This document shows, piece after piece, positions 1 through 64,000 of a stretch of DNA of 64,000 bases (the first letter of the stretch is position 1; the number at the start of each line of letters is the position of its first letter). The position numbers and the translations under genes were made by a program. The DNA comes from Gallaecimonas sp. GXIMD4217 (GTDB lineage: Bacteria > Pseudomonadota > Gammaproteobacteria > Enterobacterales > Gallaecimonadaceae), in the NCBI RefSeq assembly GCF_038087665.1, contig NZ_CP149925.1, positions 2,976,870 through 3,040,869 on the forward strand. The letters run 5' to 3'. The notes under the pieces are model-generated. The model was not told the DNA's origin. It saw only the letters and a list, made by a program, of their open reading frames with translations, and did no database searches.

Positions 1-1
1 C

Positions 2-607
2 AAGCTCAGGGCCATGCAGGTGCTGGCCCGCCAGGGCATCGACATGCCCATCACCGGCTTCGCCAACGCCCCGGATGACATCCCAGACCTCATCGACATG
101 GTCGGTGGCGCGCCGCTGGTGATCAAGCTGCTGGAAGGCTCCCAGGGCATCGGCGTGGTGCTGGCCGAAACCCGCCAGGCCGCCGAGAGCGTCATCGAGG
201 CCTTCATGGGCATCAAGGCCAACATCATGGTCCAGGAGTACATCAAGGAGGCAGCCGGCCACGACCTGCGCCTGTTCGTGGTGGGCGACAAGGTGGTGGG
301 CGCCATGGAACGGGTCGCCAAGGACGGCGACTTCCGGGCCAACATCCACAGGGGCGGCGAAGCGCGGGCGGTGAAGATCACCCCCCGGGAGCGCAAGATA
401 GCCCTGCAGGCCGCCAGGACCCTGGGCCTGGAAGTGGCCGGCGTGGATCTGCTGCGCTCCGAGCGCGGCCCCCTGGTGGTGGAGGTCAACTCCTCCCCCG
501 GCGTCGAAGGCATAGAGCGGGCCACCGGCAAGGACATCACCGGCGCCGTGATGGACCATGTCAAGAAGCAGCTCAAGGCCGGCAAAAAGGCCCGCAAGGA
601 CAGCTGA
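2..607 (+). CDS. rimK: RimK-type ATP-grasp ligase, 5'-truncated by window edge
   Basis: This is the C-terminal two thirds (about 201 residues) of a RimK protein, an ATP-dependent ligase that in E. coli adds glutamates to the C-terminus of ribosomal protein S6. The reading frame is open to the window edge, so the true start lies upstream; the Met at base 14 aligns inside the family (about 300 residues in full). Visible ATP-grasp features are the segment [27 protein letters not shown], and the metal/ATP-binding [11 protein letters not shown] near the end. The Lys-rich C-terminus ends at a TGA. A short GC hairpin follows. Substrate is inferred from family only; related RimK proteins modify other targets or make poly-glutamate. 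Confidence 0.9.
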
Positions 608-610
608 ACC

Positions 611-636
611 AGGGGCGCTCCGGCGCCCCTTGTTGT
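611..636 (+). terminator. Probable intrinsic terminator after rimK
   Basis: An 8-bp perfect stem (611-618 with 623-630) with loop TCCG follows the rimK stop by three bases. The T-run is poor (TTGTTGT), so termination may be partial. Confidence 0.5.
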
Positions 637-688
637 CTCCCCGCCCCCGTGGCAAGCTGCTGGCAGTCTCCACCGGCCGGACCCTGCC

Positions 689-1774
689 ATGCGTATTGCC
701 CTGTTCCTGCTCAGCTTTTTGCTGTTGTTGCCCGCTGCCCTGGCCAATGTCGAAGAGGCCCGCCTGGCCAGGGCCGAGGCCGCCCTGCCCGGCCTGCGGG
801 CCCCCTTTGCCGGGCTGCTCGAAGAACTCGACCGCCACCCAGAGCAAGCCGAAGCCCTGGGCGCGCAAGGCTTTGCCGTCGGCAAGGCCATCGCCCTGGC
901 AGAGGGCGACGACAGGCCCCTGTACTGGTTCCGCCTGGCCGGCAAGGCCAGGCTCAGGGCCGCCCAGCTGGCCCCCATAGCCAAGGACCGCTACCTGCAC
1001 GCCTTCGAGCGGGCCAGCCGCGGCATCAGCGATATCCGCTTCGACGACGGCATTGGAAAAATCCTGATCACCGGCTTCGATCCCTTCTTCCTGGACCGCA
1101 ACATCGGCCAGTCCAACCCCTCGGGCCTGGCGGCACTGCGCCTGGATGGCCAGATCATCGCATACCAGGGCAAGCAGGCCCGCATCGAGGCGGCCCTGGT
1201 GCCGGTGCGCTTCGCCGATTTCGACCAGGGCCTGATCGAAACCCTGCTGCTGCCCCATTACAAGGACGACGGCGTCGACATGGTGGTGACCATTTCCATG
1301 GGCCGCCAGGACTTCGACCTGGAGCGCTTCCCGGGCCGCAACCGCAGCGCCGCCGCCCCGGACAACCTCAATGTGCTGACCGGCGCCAGCAAGGAGCATC
1401 CCCTGGCGCCGCGCCTTCATGGCAAGCCGCTCAGGGGGCCCGAGTTCGTGGAATTCAGCCTGCCGGTGGCGGCCATGGTGCAGACCGCTCCCTTCCCCGT
1501 CCACGACAACAACAAGGTCGGCACCCTGAGCGGCGACCTGGCGCCGACCAGCCTGGCCCAGCTCAAGGGCGAGACCAGCGTCAGCGGCGCCGGCGGCGGC
1601 TACCTTTCCAACGAGATTTCCTACCGGGCCATCCGCCTGCGCAACAACCTGGGCAGCTCGGTGCCGTCCGGCCATATCCATACCCCCAGGATTTCCGGTT
1701 ACGAAAAGGACAAGGAAATCGCCATCGTCGAACAGATCCGGGCCATGCTGGCCCGCTCGCTGGCAGCCCTCTGA
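689..1774 (+). CDS. Secreted pyroglutamyl-peptidase I-like protein with Ser at the Cys position
   Basis: A 361-residue protein with a clear signal peptide (about residues 1-19, ending LLPAALA). After an about 100-residue N-terminal extension, residues 124-335 resemble peptidase family C15 (pyrrolidone carboxyl peptidase, which removes N-terminal pyroglutamate): ILITGFDPF at 125-133 matches the family's opening motif, MGRQDFDLERF carries the likely Glu (E212), and GHIHTPRI the likely His (H331). The segment that normally reads YLCN around the catalytic Cys reads YLSN here (Ser307). Cytoplasmic C15 enzymes are about 215 residues, so this one is longer and exported. Either it uses Ser, or it has lost peptidase activity and binds peptides. 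Start chosen because it gives the signal peptide directly. Confidence 0.75.
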   Translation: MRIALFLLSFLLLLPAALANVEEARLARAEAALPGLRAPFAGLLEELDRHPEQAEALGAQGFAVGKAIALAEGDDRPLYWFRLAGKARLRAAQLAPIAKDRYLHAFERASRGISDIRFDDGIGKILITGFDPFFLDRNIGQSNPSGLAALRLDGQIIAYQGKQARIEAALVPVRFADFDQGLIETLLLPHYKDDGVDMVVTISMGRQDFDLERFPGRNRSAAAPDNLNVLTGASKEHPLAPRLHGKPLRGPEFVEFSLPVAAMVQTAPFPVHDNNKVGTLSGDLAPTSLAQLKGETSVSGAGGGYLSNEISYRAIRLRNNLGSSVPSGHIHTPRISGYEKDKEIAIVEQIRAMLARSLAAL

Positions 1775-1790
1775 CAGTGGCCCTGACACC

Positions 1791-1817
1791 AAAAAGGCGG
1801 CCCGAAGGCCGCCTTTT
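1791..1817. terminator. Bidirectional terminator between the Pcp-like gene and argS
   Basis: Perfect 7-bp stem GGCGGCC/GGCCGCC (1796-1802 with 1807-1813), loop CGAA, flanked by an A-run on the left and a T-run on the right, so it can serve both convergent genes. Confidence 0.8.
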
Positions 1818-1834
1818 CTCATTCAGGACGAAGC

Positions 1835-3571
1835 TTACATCCGCTCCAGGGTCTTGATGCCCAGTAGCGACAGCCCCTGCTTGAGGGTCCGGGCGGTCAG
1901 TGCCGCCAGCTTGAGGCGGGAGCCCTTGATGGCCTCGTCTTCCTGGCTGAGGATGGGGCAGCCTTCGTAGAAGCCGGAGAACAGCCCGGCCAGCTCGAAC
2001 AGGTAGGCGCACAGGTGGTGGGGGCAGCCTTCCCGGGCCACCACGTCCACCGCTTCCTCGAACTGCACCAGCTTCAGGGCCAGGGCCTTCTCCTGGGGCT
2101 CGACCAGGCGCAGCTCGGCCTGGAGCTGGCTGGGATCGATGCCGGCCTTGCGGAAGATGGACGCCACCCTGGTGTAGGCGTAGAGCATGTAGGGGGCGGT
2201 GTTGCCCTCGAAACTGAGCATGGCGTCGAAGCTGAAGATGTAGTCCGAGGTGCGGTGCTTGGACAGATCCGCGTACTTGACGGCGCCGATGCCAACGGCA
2301 TGGGCGATCTCCTTGAGCTCGTCCTCGCTGAAGCCTGCATCACGCTCGGCGACCAGCTTGTAGGCCTTGTCCTCGGCCTCCACCAGCAGGTCGATGAGCT
2401 TGACGGTGCCGCCGCTGCGGGTCTTGAAGGGCTTGCCGTCCTCACCGTTCATGGTGCCGAAGCCCAGGTGCTCCAGGCTCATGGCCTCGGGCACGAAGCC
2501 GGCCTGTTTGGCCAGGGTGAACACCTGCTTGAAGTGCAGGGCCTGGCGCTGGTCCACGAAGTACATGGCGCGGTCGGCCTTGAGCACCTTGGCGCGGTAG
2601 CGCATGGCCGCCAGGTCGGTGGAGGCGTACAGGAAGCCGCCGTCGGCCTTCTGGACGATGATCGGCAGGGGTTCGTCGTCCTTGCCCTTGAACTCGTCGA
2701 GGAACACGCACTTGGCGCCCTGGTCTTCCACCAGCAGGCCCTTGGCGTCCAGATCGGCCACTACCTGGGCCAGATCGTCGTTGTAGGCACTCTCGCCCAT
2801 GACGTCGTCGCGGCTCAGGCTGACGTTGAGGCGCTGGTAGATCTCGTGGCAGTGGCTCAGGGAGATGTCGTTGAACTCGCGCCACAGCTTGTTGCAGTAC
2901 TCGTCGCCGGACTGCAGCGCCACCACCAGCTCCCGGGCGCGGTCGGCGAAATCGGCGGACTCGTCGAAACGCTGCTTGGCGGCGCGGTAGAAGGTCTCCA
3001 AATCGGACAGCTCCAGCTCGGCCTGGGTGTTGCCCTGGGCGCGCAGCTCCTCCATGTAGGCCAGCAGCATGCCGAACTGGGTGCCCCAGTCGCCGACGTG
3101 GTTCTGGCGGATCACCTTGTGGCCCAGGAATTCCAGGGTACGCACCACGGCGTCACCAATGATGGTGGAACGCAGGTGGCCCACGTGCATCTCCTTGGCC
3201 AGGTTGGGGGAGGAGTAGTCCACCACCACGGTCTGGGGCTGGGCGCGGCTCACGCCCAGATGCGTGTCGGCCAGAGCCAGCTCCGCCTGGGCCGCCAGGA
3301 AGGCCGGCTTGAGGAAGAGGTTGATGAAACCGGGACCGGCGATCTCCACCTTGTCGGCGATGTCGGACAGGTCCAGGTTATCCAGAACCGCCTGGGCGAA
3401 CTCCCTGGGGTTCTGCTTCATTCGCTTGGCCGCCCCCATGACACCGTTGGCCTGATAATCGCCAAACTGAGGCTTGGCCGATTGGCGCACCGCCGCCGGC
3501 GTGCCTTCAGGTGCGCCCGCTGCCACCATGGCAGAGGCGATCTTGTCATTGAGGAGGGTTTGAATGTTCAC
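1835..3571 (-). CDS. argS: Arginyl-tRNA synthetase
   Basis: A 578-residue class I aminoacyl-tRNA synthetase that charges tRNA-Arg in the cytoplasm. The HIGH-type signature appears as [13 protein letters not shown] near residue 130 after the Arg-specific N-terminal tRNA-binding domain. The C-terminal anticodon-binding part contains the DALRA-type helices ([35 protein letters not shown]) and ends [10 protein letters not shown] as in other ArgS proteins. Length matches the family (about 577). The ATG is preceded by an AGGACGG-type ribosome binding site. It lies 63 bases downstream of the YeeZ-like gene on the same strand, so the two could be cotranscribed. Confidence 0.97.
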
Positions 3572-3634
3572 TGAGCCGTCCTGTCTTTGCCGCTAGGATA
3601 GGTGAAGGGTAAAGGCCGGATTGTAACCCTGGGC

Positions 3635-4447
3635 TCAGGCCATCTCCAGCCATTTGAGGGGATCCGGCACCTGGTAGTGGTAGTCCAGCGCCCTGGCCGT
3701 GTCTTCGCCCAGCACCTTCTTGCCCCCCACCTGGTCGGCAAAGGTCGGCGGCGTCAGCCCCAGGGCCCGTGCCGCGGCCGGGTAGAACTGATCCTTGGGC
3801 GGCGTTACCGGGCAGACACCATGGTAGATCCGTCCCCAGGCCTGGCGCTCTATGATGGCCAGGCACAGGCCGACGGCGTCATGCTGGTGAACAAGATTCA
3901 CCGGTGCCCCGCCGCCCTTGAGATCGGTCTTGCCGGCCAGCCAGCGGCCGGGGTGGCGGTCCGGGCCGAACAGCCCGGCCATGCGGATCACCGCCGCCCG
4001 GTACGGACTTTCCAGGATCAGCTGCTCGGCCTGGGCCAGGGGATTGCCGGCCTCGGCCGGGCTGGTCTCATCCATCTCCCCGTCACCATGGCCAAGGGCG
4101 CCGCTGGAGGACACCAGCAGCAGTTGCTGGACCTGGGTACCGGGCAGGGCCGCCAGCAGGGTGCGGATCCGGGCCAGGTAGGCCTCGCCACCGCCGCGCC
4201 GCAGTCCTGGCGGGAAGGCCAGCACCAGGGTGTCGCAATGGGCAAGGGCGCCCAGGCCGACCACCTTGTCGGTCTCCAATGACAGCGGCGCCACCGCCAG
4301 GCCCAGCTCCGCGAGACGGGCCAGGGCTAGGGCGTCACGGCGGGTCACCAGCACCTTTTTTCCCTTGGCCTTCAAGGCCATGCCTAGTGGGGCGCCCAGC
4401 CAGCCAGCCCCCACCACGCAAACGTTATGGCTGAAGCCGTTAGGCAT
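3635..4447 (-). CDS. NAD(P)-binding epimerase/dehydratase-like protein (YeeZ type)
   Basis: A 270-residue Rossmann-fold protein of the extended SDR superfamily. The dinucleotide-binding motif is at the N-terminus (VVGAGWLGAPLG), with the GWLG variant typical of YeeZ-like proteins. Ser residues of LLLVSSSGALG occupy the usual catalytic Ser region, and YRAAVIRMAGLFGP matches the conserved RxxGLYGP segment of the family. No YxxxK pair stands out, so catalysis is uncertain. The substrate is unknown for the whole group. It is upstream of argS on the same strand; the promoter would lie in the A+T-richer DNA just above 4448. Confidence 0.75.
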   Translation of the reverse strand: MPNGFSHNVCVVGAGWLGAPLGMALKAKGKKVLVTRRDALALARLAELGLAVAPLSLETDKVVGLGALAHCDTLVLAFPPGLRRGGGEAYLARIRTLLAALPGTQVQQLLLVSSSGALGHGDGEMDETSPAEAGNPLAQAEQLILESPYRAAVIRMAGLFGPDRHPGRWLAGKTDLKGGGAPVNLVHQHDAVGLCLAIIERQAWGRIYHGVCPVTPPKDQFYPAAARALGLTPPTFADQVGGKKVLGEDTARALDYHYQVPDPLKWLEMA

Positions 4448-4510
4448 AAAATTTAACCCTTTCTCTTCTCATGCCTAGAAAAATCCGTTAGATTGGATCC
4501 CGTGCTGAGG

Positions 4511-4568
4511 CGGCCCGTTGCAAGCAGGGCTGCCACCGGTGGGACGGCCTGTCGCAAGCAGGGCCGCC
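4511..4568. repeat. Two-copy palindromic repeat (REP-like)
   Basis: Two near-identical 24-bp copies at 4511-4534 and 4545-4568 differ at four positions. Each has complementary ends (CGGCC...GGCYG) around the shared core GCAAGCAGGG, so each can fold into a short hairpin. They lie in a 296-base gap between two genes read leftwards. They look like an extragenic palindromic pair, but copy number elsewhere cannot be seen here. Confidence 0.5.
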
Positions 4569-4592
4569 CTGCCGAATTCAGTACGCGCGTGC

Positions 4593-4622
4593 GTCATGCA
4601 GCCGACGTCCCGACTGCATGAC
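4593..4622. repeat. Perfect 9-bp inverted repeat
   Basis: GTCATGCAG at 4593-4601 and its exact complement at 4614-4622, separated by 12 bases. It could be an operator or an RNA hairpin; no adjacent T-run on either side. Confidence 0.5.
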
Positions 4623-4668
4623 AGATGGTGTTAGCCTGGGTAGCTATGGGTTACCACAAGTATCAGGC

Positions 4669-4740
4669 AGCCCGACAACAAAAACGCATTGGCAGAATCC
4701 CCTCTTCCCTCATTTGCCATTGTTGTCGGGCTTTTTCTTT
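4669..4740 (+). terminator. Long hairpin with T-tract on the + strand, no + gene upstream
   Basis: A perfect 12-bp stem AGCCCGACAACA (4669-4680) / 4721-4732 encloses a 40-base loop containing a weaker inner pairing (GGCA near 4691 with TGCC near 4715). A CTTTTTCTTTTT tract follows at 4731-4742, the arrangement of a Rho-independent terminator for rightward transcription. Both flanking genes are read leftwards, so it would end a non-coding transcript from this gap rather than a gene. It could also stabilise the 3' end of the leftward SRPBCC transcript, which ends at 4744. Confidence 0.5.
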
Positions 4741-4743
4741 TTC

Positions 4744-5280
4744 TCAGCCTTCGCTTTCCAGCTGGCCCTTGAGCTTGGCCAAGCCCTTCTCGTATTCACC
4801 GCCGACCATGGTATCCATCATCAGGCCCATGTAGCGGCCCATGATGTCGTTGCCGAAGTCGACCCTGAATCCCCAGGTCAGCTCGCTGCCGCCTTTTTCC
4901 TCGCGGATGCGGAAATAGGAGTCGGCCTGGCCCTGGTCGCCAAAGTCCAGGCGAATGGCCACATAGCCGGGCGCCGAGACCTCGACGATCTCCTGGCTGC
5001 CGGAGCCCACATCGGGCTTGTCGGAATGCCAGCTCATCTTGGCGCCGACGCCGGCATCCGGGCCTTCATACTGGTATTGGGCCTGCGGATCCAGTTCGTA
5101 CCAGGGTGACCAGTCGTTGAAGCTGCGCAGATCACTGACCTTGGCATAGACGGCGGCGGGCGCGGCATCGATATGGATCCGCCTTTCCACCTGCACTTCC
5201 CTGGGCAGGAACAGGCCGATCACCATGAAGGCCACCACCAGCAGGATGGCCAATGCCAGCAGCCGTTTTAACAGGTTCAT
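4744..5280 (-). CDS. Membrane-anchored SRPBCC (polyketide cyclase/START-like) protein
   Basis: A 178-residue protein with one N-terminal membrane segment (about residues 7-25, LLALAILLVVAFMVIGLF) followed by a ligand-binding SRPBCC fold: VERRIHIDAAPAAVYAKVSD opens the fold with the usual 'AAPAxVW' strand-helix turn, and GSELTWGFRVDFG plus a C-terminal helix close it. Such proteins bind hydrophobic ligands, and no catalytic residues are defined for this group. It begins 62 bases downstream of the ZIP/permease fusion on the same strand, possibly in one operon. Ligand and role are unknown. Confidence 0.75.
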   Translation of the reverse strand: MNLLKRLLALAILLVVAFMVIGLFLPREVQVERRIHIDAAPAAVYAKVSDLRSFNDWSPWYELDPQAQYQYEGPDAGVGAKMSWHSDKPDVGSGSQEIVEVSAPGYVAIRLDFGDQGQADSYFRIREEKGGSELTWGFRVDFGNDIMGRYMGLMMDTMVGGEYEKGLAKLKGQLESEG

Positions 5281-5342
5281 CGCGTTTTCCTTGTTGCTTG
5301 TCCTGATAAAGCCTTAGCAGGACAAGCACTTGGGAGCAAGAT

Positions 5343-7085
5343 CTAATGGTGATGGTGGGGGCTGATATTGAGCCCCTTGGGCCACAGCTCGGCCACGAAG
5401 CCCCGGGCGCCGCGCCTGAGCATGACCCAGACGAAGATGCCCACCAGGGCCAGGGCCGAAGCAATGCGCCAGGGCGAACTCAGCTCGGCCATGTCCAGGG
5501 CCGGCGGCGTGACGGCCAGGCCAAGGCCCTGGCCGACAAAGAGCGCCAGCAGCGCGGCCAGGGCCATCACCACCAGGCCGTAGGCGAAGGCGAAGCGGCG
5601 GCTGTGCTGCTCGGCCAGGTAACGGAGCAGCCCCAGGTTCAGGGCCGGGCCCACCAGCAGCAGCGCCAGGGCCGCCCCCAGATCCAGGCCGAAGGCCAGC
5701 AGTATGGCCACCACAGGCGTCAGGCCGGTGGCACAGAGGTGCAGCGGCAGGGCCAGCACCAGCACCAACAGGGTCTGCCCTATGGGATGGACGGCCAGGG
5801 CCTCCCAGATGGGATGAGGGGCCAGGGTGGCGGCCAGCACCAGGCCGGTGATCACCCAGGGGGCGGTGTGATCCACCAGGTGGCCATAGCCCATCTCGAA
5901 GGCCGAGCGCAGCGGCGCCTGGGCGTCATGCTTGTAGCAGCTGCGCGGCGGCAGCTGCGGCACCAGCCGCATCAGGATCGCCACCGACAGCAGCGCCAGG
6001 GCCAGCACGGCGCCAAAACGCCACAGGGTCAGCTCCGGGCCCAGCAGGGCCAGGCTCGCCAGCAGGGCGTCTATGCCGAACACAGGTGCCGCCAGCAGGA
6101 AGGCCAGGGCCATGGGCGGCCTGGCGCCGTGCTGCAGCAGCCTGGGATAGACCCGGGCCGCGTCCGGCAGGCACACCGGCAGCGCCAGCCCCCAGGCCAT
6201 GCCGGTGAAGGCGCCCTTGGAGCCGTCGGTCACGGCCTGTTGGTGACGGAAGGGCCGCCAGCGATTGAGCAGCAACGCCAGGGCATAGGACAGCAGCAGC
6301 CAGGGCGACAGCGCCAGCAGCAGCATCCACAGCCGCTCCAGGGCCGCCCCCGTGGCCAGGGCCGGCTCCACCAGCTCGTGGTCGTGATGGAGATGGAAGC
6401 CCAGCCAGGCCGGCACCGAGATCAGCAGCAGCACGGCCGCGCCCAGCACCCCGCCCAGGCCGGCCATCCAGGCCCTGGCTTCCTTGCCCTTATGGAAGGG
6501 CCGGTGCAGCACCACGTGCAGCAGGGTGCCCGCCACCAGGCCCTGCAGCCAGCCCAGCTGGGCATCGCCCAACTGCGGCAGCCACTGGAAGCCGATGCCG
6601 TAGCCGACCAGGGTACCGGCCATCAGCAGCGCCAGGACAGACCCTGCCACGGCACGGCCGAAATGGGGCCGGAGCAGCCACCAGATGGTCAGGCCCACCG
6701 GCAGCCGGTGCAGCACCACCCCCAGGGCCAGCAGGGCATCGCTGTGGCTGCGATCCACGTCGACCAGGGCGGCGCCGTCGGTCATGGCATGCAACGCCAG
6801 GCCGGACACGCCCACCAGCAGGGTCAGGTTATGGGTGGTCCTGGCCGCCTTGCTGAACAGGTGTTCCAGCTGCCCCGGGCCCAGTGCGCCCAGCAGCAGC
6901 AGTACCAGCACCGGCCAGCCGCCCAGTTGCAGGGCCTCCGGCATGACATGGAACAGCAGCAGGCCGCCGATGACGACGAAGATGAAGTTGTCCAGCAGGG
7001 CCAGCCAGCTTTGTCTTCTGGACAGCCAGTGGTAGAGGAGAGGACCGGCCAGCAGGGCCAGGACGCTTGAAGCCAGGAGCAGCAT
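5343..7085 (-). CDS. Integral membrane transporter: ZIP-like N-half fused to ArsP/DUF318-type permease
   Basis: A 580-residue, very hydrophobic protein with about 14-16 membrane segments. The first 240 residues look like a ZIP metal transporter: LALHAMTDGAALV and VVLHRLPVGLTIW match the paired His-containing helices (HxxxEG), although the second motif has Val where ZIPs have Glu. The remainder (from about residue 255) resembles the permease family of ArsP/YraQ, with a duplicated helical layout and a Cys-containing loop (LPPRSCYKHDAQAPL). The protein ends in four His. Similar two-part proteins are usually annotated as metal transporters. The transported ion is not inferable. Next gene downstream is the SRPBCC protein. 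Confidence 0.7.
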   Translation of the reverse strand: MLLLASSVLALLAGPLLYHWLSRRQSWLALLDNFIFVVIGGLLLFHVMPEALQLGGWPVLVLLLLGALGPGQLEHLFSKAARTTHNLTLLVGVSGLALHAMTDGAALVDVDRSHSDALLALGVVLHRLPVGLTIWWLLRPHFGRAVAGSVLALLMAGTLVGYGIGFQWLPQLGDAQLGWLQGLVAGTLLHVVLHRPFHKGKEARAWMAGLGGVLGAAVLLLISVPAWLGFHLHHDHELVEPALATGAALERLWMLLLALSPWLLLSYALALLLNRWRPFRHQQAVTDGSKGAFTGMAWGLALPVCLPDAARVYPRLLQHGARPPMALAFLLAAPVFGIDALLASLALLGPELTLWRFGAVLALALLSVAILMRLVPQLPPRSCYKHDAQAPLRSAFEMGYGHLVDHTAPWVITGLVLAATLAPHPIWEALAVHPIGQTLLVLVLALPLHLCATGLTPVVAILLAFGLDLGAALALLLVGPALNLGLLRYLAEQHSRRFAFAYGLVVMALAALLALFVGQGLGLAVTPPALDMAELSSPWRIASALALVGIFVWVMLRRGARGFVAELWPKGLNISPHHHH

Positions 7086-7141
7086 GGATGTTCAAGAAGA
7101 CCGAAGGGCCCACCATTATAGCCTTGGGCCGTCGGCCACGA

Positions 7142-7477
7142 CTAGGCGCTTTCCCGCCGCCCCTGGCAATTCAGGCAGTAGGGGCTTTCCGGCCGCACCC
7201 TGAGCCTGGCCTCTTCGATGGCCTGGCCGCAGTCCAGGCAGTAGCCGTAATCGCCGTCGGCCAGCCGCTGCCGGGCCGCCTTGAGCTGGCCCAGGCGCCT
7301 TTCCACCTGGAGGAGGTTGGCCTTGGCCATGGCCTGCTGCTGCAGCGCTTCGTTGCGGGAGATCCGGCCCAGGGCCTGCTGATCCAGCGTCACCACCGAA
7401 GCGGCCTGGCGCAGCCCCTCCAGTTCCTCGTTGAGTTCGACTTCCAGTTCGTCCAGCAGCTTGGCCCAGTCTGTCAT
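7142..7477 (-). CDS. DksA/TraR-type C4 zinc-finger protein
   Basis: A 111-residue protein with a long N-terminal helical hairpin and a C-terminal zinc finger with the Cys set CLDCG...YCLNC, as in DksA/TraR proteins that enter the secondary channel of RNA polymerase and modulate transcription. It is shorter than DksA (151) and the tip of the coiled coil lacks an obvious DksA-like Asp pair, so it may be a secondary DksA-like factor. The start at 7477 is chosen over the longer frame because an AAGGAGA site lies just upstream and the ATG overlaps the yiiD stop by four bases, a sign of translational coupling. Confidence 0.8.
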   Translation of the reverse strand: MTDWAKLLDELEVELNEELEGLRQAASVVTLDQQALGRISRNEALQQQAMAKANLLQVERRLGQLKAARQRLADGDYGYCLDCGQAIEEARLRVRPESPYCLNCQGRRESA

Positions 7478-8373
7478 CTGCTCGTCTCCTTGGGTAACAC
7501 CGCGAATTGGCCCTCGAACAAGGCGGCCGCCTTGCCCTGCCCCTGGCCGCAAACCTGGCTGCGCACCGTGAAGCGCGCCCGCCGCCCCTTGCGCAGGGCC
7601 TCCAGGCCCTGGCGATCCAGGGGGCCGGCGCTGATCAGCCGCGGCGTTTCCGCCAGGGGCCTCTTGTATTGAATATGGCCGTCCGCCAGCACTATGTCAC
7701 CATCCAGGCCGTTTTCCCTGAGCAGCAGCCAGATCCGGCCCCAGGCGGTCAGGGTGGCCAGGGCATAGTGGCTGCCGGCAAAGAGGGTGCCGTGCAGGTT
7801 GGCGTTGGGACCAAAGTCGGCGCCGCACTGCAGCTGCTCGCCGTCGTAGTTGTCCACCCTCAGGGTCATGAACCTGGCCAGGGGAATGGTGTCGTGCCAG
7901 GTACGGGTCAGCTCCTTGGCCCAGGCCTGCTCAGGGCGAGCGGCCAGGGACTTGCCCATGCGCCAGTGATGCACCTCGCCAAAGAGGCTATGGGCCCGCT
8001 CCCCCAGCTCATAGCCAAGGGCCTGGTAGAAACCGACGGCCGTCTCCCTGGCATTGAGATCGATGCGTTCAAGGCCAAGGCTGGCGGCCAGGGTCTCCAG
8101 GGCGGCCAGCATGCGCCGGCCCAGCCCCTGGCCCTGGTGGCCATCGGCCACCGCCATATAGCGGATCTGGCCCACTTGCCCGTCCGGGCAGTGCAGCCGG
8201 CCCACGGCGCAGATCTCGCCCCGGTCGTCCACCAGCATGCGGTGGTGGGCCTGGTCTTCCAGCTCGTCTCGCTCCGAGCCCGGCGGCTGTGCCCAGGGCT
8301 GGCGCAGCAGCTGCCAGCGCAACAAATAGAGGCGTTCGAAATCATCCTGGCTGACGGGGGTGACGAGGTGCAT
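7474..8373 (-). CDS. yiiD: YiiD-like GNAT acetyltransferase/thioesterase-fold fusion
   Basis: A 299-residue two-domain protein like E. coli YiiD. Residues 1-150 are a GNAT acetyltransferase: the acetyl-CoA loop reads GHQGQGLGRRML and the fold ends AVGFYQALGYE. The C-terminal about 145 residues form a hot-dog thioesterase-like domain (NANLHGTLFAGSHYALATLTAWG, then DGHIQYKRPL). The start at 8373 gives MHLVTPVSQDD, matching the domain start; a longer frame to 8442 has no ribosome site. YiiD is linked to fatty-acid metabolism in E. coli, but the reaction here is inferred. In related bacteria yiiD lies near yihY and dtd, as it nearly does here. Confidence 0.85.
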   Translation of the reverse strand: MHLVTPVSQDDFERLYLLRWQLLRQPWAQPPGSERDELEDQAHHRMLVDDRGEICAVGRLHCPDGQVGQIRYMAVADGHQGQGLGRRMLAALETLAASLGLERIDLNARETAVGFYQALGYELGERAHSLFGEVHHWRMGKSLAARPEQAWAKELTRTWHDTIPLARFMTLRVDNYDGEQLQCGADFGPNANLHGTLFAGSHYALATLTAWGRIWLLLRENGLDGDIVLADGHIQYKRPLAETPRLISAGPLDRQGLEALRKGRRARFTVRSQVCGQGQGKAAALFEGQFAVLPKETSR

Positions 8374-8478
8374 GGACGGGCTCCCAAACAGATGCTGTTC
8401 GGCATTTAACCCCAGGGCAGGGGCATAGACAAGACCGACCAATCTACATTACCGATTAATGAAATCTAGCTTAACCGT

Positions 8479-8508
8479 TTATTTGTTAGGCCATGGCGCG
8501 TCTAGACT
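8479..8508 (+). promoter_or_regulatory. Putative stationary-phase-type promoter of dps
   Basis: TTATTT, an 18-base spacer and TCTAGACTAAG, the latter close to the sigma-S type -10 (KCTAYACTTAA). It lies about 30 bases upstream of the dps start. Inference from pattern only. Confidence 0.35.
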
Positions 8509-8537
8509 AAGGGCTGAGTTGAACAGAGGAGCAAGAC

Positions 8538-9014
8538 ATGAGTCATCACAACCTGATCGGTTTGAACCAGGAAGGCGTCACCCAGCTGTCCGAGCAGTTG
8601 AACCAGCTGCTGGCCAACTACCAGATCCTGTACATGAATGCCCGGGGCTTTCACTGGAACGTCCGTGGTGACGACTTCTTCGAGCTGCATGCCAAGTTCG
8701 AGGAAACCTACAACGATCTGCTGCTGAAGGTGGACGAGCTAGCCGAGCGGATCCTGACCCTGGGCGGTCGCCCCATGCACGCCTTCAGCGACTACATCGC
8801 CCGCTCCCAGGTCCGGGAGCAGAAGGACGTCAGCAACGGCAAGGACGGCGTCGCCCACCTGCTGGCAGCCTACCAGCAGCTGATCAGCGAGCAGCGCCAG
8901 ATCCTCAGCCTGGCCGGCGACATCGGCGACGAAGGCACCGCCGCGCTGATGAGCGACTATATCGGCCAGCAGGAAAAGACGGTGTGGATGCTGGCCGCCT
9001 ACCTGAACCGCTAA
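8538..9014 (+). CDS. dps: Dps-family ferritin-like DNA-protection protein
   Basis: A 158-residue Dps/miniferritin. The intersubunit ferroxidase centre can be read: H39 in NARGFHWNVRG, H51 and E55 in ELHAKFEE, and D66/E70 in KVDELAERI. E55 replaces the Asp of E. coli Dps. Dps dodecamers oxidise Fe(II) with peroxide, store iron and, in some species, bind DNA. The N-terminal tail is short and has few positive charges, so DNA binding is doubtful. An AGAGGAGC ribosome site precedes the ATG and a strong terminator follows. Stationary-phase or peroxide control is expected from the family. Confidence 0.95.
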   Translation: MSHHNLIGLNQEGVTQLSEQLNQLLANYQILYMNARGFHWNVRGDDFFELHAKFEETYNDLLLKVDELAERILTLGGRPMHAFSDYIARSQVREQKDVSNGKDGVAHLLAAYQQLISEQRQILSLAGDIGDEGTAALMSDYIGQQEKTVWMLAAYLNR

Positions 9015-9030
9015 GTAGCGCCCGTAAAGA

Positions 9031-9057
9031 GAAAAGGCGCCCGATGGCGCCTTTTCG
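9031..9057 (+). terminator. Intrinsic terminator of dps
   Basis: Perfect 10-bp stem AAAAGGCGCC/GGCGCCTTTT (9032-9041 with 9046-9055), loop CGAT, with A- and T-runs included, so it could act in both directions. Confidence 0.8.
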
Positions 9058-9071
9058 TCTGTTTGATGGCC

Positions 9072-9335
9072 CCTCAGACCTGCAGCCAGAAGGGTGCAGA
9101 CAGAAACCCAAGCGCCGCTTGGGTGCGGCTGCACGCGGGCCTCGGGATGGGCGAGCCGGGCGTAGCGCCAGGGACGGCTCCCGAAGCTATTCCCTCAGAC
9201 CTGCAGCCAGAAGGGTGCAGACAGAAACCCAAGCGCCGCTTGGGTGCGGCTGCACGCGAGCCTCGGGATGGGCGAGCCGGGCGTAGCGCCAGGGACGGCT
9301 CCCGAAGCTATTTCCTCAGACCTGCAGCCAGAAGG
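9072..9335. repeat. 121-bp tandem repeat, 2.2 copies, sharing its boundary with the dtd gene tail
   Basis: Copy 1 (9072-9192) and copy 2 (9193-9313) are almost identical; a third partial copy (9314-9335) is the last 22 bases of dtd including its stop codon. In dtd's direction each unit is therefore a dead copy of the end of dtd (codons for F-W-L-Q-V and stop) plus 99 bases of 3' sequence. Inside the unit are hairpin-forming stretches: ACCCAAG...CTTGGGT, and GAGCCG...CGGCTC around GGCGTAGCGCCAGGG. The unit length is not a multiple of three and no gene is coded. This fills the 301-base gap between dps and dtd. Confidence 0.85.
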
Positions 9336-9753
9336 TAACAGGCCCGTCATTACAGAGGCTGACCTGCATGTCGGCGCCGAATTCGCCCCTTTCCACGCCC
9401 AGCCCCAGGGCCTCGCAGTCGGCCATAAAACGTTCATAGAGGCGCTCGCCTTCGCTGGGCACGGCGGCGCTGGAAAAGCTGGGCCTGTTGCCGCAGTTGG
9501 TGTCGGCGGCCAGGGTAAACTGGGACACCACCAGCAGCCGCCCCCCGGCCTGGGCCACATTGAGGTTCATCTTGCCCTGGTCGTCCTCGAACACCCGGTA
9601 GTTGCAGACCCGCTGGGCCAGGCGCCTGGCCTTGGCGTCGTCGTCGCCCTTCTCCACTCCCAGCAGTACCAGCAGCCCCTGGTCTATGGCGCCTGCGGTC
9701 TGGCCGTCGATGTCCACCCTGGCCTGGCTCACGCGCTGGATCAGGGCAATCAT
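9316..9753 (-). CDS. dtd: D-aminoacyl-tRNA deacylase
   Basis: A 145-residue Dtd that hydrolyses D-amino acids from mischarged tRNAs. The two family motifs are present: [17 protein letters not shown] (the SQFTL motif) and [11 protein letters not shown] (the trans Gly-Pro motif at the C-terminus, NxGPVT). Length equals E. coli Dtd (145). The ATG at 9753 overlaps the pip stop by four bases (ATGA), so translation is coupled to pip, and longer frames running into pip are ignored. The last 22 coding bases are repeated twice downstream in the 121-bp tandem repeat. Confidence 0.96.
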
Positions 9754-10703
9754 CGCTTCAATTCCCCGTAGATCTGCTCCACCGCCCTCAGCAGGCCATC
9801 GGTGATGCCGGGCTCCATGGCGCTGTGGCCGGCCGCCGGCACTATGTGCAGCCGGGCCTGGGGCAGGTGCTCGGCCAGGGTCAGGGCATTTTCCAGCTTG
9901 CAGACCATGTCGTAGCGGCCGTGGACTATGGCCACCGGCAGCTCGGCCAGCCTGTGGGCGTTGTTCAGCAACTGGCCCTCTTTCATAAAGCACTGGTTGA
10001 TAAAGTAATGGCATTCCAGCCGCCCCACCGCCAGGGCCGCGGAAGGCTCCAGGTAGGGGGACTCGTCGGCCAGGGGCATCAGGGTGCACATGCGCCCTTC
10101 CCACAGGGTCCAGGCCTTGGCCGCCTGCATCCGGGCCAGCTCGTTGTCCGAGGTCAGCAGCTCGTAGTAGCGCTCCAGCAGCCGCTCGCTGTCCTGCTCC
10201 AGGGGCGCCAGGAAGTCCTTGTAATGATCCGGAAAGACCTGGGCCGAGCCGCCCCGGGGCGATACCATCCAGTGGATGTCCTCCTGGCGACCCAGGAAGA
10301 TGCCCCTGAGCACCAGGCCCAGTACCTTCTCGGGGTGTGCCTGCCCGTAGGCCAGGGCCAGGGTGGAGCCCCAGGAGCCGCCGAACACCAGCCACTGGCC
10401 TATGCCCAGGTGCTGGCGGATGGCCTCGATATCGGCGATCAGGTGCGCCGTGGTGTTGGCCTTGAGGCTGGCATGGGGCCGGGAGCGGCCGGCGCCGCGC
10501 TGATCGAAGAGGACGATATGGAAGCGGTTGGGATCGAAGAAACGGCGCTGGTCCGGGTTGCTGCCGGCACCTGGGCCGCCATGCAACACCACCACCGGCA
10601 GGCCGTCCGGGTTGCCCGAGGTTTCCACATAGAGTTCATGGCCGTCTCCCACCGGCAGGTGAAAGCTGTCATTGGCCTTGAGTTCAGGATACAGCGTCCG
10701 CAT
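9750..10703 (-). CDS. pip: Prolyl iminopeptidase (alpha/beta hydrolase, S33)
   Basis: A 317-residue proline iminopeptidase that removes N-terminal Pro from peptides. [18 protein letters not shown] is the S33 oxyanion-hole signature (HGGPG), [13 protein letters not shown] holds the nucleophile Ser, and the catalytic Asp and His are expected in HGRYDMVC and AAGHSAMEP near the C-terminus. Length agrees with the family. It overlaps yihY by 20 bases and dtd by four, forming a tight yihY-pip-dtd operon. Confidence 0.95.
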
Positions 10704-11547
10704 CCAACGGCTCCTCCCGTTGTTGTTGCTTCTCCACTTCCCCCAGGTAGGCGGTCAGTTCGGCCCCCAGCAGTACGATCAGCCAGCACAGGTAGATCCA
10801 TACGAAGAGGATGGGCACCGCCGCCAGGGCGCCGTAGATGGCCTGGTAGGACGGGAAACTGGTGACGTAAAAGGCGAAGATCTCCTTGGAGATCTCGAAG
10901 AGAATGGCGGCCAGCACGGCGCCGGCCATGGCGTGCTTGACCCTGACCCTCATGTTGGGCACCAGCAGGTACAGCACCAGGAAGGCCAGCCAGGACGCCA
11001 CCATGGGCGCCAGCTGGATCAGGTAACCGCGCAGGGCCGACAGGGCCCCGTCCTGGAACAGCTCCAGGCTGACCACGTAGGAGGTCAGGGCCAGGGACAC
11101 CCCCATCAGCAGCGGTCCCAGGGTCAGTACCGACCAGTAGATGGCAAAGGCCACCGACCAGCGCCGCCCCTGGCCGACCCGGAAGATCTGGTTGATGGTC
11201 CTGTCCACCGAGCTGATCAACAGCAGCGCCACCACCACCAGCGCCAGTACCCCCACCGCCGACATGCGGGCGGCATTGGCGGCGAAACCCTGCACCTGCC
11301 TGGCAATGACGTCCGAGGCGGTGGGCACCAGGTTGTTGAACAGGAACTGCTGGATGTCCTGCTTGAGGGCCTCGAAACCGGGAAAGGCGGAAAACAGCGC
11401 AAACAGCACCGCCACCAGGGGAACCAGCGACAGCAGGGTGGTGTAGGCCATGGATCCGGCGTAAAGGGTCAGGCGATCTTCCCTCACCCTGTGGGTGAAT
11501 CCGCTGATCAGCTCCTTCACCCGGGACCAGTGCGGCAGGGTCATCAA
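10684..11547 (-). CDS. yihY: YihY/BrkB-family inner-membrane protein
   Basis: A 287-residue membrane protein with about six hydrophobic helices. The opening helix segment YAGSMAYTTLLSLVPLVAVLF is the family hallmark. Long ago labelled ribonuclease BN, this assignment was withdrawn for YihY; the function is not established. It is the first gene of the yihY-pip-dtd operon. The C-terminal tail is charged ([16 protein letters not shown]) and cytoplasmic. Its start is divergent from the DUF2959 lipoprotein, separated by 78 bases that hold promoter-like sequence. Confidence 0.9.
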   Translation of the reverse strand: MMTLPHWSRVKELISGFTHRVREDRLTLYAGSMAYTTLLSLVPLVAVLFALFSAFPGFEALKQDIQQFLFNNLVPTASDVIARQVQGFAANAARMSAVGVLALVVVALLLISSVDRTINQIFRVGQGRRWSVAFAIYWSVLTLGPLLMGVSLALTSYVVSLELFQDGALSALRGYLIQLAPMVASWLAFLVLYLLVPNMRVRVKHAMAGAVLAAILFEISKEIFAFYVTSFPSYQAIYGALAAVPILFVWIYLCWLIVLLGAELTAYLGEVEKQQQREEPLDADAVS

Positions 11548-11559
11548 ACTGGGCTCATG

Positions 11560-11588
11560 TTGCTTATGGGTGTCCTGACTCTTACTCT
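11560..11588 (+). promoter_or_regulatory. Putative sigma-70 promoter of the DUF2959 gene
   Basis: TTGCTT, 17-base spacer, TACTCT; the -10 ends 37 bases upstream of the start codon. Pattern match only. Confidence 0.35.
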
Positions 11589-11625
11589 ATCACCAATCAC
11601 TCGGAATAAAGGAAAGTCCCTGAAG

Positions 11626-12273
11626 ATGCGCGCCTTTTTACTGACATTTGCCCTGTCCCTGCCGTTGCTGCTGGGGGGCTGCCAAAGTGCCTACTACGCC
11701 ACCATGGAAAAGGTCGGCATCCACAAGCGCGACATCCTGGCCGACAGGGTCGAGTCCGCCTCCGAGGCCCAGCAGGATGCCCAGCAGCAGTTCAAGTCCG
11801 CCCTGGAGCACTTCCGGGCCGTGGTCAAGGTGGACGCCGGCGAGCTGGAAGAACGCTATGACGAACTGAGCAGCGAGTTCGAACTCAGCGAGGCGGCCGC
11901 CGAGGATGTCCGCAACCGCATCGACGCCGTCGAAGACGTGGCCGAGGCCCTGTTCGAGGAATGGCAGGACGAGCTGGACCAGTACAGCTCTGCCAGCCTC
12001 AAGGCCGCCTCCGCCCGCACCCTGCGCGACACCCAGAAGCGCTACCAGCGCCTGCTGCGGGCCATGCGCCGGGCCGAGGCCAAGATGGATCCGGTGCTGG
12101 ACAAGTTCCGCGACCAGGTGCTCTTTCTCAAGCACAACCTCAACGCCCGGGCCATAGGCGCCCTCAGGGGCGAGCTGCGCGGCATCGAACAACAGGTCAA
12201 CCGCCTGGTAAGTGAGATGAACGCCTCCATCCGCGAATCCGAACAGTTCGTGGCCAGCCTGGAACAGAATTGA
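11626..12273 (+). CDS. DUF2959-family lipoprotein, coiled-coil
   Basis: A 215-residue protein with a lipoprotein signal (lipobox LLGGC, Cys about residue 18) followed by a highly charged helical body predicted as coiled coil throughout. The sequence after the lipobox, QSAYYATMEKVGIHKRDIL, is the characteristic start of DUF2959 proteins. It should be anchored to the outer membrane facing the periplasm. The start is chosen for the signal peptide and the AAAGGAAAG site upstream; an in-frame extension towards 10672 overlaps yihY and pip and is not real. Function unknown. Confidence 0.85.
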   Translation: MRAFLLTFALSLPLLLGGCQSAYYATMEKVGIHKRDILADRVESASEAQQDAQQQFKSALEHFRAVVKVDAGELEERYDELSSEFELSEAAAEDVRNRIDAVEDVAEALFEEWQDELDQYSSASLKAASARTLRDTQKRYQRLLRAMRRAEAKMDPVLDKFRDQVLFLKHNLNARAIGALRGELRGIEQQVNRLVSEMNASIRESEQFVASLEQN

Positions 12274-12305
12274 TCACAACTGTTCACCTTTTGTTACATT
12301 TGCAC

Positions 12306-12341
12306 CAGGCCCGGACGTTTCCCGTTCGGGCCTGTTTTTTT
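12306..12341 (+). terminator. Intrinsic terminator of the DUF2959 gene
   Basis: 8-bp stem CAGGCCCG/CGGGCCTG (12306-12313 with 12327-12334) followed by seven Ts. Confidence 0.85.
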
Positions 12342-12386
12342 GTACCTTTGAACAGATTTTAATAACCAGTGACCAGGGAGAGTCCC

Positions 12387-15173
12387 ATGCGCCTGATGCG
12401 TACCCTTACCGCCGTCGCCGTATCCGCGGCCCTGCTGGGCGGCTGCACCATGTCAGCCCAGACCGAAAGCCAAGCCCCCGCCGCCAATGTGGCGGCCCAG
12501 CAACTGCCCGAGCTGAAGATCCCCTATGAGGTCTTCACCCTGGATAACGGCCTGACCGTGGTGGTCCATGAGGATCGCAAGGCCCCCATAGTGGCCGTCA
12601 ACGTCTGGTACGGCGTCGGCTCCAAGGATGAAAAGCCCGGCAAGACCGGCTTCGCCCACCTGTTCGAGCACCTGATGTTCAACGGCAGCGAAAACTACGA
12701 CGACGAATACTTCGGTCCCTTCGAAAAGGCCGGTGCCACCGACATGAACGGCACCACCAACAACGACCGTACCAACTACTTCCAGAACGTACCCACCCCG
12801 GCCCTGGACATGGCACTGTGGATGGAATCCGACCGCATGGGCCACCTGCTGGGCGCCGTCACCCAGGCCAAGCTGGACGAGCAGCGCGGCGTGGTGCAGA
12901 ACGAAAAGCGCCAGGGCGAATCCCAGCCCTATGGCCGGGTCTGGGGTGTGCTGGCCGAGAACAGCTTCCCCAAGGGTCACCCCTACTCCTGGTCGGTGAT
13001 CGGCTCCATGGACGATCTCAACGCCGCCTCCCTAGATGACGTGCACCAGTGGTTCAAGGACTACTACGGCGCCGCCAACGCCGTGCTGGTGCTGGCCGGC
13101 GACATCGACGCCAAGACCGCCCGCGCCAAGGCCGAGCAATACTTCGGCGACATCCCCGCCGGCAAGCCGCTGAAGAAGCTGGACGCCTGGGTCGCCAAGC
13201 GCACCGGCACCAAGCGCCTGACCATGGAAGACCATGTCCCGGCGGCCCGCATCTACAAGGCCTGGAACACCGCCCAGATGGGCACGGCCGACTCCGAATA
13301 CATGAACCTGCTCAGCGACGTGCTGACCATGGGCAAGAGCTCCCGCCTCTACAAGCGCCTGGTGCAGGATGAGCAGGTCGCCTCTTCCGTGGCCTCCTTC
13401 AACTACGAACGCAAGCTGGCCGGCCAGCTGATCATCATCGCCGACGCCAAGGCCGGCGTGTCCCTGGACACCCTGGACAGGATCATCGACGAGGAGCTGG
13501 CCAAACTGATGGCCGAGGGCCCCACCCAGGACGAGCTTGACCGCATCCGCTTCAGCACCGCCGCCAACTTCGTGCGCGGCGCCGAGCGCATCGGCGGCTT
13601 CGGCGGCAAGTCCGACATCCTGGCCTCCGGCATGGTCTACCACGGCGATCCCGGCTACTTCGACAAGCAGATGGACATCTTCGCCAAGGCCACCCCGGCC
13701 GACATCAAGGCGGCCATGAACCGTTGGCTGGACGACGGCCAGCTGATCATGGAGGTCACCCCCCAGCCCAAGTACCAGGTCGCCGAGGCCGGTGCCGACC
13801 GCAGCAAGCTGCCGACCGTGGGCAAGCTGCCGACCCTGGATCTGCCCGAGCTGACCAGCTTCACCCTCAGCAACGGCCTGGAAGTGGCCGTCGCCGAACG
13901 CCACGACACCCCCAACGTGGAAATGCAGCTGGTCTTTGACGCCGGCTATGCCGCCGACCAGGGCGCCAAGCCCGGCACCGCCAGCTTCGCCATGGCCATG
14001 CTGGCCGAGGGCACCAAGAACATGACCTCGGTGGAACTGTCCGAGGCCATGCAGAAGCTGGGTACCAACTGGGGCAGCAACGCCAGCCTGGACAACGCCA
14101 CCCTCAGCCTGGACAGCCTGACCGCCAACCTGGATCAGTCCCTGGCCCTGTTCAGCGACGTGCTGCAGAACCCGGCCTTCGACCAGGAGGAAATGGACAA
14201 GCTGCGCTCCCGCTGGCTGGAAGGCATCCGCAAGGAAAAGGCCAGGCCCATGTCCATGGCCCTGCGGGTACTGCCGCCGCTGCTGTTCGGTGAAGAGCAC
14301 GGCTATGGCGTGCCCCTGACCGGCTCCGGCACCGAGGCGTCCGTCAACGCCCTGACCCGCGACGACCTGGTCAACTTCCACCAGACCTGGCTGCGCCCGG
14401 ACAATGCCCGCCTGGTCATCGTCGGCGACACCAAGGTCGAAACCATCAAGCCGCTGCTGGAGCAGCACCTGGCCAACTGGCAGGCCCCGGCCACGCCCAA
14501 GCCGGTGAAGAAGCTGGCCAAGGTGGCCCCGCCCAAGAAGGCCAAGGTCTACCTGATCAACCAGCCCGGCACCCCCCAGTCCACCATCATCGCCGGCCAG
14601 CTGGCCCCGTCCGGTACCTCCGAACAGGCCGAGCTGATCAACGTGATGAACACCATACTGGGTGGCACCTTCACCAGCCGCCTGAACATGAACCTGCGCG
14701 AGGACAAGCACTGGTCCTACGGTGCCCGCTCCATGTGGCTGGACGCCAAGGCCCAGGGCCTGTACCTGGCCTATGCCCCGGTGCAGACCGACAAGACCAA
14801 GGAATCCATCCAGGAGATCCTCAAGGAGTTCCGCGGCTATATCGGCAAAAAGCCCGCCACCGCCGAGGAGCTGGCCAAGGTCAAGGCCAACAAGACCGCC
14901 AAGCTGCCCGGTGCCTACGAGACCAAGGGCTCGCTGCTGGGCTCCCTGGTAGAGACCCTGGACAAGGGCAAGGACGTGCAGTGGCTGGAAAGCTACGGCC
15001 AGCGCGTCAACAACATCGCCCTGGATCAGGTGCGCATCAACGCCAAGGAGGTGCTCACCCCCGAGGCCTTCACCTGGGTCATCGTCGGCGATCTGGAGCA
15101 GATCGAAGACAAGGTCCGCAGCCTGAAGCTGGGCGAGGTGATCAAGCTGGACGAAAACGGCAACCGCATCTGA
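12387..15173 (+). CDS. M16-family (insulinase-type) zinc peptidase lipoprotein, double domain
   Basis: A 928-residue protein with a lipoprotein signal (LLGGC, Cys20). Two M16 halves follow. The N-terminal half is catalytic: the inverted zinc motif HLFEH (H91, E94, H95) and the distal Glu in GVVQNE (E173). The C-terminal half (from about residue 480, LPELTSFTLSNGLEVAVAE) lacks the HxxEH motif, as expected for the substrate-chamber half. Family members degrade peptides in the periplasm. The start at 12387 has a GGGAGA ribosome site; an upstream in-frame ATG at 12369 is less likely. It stands alone between two terminators. Confidence 0.92.
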   Translation: MRLMRTLTAVAVSAALLGGCTMSAQTESQAPAANVAAQQLPELKIPYEVFTLDNGLTVVVHEDRKAPIVAVNVWYGVGSKDEKPGKTGFAHLFEHLMFNGSENYDDEYFGPFEKAGATDMNGTTNNDRTNYFQNVPTPALDMALWMESDRMGHLLGAVTQAKLDEQRGVVQNEKRQGESQPYGRVWGVLAENSFPKGHPYSWSVIGSMDDLNAASLDDVHQWFKDYYGAANAVLVLAGDIDAKTARAKAEQYFGDIPAGKPLKKLDAWVAKRTGTKRLTMEDHVPAARIYKAWNTAQMGTADSEYMNLLSDVLTMGKSSRLYKRLVQDEQVASSVASFNYERKLAGQLIIIADAKAGVSLDTLDRIIDEELAKLMAEGPTQDELDRIRFSTAANFVRGAERIGGFGGKSDILASGMVYHGDPGYFDKQMDIFAKATPADIKAAMNRWLDDGQLIMEVTPQPKYQVAEAGADRSKLPTVGKLPTLDLPELTSFTLSNGLEVAVAERHDTPNVEMQLVFDAGYAADQGAKPGTASFAMAMLAEGTKNMTSVELSEAMQKLGTNWGSNASLDNATLSLDSLTANLDQSLALFSDVLQNPAFDQEEMDKLRSRWLEGIRKEKARPMSMALRVLPPLLFGEEHGYGVPLTGSGTEASVNALTRDDLVNFHQTWLRPDNARLVIVGDTKVETIKPLLEQHLANWQAPATPKPVKKLAKVAPPKKAKVYLINQPGTPQSTIIAGQLAPSGTSEQAELINVMNTILGGTFTSRLNMNLREDKHWSYGARSMWLDAKAQGLYLAYAPVQTDKTKESIQEILKEFRGYIGKKPATAEELAKVKANKTAKLPGAYETKGSLLGSLVETLDKGKDVQWLESYGQRVNNIALDQVRINAKEVLTPEAFTWVIVGDLEQIEDKVRSLKLGEVIKLDENGNRI

Positions 15174-15190
15174 GCCAGAACGCGGTAGAC

Positions 15191-15217
15191 AAAGGGGCGC
15201 TGCGGCGCCCCTTTTTT
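15191..15217 (+). terminator. Intrinsic terminator of the M16 peptidase gene
   Basis: Perfect 7-bp stem GGGGCGC/GCGCCCC (15194-15200 with 15205-15211), loop TGCG, then TTTTTTGT. Confidence 0.85.
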
Positions 15218-15279
15218 GTCAGCCCTGATTCAGCCAGCCGGATTAACCTCTGGTTAAGGACATAACGAATAAGCACAAG

Positions 15280-15813
15280 ATGATGAAAAATTTGCTGATC
15301 CTGGCCACCCTGCTGGCCCTGCTGAACGGCTGCTCGCTGAGCCCACAGGAATGCGCCACCATGGACTGGCGCTGGCGCGGCGAGGCCGACGGCGCCGCCG
15401 GCCACCTGGCCAGACCCAGCCACTGGCAGGCCCAGTGCAGTGAACACGGCTACCGGATCGACGACCAGGCCTACTACCTGGGCTGGCAGCAGGGCAACGG
15501 CCGCTACTGTGAACCCGGCAACGGCTTCCTGGTGGGCCGGCGCGGCGAAGCCTACTCCGGCGCCTGCCAGGGCGAGGTGGCGGAACGCTTCCTGGCCCAG
15601 TACGAGCGCGGCTACCGGATCTACCAGGAGGAACAGCGCCTCGCCTACCTGCGGGATCGCATCCACGACATCGAGCACCGCATCCACGAGATCGGCGGCG
15701 AGCTGCGCCGGGACGAGCTGGACAGGGAAGCTCGGCGCGAGCTGCGCCACGAACGCCGGCGCCTGGAAGACGAGCTGGCCGAGCTGCGCCACGCCCTGCT
15801 CTTCCACGACTGA
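15280..15813 (+). CDS. DUF2799-family lipoprotein, paralogue 1
   Basis: A 177-residue lipoprotein (lipobox LLNGC, Cys18). The DUF2799 pattern is visible: ECATMDWRWRGEADGAAG, HWQAQC, YYLGWQQGNGRYCEPGNGF and YSGACQG, with conserved Cys and aromatic positions, followed by an Arg/Glu-rich helical tail that is probably coiled coil. Function unknown. It is the first of three tandem paralogues and the most divergent (its tail is charged, the others' tails are related to each other). The second gene follows in 109 bases with its own promoter, and copies of this gene's 3' end recur before the third paralogue. Confidence 0.8.
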   Translation: MMKNLLILATLLALLNGCSLSPQECATMDWRWRGEADGAAGHLARPSHWQAQCSEHGYRIDDQAYYLGWQQGNGRYCEPGNGFLVGRRGEAYSGACQGEVAERFLAQYERGYRIYQEEQRLAYLRDRIHDIEHRIHEIGGELRRDELDREARRELRHERRRLEDELAELRHALLFHD

Positions 15814-15831
15814 CCAGCCGATCACAAGCCG

Positions 15832-15861
15832 TTCACAAAATCGACAAGAGTCTGATATGTT
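15832..15861 (+). promoter_or_regulatory. Promoter of DUF2799 paralogue 2, duplicated before paralogue 3
   Basis: TTCACA, 18-base spacer, TATGTT. The same elements with the same spacing occur at 16542-16571, and the 5' untranslated region up to AAAGGAGCACGACA is also conserved. Confidence 0.55.
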
Positions 15862-15922
15862 TAGGGAACTGGTCATGAGACCAGCCCAGGGACCGGCTCT
15901 GGGAGGACAAAGGAGCACGACA

Positions 15923-16435
15923 ATGAAGCATGGACTGTTGATCACCACCGCCCTCATCATTGGCCTGAGCGGCTGTTCCATCAGCCCCCAGGATGGCGTT
16001 GCCATGGACGGGCAGGCCAAAGGTCTGGCCGATGGCACCCAGGGCCTGGTGGCCCAAAGCGATAGCGCCGCCTACCTGCAGGGCTGGCAGCGTGGCAATG
16101 CCGAGTATTGCCAGCCTGAAAACGGCTACCAGGTGGGCAAGCTGGGCCAGGAGTACCAGGGCAGCTGCCAGGGCGACTTGGCGGCCGAGTTCCTGGCCCG
16201 ATACCAGGACGGCCACAAGCAATACCTGCACAACCGCATTCGCCATGTAGAAAGTCAGCTCCACGGGATCCGTCTGGAGCTGACCAAGAAGGCCACCACC
16301 CAGCAACGCTTCGTCAAGGACGAATTCAAGCGGGAGCAGGCCGGCAACAACAGCCTGAAGCCCCTGCAAATGGACATGCATCGCCTGGAGAAGGAGCTGA
16401 AAGCGCTGCGCCACACCCTGCAGAGCTACGGCTAG
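15923..16435 (+). CDS. DUF2799-family lipoprotein, paralogue 2 (internally shortened)
   Basis: A 170-residue lipoprotein (lipobox GLSGC, Cys18) starting MKHGLLITTALIIG behind a strong AAAGGAGC site. The C-terminal part of the domain is intact (YLQGWQRGNAEYCQPENGYQVG, EYQGSCQG), but the N-terminal part is degraded: the 'CATxDW' motif reads DGVAMDG and the segment with the HW...C motif present in both paralogues is missing, a loss of roughly 15-20 residues. Two conserved Cys are therefore absent, so its disulphide pattern must differ. Compared with paralogue 3 the first 15 residues and the whole upstream region are nearly identical. Function unknown; it may be drifting. Confidence 0.78.
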   Translation: MKHGLLITTALIIGLSGCSISPQDGVAMDGQAKGLADGTQGLVAQSDSAAYLQGWQRGNAEYCQPENGYQVGKLGQEYQGSCQGDLAAEFLARYQDGHKQYLHNRIRHVESQLHGIRLELTKKATTQQRFVKDEFKREQAGNNSLKPLQMDMHRLEKELKALRHTLQSYG

Positions 16436-16450
16436 CCGTAGTCACGGCTA

Positions 16451-16478
16451 GAAAAGCCCGGCATGGCCGGGCTTTTTC
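16451..16478 (+). terminator. Intrinsic terminator of DUF2799 paralogue 2
   Basis: Perfect 8-bp stem AGCCCGGC/GCCGGGCT (16455-16462 with 16466-16473), loop ATG, then TTTTTCG. Nearly the same hairpin ends paralogue 3. Confidence 0.85.
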
Positions 16479-16540
16479 GTTATTGCAGCAGGCCGACCTC
16501 AGTCGCGCCCTGCTTTTCCATCACCGGGCGCTCACAGGCC
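16474..16540 (+). pseudogene. Duplication junction: fossil tails of the M17 peptidase gene and of DUF2799 paralogue 1
   Basis: Right after the terminator, 16477-16495 repeats the last codons of the M17 aminopeptidase gene (TTCGTTATTGCAGCAGGCCG, also at 17223-17242). It is followed at about 16504-16525 by a degraded copy of the end of DUF2799 paralogue 1 (coding for ALLFH, as at 15795-15813) and then by the promoter copy. Neither remnant is translated usefully. Together they mark the join of a tandem duplication whose unit ran from the end of paralogue 1 to the end of the M17 gene. Confidence 0.75.
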
Positions 16541-16541
16541 G

Positions 16542-16571
16542 TTCACAAATACGGCAAACATCTGATATGTT
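16542..16571 (+). promoter_or_regulatory. Promoter of DUF2799 paralogue 3 (duplicate of 15832-15861)
   Basis: TTCACA, 18-base spacer, TATGTT, identical elements to the promoter of paralogue 2; the spacer has diverged while both hexamers are kept. Confidence 0.55.
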
Positions 16572-16632
16572 AAGGAAAGTTGGCAAAAGCGCGGCCCAGG
16601 GACAGGCGCTTGGGCGACAAAGGAGCACGACA

Positions 16633-17181
16633 ATGAAGCACGGATTGCTGATCACCACCCTCATCATTGGCCTGGGCGGCTGTGCCATGAGCCCGGAGTA
16701 TTGCGCCACCTTGGACTGGCAAACTCAGGGTGAAGCCGATGGTGCCGACGGCCTCCCGGCACGGCCTGGGCACTGGCTGAACCAATGTTCAGCGCAAGAC
16801 GCCGAAGCAAGCGAACGGGCTTACCTGCTGGGCTGGGCAGCGGGCAATGCCAACTACTGCCAGCCGGATAACGGCTATAAGGTTGGCCGCAAGGGCCGTG
16901 AATATCTGGGCGTTTGCCAGGATGATTCCGCGGATGAGTTCCTCAGCCGCTATCGGGATGGCCACAGCACCTACCTGGGCTTTCGCATCCGCCAGCTAAG
17001 AGCCCAAATCAACCAGATCAACGAGGAATTCACGAAGAAGTACAACACCAGGCAGCCCTTCCAAAACGACCAGTTCAAGAAGACGCAGGGCACCAACAGT
17101 TGGCAAGGCGTTCGCATGAACAGGGAACGCTTGAAAAAAGAGCTGGCCAGGCTGGAAACGACCCTGGAAAGTTACAACTAA
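16633..17181 (+). CDS. DUF2799-family lipoprotein, paralogue 3
   Basis: A 182-residue lipoprotein (lipobox GLGGC, Cys17), MKHGLLITTLIIGLGGC, behind the same AAAGGAGC site as paralogue 2. All DUF2799 elements are present: YCATLDWQTQGEADGADG, HWLNQC, YLLGWAAGNANYCQPDNGY and YLGVCQ. The C-terminal 60 residues are a charged helix related to that of paralogue 2 (LTKKATTQQRF / FTKKYNTRQPF). It is complete where paralogue 2 is eroded, so it may have kept the ancestral role. Periplasmic, outer-membrane-anchored location is inferred; function unknown. Confidence 0.82.
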   Translation: MKHGLLITTLIIGLGGCAMSPEYCATLDWQTQGEADGADGLPARPGHWLNQCSAQDAEASERAYLLGWAAGNANYCQPDNGYKVGRKGREYLGVCQDDSADEFLSRYRDGHSTYLGFRIRQLRAQINQINEEFTKKYNTRQPFQNDQFKKTQGTNSWQGVRMNRERLKKELARLETTLESYN

Positions 17182-17196
17182 GCTTACGATTCCCAT

Positions 17197-17226
17197 AAAA
17201 AAGCCCGGCCAAGCCGGGCTTTTTCG
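17197..17226. terminator. Terminator between DUF2799 paralogue 3 and the M17 peptidase gene
   Basis: Perfect 8-bp stem AGCCCGGC/GCCGGGCT (17202-17209 with 17213-17220) with A-run before and T-run after, so it can serve both convergent genes. Confidence 0.85.
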
Positions 17227-18651
17227 TTATTGCAGCAGGCCGCCCTCGTCCAGCAGAGCGTGGACGCTGTAGCGCACCCCGAAGCCGGTGGTGTCGCCGG
17301 CCACCTGGGCCAGGCCGCCCTTGTGCTCGGCGGCGCTGAGATCCATGTGCACCCAGGGCACCCCGTCTTCCACGAAGCGGCTCAGGAAGCGGGCGGCGTC
17401 GATATGATCGCAGCTGGAGCCGGGGGCGCACTGCTTGACGTCGGCCACGTCGGACTTGATGTTGTCGTCATAGTCCTGGTCCAGGGGGAAGGGCCAGACC
17501 CGCTCGCCGGCCTCGCGGCCCAGGCGGATGAGGTCTTCCCGCCAGCCGTCCCGGTTGCAGAACACGCCGCTCTGGGCGGTACCCAGGGCGCGGATGCAGG
17601 AGCCGGTGAGGGTGGCGTAATCCATGACCAGGGCCGGCTTCTCGCGGCTGGCCAGGGTCAGGGTGTCGGCCAGCACCATGCGGCCCTCGGCGTCGGTGTC
17701 CACCACCTCGATGCGGGTGCCGTTCATGGCGGTGACCAGGTCATTGGCCTTGTAGGCCTTGGGGCCGATGTGGTTCTCGGCCAGGGCCAGCCAGCAGTCC
17801 AGCTCCAGCTCGGCGCCCAGGCGGCTCAGGGCCAGCAGGGTGCCCAGGGCCACGGCGCTGCCGCCCATGTCGCCGTGCATGCCGTACATGTGGCCGGAGA
17901 TCTTCAGGTTGTAGCCGCCGGTGTCATAGCACAGGCCCTTGCCCACCAGCGCCACCTTGCGCCCGGCGTTGGCGCCCTTGTAGCGCAGCCGCACTATGGC
18001 CGCCTCGTCGTTGTCGGAGCCCCGCACCACGGCCAGGAAGGCGCCGGCGCCCAGGCCGGCCAGCTTGGTCTGGTCGTAGACCTCCATCTGCCAGCCGTTT
18101 TCCCGGGCGAACTCGCTGAGCCAGTGCCGGTAGGTGGCCGGGGTCAGCTCGGAGCCCGGCAGCTCGGACAGATAGCGGGCCAGGCCGTTGCCCTCGGCCT
18201 CGGCCAGCAGGCGCCGGCCGTCCACCTCGGTGCCGCTGACCAGGAAGCGCTTGATGACGTGCCTGGCCTTGGCGTCCTTCTTGAAGCTGGGCATCTGCAC
18301 CTGGGCCGCCAGCAGGGCGGCCAGGGCCGCTTCCGCCAGGGCCCTGGCCTCGTCGGCCTCGAAGCCGCTGACCACCACCTTGAGGCTGGCCAGCTGCCAG
18401 TCGGCAAAGACGCCGGCCCAGGCGCGGGCAGCGCTCAGCCGCTCGAAGGCGCTCAAGCCGGCCTTGGGATGGGCCACCAGGGTCGGCACCTGGTCCACCA
18501 CCAGCCACTGCTTGGCCTCGGGCGCGCAGCCCTTGATGGCGGCCAGGCCGGCCAGCTCGGGAGCGGCGGCCTCGCTGCACAGGTGCAGCACGGCGTCGGC
18601 GGCGCCGTCTTCATGGCGGATCTCGATGCTGGGAAAACGGAACATCTGCAT
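17227..18651 (-). CDS. M17 leucyl aminopeptidase family protein
   Basis: A 474-residue cytosolic metallo-aminopeptidase. The M17 C-terminal catalytic domain is complete: VGKGLCYDTGGYNLK (metal and Lys ligands), MHGDMGGSA, and the signature VVDTDAEGRMVLADTL (family NTDAEGRLVLADAL, here with Asp for the first Asn). The N-terminal about 150 residues are the variable regulatory domain. It is PepA/PepB-like, but sequence alone does not separate them, so no symbol is given. Its final codons are duplicated at 16477-16495, upstream of DUF2799 paralogue 3. The start at 18651 gives MQMFRFPSIEI. Confidence 0.9.
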   Translation of the reverse strand: MQMFRFPSIEIRHEDGAADAVLHLCSEAAAPELAGLAAIKGCAPEAKQWLVVDQVPTLVAHPKAGLSAFERLSAARAWAGVFADWQLASLKVVVSGFEADEARALAEAALAALLAAQVQMPSFKKDAKARHVIKRFLVSGTEVDGRRLLAEAEGNGLARYLSELPGSELTPATYRHWLSEFARENGWQMEVYDQTKLAGLGAGAFLAVVRGSDNDEAAIVRLRYKGANAGRKVALVGKGLCYDTGGYNLKISGHMYGMHGDMGGSAVALGTLLALSRLGAELELDCWLALAENHIGPKAYKANDLVTAMNGTRIEVVDTDAEGRMVLADTLTLASREKPALVMDYATLTGSCIRALGTAQSGVFCNRDGWREDLIRLGREAGERVWPFPLDQDYDDNIKSDVADVKQCAPGSSCDHIDAARFLSRFVEDGVPWVHMDLSAAEHKGGLAQVAGDTTGFGVRYSVHALLDEGGLLQ

Positions 18652-18832
18652 GGAATTTTCCTGTTACGACAAATGCTTCCCAGTATAGCGCCGGGCCCGT
18701 GCCGTGACACCAGGCCCTCGATAGCGCCGTCATGACCGTTCAGCGCCCTGCCGCAGCAGATGCATCAGCACCGGCGCCAGCAGCAGGCCGAGCTGGATCG
18801 ACTGAAACCTTGATCTGGCACAGGCCCGCCTG

Positions 18833-18866
18833 TTGCAAAACAGCATTGAGAACCATTATCATTCGC
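18833..18866 (+). promoter_or_regulatory. Promoter with overlapping Fur box for the TonB-dependent receptor
   Basis: TTGCAA (18833-18838), 18-base spacer, TATCAT (18857-18862). A 19-bp Fur-like box GAGAACCATTATCATTCGC (18848-18866) overlaps the -10 and matches the classical consensus at 13 of 19 positions, so iron-replete Fur should block the promoter. Confidence 0.7.
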
Positions 18867-18895
18867 GCGTTTTCACATTGCCTTAAGGATCTGTC

Positions 18896-20950
18896 ATGGC
18901 GCGCTTTCCCCTTTCCCCCCTGATGCTGGCCCTGCTGGCCGGCCCGGCCCTGGCCACCCCGGACGAAACCGAAACCATCGAAGTGCGCGGCGAATGGCTG
19001 GGCGACTCCCGGGCCGAAGAGGTCAAGACCTACCCCGGCAACAGATCCGTCATCGACGGCGAGCAGCTTGAGCGCAGCGGCGTGCGCAGCCTGGACGCGG
19101 CCCTGCAGCAGGTTCCCGGCGTCAAGGTGCTGGACGAAACCGGCACCGGCGTGCTGCCGTCCATCGCCATCCGCGGCCTCAACGACTCCCGTTCCGGCCG
19201 CACCCAGGTGCTGCTGGACGGCGTACCCCTGGCCATGGCCCCCTACGGCCAGTTGGGCCTGTCGCTGTTCCCGGTGACCCTGCAGGCCATAGAGCGCATC
19301 GACGTGGTCCGGGGCGGCGCCGCCGTCCAGTACGGCCCCAACAACGTCGGCGGCGTGGTGAACCTGGTCAGCAGGCCCATCAACGACGAGCTGCTGCTGA
19401 GCCAGAAGACCACCTTCTTCGGCCACGGCAACAACCTCTGGGACAGCTACCTCAAGGCCGGCCAGACCTTCGACGGCGGCCACGGCCTGCAGCTGGAAGG
19501 CAACCTGGTCCAGGGCGACGGCTTCCGTGACCACAGCGACACCGACATCCAGAACTGGCTGCTCAAGGGCCGCCTGGACGGCGGCGAGCTGGGCCTGCTC
19601 AGCGCCAGCTTCCAGTACTACGACGCCGAGGTGGAGCTACCCGGCGCCCTGTCGGTGGACGCCTACGAGGCCGATCCCAGCCAGTCCCAGCGCGAGCTGG
19701 ACAGGTTCATCGGCGACACCCAGAGATGGACCCTGAAATACCAGAAGCAGCTGAACGCCTTCGGTCCCTTCGACTTCGGCGAGTTCAGCTGGGTGAACTT
19801 CGGCCAGAACAGCGATCGGGAATTCCGGTTCGGCTTCAACACCAACGCCGGCGAGACCTGGGATCCGGCCAAGCCCGAAAACGCCCTGCGCTCCTCGCCG
19901 CGCTCCTTCACCACCTGGGGCTCGGAGCCGCGCCTGAGCGGCTATATCGGTGGCGATGAACTCAACCAGCAATGGACCCTGGGCCTGCGCCACGTCAGCG
20001 AAGACATCAGCTACCTGTCCGATCAGCTGCTGCTGGCCGACCAGAGCTACAAGGTGAACCGGGACTGGCGCTTCGACGACAAGGCCTGGGCGGTCTACCT
20101 GTCCAACAGCCTGATGCTGCTGGATGACCGCCTGGTGATCACCCCGGGGGTGCGCTTCGAGAAGGTGACCATGGACTACAGCGACCTGGTGTCCGGCAAG
20201 GGCCAGCGCAACGAGAGCCGCGAATGGCTGCCGGGCCTGACCATCGGCCTCGAGGCCAGCGACGACTGGTTCTGGTACGCCAACGCCCAGAAGTCCCTGC
20301 GTCCGCCCCAGATCACCCAGATCACCCGGGAAGGGGACGTGGCCGCCGAGCTGAGCTGGAACTACGAGACCGGCCTGCGCTACCACCCCAGCGCCGCCAG
20401 CAGCCTGAGCCTGGGCCTGTACCGCATCGACTACGAGGATCAGGTGGAATTCGACCGCACCAGCTCCACCTTCAAGAATCTGGGCCAAACCCGTCACCAG
20501 GGTCTGGAGCTGGAAGGCTACTGGCAGCTGGGCGAGCTGCACCTGCACGGCGGCTACGCCTACCTGGATGCCGAGCAGCGCAGCGGCACCAACCAGGGCA
20601 AGCGGGTGCCCTTCGCCTCCCGGCACCAGCTGCTGTGGGACGCCAGCTACAGCCTGGACAGCGCCACCCTGGTCCTGTCCGGCTACTACTACAGCAAGGC
20701 CTACAGCGACGCCGCCAACAGCGAGGCGGAAAACGCCATCGCCTCGGTGGGCGCCCTGCCCTCCTACACGGTCTGGAACCTGGCCCTGAGCCAAGAGCTG
20801 AACCTGGCCGGCCGGGCGCTGACCCTGAGCCTGGCGGTGAACAACCTGTTCGACAAGGAATATTACTTCCGCGGCATCGACGTCAGCCCCTGGGGCCGCC
20901 AGAGCGCCCCGGGCCGGGCGGTCACCGCCGGCATCAAGTTGGCCCTGTAA
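18896..20950 (+). CDS. FecA-like TonB-dependent outer-membrane receptor
   Basis: A 684-residue receptor: signal peptide 1-20 (ending AGPALA), likely TonB box TETIEV near residues 23-28, plug domain with RGLNDSRSGRTQVLLDGVPL and RGGAAVQYGPNNVGGVVNLVS (the latter very FecA-like), then a long beta-barrel. FecA takes up ferric dicitrate; other carboxylate siderophores are possible. It lacks the extra N-terminal signalling domain of E. coli FecA (774 residues), and no fecI/fecR or ABC genes lie nearby, so it is controlled by Fur alone. The last residue is Leu rather than the usual Phe. No ribosome site stronger than AAGGATC before the ATG. Confidence 0.88.
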   Translation: MARFPLSPLMLALLAGPALATPDETETIEVRGEWLGDSRAEEVKTYPGNRSVIDGEQLERSGVRSLDAALQQVPGVKVLDETGTGVLPSIAIRGLNDSRSGRTQVLLDGVPLAMAPYGQLGLSLFPVTLQAIERIDVVRGGAAVQYGPNNVGGVVNLVSRPINDELLLSQKTTFFGHGNNLWDSYLKAGQTFDGGHGLQLEGNLVQGDGFRDHSDTDIQNWLLKGRLDGGELGLLSASFQYYDAEVELPGALSVDAYEADPSQSQRELDRFIGDTQRWTLKYQKQLNAFGPFDFGEFSWVNFGQNSDREFRFGFNTNAGETWDPAKPENALRSSPRSFTTWGSEPRLSGYIGGDELNQQWTLGLRHVSEDISYLSDQLLLADQSYKVNRDWRFDDKAWAVYLSNSLMLLDDRLVITPGVRFEKVTMDYSDLVSGKGQRNESREWLPGLTIGLEASDDWFWYANAQKSLRPPQITQITREGDVAAELSWNYETGLRYHPSAASSLSLGLYRIDYEDQVEFDRTSSTFKNLGQTRHQGLELEGYWQLGELHLHGGYAYLDAEQRSGTNQGKRVPFASRHQLLWDASYSLDSATLVLSGYYYSKAYSDAANSEAENAIASVGALPSYTVWNLALSQELNLAGRALTLSLAVNNLFDKEYYFRGIDVSPWGRQSAPGRAVTAGIKLAL

Positions 20951-20960
20951 GGGCACTACG

Positions 20961-20988
20961 ACAAGGCGCCCCTGGGGGCGCCTTTTTC
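20961..20988. terminator. Terminator between the receptor and the endonuclease-fold gene
   Basis: Stem AGGCGCCCC/GGGGCGCCT (20964-20972 with 20975-20983) followed by TTTTTCG; convergent genes on both sides. Confidence 0.8.
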
Positions 20989-20990
20989 GT

Positions 20991-22412
20991 TCAGGGGCGC
21001 TCGATGTCCAGCACCGCATCCACCCGGTGCGAGCCGCCCAGGCGGTGATAGAGGCGCAGCTGGATGTCGTCGTTGGCCAGGAAGGCCGCCGGCACAGTGA
21101 TGCTGAGCCGCAGCTTGTCCTCGCCGGTGACCGGCACCGGGATCCAGCCGCCGCTGTAGTCGCCGGGGCCGGCCTCGAAGGTACTGGCGTAGAGGTAGTA
21201 GCTCTGGGCGTCACTGAGCAGCTCGGCATGCTCGACATCGACGGTCAGCTGCAGGCCCTGCTCGTCCTCCCGGGACTCCACCAGCACCAGCTCCGGGTTC
21301 AGCACCAGGCCTTCGCTGAGCTGCTTCTTGCCAGCCTTGATACGGAAGCTGGCCAGGTACCAGAGGTGATCGGAGGGGAAGTCATGGCGGCCATAACGGG
21401 GCTCACCGTCCTGAACCAGGCGGCCCACATGGGGATCCCGTTGCCAGTCCAGATCCTGCTCGTAGCCGAAATAGGTGTGGAAGCGGGGCCCGACCCAGGC
21501 CACGCTGTCCAGGCGCAGAGCCTTGGCATCCCTGTTGTAGTAGATGAAATCGATCCTGTCCCTGTCGTCCAGGCCGCGGCCGCATTCGCGCTGGTAGGAC
21601 GGTCCCTGGGTCCAGCTGTCCTCCAGGCGGAAGGGCCAGCTGATGCCGGGATGGCTGACCGGATCCGGATAGAGGGCACGGTAGCTGTCGGTGAAGCCGG
21701 CCTGGCGAACGATGCGGTGGCTGGAAAAATCGTAGCTGACGTTCTTGTGGTCGAAGAGATCCGCCGTGGCCGCCGTCCAGTCGCTGCCCGTGGGTTCGTT
21801 GAAGTCACCGCCGATGATCACCGGCGCCCGCTTGTCGACCAGGGGTGCCAGGGCCTTCACCATCAGCCTGGCCTGGCGGGGCCGCAACGAGCTTTCGTTG
21901 GCCGCCTCGAGCTGCTCATCGCTGTAGGGCTGGCAGCCGGGCAGGGCCTGCCAGCTGGTGCCGTTACCGCCGCGGGCGAAATAGGCGGTGTAGCGGGTGT
22001 AGTCCAGGTGGTTGTTCCACAGCGTCACCAGGCGGCCGTGGACGTCGATGACGGCGCCGAGCTGGCCGCCGGGGGCCTCCGCCCCCAGATCGAATGTCTT
22101 CACTATGGGGTACCTGGACAGTATCCCCATGGAGCCCAGGTGCTGTGGCCCCTGCCAGTAATGCATGCCCAGGGCCTTGGCCAGTCGAGCCGTGGCGCCG
22201 TCCGCCTCCTGGGCCAGGATCACGTCCGCATCCAGGTGGCGCAGCTCTGCCAGCCCCTGGCGGAAGTAGTGGGGCTTGACGGCCAGATCGTGCCAGAGGT
22301 TGGCACTGAGCACCTTGAGGGTACGCTCCTGGCCGCCCTGGTTGGCCTGCTCCGGTTTGGCGTGGGCCGTACTCCCCAGGGCAACGGCCAGCAACAGCGG
22401 TAAGCTTTTCAT
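20991..22412 (-). CDS. Secreted endonuclease/exonuclease/phosphatase-fold protein with C-terminal beta domain
   Basis: A 473-residue protein with a signal peptide (MKSLPLLLAVALGSTAHA). Residues 30-345 hold the metal-dependent EEP fold: LSANLW, the metal-binding Glu in AQEADG, IIGGDFNEPTGSDW, RIDFIYY and the terminal SDHLWYLA. The insertion with two Cys (LPGCQPYS, YQRECGRG) could form a disulphide. The last 125 residues look like an extra beta-sandwich. EEP enzymes cleave DNA, RNA, phosphoinositides or sphingomyelin, so an extracellular or periplasmic nuclease or phosphoesterase is likely; the substrate cannot be chosen from sequence. Confidence 0.82.
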   Translation of the reverse strand: MKSLPLLLAVALGSTAHAKPEQANQGGQERTLKVLSANLWHDLAVKPHYFRQGLAELRHLDADVILAQEADGATARLAKALGMHYWQGPQHLGSMGILSRYPIVKTFDLGAEAPGGQLGAVIDVHGRLVTLWNNHLDYTRYTAYFARGGNGTSWQALPGCQPYSDEQLEAANESSLRPRQARLMVKALAPLVDKRAPVIIGGDFNEPTGSDWTAATADLFDHKNVSYDFSSHRIVRQAGFTDSYRALYPDPVSHPGISWPFRLEDSWTQGPSYQRECGRGLDDRDRIDFIYYNRDAKALRLDSVAWVGPRFHTYFGYEQDLDWQRDPHVGRLVQDGEPRYGRHDFPSDHLWYLASFRIKAGKKQLSEGLVLNPELVLVESREDEQGLQLTVDVEHAELLSDAQSYYLYASTFEAGPGDYSGGWIPVPVTGEDKLRLSITVPAAFLANDDIQLRLYHRLGGSHRVDAVLDIERP

Positions 22413-22530
22413 GCTCTTCCTTCTCTTCGTTTTAAACAGCCTGCCAAGCTAGAAAGCAGCCGTGACAGAACCATGAAGAGAAAATGAAACAAGGCGAAGC
22501 GAAGGCGCAGTGGGACGGGCCGCAGGAAAA

Positions 22531-22560
22531 TTGACCGCAGGGGACGCCCTGGCCTAGGGT
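22531..22560 (+). promoter_or_regulatory. Putative sigma-70 promoter of the Gly/Cys-tail protein
   Basis: TTGACC, 18-base spacer, TAGGGT, ending about 33 bases before the start codon. Confidence 0.4.
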
Positions 22561-22593
22561 AGGCCAAAAAACGATGCAAAGACGACGGTGCCC

Positions 22594-23217
22594 ATGTTGC
22601 TGCTGATCCCCCTCACCCTGGGACTCTTGCTTGCCACCCTGATCTGGCGCCAGCGGCTGCGCGGGCGCCGCGCCGCCTTTATCGACGACTACCGCTTCCC
22701 GCCCAATATCGTCCACAAGGTCAGGGACAGGTACCCGCACCTGGACGACGGCCAGCTCGAACTGGTCATGGAGGGGCTGCGCCACTACCTGCACCTGTGC
22801 CACGGCGCCGGGCGGCGCATGGTGGCCATGCCATCCCAGGCTGTGGATCTGGCCTGGCACGAATTCATCCTCTACACCCGCAACTACCAGCACTTCTGCC
22901 GCCGGGCCCTGGGTCGCTTCCTGCACCACACCCCGGCCGAGGCCATGCAGAGCCCCACCAGCGCCCAGGACGGCATCAAGACCGCCTGGCGGCTGGCCTG
23001 CCACCGCGAGGGCCTGGATCCCAAGGCGCCGAGCCGGCTGCCGCTGTTGTTCGCCCTGGACGCCGAGCTGGCCATAGAAGACGGTTTCCACTACCAGCTG
23101 GATTGCCGCCGCCATCCCGGCGGCGGCTATTGCGCCAGCCATATCGGCTGCGGTGGCGACGGCGGCAGCAGTTGTGGCGGCGACAGTGGCTGCGGCGGAG
23201 GCTGTGGCGGCGATTGA
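22594..23217 (+). CDS. Membrane-anchored protein with Gly/Cys-rich C-terminal tail
   Basis: About 207 residues. One N-terminal membrane segment (LLLIPLTLGLLLATLIW) is followed by a conserved-looking helical region with VDLAWHEFILYTRNYQHFCRRALGRFLHH, the D-xx-WH...Y...FC...HH pattern seen in glycine-rich-domain-type proteins. The last 45 residues are a repetitive Gly/Cys/Ser tail (CGGDGGSSCGGDSGCGGGC), with five Cys spaced by Gly, ending GGD. Metal binding or disulphide crosslinking of the tail is possible but unproven. An in-frame GTG at 22588 is an alternative start; neither has a strong ribosome site. The next gene follows in 41 bases and may be cotranscribed. Confidence 0.65.
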   Translation: MLLLIPLTLGLLLATLIWRQRLRGRRAAFIDDYRFPPNIVHKVRDRYPHLDDGQLELVMEGLRHYLHLCHGAGRRMVAMPSQAVDLAWHEFILYTRNYQHFCRRALGRFLHHTPAEAMQSPTSAQDGIKTAWRLACHREGLDPKAPSRLPLLFALDAELAIEDGFHYQLDCRRHPGGGYCASHIGCGGDGGSSCGGDSGCGGGCGGD

Positions 23218-23258
23218 GCCGGTCTACTATCTCTAGACAGCCTTGTGGAGGGGTAGCC

Positions 23259-23495
23259 ATGAACATCGACAAGATCCTCGAAGATCCCAGCCGCCGTTTC
23301 GAATCACCGGAAGCCGTCTGCGACGAAGAGGGCCTGACCCTGGAGCAGAAGATCCATATCCTGCGCCAATGGGAGTACGACGCCAGGGAGCTGGCCGTGG
23401 CCGAGGAGGAGAACATGGCCGGGGGCCCCGACTCCCGGCTGGATCGGATCCTGGCCGCCATACGCCGCCTGGAAAAGGAGCTGGGCCAGGGCTGA
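23259..23495 (+). CDS. Small conserved acidic protein of unknown function
   Basis: A 78-residue soluble protein. The core TLEQKIHILRQWEYDARELAV and the acidic EEENM resemble a small family found widely in proteobacteria next to unrelated genes, with no known role. A good ribosome site (GTGGAGGGG) stands seven bases before the ATG. It probably shares a transcript with the Gly/Cys-tail gene upstream. The C-terminal half is helical (LDRILAAIRRLEKELG). No metal or catalytic motifs are visible. Confidence 0.75.
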   Translation: MNIDKILEDPSRRFESPEAVCDEEGLTLEQKIHILRQWEYDARELAVAEEENMAGGPDSRLDRILAAIRRLEKELGQG

Positions 23496-23527
23496 GCCCC
23501 CTCGGCACCACGGCCTGGAAATATCCC

Positions 23528-23577
23528 TTGCCCTTTTCGATTACAGGCGTAATCTGAATGTATTACATCCGTAATCG
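23528..23577 (+). promoter_or_regulatory. Double BlaI-type operator with promoter
   Basis: Two dyads of the form GATTAC-4-GTAATC: 23539-23554 (perfect 6-bp arms) and 23562-23575 (5-bp arms), with centres 22 bp apart, i.e. two helical turns. A promoter TTGCCC-16-TAATCT (23528-23555) overlaps the first dyad. The downstream gene is a BlaI/MecI repressor, so autoregulation is the natural reading. Confidence 0.75.
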
Positions 23578-23588
23578 AAAGGGGAACC

Positions 23589-23966
23589 GTGGTGGCCGAC
23601 ATCAGCAATGCCGAATTCGAGGTACTGGAAGCACTCTGGGAAGGCGCCCCCGCCTCTGCCAACGAGGTGGTGGCGAGGCTGAGCCAGAAGAAACCCTGGC
23701 ACGAGAAGACCGTCAAGACCCTGCTCAACCGCCTGGTCAAGAAGGCAGCCATAGGTTTCGAGAAGGACCAGCGCCGCTATCTCTACTATCCCCTGATCGC
23801 CCGCGAGGACTACACCAGGCGGGAAAGCCGCACCCTGGTGGAGCGACTGTTCGGCGGCCGCCTCAGCCCCCTGGTGGCCGGCTTCGCCAGGGAGAAGGCG
23901 CTGAGCCGGGACGACATCGACGAACTCAAGGCCCTGATCAAGGACTGGGAGCAGCGCCATGACTGA
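23589..23966 (+). CDS. BlaI/MecI/CopY-family winged-helix repressor
   Basis: A 125-residue repressor with the family's N-terminal winged helix (ISNAEFEVLEALWEGAPASANEVVARL, then HEKTVKTLLNRLVKKAAIG) and a C-terminal dimerisation region. BlaI repressors dissociate after cleavage by a partner M56 protease, which is the next gene here and overlaps by eight bases. Starts with GTG (two consecutive GTG codons at 23589 and 23592) behind AAAGGGGAA. The double dyad immediately upstream is the likely binding site. No beta-lactamase or mec gene is near, so the regulon is unknown. Confidence 0.9.
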   Translation: MVADISNAEFEVLEALWEGAPASANEVVARLSQKKPWHEKTVKTLLNRLVKKAAIGFEKDQRRYLYYPLIAREDYTRRESRTLVERLFGGRLSPLVAGFAREKALSRDDIDELKALIKDWEQRHD

Positions 23967-25167
23967 CTGGCTGCTGGCCCAGAGCCTGCCCCTGAGCCTG
24001 GTCCTGGCCGGCCTGTTGCTGGCCCATTCGCGCCTGCTCGGGCTCATCGGCGCCCGCGCCCTCTACGGGCTCTGGTCGCTGGCGCCCCTGCTGCTGTCGC
24101 TGTCGCTGCTGCCCCTGGAAAGCACCGGCAGCCTGCCGCTGCAGCAGTACCTGGTGGTGGCCCAGGGGGCCATGACCACCCGGGCGGCGGCCGCCGGCGA
24201 CTGGTTGCACCTGGCCTGGCTGGCCGGCGCCCTGCTGTTGGGCAACTACTGGCTGCTGAGCCACTGGCACTTCCGGCAACAACTGGCAGCCACGCCCTGC
24301 CGGCAGCGACTGGCCGACCTGCCGAGCGGGCTGCGGCTCAAGGAAAGCCGGGCCCTGGCTGGCCCCGTGCTCAGTGGCCTGTTCCGGCCCACCCTGGTGC
24401 TGCCCGCCGACTTCCAGTCCCGCTACAGCCGCGCCCAGCAGGCACTGGTGATCCGCCACGAACTGTGCCATTTCCGCCGCGGCGATCTGTACTGGAACCT
24501 GCTGGCCCTGGCGGTGCTGCTGCTGTTCTGGTTCAACCCCCTTTGCTGGCTGGCCTACCGGCGCTACCGCCGGGACCAGGAGCTGGCCTGCGATGAAGCA
24601 GTACTGGCCCAGGAGGGCAAGGAAGGACGCCTTGACTATGGCAGGGCGCTGATAACCAGTCTGGAGGACGCCCGGGCCCCGGCCTTGGCCCACCTCCACT
24701 ACGCATCCAAGGAAACCATGATGGAACGACTCAAGCAACTGAAGAACAACAACAACCAAGCCAAGTGGAAGGGCCTGGCCGCCCTGGCCCTGGGGCTGAC
24801 CCTGGTCTCCGGCCTCAGCCAGGCCGCCATGAGCAAGGCCGATGGCATCCAGGCCGCACCCAAGCCCCAGTACCGCATCGAGCCCAAGTACCCGGTGGCC
24901 GCCGCCAAGGCCGGCACCGAAGGCTCGGTGGTGCTGGCCATCGACATCCAGCCGGACGGCAAGGTCACCAACGCCAAGGTGCTCAAATCCGTGCCGGCCG
25001 GCACCTTCGACCAGGCCGCCCTGGCCGCCGTGAAAAAGTGGCAATACCAGCCCAGCGCCAAGGGCCAAAAGGGCGTGCAGCTGCAGCTGGACTTCGCCAT
25101 GGGCCCGGACAGCCAGCACGAAAACCTGGTCGGCAAGGACAAGGAAAGGATCCGGGTCAAGAAGTAA
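23959..25167 (+). CDS. M56 (BlaR1-type) membrane metallopeptidase with C-terminal TonB domain
   Basis: A 402-residue membrane protein. Four hydrophobic segments (residues 5-30, 37-55, 82-100 and 178-200) surround the zinc motif HELCH (H167-H171); a distal Glu is expected in ELACDEAVL. After a last membrane segment (LAALALGLTLVSGLSQAAM, 272-290) comes a periplasmic TonB-like C-terminal domain (about 300-380: YPVAAAKAGTEGSVVLAIDI, WQYQPSA). BlaR1 normally has a penicillin-binding sensor there; here the TonB domain replaces it, so the signal is not predictable as beta-lactam. It should cleave the BlaI-type repressor encoded just before. Confidence 0.87.
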   Translation: MTDWLLAQSLPLSLVLAGLLLAHSRLLGLIGARALYGLWSLAPLLLSLSLLPLESTGSLPLQQYLVVAQGAMTTRAAAAGDWLHLAWLAGALLLGNYWLLSHWHFRQQLAATPCRQRLADLPSGLRLKESRALAGPVLSGLFRPTLVLPADFQSRYSRAQQALVIRHELCHFRRGDLYWNLLALAVLLLFWFNPLCWLAYRRYRRDQELACDEAVLAQEGKEGRLDYGRALITSLEDARAPALAHLHYASKETMMERLKQLKNNNNQAKWKGLAALALGLTLVSGLSQAAMSKADGIQAAPKPQYRIEPKYPVAAAKAGTEGSVVLAIDIQPDGKVTNAKVLKSVPAGTFDQAALAAVKKWQYQPSAKGQKGVQLQLDFAMGPDSQHENLVGKDKERIRVKK

Positions 25168-25189
25168 CAGCCAAGACCACCCTGGTACA

Positions 25190-25217
25190 AAAAACGGCGC
25201 CAAGGCGCCGTTTTTTC
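25190..25217. terminator. Terminator after the M56-TonB gene
   Basis: Perfect 9-bp stem AACGGCGCC/GGCGCCGTT (25193-25201 with 25204-25212), A-run before and six Ts after. Confidence 0.85.
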
Positions 25218-25254
25218 ACCATCAGAAGGCGGCCATTGGCCGTCTTCTGCTTTG

Positions 25255-27942
25255 TCAGCCCTGGCGCCTTCTCAGCCAGCCAAGACCCAGCAGGGCCAGC
25301 AGGCCGCCGCCCAGGGAGCCGCCGCCGGATGCGCCCTGCTCGGCCTGGCCGCCGTCCTTGTTGCCGGTATCGCCGTTGCCATTGTCGGCGGCGACCACGG
25401 TCAGGCCGACCTGTTGCTCGGCGCTGGCATAGCCGTCCGTGGCGGTCAGGGTGATCTGGTAGGGGGAGTCGTCCACCATGGCCTGGGTGACGGTGCCGGT
25501 GACCACGCCCTCGGCCAGCACCAGGCCGGCCGGCAGGCCGGAGGCATCCAGGCTCAGCTCATGGCCGTCGGCGTCGCTGAAGGCCGCGCTCAGATCCCAG
25601 TTCAGCTCGTCACCCACGGTCACCTCCAGGTCGGCCAGCTCGGCCGCCACCGGGGCGCTGTTGGTCACGGTGATGGTGAAGCTGGTGCTGGTGCTGGCGC
25701 CATAGGCATCGGTGGCGGTGACCAGCACGGTGCTCTCACCCACGGCGGTGGCATTGCCGCTGATCAGGCTGCCGTCGGCACCCAGGCCGTCCGGCAGGCC
25801 ACCGACCCTGAAGCTCAGGGCATGGCCGTTGGGATCGTTGAAGTTGTCACCGATATCCAGGCTGAAGGCGCTGCCGACCACCAGGCTCTGGTTTTCGATG
25901 GGATGCACGCCTGGGGCGTCGTTGCTCACCACCAGCAGCAGCTCGGCGCTGACGGAGGCACCATAGGCGTCGGTGGCGATGACCCGGCCGCTGTAGTTGC
26001 CGGTCTCGTCGACGCTGCCGGTGATCAGGCCGCTGCCGTCTATGCCAAAGCCATCCGGCAGGCCGTCCAGGGCGTAGCTCAGGGCGTCGCCTTCCGGATC
26101 GGCGAAGTAGCCGCTCACATCCAGGGACAGCGCTTCGCCCACCAGGACACCGGCATTGGGGATGGCCTCGGCGGTGGGCGCCAGGTTGCCGTATTCCACG
26201 GCGCCGATGTCGATGACATTGCGCATGGTGCGGTCGTTGCCGCGCTGGTCGGTCTCCGGATGGGCAGCGATATCGGCGTCGCCGGCGTCGACGACCGGGG
26301 AATCCGCCTCGGGGTAGAAGGTCCTGGTGCTGCCGCCGTTGTCGGCCAGCTCGCCCAGCTTGGCATCCAGGGGGCTGACGCTGCCGCCGGTCAGGTTGCC
26401 GCCGTTGTCGACATTGGTCTGGCAGTCGGGACCCGGGGTGGCGTCGTCGATAAAGCTGTGGTCAATGGCGAACACGGCGCTGGACTCGGTGACGCAGAGG
26501 CTGCCCTCGGCGCCGCTGTTGCCGGAAAACAGGCTGTGGCTGATGACGACGTCACCCACATCGCCGTGTTCCAGGTGGATGGCGCCGGCACCATAGGCGT
26601 AGGACGAGCTGTTGCCCACCAGGGTAGAGTGGGTGACCTTGGAAGGGGCTGAGATTTTGTCCAGGAACAGGGCTCCGCCGTAGCCGGCGGCACTGTTGTT
26701 GGCCAGGGTGCTGTTCTCCAGGGTCAGCACGGCGCCATCACCCACGGCGTAGAGGGCCCCGCCCTGACTCCAGTTAGTACCGATCGCGCTATTGCCGCTG
26801 AAGGTGCTGCCGGTGACCGCCAGGGTGGCCGGGTTGGCGGCACTGGCGGTGAAGTAGAGGGCACCGCCCTGCCCCAATGTGGCTTCAGCACCGGTGTACT
26901 GCGCCTGGTTGTCCTCGAAGCTGCTGTCGCTGATGGTGACGATGGCGTCCATGGAATCCTGGCCGATATATACGGCGCCCCCCGCATCGTCCGCAATGTT
27001 GCCCCTGAAAGTGCTGCCGCTGATGCTGGCATTCAGGCCGGCATAGAAGGCAAGGGCGCCGCCATGGGCCTCATTGAGGTAATTGGAGGTGATGACATGG
27101 TTGTTTTCAAAAACGCTGTTTTCTATGACCAGGCCGTTTCTACCCGTGCTGTATAGGGCGCCGCCATAATTACGGGCCTGGTTGTTGCGGAAAGTGGAAC
27201 CAGACACCGAAATGGCAGCGGACTCGTATTCATCATAGGAGCAGATGGCGCCCCCCCTGGCCATTGTGGTGTCGCCCTTGGCCGTATTGCCGTCAAACAC
27301 CGAGTCGATGATCTCAAGGGTCGGCTGACTGGCGCCCGTGGTGTTCATCAGGGCAATGGCGCCACCACAGCTGTTGCTGGATTGGTTGTCTGTGAATTCG
27401 CTGTGCTTGATAGTGGCGATGCTGTCCCGGATCTGGATGCCAGGCCCTTGGAGACCACCATAAAAGCCGGTCACCTTGACGTTGTCCAACTCCAGCTTGC
27501 TTCCAGCACTCTCAACAGAGAGTGCCGACGCACTGCGGCCGAGCTGCTGGCCATCCAGTTCCAGGTTGCTGAGATTGAGGCTGGCAGACTCGTCAATGCT
27601 GAAGAAACTGGATTCGTCGTTTTGGGGTTGCACCAGGGCCCTGCCGCCCTGGGGACCCTGGATGGACATGCTCTTGCCACCGTCGAGATAAAAGCTCCCG
27701 GAGCCCGAGTAGATCACCTGGCCGGCCAGGCTTTCGTCGATGACGATATTGGCGTTGCCGCTGCAAGCCTTACCCTCGGCGATGGCTTCTTCCAGGGTGG
27801 TGAGTTCACCCGTGGCATCGCTGGCGCTGTCGACCAGTATGGTTTCGGGGCAATCTGCAGCCAGGGCCTGGCCACTGCAAGCAAGGGCCACCAGGGCGAC
27901 CAGCGGGCTGATGGTGCTGACGGAGCTTGGTACTCTAATCAC
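25255..27942 (-). CDS. Exported beta-helix protein with Ig-like repeats and GlyGly-CTERM anchor
   Basis: An 895-residue secreted protein. Signal peptide (about 1-28, ALACSGQALA), then a right-handed parallel beta-helix region (about 60-560) made of polymorphic-outer-membrane-type turns such as GGALYSTG, GGAVYIGQ and GGALFLDK alternating with STFxxNxA. It ends in a choice-of-anchor-type segment (PVVDAGDADIAAHPETDQRG...DIGAVEYG). Three putative Ig/cadherin-like repeats follow (about 585-840, each with DPEGDALSY- or DADGHELSL-like turns and 'ATDAYG'). The C-terminus GASGGGSLGGGLLALLGLGWLRRRQG-type tail is a GlyGly-CTERM sorting signal, normally processed by rhombosortase after type II secretion. 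Adhesin or polysaccharide-binding role is inferred. Confidence 0.8.
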   Translation of the reverse strand: MIRVPSSVSTISPLVALVALACSGQALAADCPETILVDSASDATGELTTLEEAIAEGKACSGNANIVIDESLAGQVIYSGSGSFYLDGGKSMSIQGPQGGRALVQPQNDESSFFSIDESASLNLSNLELDGQQLGRSASALSVESAGSKLELDNVKVTGFYGGLQGPGIQIRDSIATIKHSEFTDNQSSNSCGGAIALMNTTGASQPTLEIIDSVFDGNTAKGDTTMARGGAICSYDEYESAAISVSGSTFRNNQARNYGGALYSTGRNGLVIENSVFENNHVITSNYLNEAHGGALAFYAGLNASISGSTFRGNIADDAGGAVYIGQDSMDAIVTISDSSFEDNQAQYTGAEATLGQGGALYFTASAANPATLAVTGSTFSGNSAIGTNWSQGGALYAVGDGAVLTLENSTLANNSAAGYGGALFLDKISAPSKVTHSTLVGNSSSYAYGAGAIHLEHGDVGDVVISHSLFSGNSGAEGSLCVTESSAVFAIDHSFIDDATPGPDCQTNVDNGGNLTGGSVSPLDAKLGELADNGGSTRTFYPEADSPVVDAGDADIAAHPETDQRGNDRTMRNVIDIGAVEYGNLAPTAEAIPNAGVLVGEALSLDVSGYFADPEGDALSYALDGLPDGFGIDGSGLITGSVDETGNYSGRVIATDAYGASVSAELLLVVSNDAPGVHPIENQSLVVGSAFSLDIGDNFNDPNGHALSFRVGGLPDGLGADGSLISGNATAVGESTVLVTATDAYGASTSTSFTITVTNSAPVAAELADLEVTVGDELNWDLSAAFSDADGHELSLDASGLPAGLVLAEGVVTGTVTQAMVDDSPYQITLTATDGYASAEQQVGLTVVAADNGNGDTGNKDGGQAEQGASGGGSLGGGLLALLGLGWLRRRQG

Positions 27943-28100
27943 ATTCTGTCCTTATTGATTTTTATTTATTTTCAATATGATGCGAGAAACATAGGCATAA
28001 GCGAAAATAAATATCCAAGGAATGCCTAATTACAACAGGACAAGATGTTATCATCCAACAGCCTGAATGTTATTAATTTATTCTGTCACTGGGAAAAGGT

Positions 28101-28727
28101 ATGACCATTAGAGCCGAGAACCGCCTGCATTTTGGGGTGCCCATCTTCGAAGCCGAGCTGCCGGGCTTCATGGCACGGCGAGAAGCCGTCCGGGATCTGC
28201 TGCTGCAGCTGCGCCAGGCGGACGGCGGCATCACCCGCTCCAACCAGCGCGGCTGGCACTCCCAGGACAACCTGCATCAGTCGGAAGAGCAGCTGCTGCA
28301 ATGGCTCACCGAGCAGATCTACCAGCTCGGCAGCCAGTTGATCCGCCATGCGGAAAAGAAGGGCCCGGAGTCCCCCGTCTATCTGAGCTCCCTGTGGGCC
28401 AACATCAACGACTTCGGCGCCTGGAACGCCCCCCACGCCCACCTGCCCTGCGAGTGGAGCGGTTGCCTCTATGTGGACGTGAATGAAGCACCAGAGGAGA
28501 AAAGCAACGGCATCGCCCCCGGCGACCTGATGTTTTTCGATCCTGTGCCGGTCGGTAACCCCTACCGCAACGCCACCACCGTCAGCTATACGCCAAGAAA
28601 CGGCACCCTGTTCCTGTTCCCCGGCTACCTGCTGCACATGGTGGCGCCCCATTACCAGCAGGATCCACGCATCAGCCTGGCCTTCAATTTCCGCCTCGGC
28701 GACGTGATCAACCAGATCGCCCGCTAA
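28101..28727 (+). CDS. Putative 2OG-Fe(II) oxygenase (TIGR02466-type)
   Basis: A 208-residue protein resembling the family annotated as putative 2-oxoglutarate/Fe(II) oxygenase. Visible elements: N-terminal FGVPIFEAEL, the central WANINDFGAWNAPHAHLPCEWSGCLYVDV with a His cluster that could bind iron, and LLHMVAPHYQQDPRISLAFNF with the distal His and the Arg that would hold 2-oxoglutarate. Many members lie near prolyl-hydroxylase-type or natural-product genes, but this one stands alone. It diverges from the beta-helix gene across 158 bases of unusually A+T-rich DNA. Substrate unknown. Confidence 0.75.
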   Translation: MTIRAENRLHFGVPIFEAELPGFMARREAVRDLLLQLRQADGGITRSNQRGWHSQDNLHQSEEQLLQWLTEQIYQLGSQLIRHAEKKGPESPVYLSSLWANINDFGAWNAPHAHLPCEWSGCLYVDVNEAPEEKSNGIAPGDLMFFDPVPVGNPYRNATTVSYTPRNGTLFLFPGYLLHMVAPHYQQDPRISLAFNFRLGDVINQIAR

Positions 28728-28728
28728 T

Positions 28729-28756
28729 AGAAACGGCGCCTTGGCGCCGTTTTTTA
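28729..28756. terminator. Terminator shared by the oxygenase gene and the convergent lipoprotein gene
   Basis: Perfect 10-bp stem AAACGGCGCC/GGCGCCGTTT (28731-28740 with 28743-28752), TTTTT following. It touches the stop codon of the leftward gene at 28754. Confidence 0.85.
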
Positions 28757-30064
28757 TGGGCCCATCACCAGGCGCTTGTCCGGCGCCTGCAACGGGCAGG
28801 GCCCCGCCAGTATGGGCCCCTTGACCCGCTCCTGCAGCTCCCTGACAAAGGTCGGTGACGTCATCTCGGCGACCAGGGCCAGGAAGTTCTCGCGGCCAGG
28901 CGCCTGGCCGGCATCCACCTGCTTCTGGTAGCGGCGCCACAGGGTCAGGCCGGCATCACCACCACCCAGCTGGTCGTGAATGGCCTTGTGCAGTGCCAGG
29001 CCGCAGCTGTACATCAGCTCGAAACGGCCCGTCTTGGCGGCCTTGGCCAGGCTGCTTTCCCGAAGGCCCTTGTCGCAATCCCGTTGCGCCCCGGCCAGCT
29101 TGCCGGCCAGATAGTCCCTGGCCTGGGGAAACAGCCTGTCCATGGCCAGCAGCGCCATCAGCTCGGCATGGCCTTCGTGGATCCAGGCGTCGGCGGGGCT
29201 ATCGCTTTCCATGGCCGAGCCCTGGTGGATATGACCGGCCTCGTGGGCCAGGAACCAGATGTTGTCGTTGAGGAAGTCGGGCTGCTCGAACAGGGCCTCG
29301 GGGCCATACCAGTGCATGGAGACCTCGCCGGGCAGCACCCCGCCCTGCTGGCCATGGCGGCCGTCCGTGGTCTTGCCGTAGGAGGCGAACAGCATGGGTT
29401 TGCCGGCCGGGCTGCCCAGGTGGCGGCGGAAATAGGCCATCATGGCCGGGAAGGCCTTTTGCAGCTGGCTTTTGACGTCATTTGGCAGACCGGGATCCAC
29501 CAGGGCCAGTACAGCGTCGGTTGCGATGGGTTCGGCCTTGCCGATATAGAAGCTGCGGCCGCTGTCACCGTCCTGCCAGCTGGCGCTGCCCTCGATGCGC
29601 AGGCCCTTGACCAGGATATGCTCCCCGGCCGGGGCTACCACGGTAATGGACCAGTCGCTGTCTTCCTCGCCGCAGGCATCGGCACAGGCGAAAAAGCGGC
29701 CGCTGTGCACCAGCATGCCGCCGTCGGAGAAGGGCTGGAAGGGGGCATAGTCCTTGGGCAGGTGGGTGTAGGTGGGGGTCAGGGCAAAGGCGGCGCTGGT
29801 GAAAGGCTGGCCGTCCCGGCGGCGGATGAATTCTTCGCCGTCCTGGTGGCTGATCTCCAGTTCTTCGGACAGGGGCGCCCAGCGCCTGCCACGGGAGTCA
29901 TCCGGGTTGCGGGCAAAGGCCAGCCTGGTGACGGGCTTATCCGCCCTGTAGGTCAGGGTCCAGCGGCCTTCGCCATCCTTGTCGATGCGGGTGGCAACGC
30001 CGGTGCCGCTGTCGCTGCAGGATGCCAGCAAACCCGCCAGCAAGATCATCCCGATACGGTACAT
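28754..30064 (-). CDS. Lipoprotein with gluzincin-type HEAGH motif (putative peptidase)
   Basis: A 436-residue lipoprotein (lipobox LLASC, Cys16). The first 190 residues look like a beta-rich M61-type N-terminal domain. The C-terminal half holds the zinc motif HEAGH (H274-H278) and a downstream Glu in IHEGHAELMALLAM (E297), the H-E-xx-H...E layout of gluzincins. Two Cys pairs (CADAC; C in DCDKG, YSCGLA, GPCPL) may form disulphides. Start at 30064 has AGGGAGG upstream and gives the lipoprotein signal; longer frames have neither. Cell-surface or periplasmic peptidase is inferred; substrate unknown. Confidence 0.75.
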   Translation of the reverse strand: MYRIGMILLAGLLASCSDSGTGVATRIDKDGEGRWTLTYRADKPVTRLAFARNPDDSRGRRWAPLSEELEISHQDGEEFIRRRDGQPFTSAAFALTPTYTHLPKDYAPFQPFSDGGMLVHSGRFFACADACGEEDSDWSITVVAPAGEHILVKGLRIEGSASWQDGDSGRSFYIGKAEPIATDAVLALVDPGLPNDVKSQLQKAFPAMMAYFRRHLGSPAGKPMLFASYGKTTDGRHGQQGGVLPGEVSMHWYGPEALFEQPDFLNDNIWFLAHEAGHIHQGSAMESDSPADAWIHEGHAELMALLAMDRLFPQARDYLAGKLAGAQRDCDKGLRESSLAKAAKTGRFELMYSCGLALHKAIHDQLGGGDAGLTLWRRYQKQVDAGQAPGRENFLALVAEMTSPTFVRELQERVKGPILAGPCPLQAPDKRLVMGP

Positions 30065-30484
30065 AGCTGCCTCCCTGCCATCTTTTCGGCCCTCACATTG
30101 TCTGCGCACATCCGTCCATGCTGGCGAAATATCAACCTGCTGACAATGGCTCCCGGCAACGAAAACTGTGTCAAAACATGTCCCGGCGGGCACCTTGTCC
30201 CTGGCGGCCTTTGCACACCAGATGCGGATGAGAGATCCGCACCGGTTCCCCCCGCTCGATGATGACAGCACCAGGCAAGTATTTGATCTTCCTAAACTAC
30301 TGCTGCTATGAATAAGACAGCGCCGGTAGGAAAGCCGGCTCCCGTGGCGCAAGGGATGGCAGTATCTGGTTCCAGACTCCTTGGCGCTTCTACATCTCTT
30401 GCCGGTGCCGACCGGCACCGCTGTTGGCTCCTGCCGCCCGGAGCCAAGAGTGAAGCCAATTTGGGTGGACAAGGAGAAGCCTTC
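30065..30484 (+). other. 420-base gap with structured leader before the YbjN-like gene
   Basis: The left half holds the divergent promoter region of the lipoprotein gene with no clear motif. The right half can fold: GCCGG...CCGGC around 30323-30345, a perfect 7-bp stem CGGTGCC/GGCACCG (30403-30409 with 30414-30420) and GGCTCC/GGAGCC (30426-30431 with 30440-30445). No T-run follows the last hairpin, so it is not a terminator. An in-frame ATG at 30308 would add a Pro-rich extension to the next gene, which is unlikely because the signal peptide starts at 30485. Confidence 0.45.
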
Positions 30485-30943
30485 ATGTACCAAAAGATTT
30501 TGCCGCTGGCCGCCCTGGCCCTGCTGTCGACCCAGGCCAACGCCGCCATGATCACCGCCAAGGATCCCCAGGCCATCCTCAACATCGCCAAGGGCTACGG
30601 CAGCGCCGTGCTGGAAAAGGATTCGGCCGGCGATCCCAAGATCCGGGGCCGCATCGAGGGCATTGGCTACAGCATCTTCTTCTACGGCTGCAAAGACGGC
30701 AAAAGCTGCGACGATATCCAGTTCAATGCCGGCTGGAGTGGCACCGAGGTGACACTGAGCGACGTCAACCGCTGGAACAGCCAGAAGAAATTCGGCAAGG
30801 CCTTTATCGACAGCGAGGGCGATCCCATACTGCAGATGGCCGTCAACATCGACCATGGCGTCAGCGAGATGAACCTGGAAGATACCTTCAACTGGTGGCA
30901 GGTAGCCATGAAGGGCTTCAAGCAGGAAGTCCTGGGCCTGTGA
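30485..30943 (+). CDS. YbjN-like protein with signal peptide
   Basis: A 152-residue protein with a signal peptide (MYQKILPLAALALLSTQANA). The rest matches the YbjN/type III-chaperone-like fold annotated as bacterial sensory transduction regulator: IEGIGYSIFFYGCKDGKSCDDIQFNAGW, then VNRWNSQKKFGKAFIDSEGDPIL and the final helix LEDTFNWWQVAMKGFKQEV. E. coli YbjN is cytoplasmic and not exported, so the periplasmic location is a difference. Two Cys (C in GCKDGKSC) could form a small disulphide loop. A strong AAGGAGAA site precedes the ATG. Function unknown. Confidence 0.8.
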   Translation: MYQKILPLAALALLSTQANAAMITAKDPQAILNIAKGYGSAVLEKDSAGDPKIRGRIEGIGYSIFFYGCKDGKSCDDIQFNAGWSGTEVTLSDVNRWNSQKKFGKAFIDSEGDPILQMAVNIDHGVSEMNLEDTFNWWQVAMKGFKQEVLGL

Positions 30944-30960
30944 CGGGACAGCGACAACCT

Positions 30961-30990
30961 AAAAAAACGGCGCCCAAGGGCGCCGTTTCC
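30961..30990. terminator. Terminator of typA, shared with the YbjN-like gene
   Basis: Perfect 11-bp inverted repeat AAACGGCGCCC / GGGCGCCGTTT (30965-30975 with 30978-30988). The A-run on its left becomes a T-run for leftward typA transcripts. Confidence 0.8.
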
Positions 30991-31010
30991 ACGTCTGCAA
31001 CAAGCGGAGC

Positions 31011-32846
31011 TTAGTCCTTGGAACGGGAGGCGCGCTTGCGGTCGTTCTCGGTCAGCAGCTTCTTGCGGATGCGGATGCTTTGGGGGGTTACTTCCACCAG
31101 CTCGTCGTCGTCGATGAACTCCAGGGCACGCTCCAGGGTCATCTTCACCGGCGGGGTCAGGGTCAGCGCCTCGTCGGTACCGGCGGCACGGACGTTGGTC
31201 AGCTGCTTGCCCTTGAGGCAGTTCACGGTCAGGTCGTTGTCACGGCTGTGGATGCCGATGATCTGGCCTTCGTACACCTCGGCGCCGTGGCCGATCATCA
31301 GGCGGCCGCGTTCCTGCAGGTTGAACAGGGCATAGGCCAGGGCCTTGCCGGTGGCGTTGGAGATCAGCACGCCGTTCTTGCGCTGGCCGATCACGCCGCC
31401 CTTGTGGGGACCATAGTGATCGAAGCTGTGGTACATCAGGCCGGTGCCTGAGGTCATGGTCATGAAGTCGGTCTGGAAACCGATCAGGCCACGGGCGGGG
31501 ATGATGAAGTCGATGCGCACCCGGCCCTTGCCGTCGATGTCCATGTTCTTCAGCTCGCCCTTGCGCAGGCCCAGGGCCTCCATGACGCTGCCCTGGTGCT
31601 GCTCTTCCACGTCCACGGTCAGGGTCTCGAAGGGCTCTTCCTTCTCGCCGGCCTCGTTGGTGCGGATGATGACCTGGGGACGGGACACGCCCAGTTCGAA
31701 GCCTTCGCGGCGCATGTTCTCGATCAGCACGCCCAGGTGCAGTTCACCACGGCCGGACACCATGAAGGTATCGGGATCGGCGGTTTCTTCCACGCGCAGG
31801 GCCACGTTGTGCTTCAGTTCCTGGGTCAGGCGGTCGAGGATCTGGCGGGAGGTGACGAACTTGCCCTCGCGGCCGGAGAAGGGCGAGGTGTTGACGCAGA
31901 AGTTCATGGTCACGGTGGGCTCGTCCACGGTCAGGGCCGGCAGTGCCTCGGGGGCGGCCACGTCACAGACGGTGTCGGAGATCTTCAGCTCGCCCAGGCC
32001 GGTGATGGCAACGATGTCGCCGGCGGTGGCCTCGTCGGTCTCGAAGCGCTCCAGGCCCATGTAGCCCAGCACCTGGCCGACCTTGCCGTTACGCTTGGCA
32101 CCGTCGGCACCCACTACGGTGACCTGCTGGCCGACCTTGATCTTGCCGCGCTTGATGCGGCCGATGCCGATCACGCCCACGTAGGAGCTGTAGTCCAACT
32201 GGGAGATCTGCATCTGCAGCGGGCCGTCCAAGTCCACGTCCGGCTTGGCGACCTTGCCGACGATGGCTTCGAACAGCGGGGTCATGTCGGTACCCACCTC
32301 GTCATCGGCATTGCTGGCCCAGCCGTTCAGGGCGGAGGCGTAGACGATGGGGAAGTCCAGCTGCTCGTCGGTGGCGCCAAGGTTGTCGAACAGATCGAAC
32401 ACCTGGTCGATGACCCAGTCGGGACGGGCGCCGGGCTTGTCGATCTTGTTGACCACCACGATCGGCTTCAGGCCCTGGGCGAAAGCCTTCTGGGTCACGA
32501 AGCGGGTCTGGGGCATGGGGCCTTCCTGGGCGTCCACCAGCAGCAGTACCGAGTCCACCATGGACAGCACCCGCTCTACCTCACCACCAAAGTCGGCGTG
32601 TCCCGGGGTGTCAACAATGTTGATGCGGTATTCCTGGCCTTCGGGGGAGGTCCAGCGGATGGCGGTGTTCTTCGCCAGGATGGTGATGCCGCGCTCTTTC
32701 TCCAGGTCGTTGGAGTCCATGACGCGCTCATCCAGCTCGCCGCGGGATTCCAGGGTACCGGACTGGGACAGCAGCTTGTCTACCAGGGTGGTCTTGCCAT
32801 GGTCGACGTGGGCGATGATGGCGATATTACGAAGGTTGTCGATCAC
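31011..32846 (-). CDS. typA: TypA/BipA translational GTPase
   Basis: A 611-residue ribosome-binding GTPase. G1 is AHVDHGKTT near residue 12, G3 DTPGHADF, G4 [10 protein letters not shown], followed by the domain II barrel and the TypA-specific C-terminal domain. BipA acts in 50S assembly and growth at low temperature. The start is GTG (32844-32846), as in E. coli, with the N-terminus [17 protein letters not shown]. It diverges from glnA across 274 bases; typA beside glnA is a common gammaproteobacterial order. Confidence 0.97.
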
Positions 32847-32944
32847 AAAGGTGGCCTCGGCTCAAAAAATGGCCGCTATTGTACTCGCTCCACGCAACTT
32901 TAACAGCACTGTGCTTAACTTGTGTCGGTGCCGTCACAGGGGGT

Positions 32945-32983
32945 CGCACCAAGACAGTGCAACACCCGCACCAAAGCAGTGCA
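32945..32983 (+). promoter_or_regulatory. Two NtrC enhancer sites upstream of glnA
   Basis: Two near-identical 17-mers: CGCACCAAGACAGTGCA (32945-32961) and CGCACCAAAGCAGTGCA (32967-32983), both close to TGCACCA-3-TGGTGCA. Their centres are 22 bp apart, i.e. two helical turns on one DNA face, and about 90-110 bp before the sigma-54 start, the layout of E. coli glnA. Confidence 0.85.
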
Positions 32984-33047
32984 ATTGGCACCTGGGCGCA
33001 CCGGCAAGATCCACATCAATTTACCTTTAATCAATAAGTTATAAAGT

Positions 33048-33063
33048 TGGCAGGCTTTTTGTA
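33048..33063 (+). promoter_or_regulatory. Sigma-54 promoter of glnA
   Basis: TGGCAGG-4-TTGTA: GG at 33049-33050 and GT at 33061-33062 with ten bases between, close to the sigma-54 consensus (TGGCACG-4-TTGCA). Transcription should start near 33074, leaving a leader of about 45 bases. Confidence 0.8.
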
Positions 33064-33120
33064 GTCCATTGGGCCAGTTGCGCGTCGTCGCAAAAAATTC
33101 ATCACCGGAGGTTATGCCGA

Positions 33121-34533
33121 ATGTCTTCTGTAGAGCACGTACTGGATCTCATCAAAGAGAACGAAGTGAAGTTTGTCGACCTGCGCTTTACCGACACCAA
33201 GGGTAAGGAGCAGCACGTTTCCATCCCCCACCACCAGGTGGACATGGACTTCCTGGAAGACGGCAAGATGTTCGACGGCTCCTCCATCGCCGGCTGGAAA
33301 GGCATCAACGACTCCGACATGGTGCTGCTGCCGGACCTGAACAGCGCCGTCATGGACCCCTTCACCGAAGAGGCCACCCTGATCCTGCGCTGCGACATCG
33401 TCGAGCCCGCCACCATGCAGGGCTACGACCGTGACCCCCGCTCCGTTGCCCACCGCGCCGAGGCCTACCTGAAGTCCACCGGCATCGCCGACACCGTGCT
33501 GATGGGTCCCGAGCCGGAATTCTTCCTGTTCGACGACGTCCGCTACGGCTCCGACATCTCCGGCGCCTTCTACAAGCTGGACTCCGAGGAAGCCTCCTGG
33601 AACACCGGCCGCGAATACGAAGAAGGCAACATGGGTCACCGCCCCACCGTCAAGGGCGGTTACTTCCCGGTGGCCCCGGTCGACTCCGCCCAGGACATCC
33701 GCTCCGCCATGTGCCTGGTGATGGAAGAGATGGGCCTGGTCTGTGAAGCCCACCACCACGAGGTGGCCACCGCCGGCCAGAACGAAGTGGCCACCCGCTT
33801 CAACACCCTGACCACCAAGGCCGACGAGATCCAGATCTACAAGTACGTGGTGCACAACGTCGCCCACGCCTACGGCAAGTCCGCCACCTTCATGCCCAAG
33901 CCCCTGGTCGGCGACAACGGCTCCGGCATGCACGTGCACCAGTCCCTGAGCAAGGATGGCGTCAACATCTTCGCCGGCGACAAGTACGGCGGCCTGTCCG
34001 AAGAGGCCCTCTACTACATCGGCGGCATCATCAAGCACGCCAGGGCCATCAACGCCTTCGCCAACGCCTCCACCAACTCCTACAAGCGTCTGGTGCCCGG
34101 CTTCGAGGCCCCGGTAATGCTGGCCTACAGCGCCCGCAACCGCTCCGCCTCCATCCGTATCCCCCACGTGCCGAGCGTCAAGGGTCGCCGCATCGAGGTC
34201 CGCTTCCCGGATCCGACCGCCAACCCCTACCTGGCCTTCGCCGCCATGCTGATGGCCGGCCTGGACGGTATCCAGAACAAGATCCACCCCGGCGACGCCA
34301 TGGACAAGGATCTCTACGACCTGCCCGCCGAAGAAGCGGCCGAGATCCCCACCGTGGCTTCCAGCCTGGAAGAGGCCCTGGATTGCCTGGACAAGGACCG
34401 CGAGTTCCTGACCCGTGGCGGCGTCTTCTCCGACGACATGATCGATGCCTACATCGACCTCAAGCGCCAGGAAGTGGAACGCCTGAACATGACCACCCAC
34501 CCGGTCGAGTTCGAGATGTACTACTCCGTGTAA
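33121..34533 (+). CDS. glnA: Type I glutamine synthetase
   Basis: A 470-residue GlnA (E. coli 469) that makes glutamine from glutamate, ammonia and ATP as a dodecamer. Motifs: [12 protein letters not shown], the metal-binding [32 protein letters not shown], and the adenylylation loop DLYDLP with Tyr399 (E. coli Tyr397 without Met). The adenylylated Tyr means GlnE/GlnB control is expected. Nitrogen control is explicit in the sequence: two NtrC sites and a sigma-54 promoter upstream. A terminator follows, and an insertion sequence lies in its T-tract before the ntrB side of the locus. Confidence 0.98.
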
Positions 34534-34560
34534 GAGACTTCCTCTTTCCTTGCTTGCCAA

Positions 34561-34588
34561 GAGCCCGCCACCAGGCGGGCTTTTTTAT
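34561..34588 (+). terminator. glnA terminator, T-tract abutting the ISL3 left end
   Basis: Stem GCCCGCC/GGCGGGC (34563-34569 with 34574-34580), loop ACCA, then TTTTTTAT. The last eight bases (34581-34588) are the target sequence duplicated by the insertion. Confidence 0.85.
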
Positions 34589-35881
34589 GGTTCTTCGCAC
34601 ATTAGCGGGGAATAGATGTGAAAACGGCTGGATAGGTTATTGTGATGTCGCCAAACAAAGACACTAACCAACCAGCCGTTTTCGATGTCGCAGCTTACCC
34701 TTCCGTTCGAGCTGTGGGAAGGCTTTAGCCCCGACCACATAGAGCAACACGACCAACATCTCACCATTCACCTCAGCCCCAATCGCCCGCCCTGCTGTCG
34801 TTGCGGCAAGCTGGCCCAAGCCGTCCACGACACCACCTGGAGAACGGTCGCCGATCGCGCACTGATGGACCATACCGTGACCCTCAAGGTGCCGGTGCGA
34901 CGGCTTAACTGCCATCAGTGCGGCCGAGGGACCGAACACATCTCCTGGCTGCGTCCCTTCGCCCGTTTGAGCTGCCGTCTGGAACGCTACGCCGAACGCC
35001 TACTGGCGTTACTGCCGGTCAAGCAGGTCGGTGAACTGCTGGGGCTGCACTGGCACACCGTGAAGGCCATCGACAAGCGCCGCCTGCAGCGGCAGGTCAC
35101 CGAGCCCGACTGGTCCCGGTTGCGACGACTGGTCATGGATGAGTTCGCCCTGTTCAAGGGCCACCGCTACGCCACCGTCATCGCCGATGCGGATACCCAC
35201 CAGGTGTTGTGGATAGGCGAGGGACGCAGTCGCCGCAGCATCCGGCCCTTCTTCGAGCGGCTAGGCGAACGCTGTCAGCAGATCGAGGCCGTGGCGATGG
35301 ACATGAACACCGCCTTCGATCTGGAGGTGCAGGCGCATTGCCCCAACGCCAGGGTGGTCTACGACCTGTTCCATGTGGTGGCCAAGTATGGCCGGGAGGT
35401 GATTGACCGGGTGCGGCTCGACTGTGCCAAGGCCCAGGGCACCGAGCAGCAGGCCCGCCGTCATATCAAGCGTAGCCGCTGGGTGTTGCTCAAAAACGAG
35501 GGCAATCTCAATGACAAGGAACGTGGCCGCCTCGAAGCCTTGCTGGCCGCCAACCGTGATCTGATGGTGGTCTACGTGCTCAAGGAGCAGTTGAAGGCGC
35601 TGTGGTACTGCCGCGATGAGCAAACGGCCCATCGCCAATGGCGGCTCTGGTGGCAGCAGGTGGAGGAAAGTGGCATCGCGCCGCTGTTGCAGTTCGCCCG
35701 TAAGCTAAAACCCTACTTGCCAGGGATAGTCGCTTCCGCCAGCTATCCCCTCCATACCTGCCGGCTGGAGGGGATGAACAACAAAATCAAACTGATGAAG
35801 CGGATGGCTTATGGCTATCGGGATCTGGAGTACTTCTTCCTGAAGATAAAAGCCGCCTTCCCCGGAGATCCGCGATGAACC
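34589..35881 (+). mobile_element. ISL3-family insertion sequence, apparently intact
   Basis: A 1293-bp element. The left end begins GGTTCTTCGCACATTAGCGG; the right end, read inwards, begins GGTTCATCGCGGATCTCCGG, an imperfect inverted repeat of more than 20 bases. An 8-bp direct repeat TTTTTTAT flanks it (34581-34588 and 35882-35889), the target-site size known for ISL3. One transposase gene fills the element and shows no frameshift or stop. Ends, duplication and gene are all intact, which suggests a recent insertion. Confidence 0.93.
34685..35878 (+). CDS. ISL3-family DDE transposase
   Basis: A 397-residue transposase. N-terminal zinc-ribbon-like Cys pairs (CCRCG at 37-41 and NCHQCG at 75-80), a helix-turn-helix region (QVGELLGLHWHTVKAID), then the DDE domain: VMDEFALFKGHRYATVIAD (D152), AVAMDMNTAF (D206) with VVYDLFHVVAKY (D227), and RLEGMNNKIKLMKRMAYG (E362). 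Full length for the family. The ATG has no strong ribosome site, as is usual for transposases. Its 3' end overlaps the right terminal repeat. Base composition is a little lower in G+C than the neighbours, in line with acquisition. Confidence 0.94.
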   Translation: MSQLTLPFELWEGFSPDHIEQHDQHLTIHLSPNRPPCCRCGKLAQAVHDTTWRTVADRALMDHTVTLKVPVRRLNCHQCGRGTEHISWLRPFARLSCRLERYAERLLALLPVKQVGELLGLHWHTVKAIDKRRLQRQVTEPDWSRLRRLVMDEFALFKGHRYATVIADADTHQVLWIGEGRSRRSIRPFFERLGERCQQIEAVAMDMNTAFDLEVQAHCPNARVVYDLFHVVAKYGREVIDRVRLDCAKAQGTEQQARRHIKRSRWVLLKNEGNLNDKERGRLEALLAANRDLMVVYVLKEQLKALWYCRDEQTAHRQWRLWWQQVEESGIAPLLQFARKLKPYLPGIVASASYPLHTCRLEGMNNKIKLMKRMAYGYRDLEYFFLKIKAAFPGDPR

Positions 35882-35969
35882 TTTTTTATGGCGGCACTTT
35901 TACCGCCGCCGCGCCTCCAACTGTCATGGTCACTTGGCATTTTGCGGATCCAAAATTTCGCCTCGGTTG

Positions 35970-35997
35970 CTGACAGCCACCTCCATTTGGCTAGAAT
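35970..35997 (+). promoter_or_regulatory. Putative promoter of the DUF4124 gene
   Basis: CTGACA, 16-base spacer, TAGAAT, ending 27 bases before the ATG. It lies to the right of the IS, so the gene keeps a promoter independent of glnA. Confidence 0.4.
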
Positions 35998-36024
35998 GTA
36001 CCCATACCGATCGGGAACCTGGCT

Positions 36025-36558
36025 ATGAAAAAGATCCTATTGCTAATCAGTACCTTGGTTATCGGCTTCGGCACCCTGGCCGGGGACGGCAAGCTCTATA
36101 CCTGGACCGACGAAAACGGCGTTGTCCATTACTCCGACAAGCCCCATCCCAAGGCCAAGGAAGTGGTGGTGGACGAGTCCAGCCAGGTGCGGATGGACGC
36201 CGTCGACACCAGTATCCTCGACCGGCCAGAGCAGCAGGAAGCGGACCTGCCCCAGTTCGAGGTGACCATAGTCTCCCCGACCCAGGAGGAGACGGTGCGG
36301 GACAACGAGGGCAATGTGCCCGTGTCCATCAAGGTGGCGCCCATGTTCCTGCCCAGCTACAAGCTGCAGGTGCTGCTGGACGGCGTTCCCCAGCAGGGCA
36401 ACGGCCCGCTCAACTTCACCCTGGAGAACGTCGACCGGGGCGAGCACCGGCTCCAGGTCAAGCTGCTGGACAGGACAGGCCGTGAGGTGGCCGTCAGCGA
36501 GCCGCGCACCTTCTTCCTGCACCGCATCTCGGTGCTGACCAAGCCGAGCGGCCTCTGA
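36025..36558 (+). CDS. DUF4124-domain periplasmic protein
   Basis: A 177-residue protein with a signal peptide (MKKILLLISTLVIGFGTLAG). Residues 24-42, LYTWTDENGVVHYSDKP, form the DUF4124 motif. The rest (about 75-170) is a small beta-sandwich-like region with alternating strands (FEVTIVSPTQEE, YKLQVLLDGVPQ, RGEHRLQVKLLDRTGR). Genes like this commonly lie between glnA and ntrB in the order suggested by this window, but no role in nitrogen metabolism is established. Ends with an intrinsic terminator before the ntrB promoter region. Confidence 0.82.
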   Translation: MKKILLLISTLVIGFGTLAGDGKLYTWTDENGVVHYSDKPHPKAKEVVVDESSQVRMDAVDTSILDRPEQQEADLPQFEVTIVSPTQEETVRDNEGNVPVSIKVAPMFLPSYKLQVLLDGVPQQGNGPLNFTLENVDRGEHRLQVKLLDRTGREVAVSEPRTFFLHRISVLTKPSGL

Positions 36559-36575
36559 GCCACTCTGCCAGCGAC

Positions 36576-36602
36576 AAGGGCGGCTGCGGCCGCCTTTTTT
36601 TG
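36576..36602 (+). terminator. Intrinsic terminator of the DUF4124 gene
   Basis: Stem GGCGGC/GCCGCC (36579-36584 with 36589-36594), loop TGCG, then seven Ts. Confidence 0.8.
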
Positions 36603-36627
36603 CGCCTTTACTCCAGGGCAAAACTGA

Positions 36628-36644
36628 TGCACCATTTTGGTGCA
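36628..36644 (+). promoter_or_regulatory. Perfect NtrC-binding palindrome before ntrB
   Basis: TGCACCATTTTGGTGCA, a complete 17-bp dyad that ends 17 bases before the ntrB start. In E. coli a site in this place (glnL promoter) lets NtrC repress ntrBC; the same negative autoregulation is likely. Confidence 0.85.
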
Positions 36645-36661
36645 AAGTCTCTGGAGGCCCC

Positions 36662-37684
36662 ATGGAAACCCAACAGGTGCTGGATAACCTGCTCACCGGC
36701 GTCATCGTGCTGGACCGGCAGCTGCAGGTGCTTTACGTCAACGGCGCGGCCGAATCCCTGCTGGGCCTGTCCCGGCAGCGCCTGCAGGATCAGCCCCTGC
36801 CTGAGCTGCTGGCCGGCCGCCTGGATCCGGCCCGGCTGCAGCAGGTGCTGGCCAGCGGCCAGGGCTTCATCGACACCGACTGCAACCTGGGCACCCTGGA
36901 TCTGGAACTGTCGGTATCCCTGCTGGACGGCGCCCCCAAGCGGCTGCTGCTGGAGCTGACCCCCATAGACCAGCTCAAGCGGCTCTCCTTAGAGGCCTTC
37001 CAGGCCATCCAGCAGCAGGCCAGCCAGGAGCTGGTGCGGGGCCTGGCCCATGAGATCAAGAACCCCCTGGGCGGCATGCGCGGCGCCGCCCAGCTGCTGG
37101 CCCTGGAGCTGCCTGCCGAGCAGAAGGAATACACCGACCTCATCCTGGGCCAGGTGGATCGCCTGGCCGCCCTGGTGGACCGGCTGCTGGGCCCCAGGCA
37201 GGCCCCCAGGCGGGTGCGCCAGAACCTGCACCAGATCCTGGAGAAGGTGGTGCAGCTGGTGCGCCTGGAGGCGCCCAAGGGCATCGAGCTGGTGCGGGAC
37301 TATGACCCCTCCCTGCCGGAGCCGATCTGCGACGGCGACCAGCTGCAGCAGGCGGTGCTCAACATCATGCAGAATGCCGTCCAGGCCCTGGGCAGCCAAG
37401 GCCGGATCCGGCTGCGCTCCAGGGTCGAGTCCGGGGTGACCCTGCAGGGGGTGCGCCACAAGCTGGCGGCGCGCATCGACATCGAGGACAACGGCCCGGG
37501 CATTCCCGCCCCCATCCGCGAGACCCTCTTCTATCCCCTGGTCACCGGCCGTCCTGAAGGCTCCGGCCTGGGCCTGTCCATCAGCCAGTCGCTGATCAGC
37601 CTGCACGGCGGCCGCATCGAGGTGGACAGCCGCCCCGGCCTGACCCGCTTTTCCATCTACCTGCCACTGGAGGACGCCCTATGA
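36662..37684 (+). CDS. ntrB: Nitrogen regulator histidine kinase NtrB (GlnL)
   Basis: A 340-residue cytoplasmic sensor kinase/phosphatase acting on NtrC under PII control. N-terminal PAS domain (VLDNLLTGVIVLDRQLQVLYVNGAAESLL), H-box LVRGLAHEIKNPLGG with phospho-acceptor H130, N-box LNIMQNAVQAL, G-boxes DIEDNGPGIP and GRPEGSGLGLSI. No membrane segments. GGAGG lies seven bases before the ATG, and the gene overlaps ntrC by four bases. The NtrC palindrome directly upstream suggests autoregulation. Confidence 0.96.
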   Translation: METQQVLDNLLTGVIVLDRQLQVLYVNGAAESLLGLSRQRLQDQPLPELLAGRLDPARLQQVLASGQGFIDTDCNLGTLDLELSVSLLDGAPKRLLLELTPIDQLKRLSLEAFQAIQQQASQELVRGLAHEIKNPLGGMRGAAQLLALELPAEQKEYTDLILGQVDRLAALVDRLLGPRQAPRRVRQNLHQILEKVVQLVRLEAPKGIELVRDYDPSLPEPICDGDQLQQAVLNIMQNAVQALGSQGRIRLRSRVESGVTLQGVRHKLAARIDIEDNGPGIPAPIRETLFYPLVTGRPEGSGLGLSISQSLISLHGGRIEVDSRPGLTRFSIYLPLEDAL

Positions 37685-39048
37685 AGGTCTGGGTTGTCGA
37701 CGACGATGCCGCCATTCGCTGGGTGCTGGAACGCTCACTGAGCCAGCAGCAGATGGAGGTGACCGCCTTCCTGGATGCGGAAACGGCCCTGCAGGCCCTG
37801 GCCCGGGAAAGGCCAGAGGTGCTGATCACCGACGTGCGCATGCCGGGCATGAGCGGCCTGGCCTTTACCGAGCTGCTCCAGGAGCAATACCCGCAGCTGC
37901 CGGTGATCATCATGACCGCCCACTCGGATCTGGACTCGGCGGTGTCCGCCTACCAGAGCGGCGCCTTCGAGTACCTGCCCAAGCCCTTCGACCTGGACGA
38001 GATGCTGGCCCTGGTCAGGCGCGCCGCCGCCGAGCGCCCCGGGGAGGAAGCCACACTGGCCGCTGCCCAGGCCCTGCCGGATCTCATCGGCGAGGCCCCG
38101 GCCATGCAGGAGGTGTTCAGGGTCATTGGCCGGCTGTCGCGTTCCTCGGTAGCGGTGCTGATCAACGGCCAAAGCGGTACCGGCAAGGAGCTGGTGGCCC
38201 AGGCCCTGCACCGCCACAGCCCAAGGAGCGCCAGGCCCTTTATCGCCCTCAACATGGCCGCGATACCGGCGGAGCTGATCGAGTCGGAACTGTTCGGCCA
38301 TGAGAAGGGCGCCTTCACCGGCGCCGCCGGCCGCCGCACCGGCCGCTTCGAACAGGCCGACGGCGGCACCCTGTTCCTGGACGAGATAGGCGACATGCCC
38401 TTGGACGTGCAGACCCGTCTGCTGCGGGTGCTGCAGGAGGGTCAGTTCTACCGGGTCGGCGGCGTCGATCCGGTCAGGGTGGACGTGCGCATCATCGCCG
38501 CCACCCACCAGAACCTGGAAAAAAGGGTCCGGGAAGGACGCTTCCGTGAGGATCTCTTCCACCGCCTCAACGTCATCCGCATCCAGCTGCCGCCGCTGAA
38601 GGAGCGGCCCGAGGATATCCCCCGCCTGGCCAGGCATTTTCTCACCAAGGCCGCCCGGGAGCTGGGGGTGGCGGAAAAGCGCCTGGCCCCGGCGGCACTC
38701 GACGCCCTGGTGGCCCTGCCCTGGCCCGGCAACGTCCGCCAGCTGGAAAACTGCTGCCGCTACCTGACGGTGATGGCCGCCAGCCAGGAGATCCTGGCAA
38801 GCGATCTGCCCGATGACCTCAGCGGCGGCGACCAGGCCCAAGACGGCTGGCAACAGGCCCTGGCGGACTGGGCCGAGCAGGCCCTGGCCAGCGGCGAGAG
38901 CGAACTGGCGGTCAAGGCCCAGGCGGCCCTGGAGCAGACCCTGATCAAAGTGGCCCTGGCCCACAGCCAGGGCCACAAGCAGGCCGCCGCCCAGCTGCTG
39001 GGCTGGGGCCGCAACACCCTGACCCGCAAGCTCAAGGAGCAGGACTAG
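37681..39048 (+). CDS. ntrC: Nitrogen regulator NtrC (GlnG), sigma-54 activator
   Basis: A 455-residue enhancer-binding protein: receiver domain with D51 (LITDVRMPG), AAA+ domain with Walker A GQSGTGKE, the sigma-54 contact loop GHEKGAFTGA (G210-A215) and FLDEIGDMPLD, and a Fis-type helix-turn-helix at the C-terminus (HKQAAAQLLGWGRNTLTRKLKE). It would bind the sites before glnA and before ntrB itself. It ends four bases inside the convergent sensor kinase gene, with no terminator between them. Confidence 0.97.
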   Translation: MKVWVVDDDAAIRWVLERSLSQQQMEVTAFLDAETALQALARERPEVLITDVRMPGMSGLAFTELLQEQYPQLPVIIMTAHSDLDSAVSAYQSGAFEYLPKPFDLDEMLALVRRAAAERPGEEATLAAAQALPDLIGEAPAMQEVFRVIGRLSRSSVAVLINGQSGTGKELVAQALHRHSPRSARPFIALNMAAIPAELIESELFGHEKGAFTGAAGRRTGRFEQADGGTLFLDEIGDMPLDVQTRLLRVLQEGQFYRVGGVDPVRVDVRIIAATHQNLEKRVREGRFREDLFHRLNVIRIQLPPLKERPEDIPRLARHFLTKAARELGVAEKRLAPAALDALVALPWPGNVRQLENCCRYLTVMAASQEILASDLPDDLSGGDQAQDGWQQALADWAEQALASGESELAVKAQAALEQTLIKVALAHSQGHKQAAAQLLGWGRNTLTRKLKEQD

Positions 39049-40322
39049 AGCGGGAAGCTCAGGGTAATGCGAAAGCCTCCCTCGGGGGGGCTGTCGGCGT
39101 CGATCTGGCCGCCGTGGGCCAGCATGATCTGCCGGGCCAGGCTGAGGCCGATACCCGAGCCGCCCTGCCTGGTGGTGAAGAAGGGCACGAAGATCTGCTT
39201 CAGGGCCTCCCGGGTGACGCCATGGCCGTTGTCGGCCAGGCTGAGCCGCACCTGGCTCTGCTCATCACGCCAGGCGCGGATGACGAGCCGCGGCCGTTCC
39301 TGGCCGGCCAGGGCCTGGCAGGCGTTCTGCACCAGGTTGATCAGCAGCTGCTCCAGCTGGGCCCTGTCCCCATGCAGCTGCAGCCCCTCTGGCAGTGCCA
39401 GCTGCAGCTCGATGCCGGACAGCTCGGACTTGTGCAGGGCCAGCACCTCGTCCACCCAGGCCTTCACCTCCAGAGGCGCCGGCCTGGGCCTTGGCAGCCG
39501 CGACAGCTGCTTGAAGTCGTCCACGAAGTCGGCCAGGGAAAGGGCCCGGCGGCGAATGGTGGCCAGGGCCTCGGCCAGATCGGCGCCGTCCTCCTCGTCC
39601 AGCGGGCCTTCGAGCAGTCCCTCGGCGGACTCGGCCAGGGAGGCGATGGGGGCGATGGAGTTGCGCATCTCGTGGGTCAGCACCTGCACCAGCTCCCGCC
39701 AGGCCTGCTGCCGGCTGAGATCCAGCTCCTGGCGGATGTTCTGCAGCGTCAGCAGCCTCAGCTCCCGGCCCAGGATCTGGCAGCCACCGAGGCGGGCCGC
39801 CAGCCGCTGCTGCTCCCACTCCAGCACCGCCTGGCCCCGGCCCTGGGCCAGGAAGTCCCGCAGCGGCGCCGGCAGCCCCGCCAGCGCCCTCGGCACGGGC
39901 CCGCCCAGCAGGGCCCTGAAGGCCCTGTTGTGGCGCACCAGCAGTCCCCGCTCGTCCACCAGCACCAGCCCCACCTCCAGGTGCTCCAGCACCGCCTCCA
40001 GGTACAGGGCCTGGCGCTCCTCCTGGCGACGGCTGCGTTGCTGGTCTTGAACCAGCCGCTCCAACCGGCTGCGCACGGCCGGCTCGGCCAGGGCCGCCAG
40101 CTCCCCGGCCGGCAGATCCCCGGCCAGGGCCGCCTGCAGCAGCTGGCCCTGGCGGCGGCGCTGCTCCTGCCACAACGTCTGGACGCACCACAGCAGCCAG
40201 GCCAGCAGCAGCGCCACCAGCAGCACCGGCGCCTTCAGCGAGGTGGCCAGCAGCAGCCAGACCAGGCCGCCGCTCAGCAGCACCAGGGCAGCCAGCAGCA
40301 GCGGCAGGTTCCTAGAGGGCAT
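39045..40322 (-). CDS. Membrane sensor histidine kinase of the ABC-efflux module
   Basis: A 425-residue kinase. Two membrane helices at the N-terminus (6-27, 31-47) with almost no periplasmic loop between them, so the signal is probably sensed in the membrane or through a partner protein. Then a PAS-like region (LEAVLEHLEVGLVLVDERGLLVRHNRAFRALL), H-box QVLTHEMRNSIAPIASLAES with H217, N-box LINLVQNACQAL and G-boxes DNGHGV and GGSGIGLSLARQIMLAHGG. NtrY-like kinases share this HEMRN box. It overlaps the response regulator gene by 11 bases (regulator first) and forms the leftward operon of the module. Confidence 0.9.
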   Translation of the reverse strand: MPSRNLPLLLAALVLLSGGLVWLLLATSLKAPVLLVALLLAWLLWCVQTLWQEQRRRQGQLLQAALAGDLPAGELAALAEPAVRSRLERLVQDQQRSRRQEERQALYLEAVLEHLEVGLVLVDERGLLVRHNRAFRALLGGPVPRALAGLPAPLRDFLAQGRGQAVLEWEQQRLAARLGGCQILGRELRLLTLQNIRQELDLSRQQAWRELVQVLTHEMRNSIAPIASLAESAEGLLEGPLDEEDGADLAEALATIRRRALSLADFVDDFKQLSRLPRPRPAPLEVKAWVDEVLALHKSELSGIELQLALPEGLQLHGDRAQLEQLLINLVQNACQALAGQERPRLVIRAWRDEQSQVRLSLADNGHGVTREALKQIFVPFFTTRQGGSGIGLSLARQIMLAHGGQIDADSPPEGGFRITLSFPL

Positions 40323-41664
40323 ATTTTTCCAGCCGTCGGTACAGCGCCGCCCGGGTCAGGCCCAGGGCCTTGGCGGCGCGGCTGATGTTGCCCTGGTGCT
40401 CGTCCAGGGCCTTTTGGATGGCCAGCTGCTCCAGCTGCTCCAGGTTGAGCTCGGCCAGATCCGGCCCGGTCGCCGGCGCCACCGTCTGGGCCGGGGTGTT
40501 CAGCTCCAGCAGTGCCAGATCCAGGGGGCCGTCGCCGCTCAAGATCACCAGCTTCTCCATGGCGTGCTCCAGCTCGCGGACATTGCCGGGCCAGGGGTAG
40601 CGGCACAGCAGCGCCAGCTCGGCCTGGCCCAGGGACAGCGCCGGCCTGTGGTAGCGGGCCTGGAAACGGGCCAGGAAGTGGGCCGCCAGCAGCGGGATGT
40701 CCTCGGGCCGCTCCCGCAGCGGCGGCAGCCGGATGGCGACGGTGTTGATGCGGTAGAGCAGATCCTGGCGGAAACCGCCGTCCGCCACCCTGGCCTCCAG
40801 ATCGTCGTTGGTGGCGCAGATCAGGCGGATATCGATGTCGATACACTGGCTGGCCCCCACAGGCCGAATGCGCCGCTCCTGCAGGGCGGTCAGCAGCTGG
40901 CTCTGCTGGGCCAGGGGCAGGTTGCCCAGCTCGTCCAGGAACAGGGTGCCGCCCTGGGCCTGCTGGAAGCGGCCCTGGCGGTCGCTCTTGGCGTCGGTGA
41001 AGGCGCCCCTGACGTGGCCGAACAGCTCCGAACCCACCAGGCTGTCGCTGAGGGTGCCCATGTCCACCGTCACCAGCGGTCCCTGGGCCCGGGGCGACTT
41101 CTGGTGGATGGCCCTGGCCACCAGGGCCTTGCCGGTGCCGCTTTCCCCCAGGATCAGCACGTTGGCGTCGGTGGCCGCCACCTTGTCGAGGGTGGCGAAG
41201 ACCTTCGCCATGGCCGGGCTTTGGCCCAGGAAGGCCGGCTGCACCGCAGGGGCGGCGGGTGCGGCCGGGGCCTGCTCGCGGGCATCCAGGGCCCCGTACA
41301 GGCGCTCCAGCAGGCCGTCGTTCTGCCAGGGCTTGGTGATGAAGTCCCTGGCGCCCAGCTTCATGGCCTGCACCGCCAGCTCCAGCTCGCCGTAGGCGGT
41401 CATCATCACCACCGCCAGCCGCGGCTGTTGGGCCAGGATCTCGCCCAGGTAGTGCAGCCCTTCCTCGCCGCTGGCGGCATCTCGGCTGAAGTTCATGTCC
41501 AGCAGCACCAGATCGTAGTCCTCCTGGCGCAGCAGCACCGGCAACTGGCGGGGATCGGTACTGGTCTGCACCAGGGCGAAGCGCTTTTTCAGCAGCAGTC
41601 GGGTGGCGGTGAGGATGTCCTGGTTGTCGTCGACGACCAGGATCTTGGCGGGATGCTTGTCCAT
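40312..41664 (-). CDS. Sigma-54-dependent response regulator with GAFTDA loop
   Basis: A 450-residue NtrC-class regulator. Receiver D56 (LVLLDMNFS), Walker A GESGTGKA (173-180), sigma-54 contact loop GHVRGAFTDAKSDRQGRF with GAFTDA at 220-225 instead of GAFTGA, FLDELGNLPL, and a Fis-type helix-turn-helix at the C-terminus (NISRAAKALGLTRAALYRRLEK). The GAFTDA form is known in a subgroup of regulators linked to MacB-like ABC exporters, so it need not mean inactivity. It likely activates the divergent adaptor operon, which has a canonical sigma-54 promoter and an upstream palindrome. No clear ribosome site precedes the ATG. Confidence 0.9.
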   Translation of the reverse strand: MDKHPAKILVVDDNQDILTATRLLLKKRFALVQTSTDPRQLPVLLRQEDYDLVLLDMNFSRDAASGEEGLHYLGEILAQQPRLAVVMMTAYGELELAVQAMKLGARDFITKPWQNDGLLERLYGALDAREQAPAAPAAPAVQPAFLGQSPAMAKVFATLDKVAATDANVLILGESGTGKALVARAIHQKSPRAQGPLVTVDMGTLSDSLVGSELFGHVRGAFTDAKSDRQGRFQQAQGGTLFLDELGNLPLAQQSQLLTALQERRIRPVGASQCIDIDIRLICATNDDLEARVADGGFRQDLLYRINTVAIRLPPLRERPEDIPLLAAHFLARFQARYHRPALSLGQAELALLCRYPWPGNVRELEHAMEKLVILSGDGPLDLALLELNTPAQTVAPATGPDLAELNLEQLEQLAIQKALDEHQGNISRAAKALGLTRAALYRRLEKYAL

Positions 41665-41693
41665 GGGCCCGGGGATTGTCCTGAATTGCCCAC

Positions 41694-41721
41694 ATCATAA
41701 GCAAAAGGCCTTGCAAATAAA
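41694..41721 (-). promoter_or_regulatory. Putative sigma-70 promoter of the regulator-kinase operon
   Basis: Read leftwards: TTTATT, 16-base spacer, TATGAT. The -10 is good, the -35 weak; 30 bases before the regulator ATG. Confidence 0.35.
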
Positions 41722-41742
41722 GCCCTTGCGGCCTGTTCGCCC

Positions 41743-41780
41743 TGTCCGATATCGAACACCCCGGTGTTCGCCAGCGGACA
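41743..41780. promoter_or_regulatory. Two-layer palindromic upstream activator site
   Basis: A 38-bp symmetric site centred between 41761 and 41762. Inner arms CGAACACC (41753-41760) and GGTGTTCG (41763-41770) are separated by CC; outer arms TGTCCG (41743-41748) and CGGACA (41775-41780) stand four bases outside on each side. All 14 paired positions match. It lies about 110 bp before the predicted sigma-54 start, the normal distance for an enhancer. Confidence 0.75.
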
Positions 41781-41843
41781 CTTATGGGGACGCCGAACCA
41801 GCCAAAAGGCCATAGATCATTGTTTCAAAAGTGGTTTTTATCA

Positions 41844-41859
41844 TGGCACGGTCCTGGCA
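41844..41859 (+). promoter_or_regulatory. Sigma-54 promoter of the ABC-efflux operon
   Basis: TGGCACGGTCCTGGCA: GG at 41845-41846 and GC at 41857-41858 with ten bases between, nearly the full -24/-12 consensus. Start expected near 41870, some 24 bases before the adaptor ATG. Confidence 0.85.
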
Positions 41860-41893
41860 ATAACCCTGGCATAGCCCGAACGGAGTTTTTGCC

Positions 41894-43141
41894 ATGGACC
41901 AACAGATCGCCCCCAAGAAACCGCTGCGCCGCTTCTGGCCCCTGGCCCTGGCGCCCCTGCTGCTGGCCGGCGCCTGGGCCATCACCGCCCAAGACGGCGG
42001 CCAGAGCCTGACCCTGGACAGGACGGCCGTGCGCCTGGCCAGGGTGGAAAGCCAGGTCATCAACGAAGCCGTGCAGCTGCGGGGCCGGGTCCAGCCCAGG
42101 CGCACCATCTACCTGGACGCCATCGAGGGCGGCCGGGTGGAGCGCCGCCTGGTGGAGCCGGGCACCTTCGTCAAGCAGGGCCAGCCGCTGGTGGAGCTGT
42201 CCAACTCCGGCCTGCTGCTGAGCGTGATCAGCCGTGAGGCGGACGTGGCCGAGCAGCTCAACAACCTGCGCAACACCCGCCTCAACATGGAGACCGAGCG
42301 CCTCAGCCTGCAGAGCCAGCTGCTGGAGATAGACCACCAGGTAGCCACCCTGGAACGCCAGCTCCGGCAGCAGCTGCGCCTCAAGGACAGGGATTTCGTC
42401 TCCGACGAGCTGCTGGCCCAGACCCGGGAAACCCTGGCCTACTACCAGCGCAAGCGCGAGCTGACCCTGGCCAAGCAGCAGCAGGACGAGGCCCTGCGCC
42501 AGATCCAGCTGGCCCAGCTGGAGGACAGCAGCAGGCAGCTCAGCCGCAACCTGGAGGTGGCCCGCCAGAACCTGGAGAACCTCACCATCAAGGCGCCGGC
42601 GGACGGCTTCCTGAGCATGCTGGAGGCCGAGCAGGGCGAATCCAAGGCCCCGGGCGCCCGCCTCGGCCAGCTGGATCTCACCGACGACTTCAAGGTCACC
42701 GCCATGATCGACGAGTACTACCTGAGCCAGGTGCAGCCGGGCATGAGCGCCCGGGTCGAGGTGGACGGCCAGCCCCACCGGCTGACCCTGACCAAGGTGT
42801 CCGGCCGGGTGGTCAACAGCCAGTTCGAGATCGAGCTGGCCTTCGAAGGCCAGACCCCGGCCCTGCGCCGCGGCCAGTCCCTGAACCTGACCCTGAACCT
42901 GGACGAGGAGGCCCGCCAGGCCCTGGTGATCCCCAAGGGCGCCTTCTTCCACCACACCGGCGGCAACTGGATCTTCGTGCTCGACGCCAGCGGCAAGCAG
43001 GCCGAGAAGCGTGCCATTGCCCTTGGCAAGCGAAGCGGCGACCATCTGGAGGTCCGCGCCGGCCTCAGCCAGGGCGAGCAGGTGGTGATTTCCAGTTACC
43101 AGAGCTTCCAGGACAAAGAACGACTGAATTTCAACGACTAA
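41894..43141 (+). CDS. HlyD/MacA-like periplasmic adaptor of ABC efflux
   Basis: A 415-residue membrane-fusion protein: one N-terminal membrane helix (about 15-32, FWPLALAPLLLAGAWAITA), a short first lipoyl half (LRGRVQPRRTIYLDAIEGG), a long coiled-coil hairpin (about 105-215) rich in Leu/Gln/Arg, the second lipoyl half (NLTIKAPADGFLSMLEAEQG) and a beta-barrel with YYLSQVQPGMSARVEV. It links an inner-membrane ABC transporter to the periplasm or an outer-membrane channel. It is the first gene of a three-gene operon behind the sigma-54 promoter, 15 bases before the ATPase gene. No TolC-like gene is in the window. Confidence 0.9.
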   Translation: MDQQIAPKKPLRRFWPLALAPLLLAGAWAITAQDGGQSLTLDRTAVRLARVESQVINEAVQLRGRVQPRRTIYLDAIEGGRVERRLVEPGTFVKQGQPLVELSNSGLLLSVISREADVAEQLNNLRNTRLNMETERLSLQSQLLEIDHQVATLERQLRQQLRLKDRDFVSDELLAQTRETLAYYQRKRELTLAKQQQDEALRQIQLAQLEDSSRQLSRNLEVARQNLENLTIKAPADGFLSMLEAEQGESKAPGARLGQLDLTDDFKVTAMIDEYYLSQVQPGMSARVEVDGQPHRLTLTKVSGRVVNSQFEIELAFEGQTPALRRGQSLNLTLNLDEEARQALVIPKGAFFHHTGGNWIFVLDASGKQAEKRAIALGKRSGDHLEVRAGLSQGEQVVISSYQSFQDKERLNFND

Positions 43142-43156
43142 GAAAAGGACAACATC

Positions 43157-43849
43157 ATGATCAGACTGGAAAACCTCAACCGCGTCTTCACCACCGAGAG
43201 CGTCATCACCACCGCCCTCAACGACATCAACCTGACCGTCAACGAGGGGGAATTCGTGTCCATCATGGGCCCCTCCGGCTGCGGCAAATCCACCCTGCTC
43301 AACACCCTGGGCATGCTGGACAGCCCCAGCTCAGGCCACTACTACTTCCAGGGCACCGACATCGCCGGCTACGGCGAACAGCAGCTGGCCGAGCTGCGCA
43401 GGGCCAAGCTGGGTTTCGTGTTCCAGAACTTCAACCTCATCGACGAGCTGAGCGTCTTCGAGAACGTCGAGCTGCCGCTGCTGTACCAGAAGCTGCCCAG
43501 GGCCGAGCGCCAGGCCAGGGTCGAGGCCATCCTGGAGCGGATGCAGATCGCCCACCGCCGCGATCACCTGCCCCAGCAGCTCTCCGGCGGCCAGCAGCAG
43601 CGGGTGGCCGTGGCCCGGGCCCTGGTCATAGCGCCGGCGCTGATCCTGGCCGACGAACCCACCGGCAACCTGGACTCGGTCAACGGCGAAGAGGTGATGA
43701 ACATGCTCTGCGAGCTGAACCGCCAGGGCACCACCATCATCATGGTCACCCATTCCGAGGAACACGCCGGCTACGGCACCCGCACCCTGCGCCTGCGCGA
43801 CGGCCAAGTAATCGCCGACCTGCCCAGGGAGGTGAAACGTTATGCTTAA
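43157..43849 (+). CDS. ABC transporter ATPase, MacB/LolD type
   Basis: A 230-residue ATPase with Walker [10 protein letters not shown] (residues 36-44), Q-loop FQNFNLI, signature [15 protein letters not shown], Walker [13 protein letters not shown] and the switch His (VTHSEEH). The LolD/MacB/FtsE subgroup is recognised by the overall pattern and by the permease that follows with an eight-base overlap. It powers the adaptor/permease complex. The AAAAGGAC ribosome site precedes the ATG. Confidence 0.94.
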
Positions 43850-46229
43850 CAACTACCTGCGTACCGCCGTCAGGGCCCTTGCCAAGCAGAAGCTGCACCT
43901 GGGCCTGAACCTGTTCGGGCTCTCCGTGGGCCTGGCCGCCACCCTGCTAATCCTGCTCTGGGCCCGCCATGAGACCAGCTACGACAGCATGCACCCGGGC
44001 GCCGAGCAGAGCTACCGCCTGACCCAGACCTTTATCGAGATGGACATGTCGGTGCCCCTGGGCTCGCCCCTGTTCAAGGGCGACTTCGAGCGGCTGCCCG
44101 GCGTCACCGGCACCACCCGCCTGGCCTGGCTCTTCGCCCCCTACAACGTGGTCAGCCGCCGCGGTGAAAACTACCGCCTGCAGGACTACTACGGCAGCGA
44201 TCGCCAGCTGCTGGACTTCTTCGCCATCCAGCCCCTGGCCGGCAGCCTGGAAGAGGCGCTGGACAGGCCCGGCAAGCTGGCCCTGTCCCGCTCCGAGGCC
44301 GAGCGCCTGTTCGGCAGCGAGAATCCCATCGGCCAGAGCCTGGGCTGGGGCGAGGATAATCTCGTCATCGCCGCCGTCTTCGAGGATCTGCCCGCCAACA
44401 GCCACCTGACCCTGAGCGGCTTCACCGCCCTGGAGACCCTGCGCAGCAAGATGGGCGACGGCCTGGACAACGCCGCGCGCAACTTTGCCTACAACTTCCT
44501 CAGGGTGTCGAGCCCGGACCAGCTGCCGGCCCTGGAGCGCCAGATCACCGAGTACATCAACGGCCGCGTCTATAACGGCCAGCAGATCGTCCGCGCCGGC
44601 CTGCAGCCGCTGCTGGACATCCATCTGCACTCCGCACTGGTGGCGGAAATGAAGGCCAACGGCAGCATACAGTCGGTGTGGATGGCCCTGGCCCTGGCGG
44701 TGTTCATCCTGCTGGTGGCCAGCTTCAACTTCATCAACCTGGCCACGGCCCGCTCCGGCCTGCGCGCCAAGGAGGTGGGGGTGCGCAAGTCCCTGGGCGC
44801 CAGCCGCGGCCAGCTGATCGGCCAGTTCCTCACCGAATCGGTGCTGCTGACGGCCCTGGCCACCCTGCTGGCCTGCGTCTGGACCGAGCTGAGCCTGCCG
44901 TTGTTCGCCGCCATGATGAACGTGGAGCTGAGCCTGGATTACCTGAGCGAGTTCGGCCTGCTGCTGCCGGCCCTGGTGCTGGTGGTGGGGCTGCTGGCCG
45001 GCGCCTACCCGGCCTTCTACCTCAGCGCCTTCAACCCGGCCCGGGTGCTCAGCGGCGATATGAACCGCGGCAAGAGTTCCATCCGCATGCGCAAGACCCT
45101 GGTGTGGCTGCAAAGCGCCATCAGCATCGGCCTGCTGATCTGCACCTATGCCCTCTACGCCCAGCTCCAGTACCTGCAGAACCAGCCCCTGGGTTACGAC
45201 AAGGAACAGCTGATGATGGTGTCCGGCCTGCCTGCCAAGATCTACGGCCAGCAGGACAGCCTGGCGGTGCAACTGGATGGCCTGGACGGCATCCAAGGCT
45301 GGACGATGATAGGCCAGAGCCCCACCGATACCATCGACATCAGCAGCGGCGTCACCAGCAACGGCACCGAGCTGGATTTCGTCGGCGAGCTGGGCGCCGG
45401 CTTCGACCTGGCCAGGACCTTGGAGCTCAAGCTGCTGGCCGGCCGCGACTTCGAGCGCCGCTTCCAGGGCGACTGGTTCGACGCCAACACCGGACGTGGC
45501 GCCGTCATCATCAACCGCGAGGCCGCCCTGCAGTTCGGCTACGCCGATCCGGCCGCCGCCATCGGCCAGCCATGGCTGGCGGGCGACGACTTCCAGGGCC
45601 ACATCGTCGGCGTGGTGGAGAACATCAAGCGCGGCAACGGCAGCGACCTTGCTAAGCCCATGTTCTATGCCCTGGGCTACAGCCGCTCCACCTCGGCCCA
45701 GCTGCTGATCCGCTTCGACAACACCGAGGTGCCGGCCCTGGTGGCCCGGGCGGAAGCCGCCCTCAAGCGGGTGCTGCCGGATCAGGTGTTCGACGTCAGC
45801 TTCCTGGATGCCCAGTACCAGGCCCTGTTCGACAACCAGCGTCGCCAGCAGCAGCTGCTGCTGTCCTTCAGTGGCCTGGCCATACTGCTGACCTGCGTGG
45901 GCCTCTTTGGCCTGGCCGCCTTCAGCTGCGAGCGCCGCACCCGGGAAATAGCCGTGCGCAAGGTGCTGGGCGCCGAGCGCGGTGGCCTGGTGGCGCTGAT
46001 CAGCAAAGAATTCCTGGTGCTGGTGCTGGCCGGCAGCCTGCTGGCCTGGCCCCTTTCCTGGTGGGCCCTGGACGCCTGGCTCGGCCACTTCGCCGACCGC
46101 ATCGCGCTGTCGCCGCTGTGGTTCCCCGCCGCCACCCTGGCCATGCTGGCCCTGGCCTGGCTGACGGTGGCGGCCCTGGCCTTCAAGGCCGCCTCCACCC
46201 GCCCGGCCCTGGCGCTGCGTTACGAGTAA
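43842..46229 (+). CDS. FtsX-type ABC transporter permease, double MacB_PCD/FtsX unit
   Basis: A 795-residue inner-membrane protein. First helix LHLGLNLFGLSVGLAATLLILLW, then a periplasmic domain of MacB_PCD type (about 45-275), three helices with LATARSGLRAKEVGVRKSLGASR (the FtsX coupling helix), a linker, a second helix-periplasmic domain-three helix unit (from about 410; ERRTREIAVRKVLGAERGG). The duplicated eight-helix plan is like YbbP and Bacteroidetes-type antimicrobial-peptide exporters and unlike four-helix MacB. It probably works by mechanotransmission on a periplasmic substrate such as a lipid or peptide. The last gene of the operon; a terminator follows. Confidence 0.88.
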   Translation: MLNNYLRTAVRALAKQKLHLGLNLFGLSVGLAATLLILLWARHETSYDSMHPGAEQSYRLTQTFIEMDMSVPLGSPLFKGDFERLPGVTGTTRLAWLFAPYNVVSRRGENYRLQDYYGSDRQLLDFFAIQPLAGSLEEALDRPGKLALSRSEAERLFGSENPIGQSLGWGEDNLVIAAVFEDLPANSHLTLSGFTALETLRSKMGDGLDNAARNFAYNFLRVSSPDQLPALERQITEYINGRVYNGQQIVRAGLQPLLDIHLHSALVAEMKANGSIQSVWMALALAVFILLVASFNFINLATARSGLRAKEVGVRKSLGASRGQLIGQFLTESVLLTALATLLACVWTELSLPLFAAMMNVELSLDYLSEFGLLLPALVLVVGLLAGAYPAFYLSAFNPARVLSGDMNRGKSSIRMRKTLVWLQSAISIGLLICTYALYAQLQYLQNQPLGYDKEQLMMVSGLPAKIYGQQDSLAVQLDGLDGIQGWTMIGQSPTDTIDISSGVTSNGTELDFVGELGAGFDLARTLELKLLAGRDFERRFQGDWFDANTGRGAVIINREAALQFGYADPAAAIGQPWLAGDDFQGHIVGVVENIKRGNGSDLAKPMFYALGYSRSTSAQLLIRFDNTEVPALVARAEAALKRVLPDQVFDVSFLDAQYQALFDNQRRQQQLLLSFSGLAILLTCVGLFGLAAFSCERRTREIAVRKVLGAERGGLVALISKEFLVLVLAGSLLAWPLSWWALDAWLGHFADRIALSPLWFPAATLAMLALAWLTVAALAFKAASTRPALALRYE

Positions 46230-46263
46230 CCCTGCCGGCCCCTGTGCCGGCATTGTCGGGCAT

Positions 46264-46295
46264 AAAAAAGGCGCTGCCGGGGCAGCGCCTTTTTT
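46264..46295. terminator. Bidirectional terminator after the ABC operon
   Basis: Perfect 9-bp stem GGCGCTGCC/GGCAGCGCC (46270-46278 with 46281-46289) with AAAAAA before and TTTTTT after. Confidence 0.88.
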
Positions 46296-46307
46296 GTGTG
46301 CCTGGGC

Positions 46308-47267
46308 TCAGCGGACTTCCTGCTCCAGGGCCAGGTAGTCTTCGCTCTTGTAGCGCTCTATGACCGCATCCAGCCGCTCGTTGCCATCCTTGACCAGCAG
46401 CATGTGGGCAATGGCGCTGAGGTTGCACAGCACGTCCTTGCACTCGTACCTGGCCTGGTAGACCTGGCGCGAGGCCATGGCCAGCACCTGGGCATAGAGT
46501 CGGCCGGGGTTTTCCACGGCATGGCCCACCAGGTTGCTGAGCACGGCCAGGAAGAGTTCGTTTTCATCCAGCAGGCGTTTCTCGCGCACCGCCGCCTCGA
46601 AGGCCGGCTCCTGGCCATCGGGCACAAAGCTCTGCACCCAGTCCAGGTAGTCCTCATCGATGAGGATGGAGTGGGCCAGCTGCATCAGCCGCTGCTGCTG
46701 ATCGTCATCGCCGCCCGGCGGATGAGCGGCGCAATGATCCACCAGGGCCTTGAGCTCCCTCAGCAACGAGATATGGCCACCGCCAAGCTGGTTGTACTGG
46801 GTGGCGATATCGGCAATGTCCTTCTTGAGGGTGTCGATGAAGCCGCTGCCGCCGGGAAGGGCGTCCAGCACCGGGAAGGCGGTGTACTTGAGATCGTGCA
46901 GGTGCTCGAAGAAGTCGCCGACCTCCTGGCGTATGCCGTTCAGATCCTCGATGGCCTGCTCGACAAAGCCGGCGTCCTGTTCGATACGCTGAACGAGCAG
47001 CTGCTGGCCATCGGGCTCGAAGAAGACATCCACCCGGCTCTCGTAGCGCTGGGCCTTGTCGACGATCTTGAAGATGAAGTCCTTGGACAGCCGCTCCAGG
47101 GCCTTGTTGATCTGGCTGGCGGCGACGGTCCGGGAATGCTGGTCTATGCCTTTCTGGCGTTCCTGCCGGACCCGGCGCCGTGACTCCATCACCAGGGCGA
47201 TAAGGGAAATGATGATGGTGATGCTGGTAGCCAGATCGATGCCTATCTGGATCTTGTCCATGTTCAT
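46308..47267 (-). CDS. Membrane-anchored protein of unknown function
   Basis: A 319-residue protein that I do not recognise. One N-terminal membrane helix (about residues 6-26, IGIDLATSITIIISLIALVM) is followed by a basic stretch (ESRRRVRQERQK) that puts the rest in the cytoplasm. The body is helical and acidic-rich, with no catalytic motif. Cys occur only in DHCAAH and ECKDVLC. The start at 47267 has AAGGAAG upstream; a longer frame to 47318 lacks one. It stands alone between a terminator and an inverted repeat, convergent with the ABC operon. A signalling-type anchor or a scaffold is conceivable; no stronger claim can be made. Confidence 0.65.
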   Translation of the reverse strand: MNMDKIQIGIDLATSITIIISLIALVMESRRRVRQERQKGIDQHSRTVAASQINKALERLSKDFIFKIVDKAQRYESRVDVFFEPDGQQLLVQRIEQDAGFVEQAIEDLNGIRQEVGDFFEHLHDLKYTAFPVLDALPGGSGFIDTLKKDIADIATQYNQLGGGHISLLRELKALVDHCAAHPPGGDDDQQQRLMQLAHSILIDEDYLDWVQSFVPDGQEPAFEAAVREKRLLDENELFLAVLSNLVGHAVENPGRLYAQVLAMASRQVYQARYECKDVLCNLSAIAHMLLVKDGNERLDAVIERYKSEDYLALEQEVR

Positions 47268-47395
47268 GGCGTGCTTCCTTGGTCGGTGGGGCTGTCGGCT
47301 TGGATAGAAAAAGACCATAAAACCCTATACTTGGGATCATGGTGAGTCAACGCGCTTACCCTTGGGCCTGCGCCTGAAAAAGGGCAAAAGTTCTT

Positions 47396-47423
47396 GCCGG
47401 CGCTGCGCGTAAGGAGCGCCGGC
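47396..47423. repeat. Perfect 9-bp inverted repeat downstream of the FabH-like gene
   Basis: GCCGGCGCT (47396-47404) and AGCGCCGGC (47415-47423), 10-base loop, no T-run of its own; 11 bases from the next hairpin, which is a real terminator. Confidence 0.5.
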
Positions 47424-47433
47424 CTTAAGCCCA

Positions 47434-47463
47434 CAAAAAAGCCACCGACAGGTGGCTTTTTGT
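47434..47463 (-). terminator. Terminator of the FabH-like gene
   Basis: Stem GCCACC/GGTGGC (47441-47446 with 47451-47456) extended by A-T pairs on both sides; the A-run on the left gives a T-run for leftward transcripts ending at 47463. Confidence 0.75.
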
Positions 47464-48530
47464 TATCCCTGGCAGGCCCTGACCGCCTCGGCGATGAGTT
47501 CCAGCCCGGTATGTTCGCAGGGCGGCAACTCGGCCTTCGATTCCCGTATCGGGTCGACCCGCTCCCCCCACCTGATATAGCCGGCGCCCCAGGTCAGGCC
47601 GGCGCCGAAGGCGGCCGACATAATGTTGGCATGGGGTGTGATGATGCCCTGCTCGACGGCCTCGCAGATGGCGATGGGCACGGTGGCCGCCGAAGTATTG
47701 CCGTAATGCTGGATGTTCACCATCACCTTGTCTTGTGGCACCTTGAGGCGCTGCTGGATGGCCTGGATGATGCGCAGGTTGGCCTGGTGGGGGATCAGCA
47801 CGTCGATGTCGTCCAGGGCCAGGTTGGCCTGGTCGAGCACGTCGTCACAGGCCTCGCTCATGCCCTTGACGGCCCTTTTGAAGATCTCCCGGCCCTCAAA
47901 CAGGATGTCGGACGGCCCCGCCGGCCGGTACTTGTCCATGTCGGTGCCGTAATTGCGGACGTGGAGGATGTCGCGGTCCTCGGCGTCGCAGCCGGTCCTG
48001 GTGGCCAGCAGGCCCCGCGGCCGGTCGCTGGCCTCGATGACCAGGGCGCCGGCACCGTCGCCGAACAGCACGGCGCTGTCACGGCGTGCCCAGTTGACGT
48101 AGAAGGTCATGCGCTCGGCGCCGATCACCACCGCCTTGCGGACCATGCCGGCCCGCACCTGGGCGGTGGCATTTTGCAGCGCATAGAGAAAGCCCGAGCA
48201 GGCGGCATTGAGGTCGCAGGCGGCGGCGCCCCTGGCGCCGATGTTCTTCTGCACCAGGGAGGCCGTATTGGCCACCAGGGACGAGGGCGAACAGGTCGCC
48301 AGCAGCACCAGATCGACCTCGTCGCCGCCGATACCGGCGCAATCCAGGGCCCGCTGCGCGGCCACGGTGGCCAGCTCGGCCGTCGACACATGGCTGACCC
48401 GGCGCGCCTTGATGCCGGTCCGGCTGGCGATCCAGTCGTCGCTGGTGTCGATGACCTGGCTGATCTCGTCGTTGCTGAGGGTGGCCGGCGGCAGGCATTT
48501 GCCCCAGCCGGTGATTTCTGCGTATGGCAT
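47463..48530 (-). CDS. 3-oxoacyl-ACP synthase III-like ketosynthase (FabH type)
   Basis: A 355-residue thiolase-fold enzyme. The FabH triad is visible: C111 in [14 protein letters not shown]248 in IPHQANLRI and N278 in [13 protein letters not shown]. The N-terminal part ([34 protein letters not shown]) is typical of FabH. FabH condenses an acyl-CoA with malonyl-ACP to start fatty-acid synthesis. At 355 residues it is longer than house-keeping FabH (317), with an extra C-terminal tail, and it is not beside the fab cluster, so it is probably a second KAS III with its own acyl substrate. It diverges from cpxR. Confidence 0.88.
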
Positions 48531-48651
48531 CTGGATCCCTGACCTTGTTCTGCGGTGGCTCAATGGGGTACGGACTGATGCCCTTATACCACTTTGTGCA
48601 AAGATGGGTAAAAAGGCTTGGGCCCCGCCGCCACGGGGTTAGGATAGCGTT

Positions 48652-49320
48652 ATGGCAAAGATCCTCATCATCGACGACGACATCACCCTCTGCGACCTGC
48701 TGGGGGAATACCTGGAGGGCTTCGAGCTGCAGGTCCAGGCCTGCCACGACGGCGACAGCGGCCTCAAGGCCGCCGTCGGCGGCGACTGCGATCTGGTGCT
48801 GCTGGACGTGATGCTGCCCGGCCTGGGCGGTTTCGAGGTGCTCAAGGCGCTGCGCCAGAAGAGCCAGGTGCCGGTGCTGATGCTGACCGCCCGGGGCGAC
48901 GAGGTGGACCGGGTGCTGGGCCTGGAGCTGGGCGCCGACGACTATGTACCCAAGCCCTTCTCGCACCGGGAGCTGGTGGCGCGCATCCAGGCCATACTGA
49001 GGCGGCTGGCGCCCCAGGCCCAGGCCGTATCCGGCCTGGAGGTGGATCCCCACAGCCTGGTGGCCCGCTACCAGGGCCAGCAGCTGGAACTGACCGCCGC
49101 CGAATTCCGGGTGCTGGCGGCCCTGTTCGAGCGTCCCGGCGAGGTGGTGTCCAAGGACGACATCTGCAAGGCCGCCTTCGGCCGCCGCCTGCAACCCTTC
49201 GACCGCCATATCGACATCCACATCTCCCACATCCGCAAGAAGCTGGCCCGGATCCAGGACAACAACCTGATCCGCACCCAGAGGGGCGTGGGCTACCAGC
49301 TGGTCACGGAGGCCGGATGA
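48652..49320 (+). CDS. cpxR: CpxR-like response regulator
   Basis: A 222-residue OmpR-type regulator: receiver with acidic pocket IIDDD (8-10), phospho-acceptor D52 (VLLDVMLPG) and K102-region PKPF, and a winged-helix output (ELTAAEFRVLAALFERPGEVVSKDDICKAAFGRRLQPFDRHIDIHISHIRKKL). The RxLQPFDRHIDxHISxIRKKL segment is CpxR-like. It overlaps cpxA by four bases. The identification is strengthened by the neighbouring cpxP/fieF genes and by a perfect CpxR box in the window. A half site GTAAA stands about 37 bases upstream of the ATG, in the gap shared with the FabH-like gene. Confidence 0.92.
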   Translation: MAKILIIDDDITLCDLLGEYLEGFELQVQACHDGDSGLKAAVGGDCDLVLLDVMLPGLGGFEVLKALRQKSQVPVLMLTARGDEVDRVLGLELGADDYVPKPFSHRELVARIQAILRRLAPQAQAVSGLEVDPHSLVARYQGQQLELTAAEFRVLAALFERPGEVVSKDDICKAAFGRRLQPFDRHIDIHISHIRKKLARIQDNNLIRTQRGVGYQLVTEAG

Positions 49321-50621
49321 ACTGGCTGAAGGGGTTCACCGGCCGCATCTTCCTGTGGTTCTGGCTGGCCATCAGCCTGCTGCTGGTCACCAACAACCTG
49401 GTGCTCAAGCACCTGGAAGAAAAAGACAGGCCCAGGGCCCTGCTGCCGGAAGAGCGGCAACTGGTCACCAAGCTGGAAAACGCCCTGCCCCGCCTGACCA
49501 AGATGGACACCGGCGAGCTGCTGCTGAGCCCGGAAGGACGCCAGTTGCGTCTGTACGATCCCCAGAGCCTGAGGCCCATCACCCGTACCCGCTCCTGGTC
49601 CTGGCGGCTGTCCGGCCTGGTGGCCGAAGAAGAGATCAAGGCCATGGACTTTCGCCGTGGCCGCTATATCGGCCCCTTTCAGCTGCAGCTCAAGGACGGC
49701 GACTACCTGGCCCTGTGGCGACTGCCGCCCAGGCGGCTGTCGTTTTGGGAACGCTTCCTGGCCGCGCCACCCTGGATCAGGGTCTCCGCCAGCCTGGTGG
49801 TGGTGCTGTTGATGAGCCTGGTGCTGGCCCACTGGCTGGCCAGGCCCATCCGTGAGCTGGGCCAGGTGGCCAGGCGCCTCGGCAACGGCGACATGAGCGC
49901 CAGGGCCAGGGCCGGCAGCGGCGAGGTGGGCCAGTTGGCCAAGGACTTCAACGCCATGGCCGACCAGGTGGCCCTCACGCTGGACAACCAGAAGCGGTTG
50001 CTGGCGGACGTCTCCCACGAACTGCGCTCCCCCCTGACCCGGCTCAAGCTGGCGGCGGCCATGATGGAAGACAAGCCGGAGCCCCGCTTTCTTGAGCGCA
50101 TAGAGAAGGAGTGCGTCACCCTGGAGGAGCTCATCGACAAGGTGCTGACCCTGTCGCGGCTGGAGGCCACCCTCTATGACGAACCCGTCCAGGACAGCGA
50201 CCTGGCGGCCCTGGCCAGGGCCGCGGCCGCCGACGCCGAGTTCCAGGCCCAAGACGGCCAGCGGCTCGAACTGCGGCTGCCGGAGCTGGCCGGCTATCCC
50301 ATCAGGCCCAGGTTGATGCAGCGGCTGCTGGACAACCTGCTGGCCAACGCCCTGCGCTACGGCCAGCACATCAGGTTGTCACTGGCGCCAAAGGGCGGCG
50401 GCTGGCTGTTGTGCGTGGAAGACGACGGCCCTGGCGTGCCCGAGGCCGAACTGGCGCACCTGTTCGAACCCTTCTACAAGGGCGATCCTGCCCGGGGCCA
50501 TGGTGGCCAGACCGGCCTGGGCCTGGCCATAGTGCAGGCCGCCGCCAAGGCCCACGGCGGCGCCATCAGCGCCGGCCGTTCCGAGCTGGGTGGCCTGAAG
50601 ATCTGCCTGCAGCTGTCCTGA
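49317..50621 (+). CDS. cpxA: CpxA-like envelope-stress sensor kinase
   Basis: A 434-residue sensor kinase. Two membrane helices (about 9-27 and 157-175) enclose a periplasmic domain of about 130 residues; then HAMP (ARPIRELGQVARRLGNGDM), H-box LLADVSHELRSPLTRLKLA with H234, N-box LDNLLANALRYG and G-boxes DDGPGVPE and GGQTGLGLAIVQAAAKAHGG. CpxA phosphorylates CpxR on envelope protein misfolding. It is a little shorter than the E. coli protein (457), the difference lying in the periplasmic domain. Convergent with fieF with six bases between stop codons and no terminator. Confidence 0.92.
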   Translation: MNWLKGFTGRIFLWFWLAISLLLVTNNLVLKHLEEKDRPRALLPEERQLVTKLENALPRLTKMDTGELLLSPEGRQLRLYDPQSLRPITRTRSWSWRLSGLVAEEEIKAMDFRRGRYIGPFQLQLKDGDYLALWRLPPRRLSFWERFLAAPPWIRVSASLVVVLLMSLVLAHWLARPIRELGQVARRLGNGDMSARARAGSGEVGQLAKDFNAMADQVALTLDNQKRLLADVSHELRSPLTRLKLAAAMMEDKPEPRFLERIEKECVTLEELIDKVLTLSRLEATLYDEPVQDSDLAALARAAAADAEFQAQDGQRLELRLPELAGYPIRPRLMQRLLDNLLANALRYGQHIRLSLAPKGGGWLLCVEDDGPGVPEAELAHLFEPFYKGDPARGHGGQTGLGLAIVQAAAKAHGGAISAGRSELGGLKICLQLS

Positions 50622-50627
50622 CGGGCC

Positions 50628-51533
50628 TCAGCCGTTCTCCGGCACCTTGCGTTCCTCGACGGGGAGCACCGACAGCGGATCCTGGTGGATCAGCACGTCG
50701 GCGCCGGGGAACACCGCCATCAGCGACTGCTCTACCTCGTCGGCGATGCGGTGGGCCTCGCGCAGGCTGAGCTCGTCCGGCAGCTCCAGGTGCAGCTGGA
50801 TGAACTTGGTGGGACCGGCCTGGCGGGTGCGCAGGTCGTGGGCACCGTGAACCCGGGGATGGCGACGCACCACCGCCATGATCTGCGCCTGCTCCTCGTC
50901 GGGCAGCTCCCGGTCCAGCAGGGTCTGGCCGGACTCGAAGGCGATGGCGCCGGCACTGACCAGGATGTAGACGGCGATGATCAGCGCCAGGCCGCCGTCG
51001 GCCCACCACCAGCCCTGGCTGCCCATCACCAGCGCCAGCAGCACGGCGCCATTGAGCAGCAGATCCGAGCGGTAGTGGAGCGCATCGGCCTTGACCGCCT
51101 GGGAGCCGGTCTTTCTGACCACATAGCCCTGGTAGGCCAGCAGCGCCAGGGTCAGTACCAGGGCCAGGACGATCACGGCGATGCCCACCTCGGTCTTGTT
51201 GATGGGCTGGGGATTGATGATGCGGTCCACCGAGTGGAACATCAGCAACATGGCCGAGCCGGCGATAAAGGCGGCCTGGCCCAGGCCGGCCAGGGACTCG
51301 GCCTTGCCGTGGCCGAATCGGTGTTCCTTGTCGGCCGGCTGCAACGCGTAGCGCACCGCGAACAGGTTCAGCAGCGACGCGGACACGTCCATCAGGGAGT
51401 CGGTGAGGGTGGCCAGCATGCTGGCCGAGCCGGTCATGACCCAGGCCAGCAGCTTGGTGATGATAAGGAGGGTGGCGACGAAGGTGGAGGCCAGCGTCGC
51501 CCGTTTAACCAGAGGTCCGTAGTGTTCAGTCAT
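50628..51533 (-). CDS. fieF: Cation diffusion facilitator (FieF-like)
   Basis: A 301-residue CDF transporter exporting Fe(II)/Zn(II) by proton antiport. Six membrane helices; site A ligands in LTDSLMDVSAS (Asp pair) and LHYRSDLLLNG (His and Asp), then the cytoplasmic domain with the metal-bridging region HDLRTRQAGPTKFIQLHLELP. E. coli FieF is 300 residues. It overlaps cpxP by eight bases, so the two are translated from one message, and the cpxP-fieF order is common. Control by CpxR is inferred from the box upstream of cpxP. Confidence 0.93.
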   Translation of the reverse strand: MTEHYGPLVKRATLASTFVATLLIITKLLAWVMTGSASMLATLTDSLMDVSASLLNLFAVRYALQPADKEHRFGHGKAESLAGLGQAAFIAGSAMLLMFHSVDRIINPQPINKTEVGIAVIVLALVLTLALLAYQGYVVRKTGSQAVKADALHYRSDLLLNGAVLLALVMGSQGWWWADGGLALIIAVYILVSAGAIAFESGQTLLDRELPDEEQAQIMAVVRRHPRVHGAHDLRTRQAGPTKFIQLHLELPDELSLREAHRIADEVEQSLMAVFPGADVLIHQDPLSVLPVEERKVPENG

Positions 51534-51954
51534 GTTTATGGTGGCGGCGGTGCCTGCGCTGGTGGCGCAGCTCCTTCAGCTCTGCCCTTTGCTCCGGCGT
51601 CAGGACCTTCATCAGGTCGAAACGCAGTTTCATTTGTTTGAGCTGCCGTTCCTGCCTCGGGGCCAGCAGGGCCCTGGCCCTGGCCTCATCGAAGCTGTCC
51701 GCCTCCATCAGCGCCTTCATCTGGTCGTGCCTGGCCTGGCGGTCGGCCTTTTCCGGTTTGGGGTTGTCGGCCCGGAAGCGTTCCAGCAGCTCCTGGATCT
51801 GTGCCTGTTGATTGTCCGACAGACCCAGCTTTTCTACAACCTGGGGATTGGCCAGGGGGTGTTCCATGCGGTGGTGACGGCCGCGCTCGGCCAGGGCGGA
51901 ACCGCTCAGGGCCAGCATGGAGGCCAGGGTGGCGATGGTGATGAACTTCTTCAT
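51526..51954 (-). CDS. cpxP: CpxP/Spy-family periplasmic protein
   Basis: A 142-residue protein with a signal peptide (MKKFITIATLASMLALSGSALA) and two LTxxQ-type motifs: LSDNQQAQIQELL and LTPEQRAELKELR. His-rich at both ends (RGRHHRMEHP, RRHRRHHKHD), which may bind metal; the gene after it is a metal exporter. CpxP restrains CpxA in the absence of stress, and Spy is a chaperone of the same fold; the position beside fieF and cpxRA favours CpxP. A GTAAA-5-GTAAA box lies 71 bases upstream. Confidence 0.88.
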   Translation of the reverse strand: MKKFITIATLASMLALSGSALAERGRHHRMEHPLANPQVVEKLGLSDNQQAQIQELLERFRADNPKPEKADRQARHDQMKALMEADSFDEARARALLAPRQERQLKQMKLRFDLMKVLTPEQRAELKELRHQRRHRRHHKHD

Positions 51955-52024
51955 GGGCTTGCTCCTTGTTTAAGTGACGCCTTCAAGGTTAACGGCCGAA
52001 ACGCAAAGCAATCCCCGGGACCAG

Positions 52025-52039
52025 GTAAAGAAGGGTAAA
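52025..52039. promoter_or_regulatory. Perfect CpxR box between cpxP and trmL
   Basis: GTAAA-GAAGG-GTAAA, a complete tandem CpxR consensus (GTAAA-5-GTAAA). It is 71 bases from the cpxP start, leftwards, and 10 bases before trmL, rightwards. The distance suits activation of cpxP-fieF; near the trmL start it could repress or be neutral. Confidence 0.8.
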
Positions 52040-52048
52040 CTAGCGGCC

Positions 52049-52513
52049 ATGCTGCACATCATCCTTTATGAGCCGGAGATCCCCCCCAATACCGGCAACA
52101 TCATCCGCCTCTGCGCCAACGCCGGCGTGGCCCTGCACCTGGTCGAGCCGCTTGGCTTCCAGTGGGATGACAAGCGCCTGCGCCGGGCCGGCCTGGACTA
52201 TGACGAATTCGCTTCGGTGACACGCCACCCCGATCTGGCCCATTGCCTGGCCGCCCTGGGCAATCCCAGGGTGTTCGCCTGCACCACCAAGGCCAGCCAG
52301 GCCCACAGCGCCCCGGCCTACCGGGACGGCGACGCCTTCCTGTTCGGCCCCGAATCCCGTGGCCTGCCCAGGGACATCATCGACGCCCTGCCGTCCGGGC
52401 AGCGCATCCGCATCCCCATGCAGGCCAGCTCCCGCAGCCTGAACCTGTCCAACGCCACGGCGGTGATCCTCTACGAGGCGTTGCGGCAACTGGATTACCC
52501 GGAACTGGGCTGA
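52049..52513 (+). CDS. trmL: tRNA (cytidine/uridine-2'-O-)-methyltransferase TrmL
   Basis: A 154-residue SPOUT methyltransferase that 2'-O-methylates the wobble base of tRNA-Leu. Motif 1 [19 protein letters not shown], motif 2 [10 protein letters not shown], motif 3 [22 protein letters not shown]; these form the trefoil knot that binds S-adenosylmethionine. Length equals the family (157). ATG at 52049 is ten bases after the CpxR box. Its last 19 bases overlap the convergent peroxiredoxin-like gene. Confidence 0.95.
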
Positions 52514-53067
52514 GGCTGCTGGGCCAGGGAAAAGGCCTTGATCTCGTCGAACAGCAGGTGGTCGCCCTCGTCCTGGCCATAGTAGGCCAGCTGGATGATG
52601 CCGTCCCTGTCCACCAGGAAATCGGCCGGCATGGTGGTCAGGCTGCCCTTGATACTGGTGGGCCAGTAACCCCTGGCCAGGGCCCGGACCAGGGTGGGCA
52701 GCCTCAGGGCCAGGCCCCGGACGACCCCCGATAGCGAGTGCTGGACCCCGTAAGCCCTGTGGCAGCGCCCGTCCTCGTCGGCCAGGATCGGAAAGGGCGC
52801 CCGGTGGCGACCGGCATGGCGGACCAGGTTGTCCAGGGGCGAATCGAAGACCGCCACTATGGTGAAGCCGGCGCCCAGCTCGTCAAAGCGGCGAGCCAGC
52901 TCATGGAGCCGCAGGTTGCAGAAGGGACAGGAGGCAAAGCGCAGGAAAGACAGCAGGTAGGGCCGCCCGGCCAGGCTGGCGGTGTCGAACCGGCCACCGT
53001 CGATGGCGGGCAGGCTGATGGGGACGACCGGATCGCCCGGCGTTTTCTCTATCATGGCCCTGCTCAC
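52495..53067 (-). CDS. Peroxiredoxin-like (AhpC/TSA) thioredoxin-fold protein
   Basis: A 190-residue thioredoxin-fold protein. The active site [14 protein letters not shown] (C47, C50) and the C-terminal [23 protein letters not shown] fit the AhpC/TSA family annotated as peroxiredoxin-like; classical peroxiredoxins have PxxxTxxC, which is absent. The CxxC pair suggests a disulphide reductase or a bacterioferritin-comigratory-like role. It starts at GTG 53067 with AGGGGGAG before it (an in-frame ATG at 53055 is an alternative). No signal peptide. Convergent with trmL, with a 19-base overlap. Confidence 0.8.
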
Positions 53068-53156
53068 AATGGCTCCCCCTCTAACTTAGCATTCGCCAGG
53101 GTCCCGTCGATAAGGCTATGCTAAGGCAAGCAAAAACCAACCGTCAGAGTAGGTAA

Positions 53157-54596
53157 ATGGATAACATCGCCGTGCGCGGCGTCGATGCCTGGGTGGAGCG
53201 GATCAGCGAACAGGAACTGCCGGCCCTGGCCACCACGGTGCGCACCCTGGAGAAGCTCGAGAAAGACGACGCCGCCTCCCTGGCCTGCCTGGGCCGCAGC
53301 GTCCTCCACGACCATGGCCTCACCTCGCGGATCCTGCGGGTGGTCAACTCCGTCATCTACAACAGGGGCCGGGCCCAGGTCACCACCGTCAGCCGCGCCT
53401 CGGTGATCCTCGGCTACGACGCCCTCAAGCATATCTGTATCACCGCCACCATGATGGACGGCATGCTGACCAACAAGGACATCAGCAAGGCCGTCCACGA
53501 TAGGCTGATCCGGGTGATGGCCCAGTCCCTCCATGCCGCCATGCTGGCGCGCATGCTGCTGGGAGGGTACGACGAGGACACCCAGGAAGAGGTCTATATC
53601 GCCGCCCTGCTCCACAACCTGGGCGAGATCGCCTTCTGGAGCATGGGCGGCGCCATCACCGAGGCGCTGCTGGCGCAGTTGCAGCAGGCCGGCGGCAACG
53701 AAAAGGCGCTGGTCCAGGACCGGCTCGGCACCAGCTTCGAAAGCCTGGGCGCCGCCCTGGCCAAGGCCTGGAACATGGGCGACATGCTGGTCAGATCCAT
53801 CCGCGACCCGGGCCGCCGCACCCCGGAGCTGCGCTGCATCGCCCTGGCCCATGACTTCAGCCGGGCCCTGGCCGACGGCGACCAGGGCCGGATCCAGGAA
53901 GGCCTGCAGGCCATGGCCAAGTTCATGGTGGTCGAGCCGGACGTGGCCAAGGCGCGGATCCAGTCCTGCACCCAGGCCACCGCCGAGCTGGCCAGCTGCT
54001 ACGGGGCCCAGGAAGTGGCCCACCTGCTCGACCCGCGGCTGGGCGAGGACGAGGACCAGCCACGGGAGCCACGCTTTCATGAGCCGGACGAGGCCCTGCA
54101 GCTGAAAATGCTCAGGGAGATGACCTTCCTGGTGGGCGAAGGGGCCGACATCAACCTGCTGATCCACACCACCATGGAGGGGCTGCTCAGGGCCGTGGGC
54201 ATGGACAGGGTGGTGGTGCTGATGCCCAACCCCAAGTTCAACCAGCTCAGCCCCCGCTTCTATTCCAGCGCCGATGACAGCCAAATCAAGGACGTGTTCA
54301 GCCTGCCCCTGGGCGGCGACGATATCTTTACCTCGACCTTCAAGGGCCAGGAGGGGCACTGGGTGGACAAGCCCAAGAGCCTGCACTGGGCGCCGCGCCT
54401 GCCGGCGGCCATGGCCACCATCAACCAGGGCAGCCCCTTCCTGCTGGCGCCGCTGGTGCTGGACAAGAAATGCCTGGGCCTGTTCTATGCCGACCGCGCC
54501 CACAGCGGCCGGGCCCTGGGCAAGGAGGACTTCGAGAGCTTCAGCCACTTCGTGCGCCAGGCTTCGCTATGCCTGATGATGATCCTGCGCGGCTGA
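53157..54596 (+). CDS. HDOD-domain signalling protein with C-terminal GAF domain
   Basis: A 479-residue cytoplasmic protein. Residues about 15-215 are an HDOD domain (ELPALATTVRTLEKL, DHGLTSRILRVVNSVIYN, ASVILGYDALKHICITATMM, YIAALLHNLGEIAFW), a degenerate HD-type fold without full HD metal ligands. About 325-479 resemble a GAF domain (INLLIHTTMEGLLRAVGMDRVVVLMPN ... PLVLDKKCLGLFYADRAHSG). Proteins of this plan are found in regulation of motility, biofilm and c-di-GMP signalling; nothing here points to a particular pathway. Monocistronic, with a terminator. Confidence 0.85.
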   Translation: MDNIAVRGVDAWVERISEQELPALATTVRTLEKLEKDDAASLACLGRSVLHDHGLTSRILRVVNSVIYNRGRAQVTTVSRASVILGYDALKHICITATMMDGMLTNKDISKAVHDRLIRVMAQSLHAAMLARMLLGGYDEDTQEEVYIAALLHNLGEIAFWSMGGAITEALLAQLQQAGGNEKALVQDRLGTSFESLGAALAKAWNMGDMLVRSIRDPGRRTPELRCIALAHDFSRALADGDQGRIQEGLQAMAKFMVVEPDVAKARIQSCTQATAELASCYGAQEVAHLLDPRLGEDEDQPREPRFHEPDEALQLKMLREMTFLVGEGADINLLIHTTMEGLLRAVGMDRVVVLMPNPKFNQLSPRFYSSADDSQIKDVFSLPLGGDDIFTSTFKGQEGHWVDKPKSLHWAPRLPAAMATINQGSPFLLAPLVLDKKCLGLFYADRAHSGRALGKEDFESFSHFVRQASLCLMMILRG

Positions 54597-54599
54597 TAC

Positions 54600-54630
54600 A
54601 AAAAACCGGCCATCAGGCCGGTTTTCTTAT
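54600..54630. terminator. Terminator between the HDOD gene and gpsA
   Basis: Perfect 8-bp stem AACCGGCC/GGCCGGTT (54604-54611 with 54616-54623), loop ATCA, A-run before and TTCTTATT after; convergent genes. Confidence 0.8.
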
Positions 54631-55640
54631 TGGGCTTCCGATTTTCGCGACCGGGCCAGCAGATCGCAGGCCGCCTCCCGGGCGCTCTTGCCCTGGTAGA
54701 GCACGGCGTAGATCTGCTCGGTGATGGGCATCTCCACCCCCAGCTCCCGGGACAGCAGCCAGACTTCCTTGGTGTTGCGGTAGCCTTCCACCACCTGGCC
54801 GATGGAGGCCATGGCCTCCTCTATGGCCATGCCCTGGCCCAGGGCCAGGCCGAAGCGACGGTTGCGGGACTGGTTGTCGGTACAGGTCAGCACCAGATCG
54901 CCCAGGCCGGACATGCCCATGAAGGTGGCCGGATCGGCCCCCAGGGCCGCCCCCAGCCGGGTCAGCTCCGCCAGGCCGCGGGTGATCAGGGCGGTGCGGG
55001 CATTGGCACCGAAGCCGATGCCGTCGGCCATGCCGGCCCCTATGGCGATGACGTTCTTCACCGCGCCGCCCAGCTGCACGCCGATGAAATCCGGGTTGGC
55101 GTAGGTGCGCAGGTGGCGCTCGCAATGGAGCAGATCGGAGAGCCGCTCCATGAAGGCGTCGTCGGTGCTGGAGATGGCGATGGCCGTGGGCAGGCCGGCG
55201 GCCAGTTCCTTGGCGAAGGTGGGCCCGCTCAGCACCGCCAGCGGCATCTGCTCACCCAGAATGTCCCGGGCCAGGTCCTGGAGCAGGCGGCCGGTGTCGG
55301 CCTCCAGGCCCTTGGTGGCCCAGGCCACCCTGGCGTCGCCGCGCAGGTGCGGCTTCATCTGGGTCAGCACCTGGCCGAAGGCGTGGGAGGGCACCACCAC
55401 CAGGATGTCCCGGCAGGCCGAGACCGCCTTGGCCAGGTCCGGCTCCATCACCAGGCTGTCGGGGAAGGGGATGTCGGGCAGGTAGCGCTTGTTCTGACGC
55501 TCGCTGGCCAGTTCGGCCAGGTGCTCGGCGTTGTGACCCCAGAGCAGGGTCTTGTGGCCGTTGCGTGCCAGAGAAATAGCGAGGGCGGTGCCATAAGACC
55601 CCGCCCCCAGCACGCAGATGGCCGCATTATCGGCTGTCAT
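54627..55640 (-). CDS. gpsA: Glycerol-3-phosphate dehydrogenase [NAD(P)+]
   Basis: A 337-residue enzyme that reduces dihydroxyacetone phosphate to sn-glycerol-3-phosphate for phospholipid synthesis. N-terminal Rossmann motif [20 protein letters not shown], catalytic Lys in [17 protein letters not shown] and the substrate-binding [15 protein letters not shown]. Length matches the family (339). It is the last gene of the yibN-grxC-secB-gpsA operon, 11 bases after secB. The ATG overlaps no other gene. Confidence 0.97.
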
Positions 55641-55651
55641 GCGTTGTTCGA

Positions 55652-56155
55652 TCAGGCCTCGGCCTGCTCCTCGGCTTGTGCGCCTTCGGCGGCAGCGGCG
55701 CGCTGCTGCACGTACTGGGCGAACAGGGCGTCGAAGTTCACCGGCGCCAGGTTCAGGGCCGGGAAGGTGCCGCGGTTGACCAGGTTGGAGATGGTTTCAC
55801 GGGCGTAGGGGAACAGCACGTTCGGGCAGAAGGCACCCAGGGTATGGGCCAGCTGCGGCTCGGGCATGTTGGCCACGGTGAAGATACCGGCCTGCTGTAC
55901 CTCGCACAGGAAGGCCACGTCTTCGCCGACCTTGGTGGTCACGGTCAGGTTCAGGACCACTTCGTAGACGTCGTCGCTCAGCTTGTTGGAGCGGGTGTCC
56001 AGATCCAGCTTCACTTCCGGCTTCCATTCTTTCTGGAAGATGGTCGGGGAGTTGGGGGTCTCGAAGGAGATGTCCTTGGCGTAGATGCGCTGGATGTGGA
56101 ACTGGGGGGCGTCCTGCGCTTCGGTAGCCTGTGCGTTGTTGTGTTCTTCAGCCAT
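55652..56155 (-). CDS. secB: Protein-export chaperone SecB
   Basis: A 167-residue SecB (E. coli 155), the tetrameric chaperone that keeps precursors unfolded for Sec[20 protein letters not shown] is the N-terminal signature, then [13 protein letters not shown] and [36 protein letters not shown]. Ala/Glu-rich C-terminal tail (AEEQAEA). Between grxC (70 bases upstream) and gpsA, as in E. coli. Confidence 0.97.
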
Positions 56156-56225
56156 GGTTCTATACCTGTTGTAATTGGAGTGAATTCAAATAGAGGCGCC
56201 ACGTCTTGGGCGCTTCCCTGCCCTG

Positions 56226-56486
56226 TCAGGCCACCAGCAGCTCGCCGAGCTTGCCGCTGGTTTCCAGCGCCTCCAGGTCGGAACAGCCACCTATGTGCTG
56301 CCCGTTGATGAAGATCTGCGGTACCGTGTAGCTCTGACCATCGGTCAGCTCCAGCATGTGCTGGCGACGCTCCTGGTTGTTGTCGTTGCAGATCTCCTCG
56401 AATGCTTGTCCCTTGGCACCCAGAAGGGCCTTGGCCCGTTCACAGTAGGGGCATCCGGTTTTGGTGTAAATAGTGATGTCGGCCAT
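56226..56486 (-). CDS. grxC: Glutaredoxin 3
   Basis: An 86-residue dithiol glutaredoxin (E. coli GrxC 83): active site GCPYCERAKALLGAKG (C12, C15), the cis-Pro loop YTVPQIFINGQHIGGCSDL, reducing disulphides and glutathionyl mixed disulphides. It starts nine bases after the yibN-like stop codon. A third Cys (GGCSDL) follows the cis-Pro loop, as in E. coli GrxC. Confidence 0.97.
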   Translation of the reverse strand: MADITIYTKTGCPYCERAKALLGAKGQAFEEICNDNNQERRQHMLELTDGQSYTVPQIFINGQHIGGCSDLEALETSGKLGELLVA

Positions 56487-56495
56487 CTCGGCTCC

Positions 56496-56921
56496 TCAAC
56501 CTTTCAGCGGCATGTTGGCTTCTTTCCAACCCTGGATGCCGCCCGTCAGTACATACACGGAAGAAAAGCCTTGCTGGTGCAGGTGCTTTGCCGCCTGCTG
56601 GGCCGTCATTCCCGCCTCACAGACCAGAATGATGGGGTCGTTTTTATGCTTTTCAACCTTATCGAGCTGATTTTTTAACAATTGCTCCTTGGGCAGGTTG
56701 ATGGCGCCGGCGATATGGGCCTTCTTGAAGTCGGCCTGGCCGCGGATATCCACCACCCGGGTGTCATCCTGGTTGATCAGGAACACGGCCTGCTGGGCCG
56801 CCACCTTCTTGTAGGGCGCGGTGAAGCCCTGGATCACGGAAACGAGAAAGGCGATCAGCAGGATCACCCAAAGGGCGGACAGCACCAGATGGTCGCTGAC
56901 AAAGGCCGTCAAATCAGTCAT
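56496..56921 (-). CDS. yibN: Membrane-anchored rhodanese-like protein (YibN)
   Basis: A 141-residue protein with one N-terminal membrane helix (about 13-32, VLSALWVILLIAFLVSVIQG) and a rhodanese domain. The active-site loop reads VCEAGMTAQQAAKHL, with the catalytic Cys of a rhodanese; the domain ends VLTGGIQGWKEANMPL. E. coli YibN is 143 residues and sits in the same place upstream of grxC-secB-gpsA. The ATG at 56921 was chosen over longer frames because it gives the family N-terminus (MTDLTAFVSDHLVL). It diverges from gpmI across a 154-base gap. Confidence 0.9.
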   Translation of the reverse strand: MTDLTAFVSDHLVLSALWVILLIAFLVSVIQGFTAPYKKVAAQQAVFLINQDDTRVVDIRGQADFKKAHIAGAINLPKEQLLKNQLDKVEKHKNDPIILVCEAGMTAQQAAKHLHQQGFSSVYVLTGGIQGWKEANMPLKG

Positions 56922-57075
56922 GGAGCAACTAAACCTCAGCTTTTCAGAGGTTCCTGAGTATACCTGTCCGTACCACCAATAAAAGCCCCGGCACCGGCCG
57001 TAACTGGTCAGTAACCGACCTTTGCGTGTAAACTGGCGCGAATTCAAGACTATGTGGTCGAGGAAGTCAGCAGTC

Positions 57076-58602
57076 ATGGCCAAGAAACCTCTGGTTCTCA
57101 TTATTCTGGACGGCTGGGGATACAGCGAATCCCCGGAAAACAACGCCATCTACCATGCCAACACCCCGGTCATGGACAGGCTCTGGGCCGAACGGCCCCA
57201 CAGCCTGATCTCAGGCTCCGGCCTGGACGTGGGCCTGCCCGACGGCCAGATGGGCAACTCCGAGGTCGGCCACGTCAACCTGGGCGCCGGCCGCGTCGTC
57301 TACCAGGAGCTGACCCGCATCGGCAAGGCCATTGAGGACGGTGACTTCTTCGAGAACCCGGCCCTGGTCCAGGCCACCGACAAGGCGGTCCAGGCCGGCA
57401 AGGCCGTGCACATCTTCGGCCTGGTCAGCCCGGGCGGCGTCCACAGCCACGAGGATCACCTGCTGGCCATGGTCGAGCTGGCCGCCCGCCGCGGCGCCGA
57501 GCACATCTACCTGCACGCCTTCCTGGACGGCCGCGACACCCCGCCCCGCTCCGCCGAAGCCTCCCTCAAGCGTTTCGACGCCAAGTTCGCCGAACTGGGC
57601 AAGGGCCGCATCGCCTCCCTGGTGGGCCGCTACTACGCCATGGACAGAGACAACAGGTGGGACAGGGTCCAGGCCGCCTACGACATGCTGACCCTGGGCC
57701 AGGCCGAGTACCACGCCAACGACGCCGTCGCCGGCCTCCAGGCCGCCTATGGCCGTGACGAGAACGACGAGTTCGTCAAACCCACCCTCATCGGCCGGGC
57801 CGCCCCCATCGAAGACGGCGACGCCGTCATCTTCATGAACTTCCGCGCCGACCGGGCCAGGGAGATCACCCGCAGCTTCGTGGAGGACGACTTCGAAGGC
57901 TTTGTGCGCCACAAGCGCCCGGCCCTGGCCGACTTCGTGATGCTGACCCAGTACGCCGCCGACATTCCCACCAGCTGCGCCTACCCGCCGGTGGAGCTGG
58001 TCAACACCCTGGGCCAGTGGCTGGCCGACCACGGCAAGACCCAGCTGCGCATCTCGGAAACCGAGAAGTACGCCCACGTCACCTTCTTCTTCAACGGCGG
58101 CAAGGAAACCACCTTCGCCGGCGAGGATCGCATCCTGGTGGAAAGCCCCAAGGTGGCCACCTATGACCTGCAGCCGCAGATGAGCTCCACCGAGCTCACC
58201 GACAAGCTGGTCGGCGCCATCGAGTCCGGCCAGTACGACGTCATCGTCTGCAACTACCCCAACGGCGACATGGTCGGCCACACCGGCGTCTTCGAGGCCG
58301 CCGTCAAGGCCGTGGAGGCCGTGGACAGCTGCATCGGCCGGGTGGTCGAGGCCCTGGACAGGGTCGGTGGCGAGTGCCTGATCACCGCCGATCACGGCAA
58401 CGCCGAACAGATGGCCGATGCCAGCACCGGCCAGGCCCATACCGCCCATACCTCGGGCCCGGTGCCGCTGATCTACGTGGGCCGTGATGCCGAGCCGGTG
58501 CAAGGCGGCGTGCTGTCCGACATAGCCCCGACCATGTTGACCCTGATGGGCATGCCCATCCCGGCCGAGATGACCGGCAAGCCCCTGTTCAAGCTGGCCT
58601 GA
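57076..58602 (+). CDS. gpmI: 2,3-bisphosphoglycerate-independent phosphoglycerate mutase
   Basis: A 508-residue metalloenzyme (E. coli GpmI 514) that interconverts 3- and 2-phosphoglycerate with two Mn ions. [13 protein letters not shown] at the N-terminus has the first metal ligand, [15 protein letters not shown] holds the phospho-Ser, and DHGNAEQM and [16 protein letters not shown] provide the C-terminal ligands. The ATG at 57076 matches the family start; an in-frame ATG at 57052 exists. It is the first gene of gpmI-envC-ctp-yibQ, five bases before envC. Confidence 0.96.
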
Positions 58603-58607
58603 ATGCC

Positions 58608-59717
58608 GTGCTGAGACTGGTCCTGCTGGCCGCCCTGCTGGCCCCGAGCATCCCGGCCCTGGCCGCGGACCCCAAGGACAAGCTGGCGGATGTGGAGAAG
58701 CACATCCGCCAGACCGAAGCCGAGCTCAAGAGGCAGAAGGGGGAGCGGGCCCAGCTGCAGAGCCGCCTCAAGGGGGTGGAGCGCAAGATAGGCCAGCTGG
58801 CCGCCGAGCTGGATCGCATCCAGGGCCAGCAGGCCCGGGCCAGGGAGCGCCAGCAGGCGCTCCAGGCCCAGCTCAAGGAGCTGGAGAGCCGCTCCAGGAG
58901 CCAGCAGGCGCTGCTGGCCAAGCAGCTGAGGGCAGCCTATGCCAGCGGCAACCATGATTACCTCAAATTGCTGCTCAACCTGGACCAGGCCAACAACCTG
59001 GAACGCATCCTCACCTACTACCAGTACCTCAACCAGGCCAGGCTGGACGAGCTGGCCGCCATCCGCCAGACCCAGCAGGAGCTGACCTCCGCCCGGGCCC
59101 AGTTGGCCGACACCCTGGCAGAGCTGGACCAGCTGGCCCAGGGCACCCGCGACCGCCAGGCCCAGCTCCAGGAGCAGCAGGCCGAGCGCCAGAGCACCCT
59201 CACCGCCCTGACCCGGCAGATCCGCAGCCAATCCGCCGAGCTGGAGCAACTGATGGCGGACCGGGCCTCCCTCAACACCCTGCTCCAGGAGGCGGCCCGC
59301 AAGGCCAGGGAGCGCAGCCAGCGCCAGGGCCTGAAGGGGCGCAAGGGCAAGCTGTCCTGGCCCGCCAAGGGCCGGGTGCAGCGGCTGTTTGCCACCCGCC
59401 GCGCCGCCGGCATCACCTGGAAGGGGGTCATCATAGATGCCGCCAGCGGCAGCCAGGTCAGCGCCATCGCCGACGGCACCGTGGTCTACGCCGACTGGGT
59501 CAAGGGCTACGGCCTGCTGCTGGCCGTGGACCACGGCGACGGCTACCTGAGCCTGTACGGCCAGAACCAGGCCCTGCTCAAGGGCGTCGGCGACGACGTC
59601 CGTGGCGGCGAGCGTATCGCCCTGGTCGGCGCCAGCGGGGGCCAGAAGCAGCCTGGGCTATACTTCGAGATACGCCACAAGGGTAAAGCCGTAAACCCGA
59701 CTGGCTGGTGCCGATAA
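58608..59717 (+). CDS. envC: EnvC-like activator of cell-division amidases
   Basis: A 369-residue periplasmic protein with a signal peptide (MLRLVLLAALLAPSIPALA), two long coiled-coil segments (about 22-110 and 135-245) and a C-terminal LytM/M23 domain (about 250-369). The LytM zinc ligands are degenerate: the place of the HxxxD motif reads GVIIDAASG and the later His is lost (GLYFEIRHKG). This is typical of EnvC, which activates AmiA/AmiB and does not cut peptidoglycan. It starts with GTG (58608). It is shorter than E. coli EnvC (419), mostly in the coiled coil. Confidence 0.92.
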   Translation: MLRLVLLAALLAPSIPALAADPKDKLADVEKHIRQTEAELKRQKGERAQLQSRLKGVERKIGQLAAELDRIQGQQARARERQQALQAQLKELESRSRSQQALLAKQLRAAYASGNHDYLKLLLNLDQANNLERILTYYQYLNQARLDELAAIRQTQQELTSARAQLADTLAELDQLAQGTRDRQAQLQEQQAERQSTLTALTRQIRSQSAELEQLMADRASLNTLLQEAARKARERSQRQGLKGRKGKLSWPAKGRVQRLFATRRAAGITWKGVIIDAASGSQVSAIADGTVVYADWVKGYGLLLAVDHGDGYLSLYGQNQALLKGVGDDVRGGERIALVGASGGQKQPGLYFEIRHKGKAVNPTGWCR

Positions 59718-59729
59718 CAGGGGAAACCT

Positions 59730-60941
59730 ATGGCCAAAGGTTCCTGGTTGGCGGGCCTGTGCACTGGCTGCCTGCTGACCCTGGCGGGTCTGGCCATCGC
59801 CAATCACCATGCCCAGACCGGCTCACTGCCATCCCCGAGCAAGCTGCTCACCGAAGTGCTCGGCCAGATCCAGCATTTTTATGTCCAGGATGTGGCCGAA
59901 GACGAGCTTATCGACAAGGCGCTCAGCGCCATGCTTGCCTCCCTGGACGACTATTCCCGCTACCTGGACGAAGACGAGATCCGCGCCCTCCACGAGATGG
60001 CCACGGGCCACTATTCCGGCCTTGGCATCGAAGTGGATCCCCAGGGTGACAGGCTGCTGGTGCTGGGTCCCATCAAGGGCAGCCCGGCGGACCGGGCCGG
60101 CGTCAAGCGCGGCGACGAGATCATCAGCATCAATGGCTACAGGGTGGGCTCCCGGCCCCTGTCCTACTTCAGCCAGGAGCTGCGCCGGCACCACCAGGAG
60201 CCGGTGGAGCTGGTGCTGGTGCGGGCCGAACAGCGCCTGAACCTGCGCATTCCCCCGGGCGACGTCCAGGTACACAGCGTCGAAGCCCATGAGCTGGACG
60301 CGGACGGCCTCTGGCTGCGGCTGAGCCACTTCCAGAACAACACCGCGGTGGAGATCAGGGAGGCGCTCGAGGACGCCGATCCCCACTACCTGGTGCTGGA
60401 TCTGCGCGACAACCCGGGCGGGGTGCTGAGCGCCGCCGTTGAGGTGGCCGACCTCTTCCTCAATGAGGGCCTGATCGTCTCCACCCAGGGCCGCGCTTCC
60501 TATGCCAACCAGCGCTACCATGCCGAGCGGGGCCAGTTGCTGGCCGGCAGGCCGATACTGGTGCTGATCAACCAGGGCTCGGCGTCGGCCGCCGAGATCC
60601 TGGCCGGCGCCCTCAAGGACAACGGCCGCGCCCAATTGCTGGGGGACACCAGCTACGGCAAGGGCTCCATCCAGAGCCTGATCCCCCTGGCCGGCGGCAG
60701 CCGTGCCCTCAAGCTCACCACCGCCTATTACCTGACCCCGGCCGGGCACCGTATCCACGGCCTGGGCATAGCACCGGATCTACCGGCGGGCCAGAGGCTG
60801 TCAAGCGCGGCCAAGCGCTCTATAATGAAGGGCCGCTATCCCAGGGCCAGACGAGCCGAGGTGGCGGTATGGCCAGAGGCCCAGGACGATCCCCTGCTGT
60901 GGGAGGCCCTGGCGATACTGGCCGACCAGGACATTCAATAA
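59730..60941 (+). CDS. S41 C-terminal processing peptidase (CtpA type)
   Basis: A 403-residue periplasmic protease with an N-terminal membrane or signal helix (LAGLCTGCLLTLAGLAIANHH), a PDZ domain (about 95-180, GLGIEVDPQGDRLLVLGPIKG) and the S41 core. The Ser-Lys dyad lies in NQGSASAAEIL (S284/S286) and GDTSYGKGS (K311). Members trim C-termini of periplasmic proteins and, with partners, control peptidoglycan hydrolases; an envC neighbour makes that appealing here. ATG with GGGGAAA upstream, 12 bases after envC. CtpA, not Prc (which is about 680 residues). Confidence 0.92.
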   Translation: MAKGSWLAGLCTGCLLTLAGLAIANHHAQTGSLPSPSKLLTEVLGQIQHFYVQDVAEDELIDKALSAMLASLDDYSRYLDEDEIRALHEMATGHYSGLGIEVDPQGDRLLVLGPIKGSPADRAGVKRGDEIISINGYRVGSRPLSYFSQELRRHHQEPVELVLVRAEQRLNLRIPPGDVQVHSVEAHELDADGLWLRLSHFQNNTAVEIREALEDADPHYLVLDLRDNPGGVLSAAVEVADLFLNEGLIVSTQGRASYANQRYHAERGQLLAGRPILVLINQGSASAAEILAGALKDNGRAQLLGDTSYGKGSIQSLIPLAGGSRALKLTTAYYLTPAGHRIHGLGIAPDLPAGQRLSSAAKRSIMKGRYPRARRAEVAVWPEAQDDPLLWEALAILADQDIQ

Positions 60942-60960
60942 CAACGAGTTGGAACTCCGA

Positions 60961-61707
60961 GTGCGCTTTCTTCTTTCGGCCCTGATCGGGCTGCTGCTGC
61001 CGTTGGCAGCCCAGGCCAAGCCGCGCCTGGCCATCATCATCGACGATCTGGGCTACAAACAGGGCGATTTCCGGGTCTTGGAGCTGCCGAGGACGGTGGC
61101 CCTGGGCATCATGCCCCACACCCCCTATGGCCGGTCGCTGGCCAGCCGGGGCCAGGACCGCAACCACGTCATCATGCTGCACCTGCCCATGGAGCCCGAG
61201 GCCAAGCTGCCCCTGGAGCCCCATACCCTGACCACCAGCATGAACAGATCCGCCCTGGCAGAGGCCCTGGAGGCGGCCCTGGCCGACATTCCCCAGGCCA
61301 GGGGCGTCAACAACCACATGGGCTCGGCCATGACCCAGAGCCGCCCGCAGATGGACTGGCTGATGGGGGAACTGGGCCGGCGTGGCCTGTTTTTCGTGGA
61401 CTCCAGGACCACCGCCAAGTCCCAGGCCATGGCCGCGGCCCGCATGGCCGGCATCCCCGCCGTGGAGCGCAAGGTGTTCCTGGACAACAGCCCGGACCAA
61501 CTTGACTACCAATGGCAACGGGCCCTGACACTGGCCGAGCAGCATGGCCAGGTGGTGGTAATAGGCCACCCCCACGACCATACCCTGGCTTTTCTGGGCC
61601 GAGCCCTGAGCAACGACCAGCTGGCCGTGGAGCTGGTGCCGATCACGGCGCTGATGGCACCGGAGCACTGGGCCAGCTCTGATACAATGACAGACACAAG
61701 AGGCTGA
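60961..61707 (+). CDS. yibQ: Divergent polysaccharide deacetylase (YibQ)
   Basis: A 248-residue exported protein of the divergent polysaccharide deacetylase family. Signal peptide MRFLLSALIGLLLPLAAQAKP, then LAIIIDDLGYKQGDF with the Asp pair, and GVNNHMGSAMTQ with the His, the two metal-binding regions; the C-terminal HPHDHTLAFLGRAL. Substrate is unproven. The GTG at 60961 is chosen for the signal peptide; a TTG at 60949 is possible. Fourth gene of gpmI-envC-ctp-yibQ, the same order as in other gammaproteobacteria. Confidence 0.88.
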   Translation: MRFLLSALIGLLLPLAAQAKPRLAIIIDDLGYKQGDFRVLELPRTVALGIMPHTPYGRSLASRGQDRNHVIMLHLPMEPEAKLPLEPHTLTTSMNRSALAEALEAALADIPQARGVNNHMGSAMTQSRPQMDWLMGELGRRGLFFVDSRTTAKSQAMAAARMAGIPAVERKVFLDNSPDQLDYQWQRALTLAEQHGQVVVIGHPHDHTLAFLGRALSNDQLAVELVPITALMAPEHWASSDTMTDTRG

Positions 61708-61716
61708 GGACTTCCC

Positions 61717-62091
61717 ATGCGCCTGACCGTACATCACAACCCCCCCAGGAGCAGCGAACTGGAGCGGGATCTGACCAAGCTCTACCACACCCTGCCGGCC
61801 GACCTCGACCAGCACCACTGGTTCGTGGCTACCTTCAACGACCGCCATATCGCCGCCCTGCGCCTGGACGGCGAAAAGCTCGGCAGGCTGGCGGTGCGTA
61901 TCGAGACCTGGCGCCGCGGCGTGGGCAGCTATTTGCTGTCGGAAGCGGAGAAGGCGGCCCGGGAGCTGGGCCTGATGCGGCTGTTCCTGGTGGCGGCCGA
62001 ATACCCCGAGGAAAACAGGGAAGGGCTGGGCGCCTTCCTGGAAACCCGGGGCTATGAACGCACCCCGGACGGTTGGCAGAAGACCCTCTAG
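61717..62091 (+). CDS. panM: PanM/PanZ-like acetyltransferase-fold regulator of PanD
   Basis: A 124-residue GNAT-fold protein. FATFNDRHIAALRL and RIETWRRGVGSYLLSEAEK align with E. coli PanM (PanZ, 127 residues), which binds acetyl-CoA and triggers PanD self-cleavage to make aspartate decarboxylase, or blocks it when CoA is high. The acetyl-CoA loop reads RRGVGSYL. E. coli panM also lies near rpoH, which supports the assignment. A general GNAT enzyme remains possible. Ten bases after yibQ; terminator follows. Confidence 0.78.
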   Translation: MRLTVHHNPPRSSELERDLTKLYHTLPADLDQHHWFVATFNDRHIAALRLDGEKLGRLAVRIETWRRGVGSYLLSEAEKAARELGLMRLFLVAAEYPEENREGLGAFLETRGYERTPDGWQKTL

Positions 62092-62095
62092 ACAC

Positions 62096-62127
62096 GAAAA
62101 AGCCGGCTGCTGCCGGCTTTTCTTTTA
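62096..62127. terminator. Bidirectional terminator between panM and rpoH
   Basis: Perfect 7-bp stem AGCCGGC/GCCGGCT (62101-62107 with 62112-62118), loop TGCT, AAAAA before, TTTCTTTT after. Confidence 0.85.
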
Positions 62128-62979
62128 GGCGTCCATGGTGGCCTTGAGTTTCTTCAGGGCATTCTTTTCCAGCTGGCGGATGCGCTCGGCGGACACCTGG
62201 TACTTGTCGGCCAGGTCGTGGAGGGTGCTCTTGTCCTCGGTCAGCCAGCGGCTGCGCAGGATGTCCTGGCTGCGCTCATCCAGGGCGGCGATGGCATTGC
62301 TGAGCCGCAGGCTGGCCTGCTGCTCCCACTGGGCCTCGGCCACGGTTTCGGCCACGTCGCTGGACTTGTCTTCCAGGTAGTGGACCGGGGCATAGCCACC
62401 GTCCTCGTCGTCGTCCACGCCGGCGTCGAAGGCCTGGTCGGGCGAGCTCAGGCGACCTTCCATCTCGCGGACCTCGCTGGGGCTCACGCCCAGCTCCTCG
62501 GCCACCATCTTGACCTCGTCGGCGGAGAACCAGCCCAGGCGCTTTTTCTTGGATCTCAGGTTGAAGAACAGCTTGCGCTGGGCCTTGGTGGTGGCGATCT
62601 TGACGATACGCCAGTTCTTCAGCACGTATTCGTGGATCTCGGCCTTGATCCAGTGCACCGCAAAGGACACCAGGCGTACGCCGACACCGGGGTCGAAGCG
62701 CTTGACCGCCTTCATCAGGCCGATATTGCCTTCCTGGATGAGGTCGGCCTGGGGCAGGCCGTAGCCCGCGTAGCTCTTGGCCACGTGAACCACGAAACGC
62801 AGGTGGGACATGATCAACTCGCGGGCGGCCTGCAGATCACCGTCCTGGTGCAGTCGCTCGGCCAGCTCGCGTTCACGCTCCGCACTCAGCATGGGAATGC
62901 TGTTCACGGAGTGGACATAAGCCTCAATGCTGCCGGTCGCGGGGACCGTCAAAGCCATGGAGCGAACGTCGTTGCTCAT
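62125..62979 (-). CDS. rpoH: RNA polymerase heat-shock sigma factor sigma 32
   Basis: A 284-residue RpoH (E. coli 284). Region 2: [39 protein letters not shown]; the RpoH box [14 protein letters not shown]; region 4 helix-turn-helix [28 protein letters not shown]. It directs transcription of chaperone and protease genes. A sigma-E-type promoter 44-72 bases upstream links it to envelope stress, as E. coli rpoH P3 does. Downstream of ftsX on the same strand with 121 bases between. Confidence 0.98.
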
Positions 62980-63022
62980 CGACTACCTCTTACGTTAACC
63001 ATCGCTACGGGTGTACCCGTGC

Positions 63023-63051
63023 TTGAGATTAGCACTCTATGAGAAAGTTCC
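63023..63051 (-). promoter_or_regulatory. Sigma-E-type promoter of rpoH
   Basis: Read leftwards: GGAACTT (63051-63045), exact 16-base spacer, TCTCAA (63028-63023). GGAACTT-16-TCTRA is the classical sigma-E form. Start expected near 63016, inside a palindrome ACGGGT-2-ACCCGT (63007-63020) that could be an operator or the leader's first hairpin. Confidence 0.75.
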
Positions 63052-63100
63052 CGGGGATTCAAGGGAGCCGGGACCCGCTGCCGGGCCCCGCCGGGCCGGG

Positions 63101-64000
63101 TCAATTGTCCGGTTCTATGGCCTTGAGGTGCCGCCACAGCGCCAGGTGCGCGCCCCCCAGGCCAAGCAGGCAGGACAGCGCCAGCAGCCACAGCGCCTCG
63201 CTGGCCGACAATCCCACCAGGGCGAAGCCGGAGTCGTACAGGGACACCACCCTGGCCACCCCGGCCTCCAGCCACCAGAGGCCGGCCGACACCACCACCA
63301 GCGCCAGCATGCCGCCGGCCAGACCATACCAGAGGCCGGTATAGAGGAAGGGACGGCGGATGAAGGCATCGGTGGCCCCCACCAGCTTCATCACTTCTAT
63401 GGTGGACTTGCGGTTCTGGATCATCAGCCTGATGGTGTTGCCCACCACCAGCACCATGGCGGTGAGCAGCAGAACGGCGATCAGGCTGACCCCGTCACGG
63501 GCAAGGGCTACCACCGCCTTGAGGCGCTTGAGCCATTCCAGATCCAGCTTGCCCTGGGCCACCTCCCGCTCCTTCTGGAGCTTGGCCAGCAGCGCCCTGG
63601 CCGCCTCCGGGCTGGCATGGCGATCGGTGGGGGTCACCAGGATCAGCGCCGGCAGGGGGTTCTCATCCAGGTAGTCCAGGGCCTCGCCGAAGCCGCTCTG
63701 CTGGCGGAATTCGAGCAGGGCTTCGGTCCGGGTCACCAGCACCGCCTCGGCCACCTCGGGATAGAGGCCGATGCGGGTGGCCACCTTGTCCGCCTCGAGG
63801 TCGTCGATGCGATCGTGCAGGAACAGCGAGATCTGGGCCGCCTTCTGCCACTGGCTGGACACCCCTTCCGCGTTCTTCAACAGCACGTAGAGGGTGGACG
63901 GCAGGGTCAGGGAGAAACCCAGCACCGCTATGGTCAGCAGGGTCGACAGGGGGGTGCGCCACAGCTCACCCAGGCTGCCCAGGGACTGCTGCAGGTGGCG
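63101..64000 (-). CDS. ftsX: Cell-division ABC permease FtsX, 5'-truncated by window edge
   Basis: The last 299 residues of FtsX; the frame is open to the window edge. The first transmembrane helix is present (TPLSTLLTIAVLGFSLTLPSTLYVLL), then a periplasmic domain (about 45-165) with ALDYLDENPLPALILVTPTD, then three helices with the FtsX turn RKSTIEVMKLVGATDAFIRRPFLYTGLWYG. FtsX with FtsE transmits divisome signals to EnvC, whose gene lies 4 kb away. Genuine start and the first residues lie beyond 64000; a GTG at 63925 is internal, not a start. Followed by rpoH as in E. coli. Confidence 0.95.
   Translation of the reverse strand, partial: RHLQQSLGSLGELWRTPLSTLLTIAVLGFSLTLPSTLYVLLKNAEGVSSQWQKAAQISLFLHDRIDDLEADKVATRIGLYPEVAEAVLVTRTEALLEFRQQSGFGEALDYLDENPLPALILVTPTDRHASPEAARALLAKLQKEREVAQGKLDLEWLKRLKAVVALARDGVSLIAVLLLTAMVLVVGNTIRLMIQNRKSTIEVMKLVGATDAFIRRPFLYTGLWYGLAGGMLALVVVSAGLWWLEAGVARVVSLYDSGFALVGLSASEALWLLALSCLLGLGGAHLALWRHLKAIEPDN

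Follow-up and report, generated by a model that had tools for sequence, protein, structure and literature searches.

A family of predicted exported proteins carries a serine at the place of the catalytic cysteine of peptidase family C15, and one member is encoded near the start of the 64,000-nucleotide window analysed here, from Gallaecimonas sp. GXIMD4217. Ser307, Glu212 and His331 of the window protein are invariant in 96 of 96 relatives, a set of non-independent rows that collapses to 72 clusters at 90% identity and 40 at 70%; the three residues are among 59 of 361 positions that are invariant across the set, in which the other 95 members show 45-62% identity to the window protein. From the sequence and a structure model, we lean towards reading the window protein as an exported serine hydrolase on the C15 (clan CF) fold, with a putative Ser307-His331-Glu212 triad and a changed substrate.

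The gene and the parts of its product are collected in Table 1. The first-pass annotation had described an exported protein with an extra N-terminal domain of about 100 residues and had numbered the catalytic positions Glu212, Ser307 and His331. All of this holds: a signal peptide is predicted with a probable cut before N20, the additional domain is present and predicted as a five-helix domain, and the numbering agrees with the codons located for the three residues. The gene is preceded by a RimK-like ATP-grasp gene at 14 to 607, near the window edge, and on its other side lies argS, at 1835-3571 on the opposite strand. The hairpin found between the RimK-like gene and the Ser-type gene suggests that the latter may be transcribed alone, at a scan count close to chance level (two terminator-like sites observed in the region, 1.3 expected from shuffles). 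An inverted repeat, AAAAAGGCGGCC..GGCCGCCTTTT at 1791-1817, was noticed by eye between the convergent stop codons of the Ser-type gene and argS, and is absent from the output of the terminator scan.

Table 1 Coordinates of the Ser-type gene, the parts of its product and an adjoining site within the window
Feature	Position	Strand	Details
Ser-type C15-like exported protein gene	689..1774	+	Intact ORF, ATG start, 361 aa
Signal peptide, residues 1-19	689..745	+	MRIALFLLSFLLLLPAALA; putative cleavage ALA/N before N20
N-terminal helical domain, residues ~20-118	746..1042	+	Five helices in models; conserved through the family
DDRPLYWFRL motif, residues 74-83	908..937	+	Contains residues invariant in 96/96
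C15-like domain, residues 122-361	1052..1771	+	PF01470; VIA-align Z 22.2 to 5z48
Glu212 (GAG), catalytic Glu place	1322..1324	+	Glu in 96/96; Asp in two Tenacibaculum rows
Ser307 (TCC), catalytic Cys place	1607..1609	+	Ser in 96/96; Cys in 65/65 Cys-type rows
His329	1673..1675	+	Phe in 65/65 Cys-type rows
His331 (CAT), catalytic His place	1679..1681	+	His in 96/96 and in 65/65 Cys-type rows
Terminator-like hairpin between the RimK-like and Ser-type genes	611..630	+	Consensus scan only

The kinship with C15 proposed earlier is borne out by family models and by structure. PF01470 is the sole Pfam match of the window protein (1.8e-9; 38.3 bits against a cut-off of 22.7), and the scores against the narrower models fall far below their cut-offs, at 32.2 bits against 201.75 for TIGR00504 (the NCBIfam pyroglutamyl-peptidase I equivalog) and 33.2 against 199 for PRK13197. 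A phmmer search of PDB chains aligned SGAGGGYLSNE on the nucleophile stretch of Pyrococcus furiosus PCP, with E212 and H331 on its Glu and His, and a profile-profile alignment with ten canonical C15 proteins likewise placed Ser307 on Cys, His331 on His and Glu212 on Glu, so that two alignments agree with the original proposal of a serine at the cysteine place with Glu and His retained. The AlphaFold2 model (pLDDT 88.0, pTM 0.87) superimposes through residues 120-361 on the pGlu-bound PCP I of D. radiodurans (5z48) with rmsd 2.6 over 195 residues. C15 enzymes rank first for the model in both Foldseek and VIA-align, and among the rows shown they alone reach a Z of at least 18.7. Searched by itself, the N-terminal domain had no counterpart in Foldseek at a threshold of E 0.001, and its best VIA-align match, to a designed protein, has a Z of 6.7, within the chance range of helical bundles.

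The next fold group, purine nucleoside phosphorylases and MTA/SAH nucleosidases, follows at a Z of about 11 with 7-12% identity in the rows shown; it has the overall alpha/beta core in common with the window model, and its nucleoside site finds no support in the window protein. That a group with other chemistry has the same fold at a lower score, and that Ser-His-Glu sets serve esterases and transferases, would fit a serine acyltransferase or esterase rather than a peptidase, a reading we regard as improbable given that the nearest relatives of known structure are, without exception, C15 enzymes that cleave amide bonds.

Free variation at position 307 had been set beforehand as the outcome that would speak against a meaningful substitution; the survey of homologues gave serine throughout. 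The 96 rows comprise 16 matches from 59 genomes around the window, its own included, and the best 80 of 278 confirmed GTDB relatives, each gene being started at the first Met of its open frame; the peptide patterns behind the GTDB relatives do not touch residue 307. Three repeat fetches of places already counted (L017, L098 and L099) and a 20-bit match over 64 model positions (L100) were excluded, and two of the rows counted (L007 and L018) apparently come from one Neiella contig. Among 11 divergent rows, with identities down to 29%, none departs from Ser307, Asn308, Glu309, His329 and His331, and 10 keep Glu212. A tblastn search of plasmid records added eight relatives from three phyla (Streptomyces, Kitasatospora, Tsukamurella, Burkholderia, a Comamonadaceae bacterium, two Tenacibaculum and Enterobacter), all with YLSNE and GHxH, and with Glu at position 212 in six and Asp in the two Tenacibaculum. 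The serine is also present in a further, lipoprotein-like relative (L187).

For comparison, a PF01470 search of the order and phylum samples supplied 65 Cys-type rows, 45 canonical and 20 divergent, the latter from other classes of the phylum; all 65 have Cys, Glu and His at the corresponding places. A tree was built of 66 rows: 23 of the 45 canonical, all 20 divergent Cys-type and 23 Ser rows, the last drawn from the 96 (16 rows) and from the eight plasmid-borne relatives (seven, L173 being omitted). In it, a branch supported at 100/100 sets the Ser rows apart from all the others, on a long stem of 2.76 changes per column. The divergent Cys-type group (L147-L166), which scores 43-121 bits to PF01470, splits from canonical C15 in the same tree with 95/75 support.

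The codon at position 307 is TCN in 96 of 96 rows, and TCC and TCT are one base away from Cys codons. Other invariant or near-invariant serines (Ser110, 142, 203, 220 and 311) use both TCN and AGY, and Ser145 uses TCN only; set against the mixed codons at other serines, the exclusive use of TCN at 307 implies that no trace of Cys or Thr passing states is left there. Two trivial accounts were rejected. A sequencing error or a single decayed copy is ruled out by the serine in all four sampled congeners and in the 96 relatives, and a transfer of the nucleophile role to another cysteine is ruled out since the window protein contains no Cys at all.

The serine is accompanied by other fixed differences from the Cys-type rows, for which 16 of the 96 Ser rows were used in the alignment. 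The position two residues ahead of the catalytic His holds Phe in all 65 Cys-type rows and His (His329) in all 96 Ser rows, and position 201 holds Gly in all 65 and Thr in all 96. Along with the fold and the Glu and His of the triad, the window protein keeps the TGFxPF and NP motifs of C15 (pyroglutamyl peptidase I or pyrrolidone-carboxylate peptidase), the frame of the nucleophile (Gly303, Asn308) and the GxxHxP frame around the His; beyond the three substitutions, it differs from C15 in its signal peptide, its N-terminal helical domain, a longer stretch before the nucleophile and its lack of cysteine. After residue 35, 87 of the 96 Ser rows have no Cys, compared with one to seven in the 45 canonical rows, and this near-absence fits a compartment where thiols oxidise. 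A hydrophobic N-terminus is present in 95 of the 96 relatives by a crude window score; three sequences (L015, L171 and L187) look lipoprotein-like by eye. Full-length members in the alignment have the N-terminal helical domain alongside the Ser-type domain, and the DDRxLYWxR motif of the former is nearly unchanged: D74, D75, R76, L78, W80, R82 and L83 are invariant in 96 of 96, the motif is present in all seven plasmid-borne rows that cover it, and one sequence (L185) departs from the pattern.

According to PMC12445089, clan CF holds one family, C15, with a Glu-Cys-His triad. Because the Cys nucleophile of C15 is replaced by Ser in 96 of 96 rows, while Glu and His are retained in 96 of 96 (with Asp for Glu in two of the eight distant rows), the family is, by its sequences, most aptly described as a Ser-type sister group of C15. 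A search of the open-licence literature found no paper on a serine C15 protein. The idea that the protein is a one-off variant, acting as a slow peptidase or as a binder of pyroglutamyl peptides, gives way to a separate multi-phylum branch with fixed residues of its own.

How far the substrate of C15 has been carried over is indicated by 39 canonical positions that are at least 95% conserved: in the comparison with 16 Ser rows, 16 of these positions are kept, 22 are changed and one falls in a gap. Phe130, Phe133, Asn143, Pro144, Arg206, Glu212 and the GxxHxP frame are retained, and Phe165, Ile91 and Gly69 (L101 numbering) are changed. The retained set, together with the annotation of relatives as pyroglutamyl peptidase, would accommodate a serine-type pyroglutamyl peptidase that acts on the C15 substrate with a nucleophile adapted to an oxidising periplasm. 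We hold this to be rather unlikely, given the loss of more than half of the near-invariant positions; moreover, the four sampled congeners keep an ordinary C15 enzyme as well, so that in these genomes the serine protein would not simply be a replacement. With so much of the canonical site altered, pGlu specificity is doubtful and pGlu, the ligand first suggested, becomes less likely; we infer a substrate other than ordinary pGlu-peptides.

Under the favoured serine hydrolase reading, the protein would be exported by the Sec route and its signal peptide removed. Ser307 of the C-terminal domain, activated by His331 and backed by Glu212, would then be the nucleophile that attacks an amide bond, or a similar one, in an extracytoplasmic substrate. 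The strict co-conservation of the helical domain, with its DDRxLYWxRL motif, makes it probable that this domain lies against the catalytic domain and contributes to the substrate site. Against catalysis of this kind stand the loss of activity on Cys to Ser exchange in canonical C15 enzymes, the Asp in place of Glu212 in the two Tenacibaculum rows, and the fact that a conserved Ser/His/Glu set is also compatible with a binding site. A non-catalytic binder, which would have lost catalysis with the Cys to Ser change and would now bind a pGlu-like or other peptide in the periplasm, is indeed in keeping with the many changed positions around the site, and such a change usually kills a thiol enzyme. 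Inactive relatives, on the other hand, usually let the triad drift, and here all 96 rows combine Ser307 with His331 and Glu212 and codon 307 is TCN only; we consider the binder possible but unlikely.

The family is patchily distributed, occurring in 13 of 398 genomes sampled across the phylum; of these 13 loci, one (L187) was missed by the motif pattern and identified on reading. Shewanella, Ferrimonas, Neiella, Colwellia, Pseudoalteromonas and Iodobacter are among the named contigs that carry it within the best 80 of the 278 relatives. The window genome has the Ser form and no other PF01470 protein, and the four sampled congeners carry both forms; a general replacement of the cytosolic enzyme was rejected on these grounds. 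At 3.35 Mb, the window genome lacks the ordinary C15 gene that is present in all four congeners (3.8-4.2 Mb).

Among loci L001-L016, with flanks of up to 1.5 kb, the RimK-like neighbour occurs only at the window's own locus, and hence no conserved operon is claimed. In Shewanella, SprT-like, EndA-like, RsmE-like and GshB-like genes often adjoin the family (53-54 of 81 stretches compared), named by resemblance and from the portion of PMC3480492 at hand, and a gene of beta-lactamase/transpeptidase type adjoins a family member in 17 loci. That same portion reports a 'peptidase C15' orf beside the blaOXA-48-like genes of Shewanella, and the neighbours it gives (LysR, OXA-type beta-lactamase, SprT, EndA and RsmE) are recovered around the family in the Shewanella loci and on pOXA436; there the orf is treated as a neighbour gene only, its active site going unmentioned, whereas all rows here have Ser. 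On the Enterobacter asburiae plasmid pOXA436 (NZ_KY863418.1), a member adjoins blaOXA-436 and a SprT gene, with an ISCR1-family transposase close by, in a gene order that matches the Shewanella chromosomal order. No near match to this copy was found in an E. coli genome collection, and searches of phage records, viral contigs, PADLOC and PHROGs gave nothing informative on the family.

On the plasmid CP116296.1 of Tenacibaculum finnmarkense, a 594-aa protein with the Ser-type domain (L170:3194-5504) is encoded in a type VI secretion-like cluster. Here the helical and Ser-type domains are fused to another N-terminal region. TssD and a baseplate-V gene precede the gene, and a 186-aa ORF whose N-terminus resembles a signal sequence overlaps it; the deposited record of a second Tenacibaculum strain (L173) splits the region into several shorter ORFs. 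From gene order, the layout could be that of an effector with a periplasmic immunity protein. C15-like domains are listed in PVC-type and polymorphic toxins in PMC3482391, an effector-like context similar to that of the T. finnmarkense protein. The window protein, for its part, carries a signal peptide of its own and lacks a secretion-system neighbour, its gene lying between the RimK-like gene and argS; among the loci read, secretion context is confined to the two Tenacibaculum relatives. As a speculative extension, to which we give little weight, a serine-nucleophile branch of clan CF may act on an envelope peptide outside the cytoplasm (for example, on a gamma-glutamyl or other non-standard peptidoglycan bond), and some Bacteroidota may have made of it a type VI effector that is paired with an immunity protein directed to the periplasm.

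The presence of serine in place of cysteine at the active site in several phyla suggests, at the level of sequence, an undescribed serine-type branch of the C15 fold. If this is true, a naturally fixed serine version with its linked changes would form, together with the Cys-type enzymes, a clean pair for studying how a hydroxyl nucleophile can take the place of a thiol within a single fold, and the label 'peptidase C15' or 'pyroglutamyl peptidase' now attached to relatives in Shewanella, Streptomyces and Kitasatospora, including the blaOXA-48 neighbour, would be corrected.
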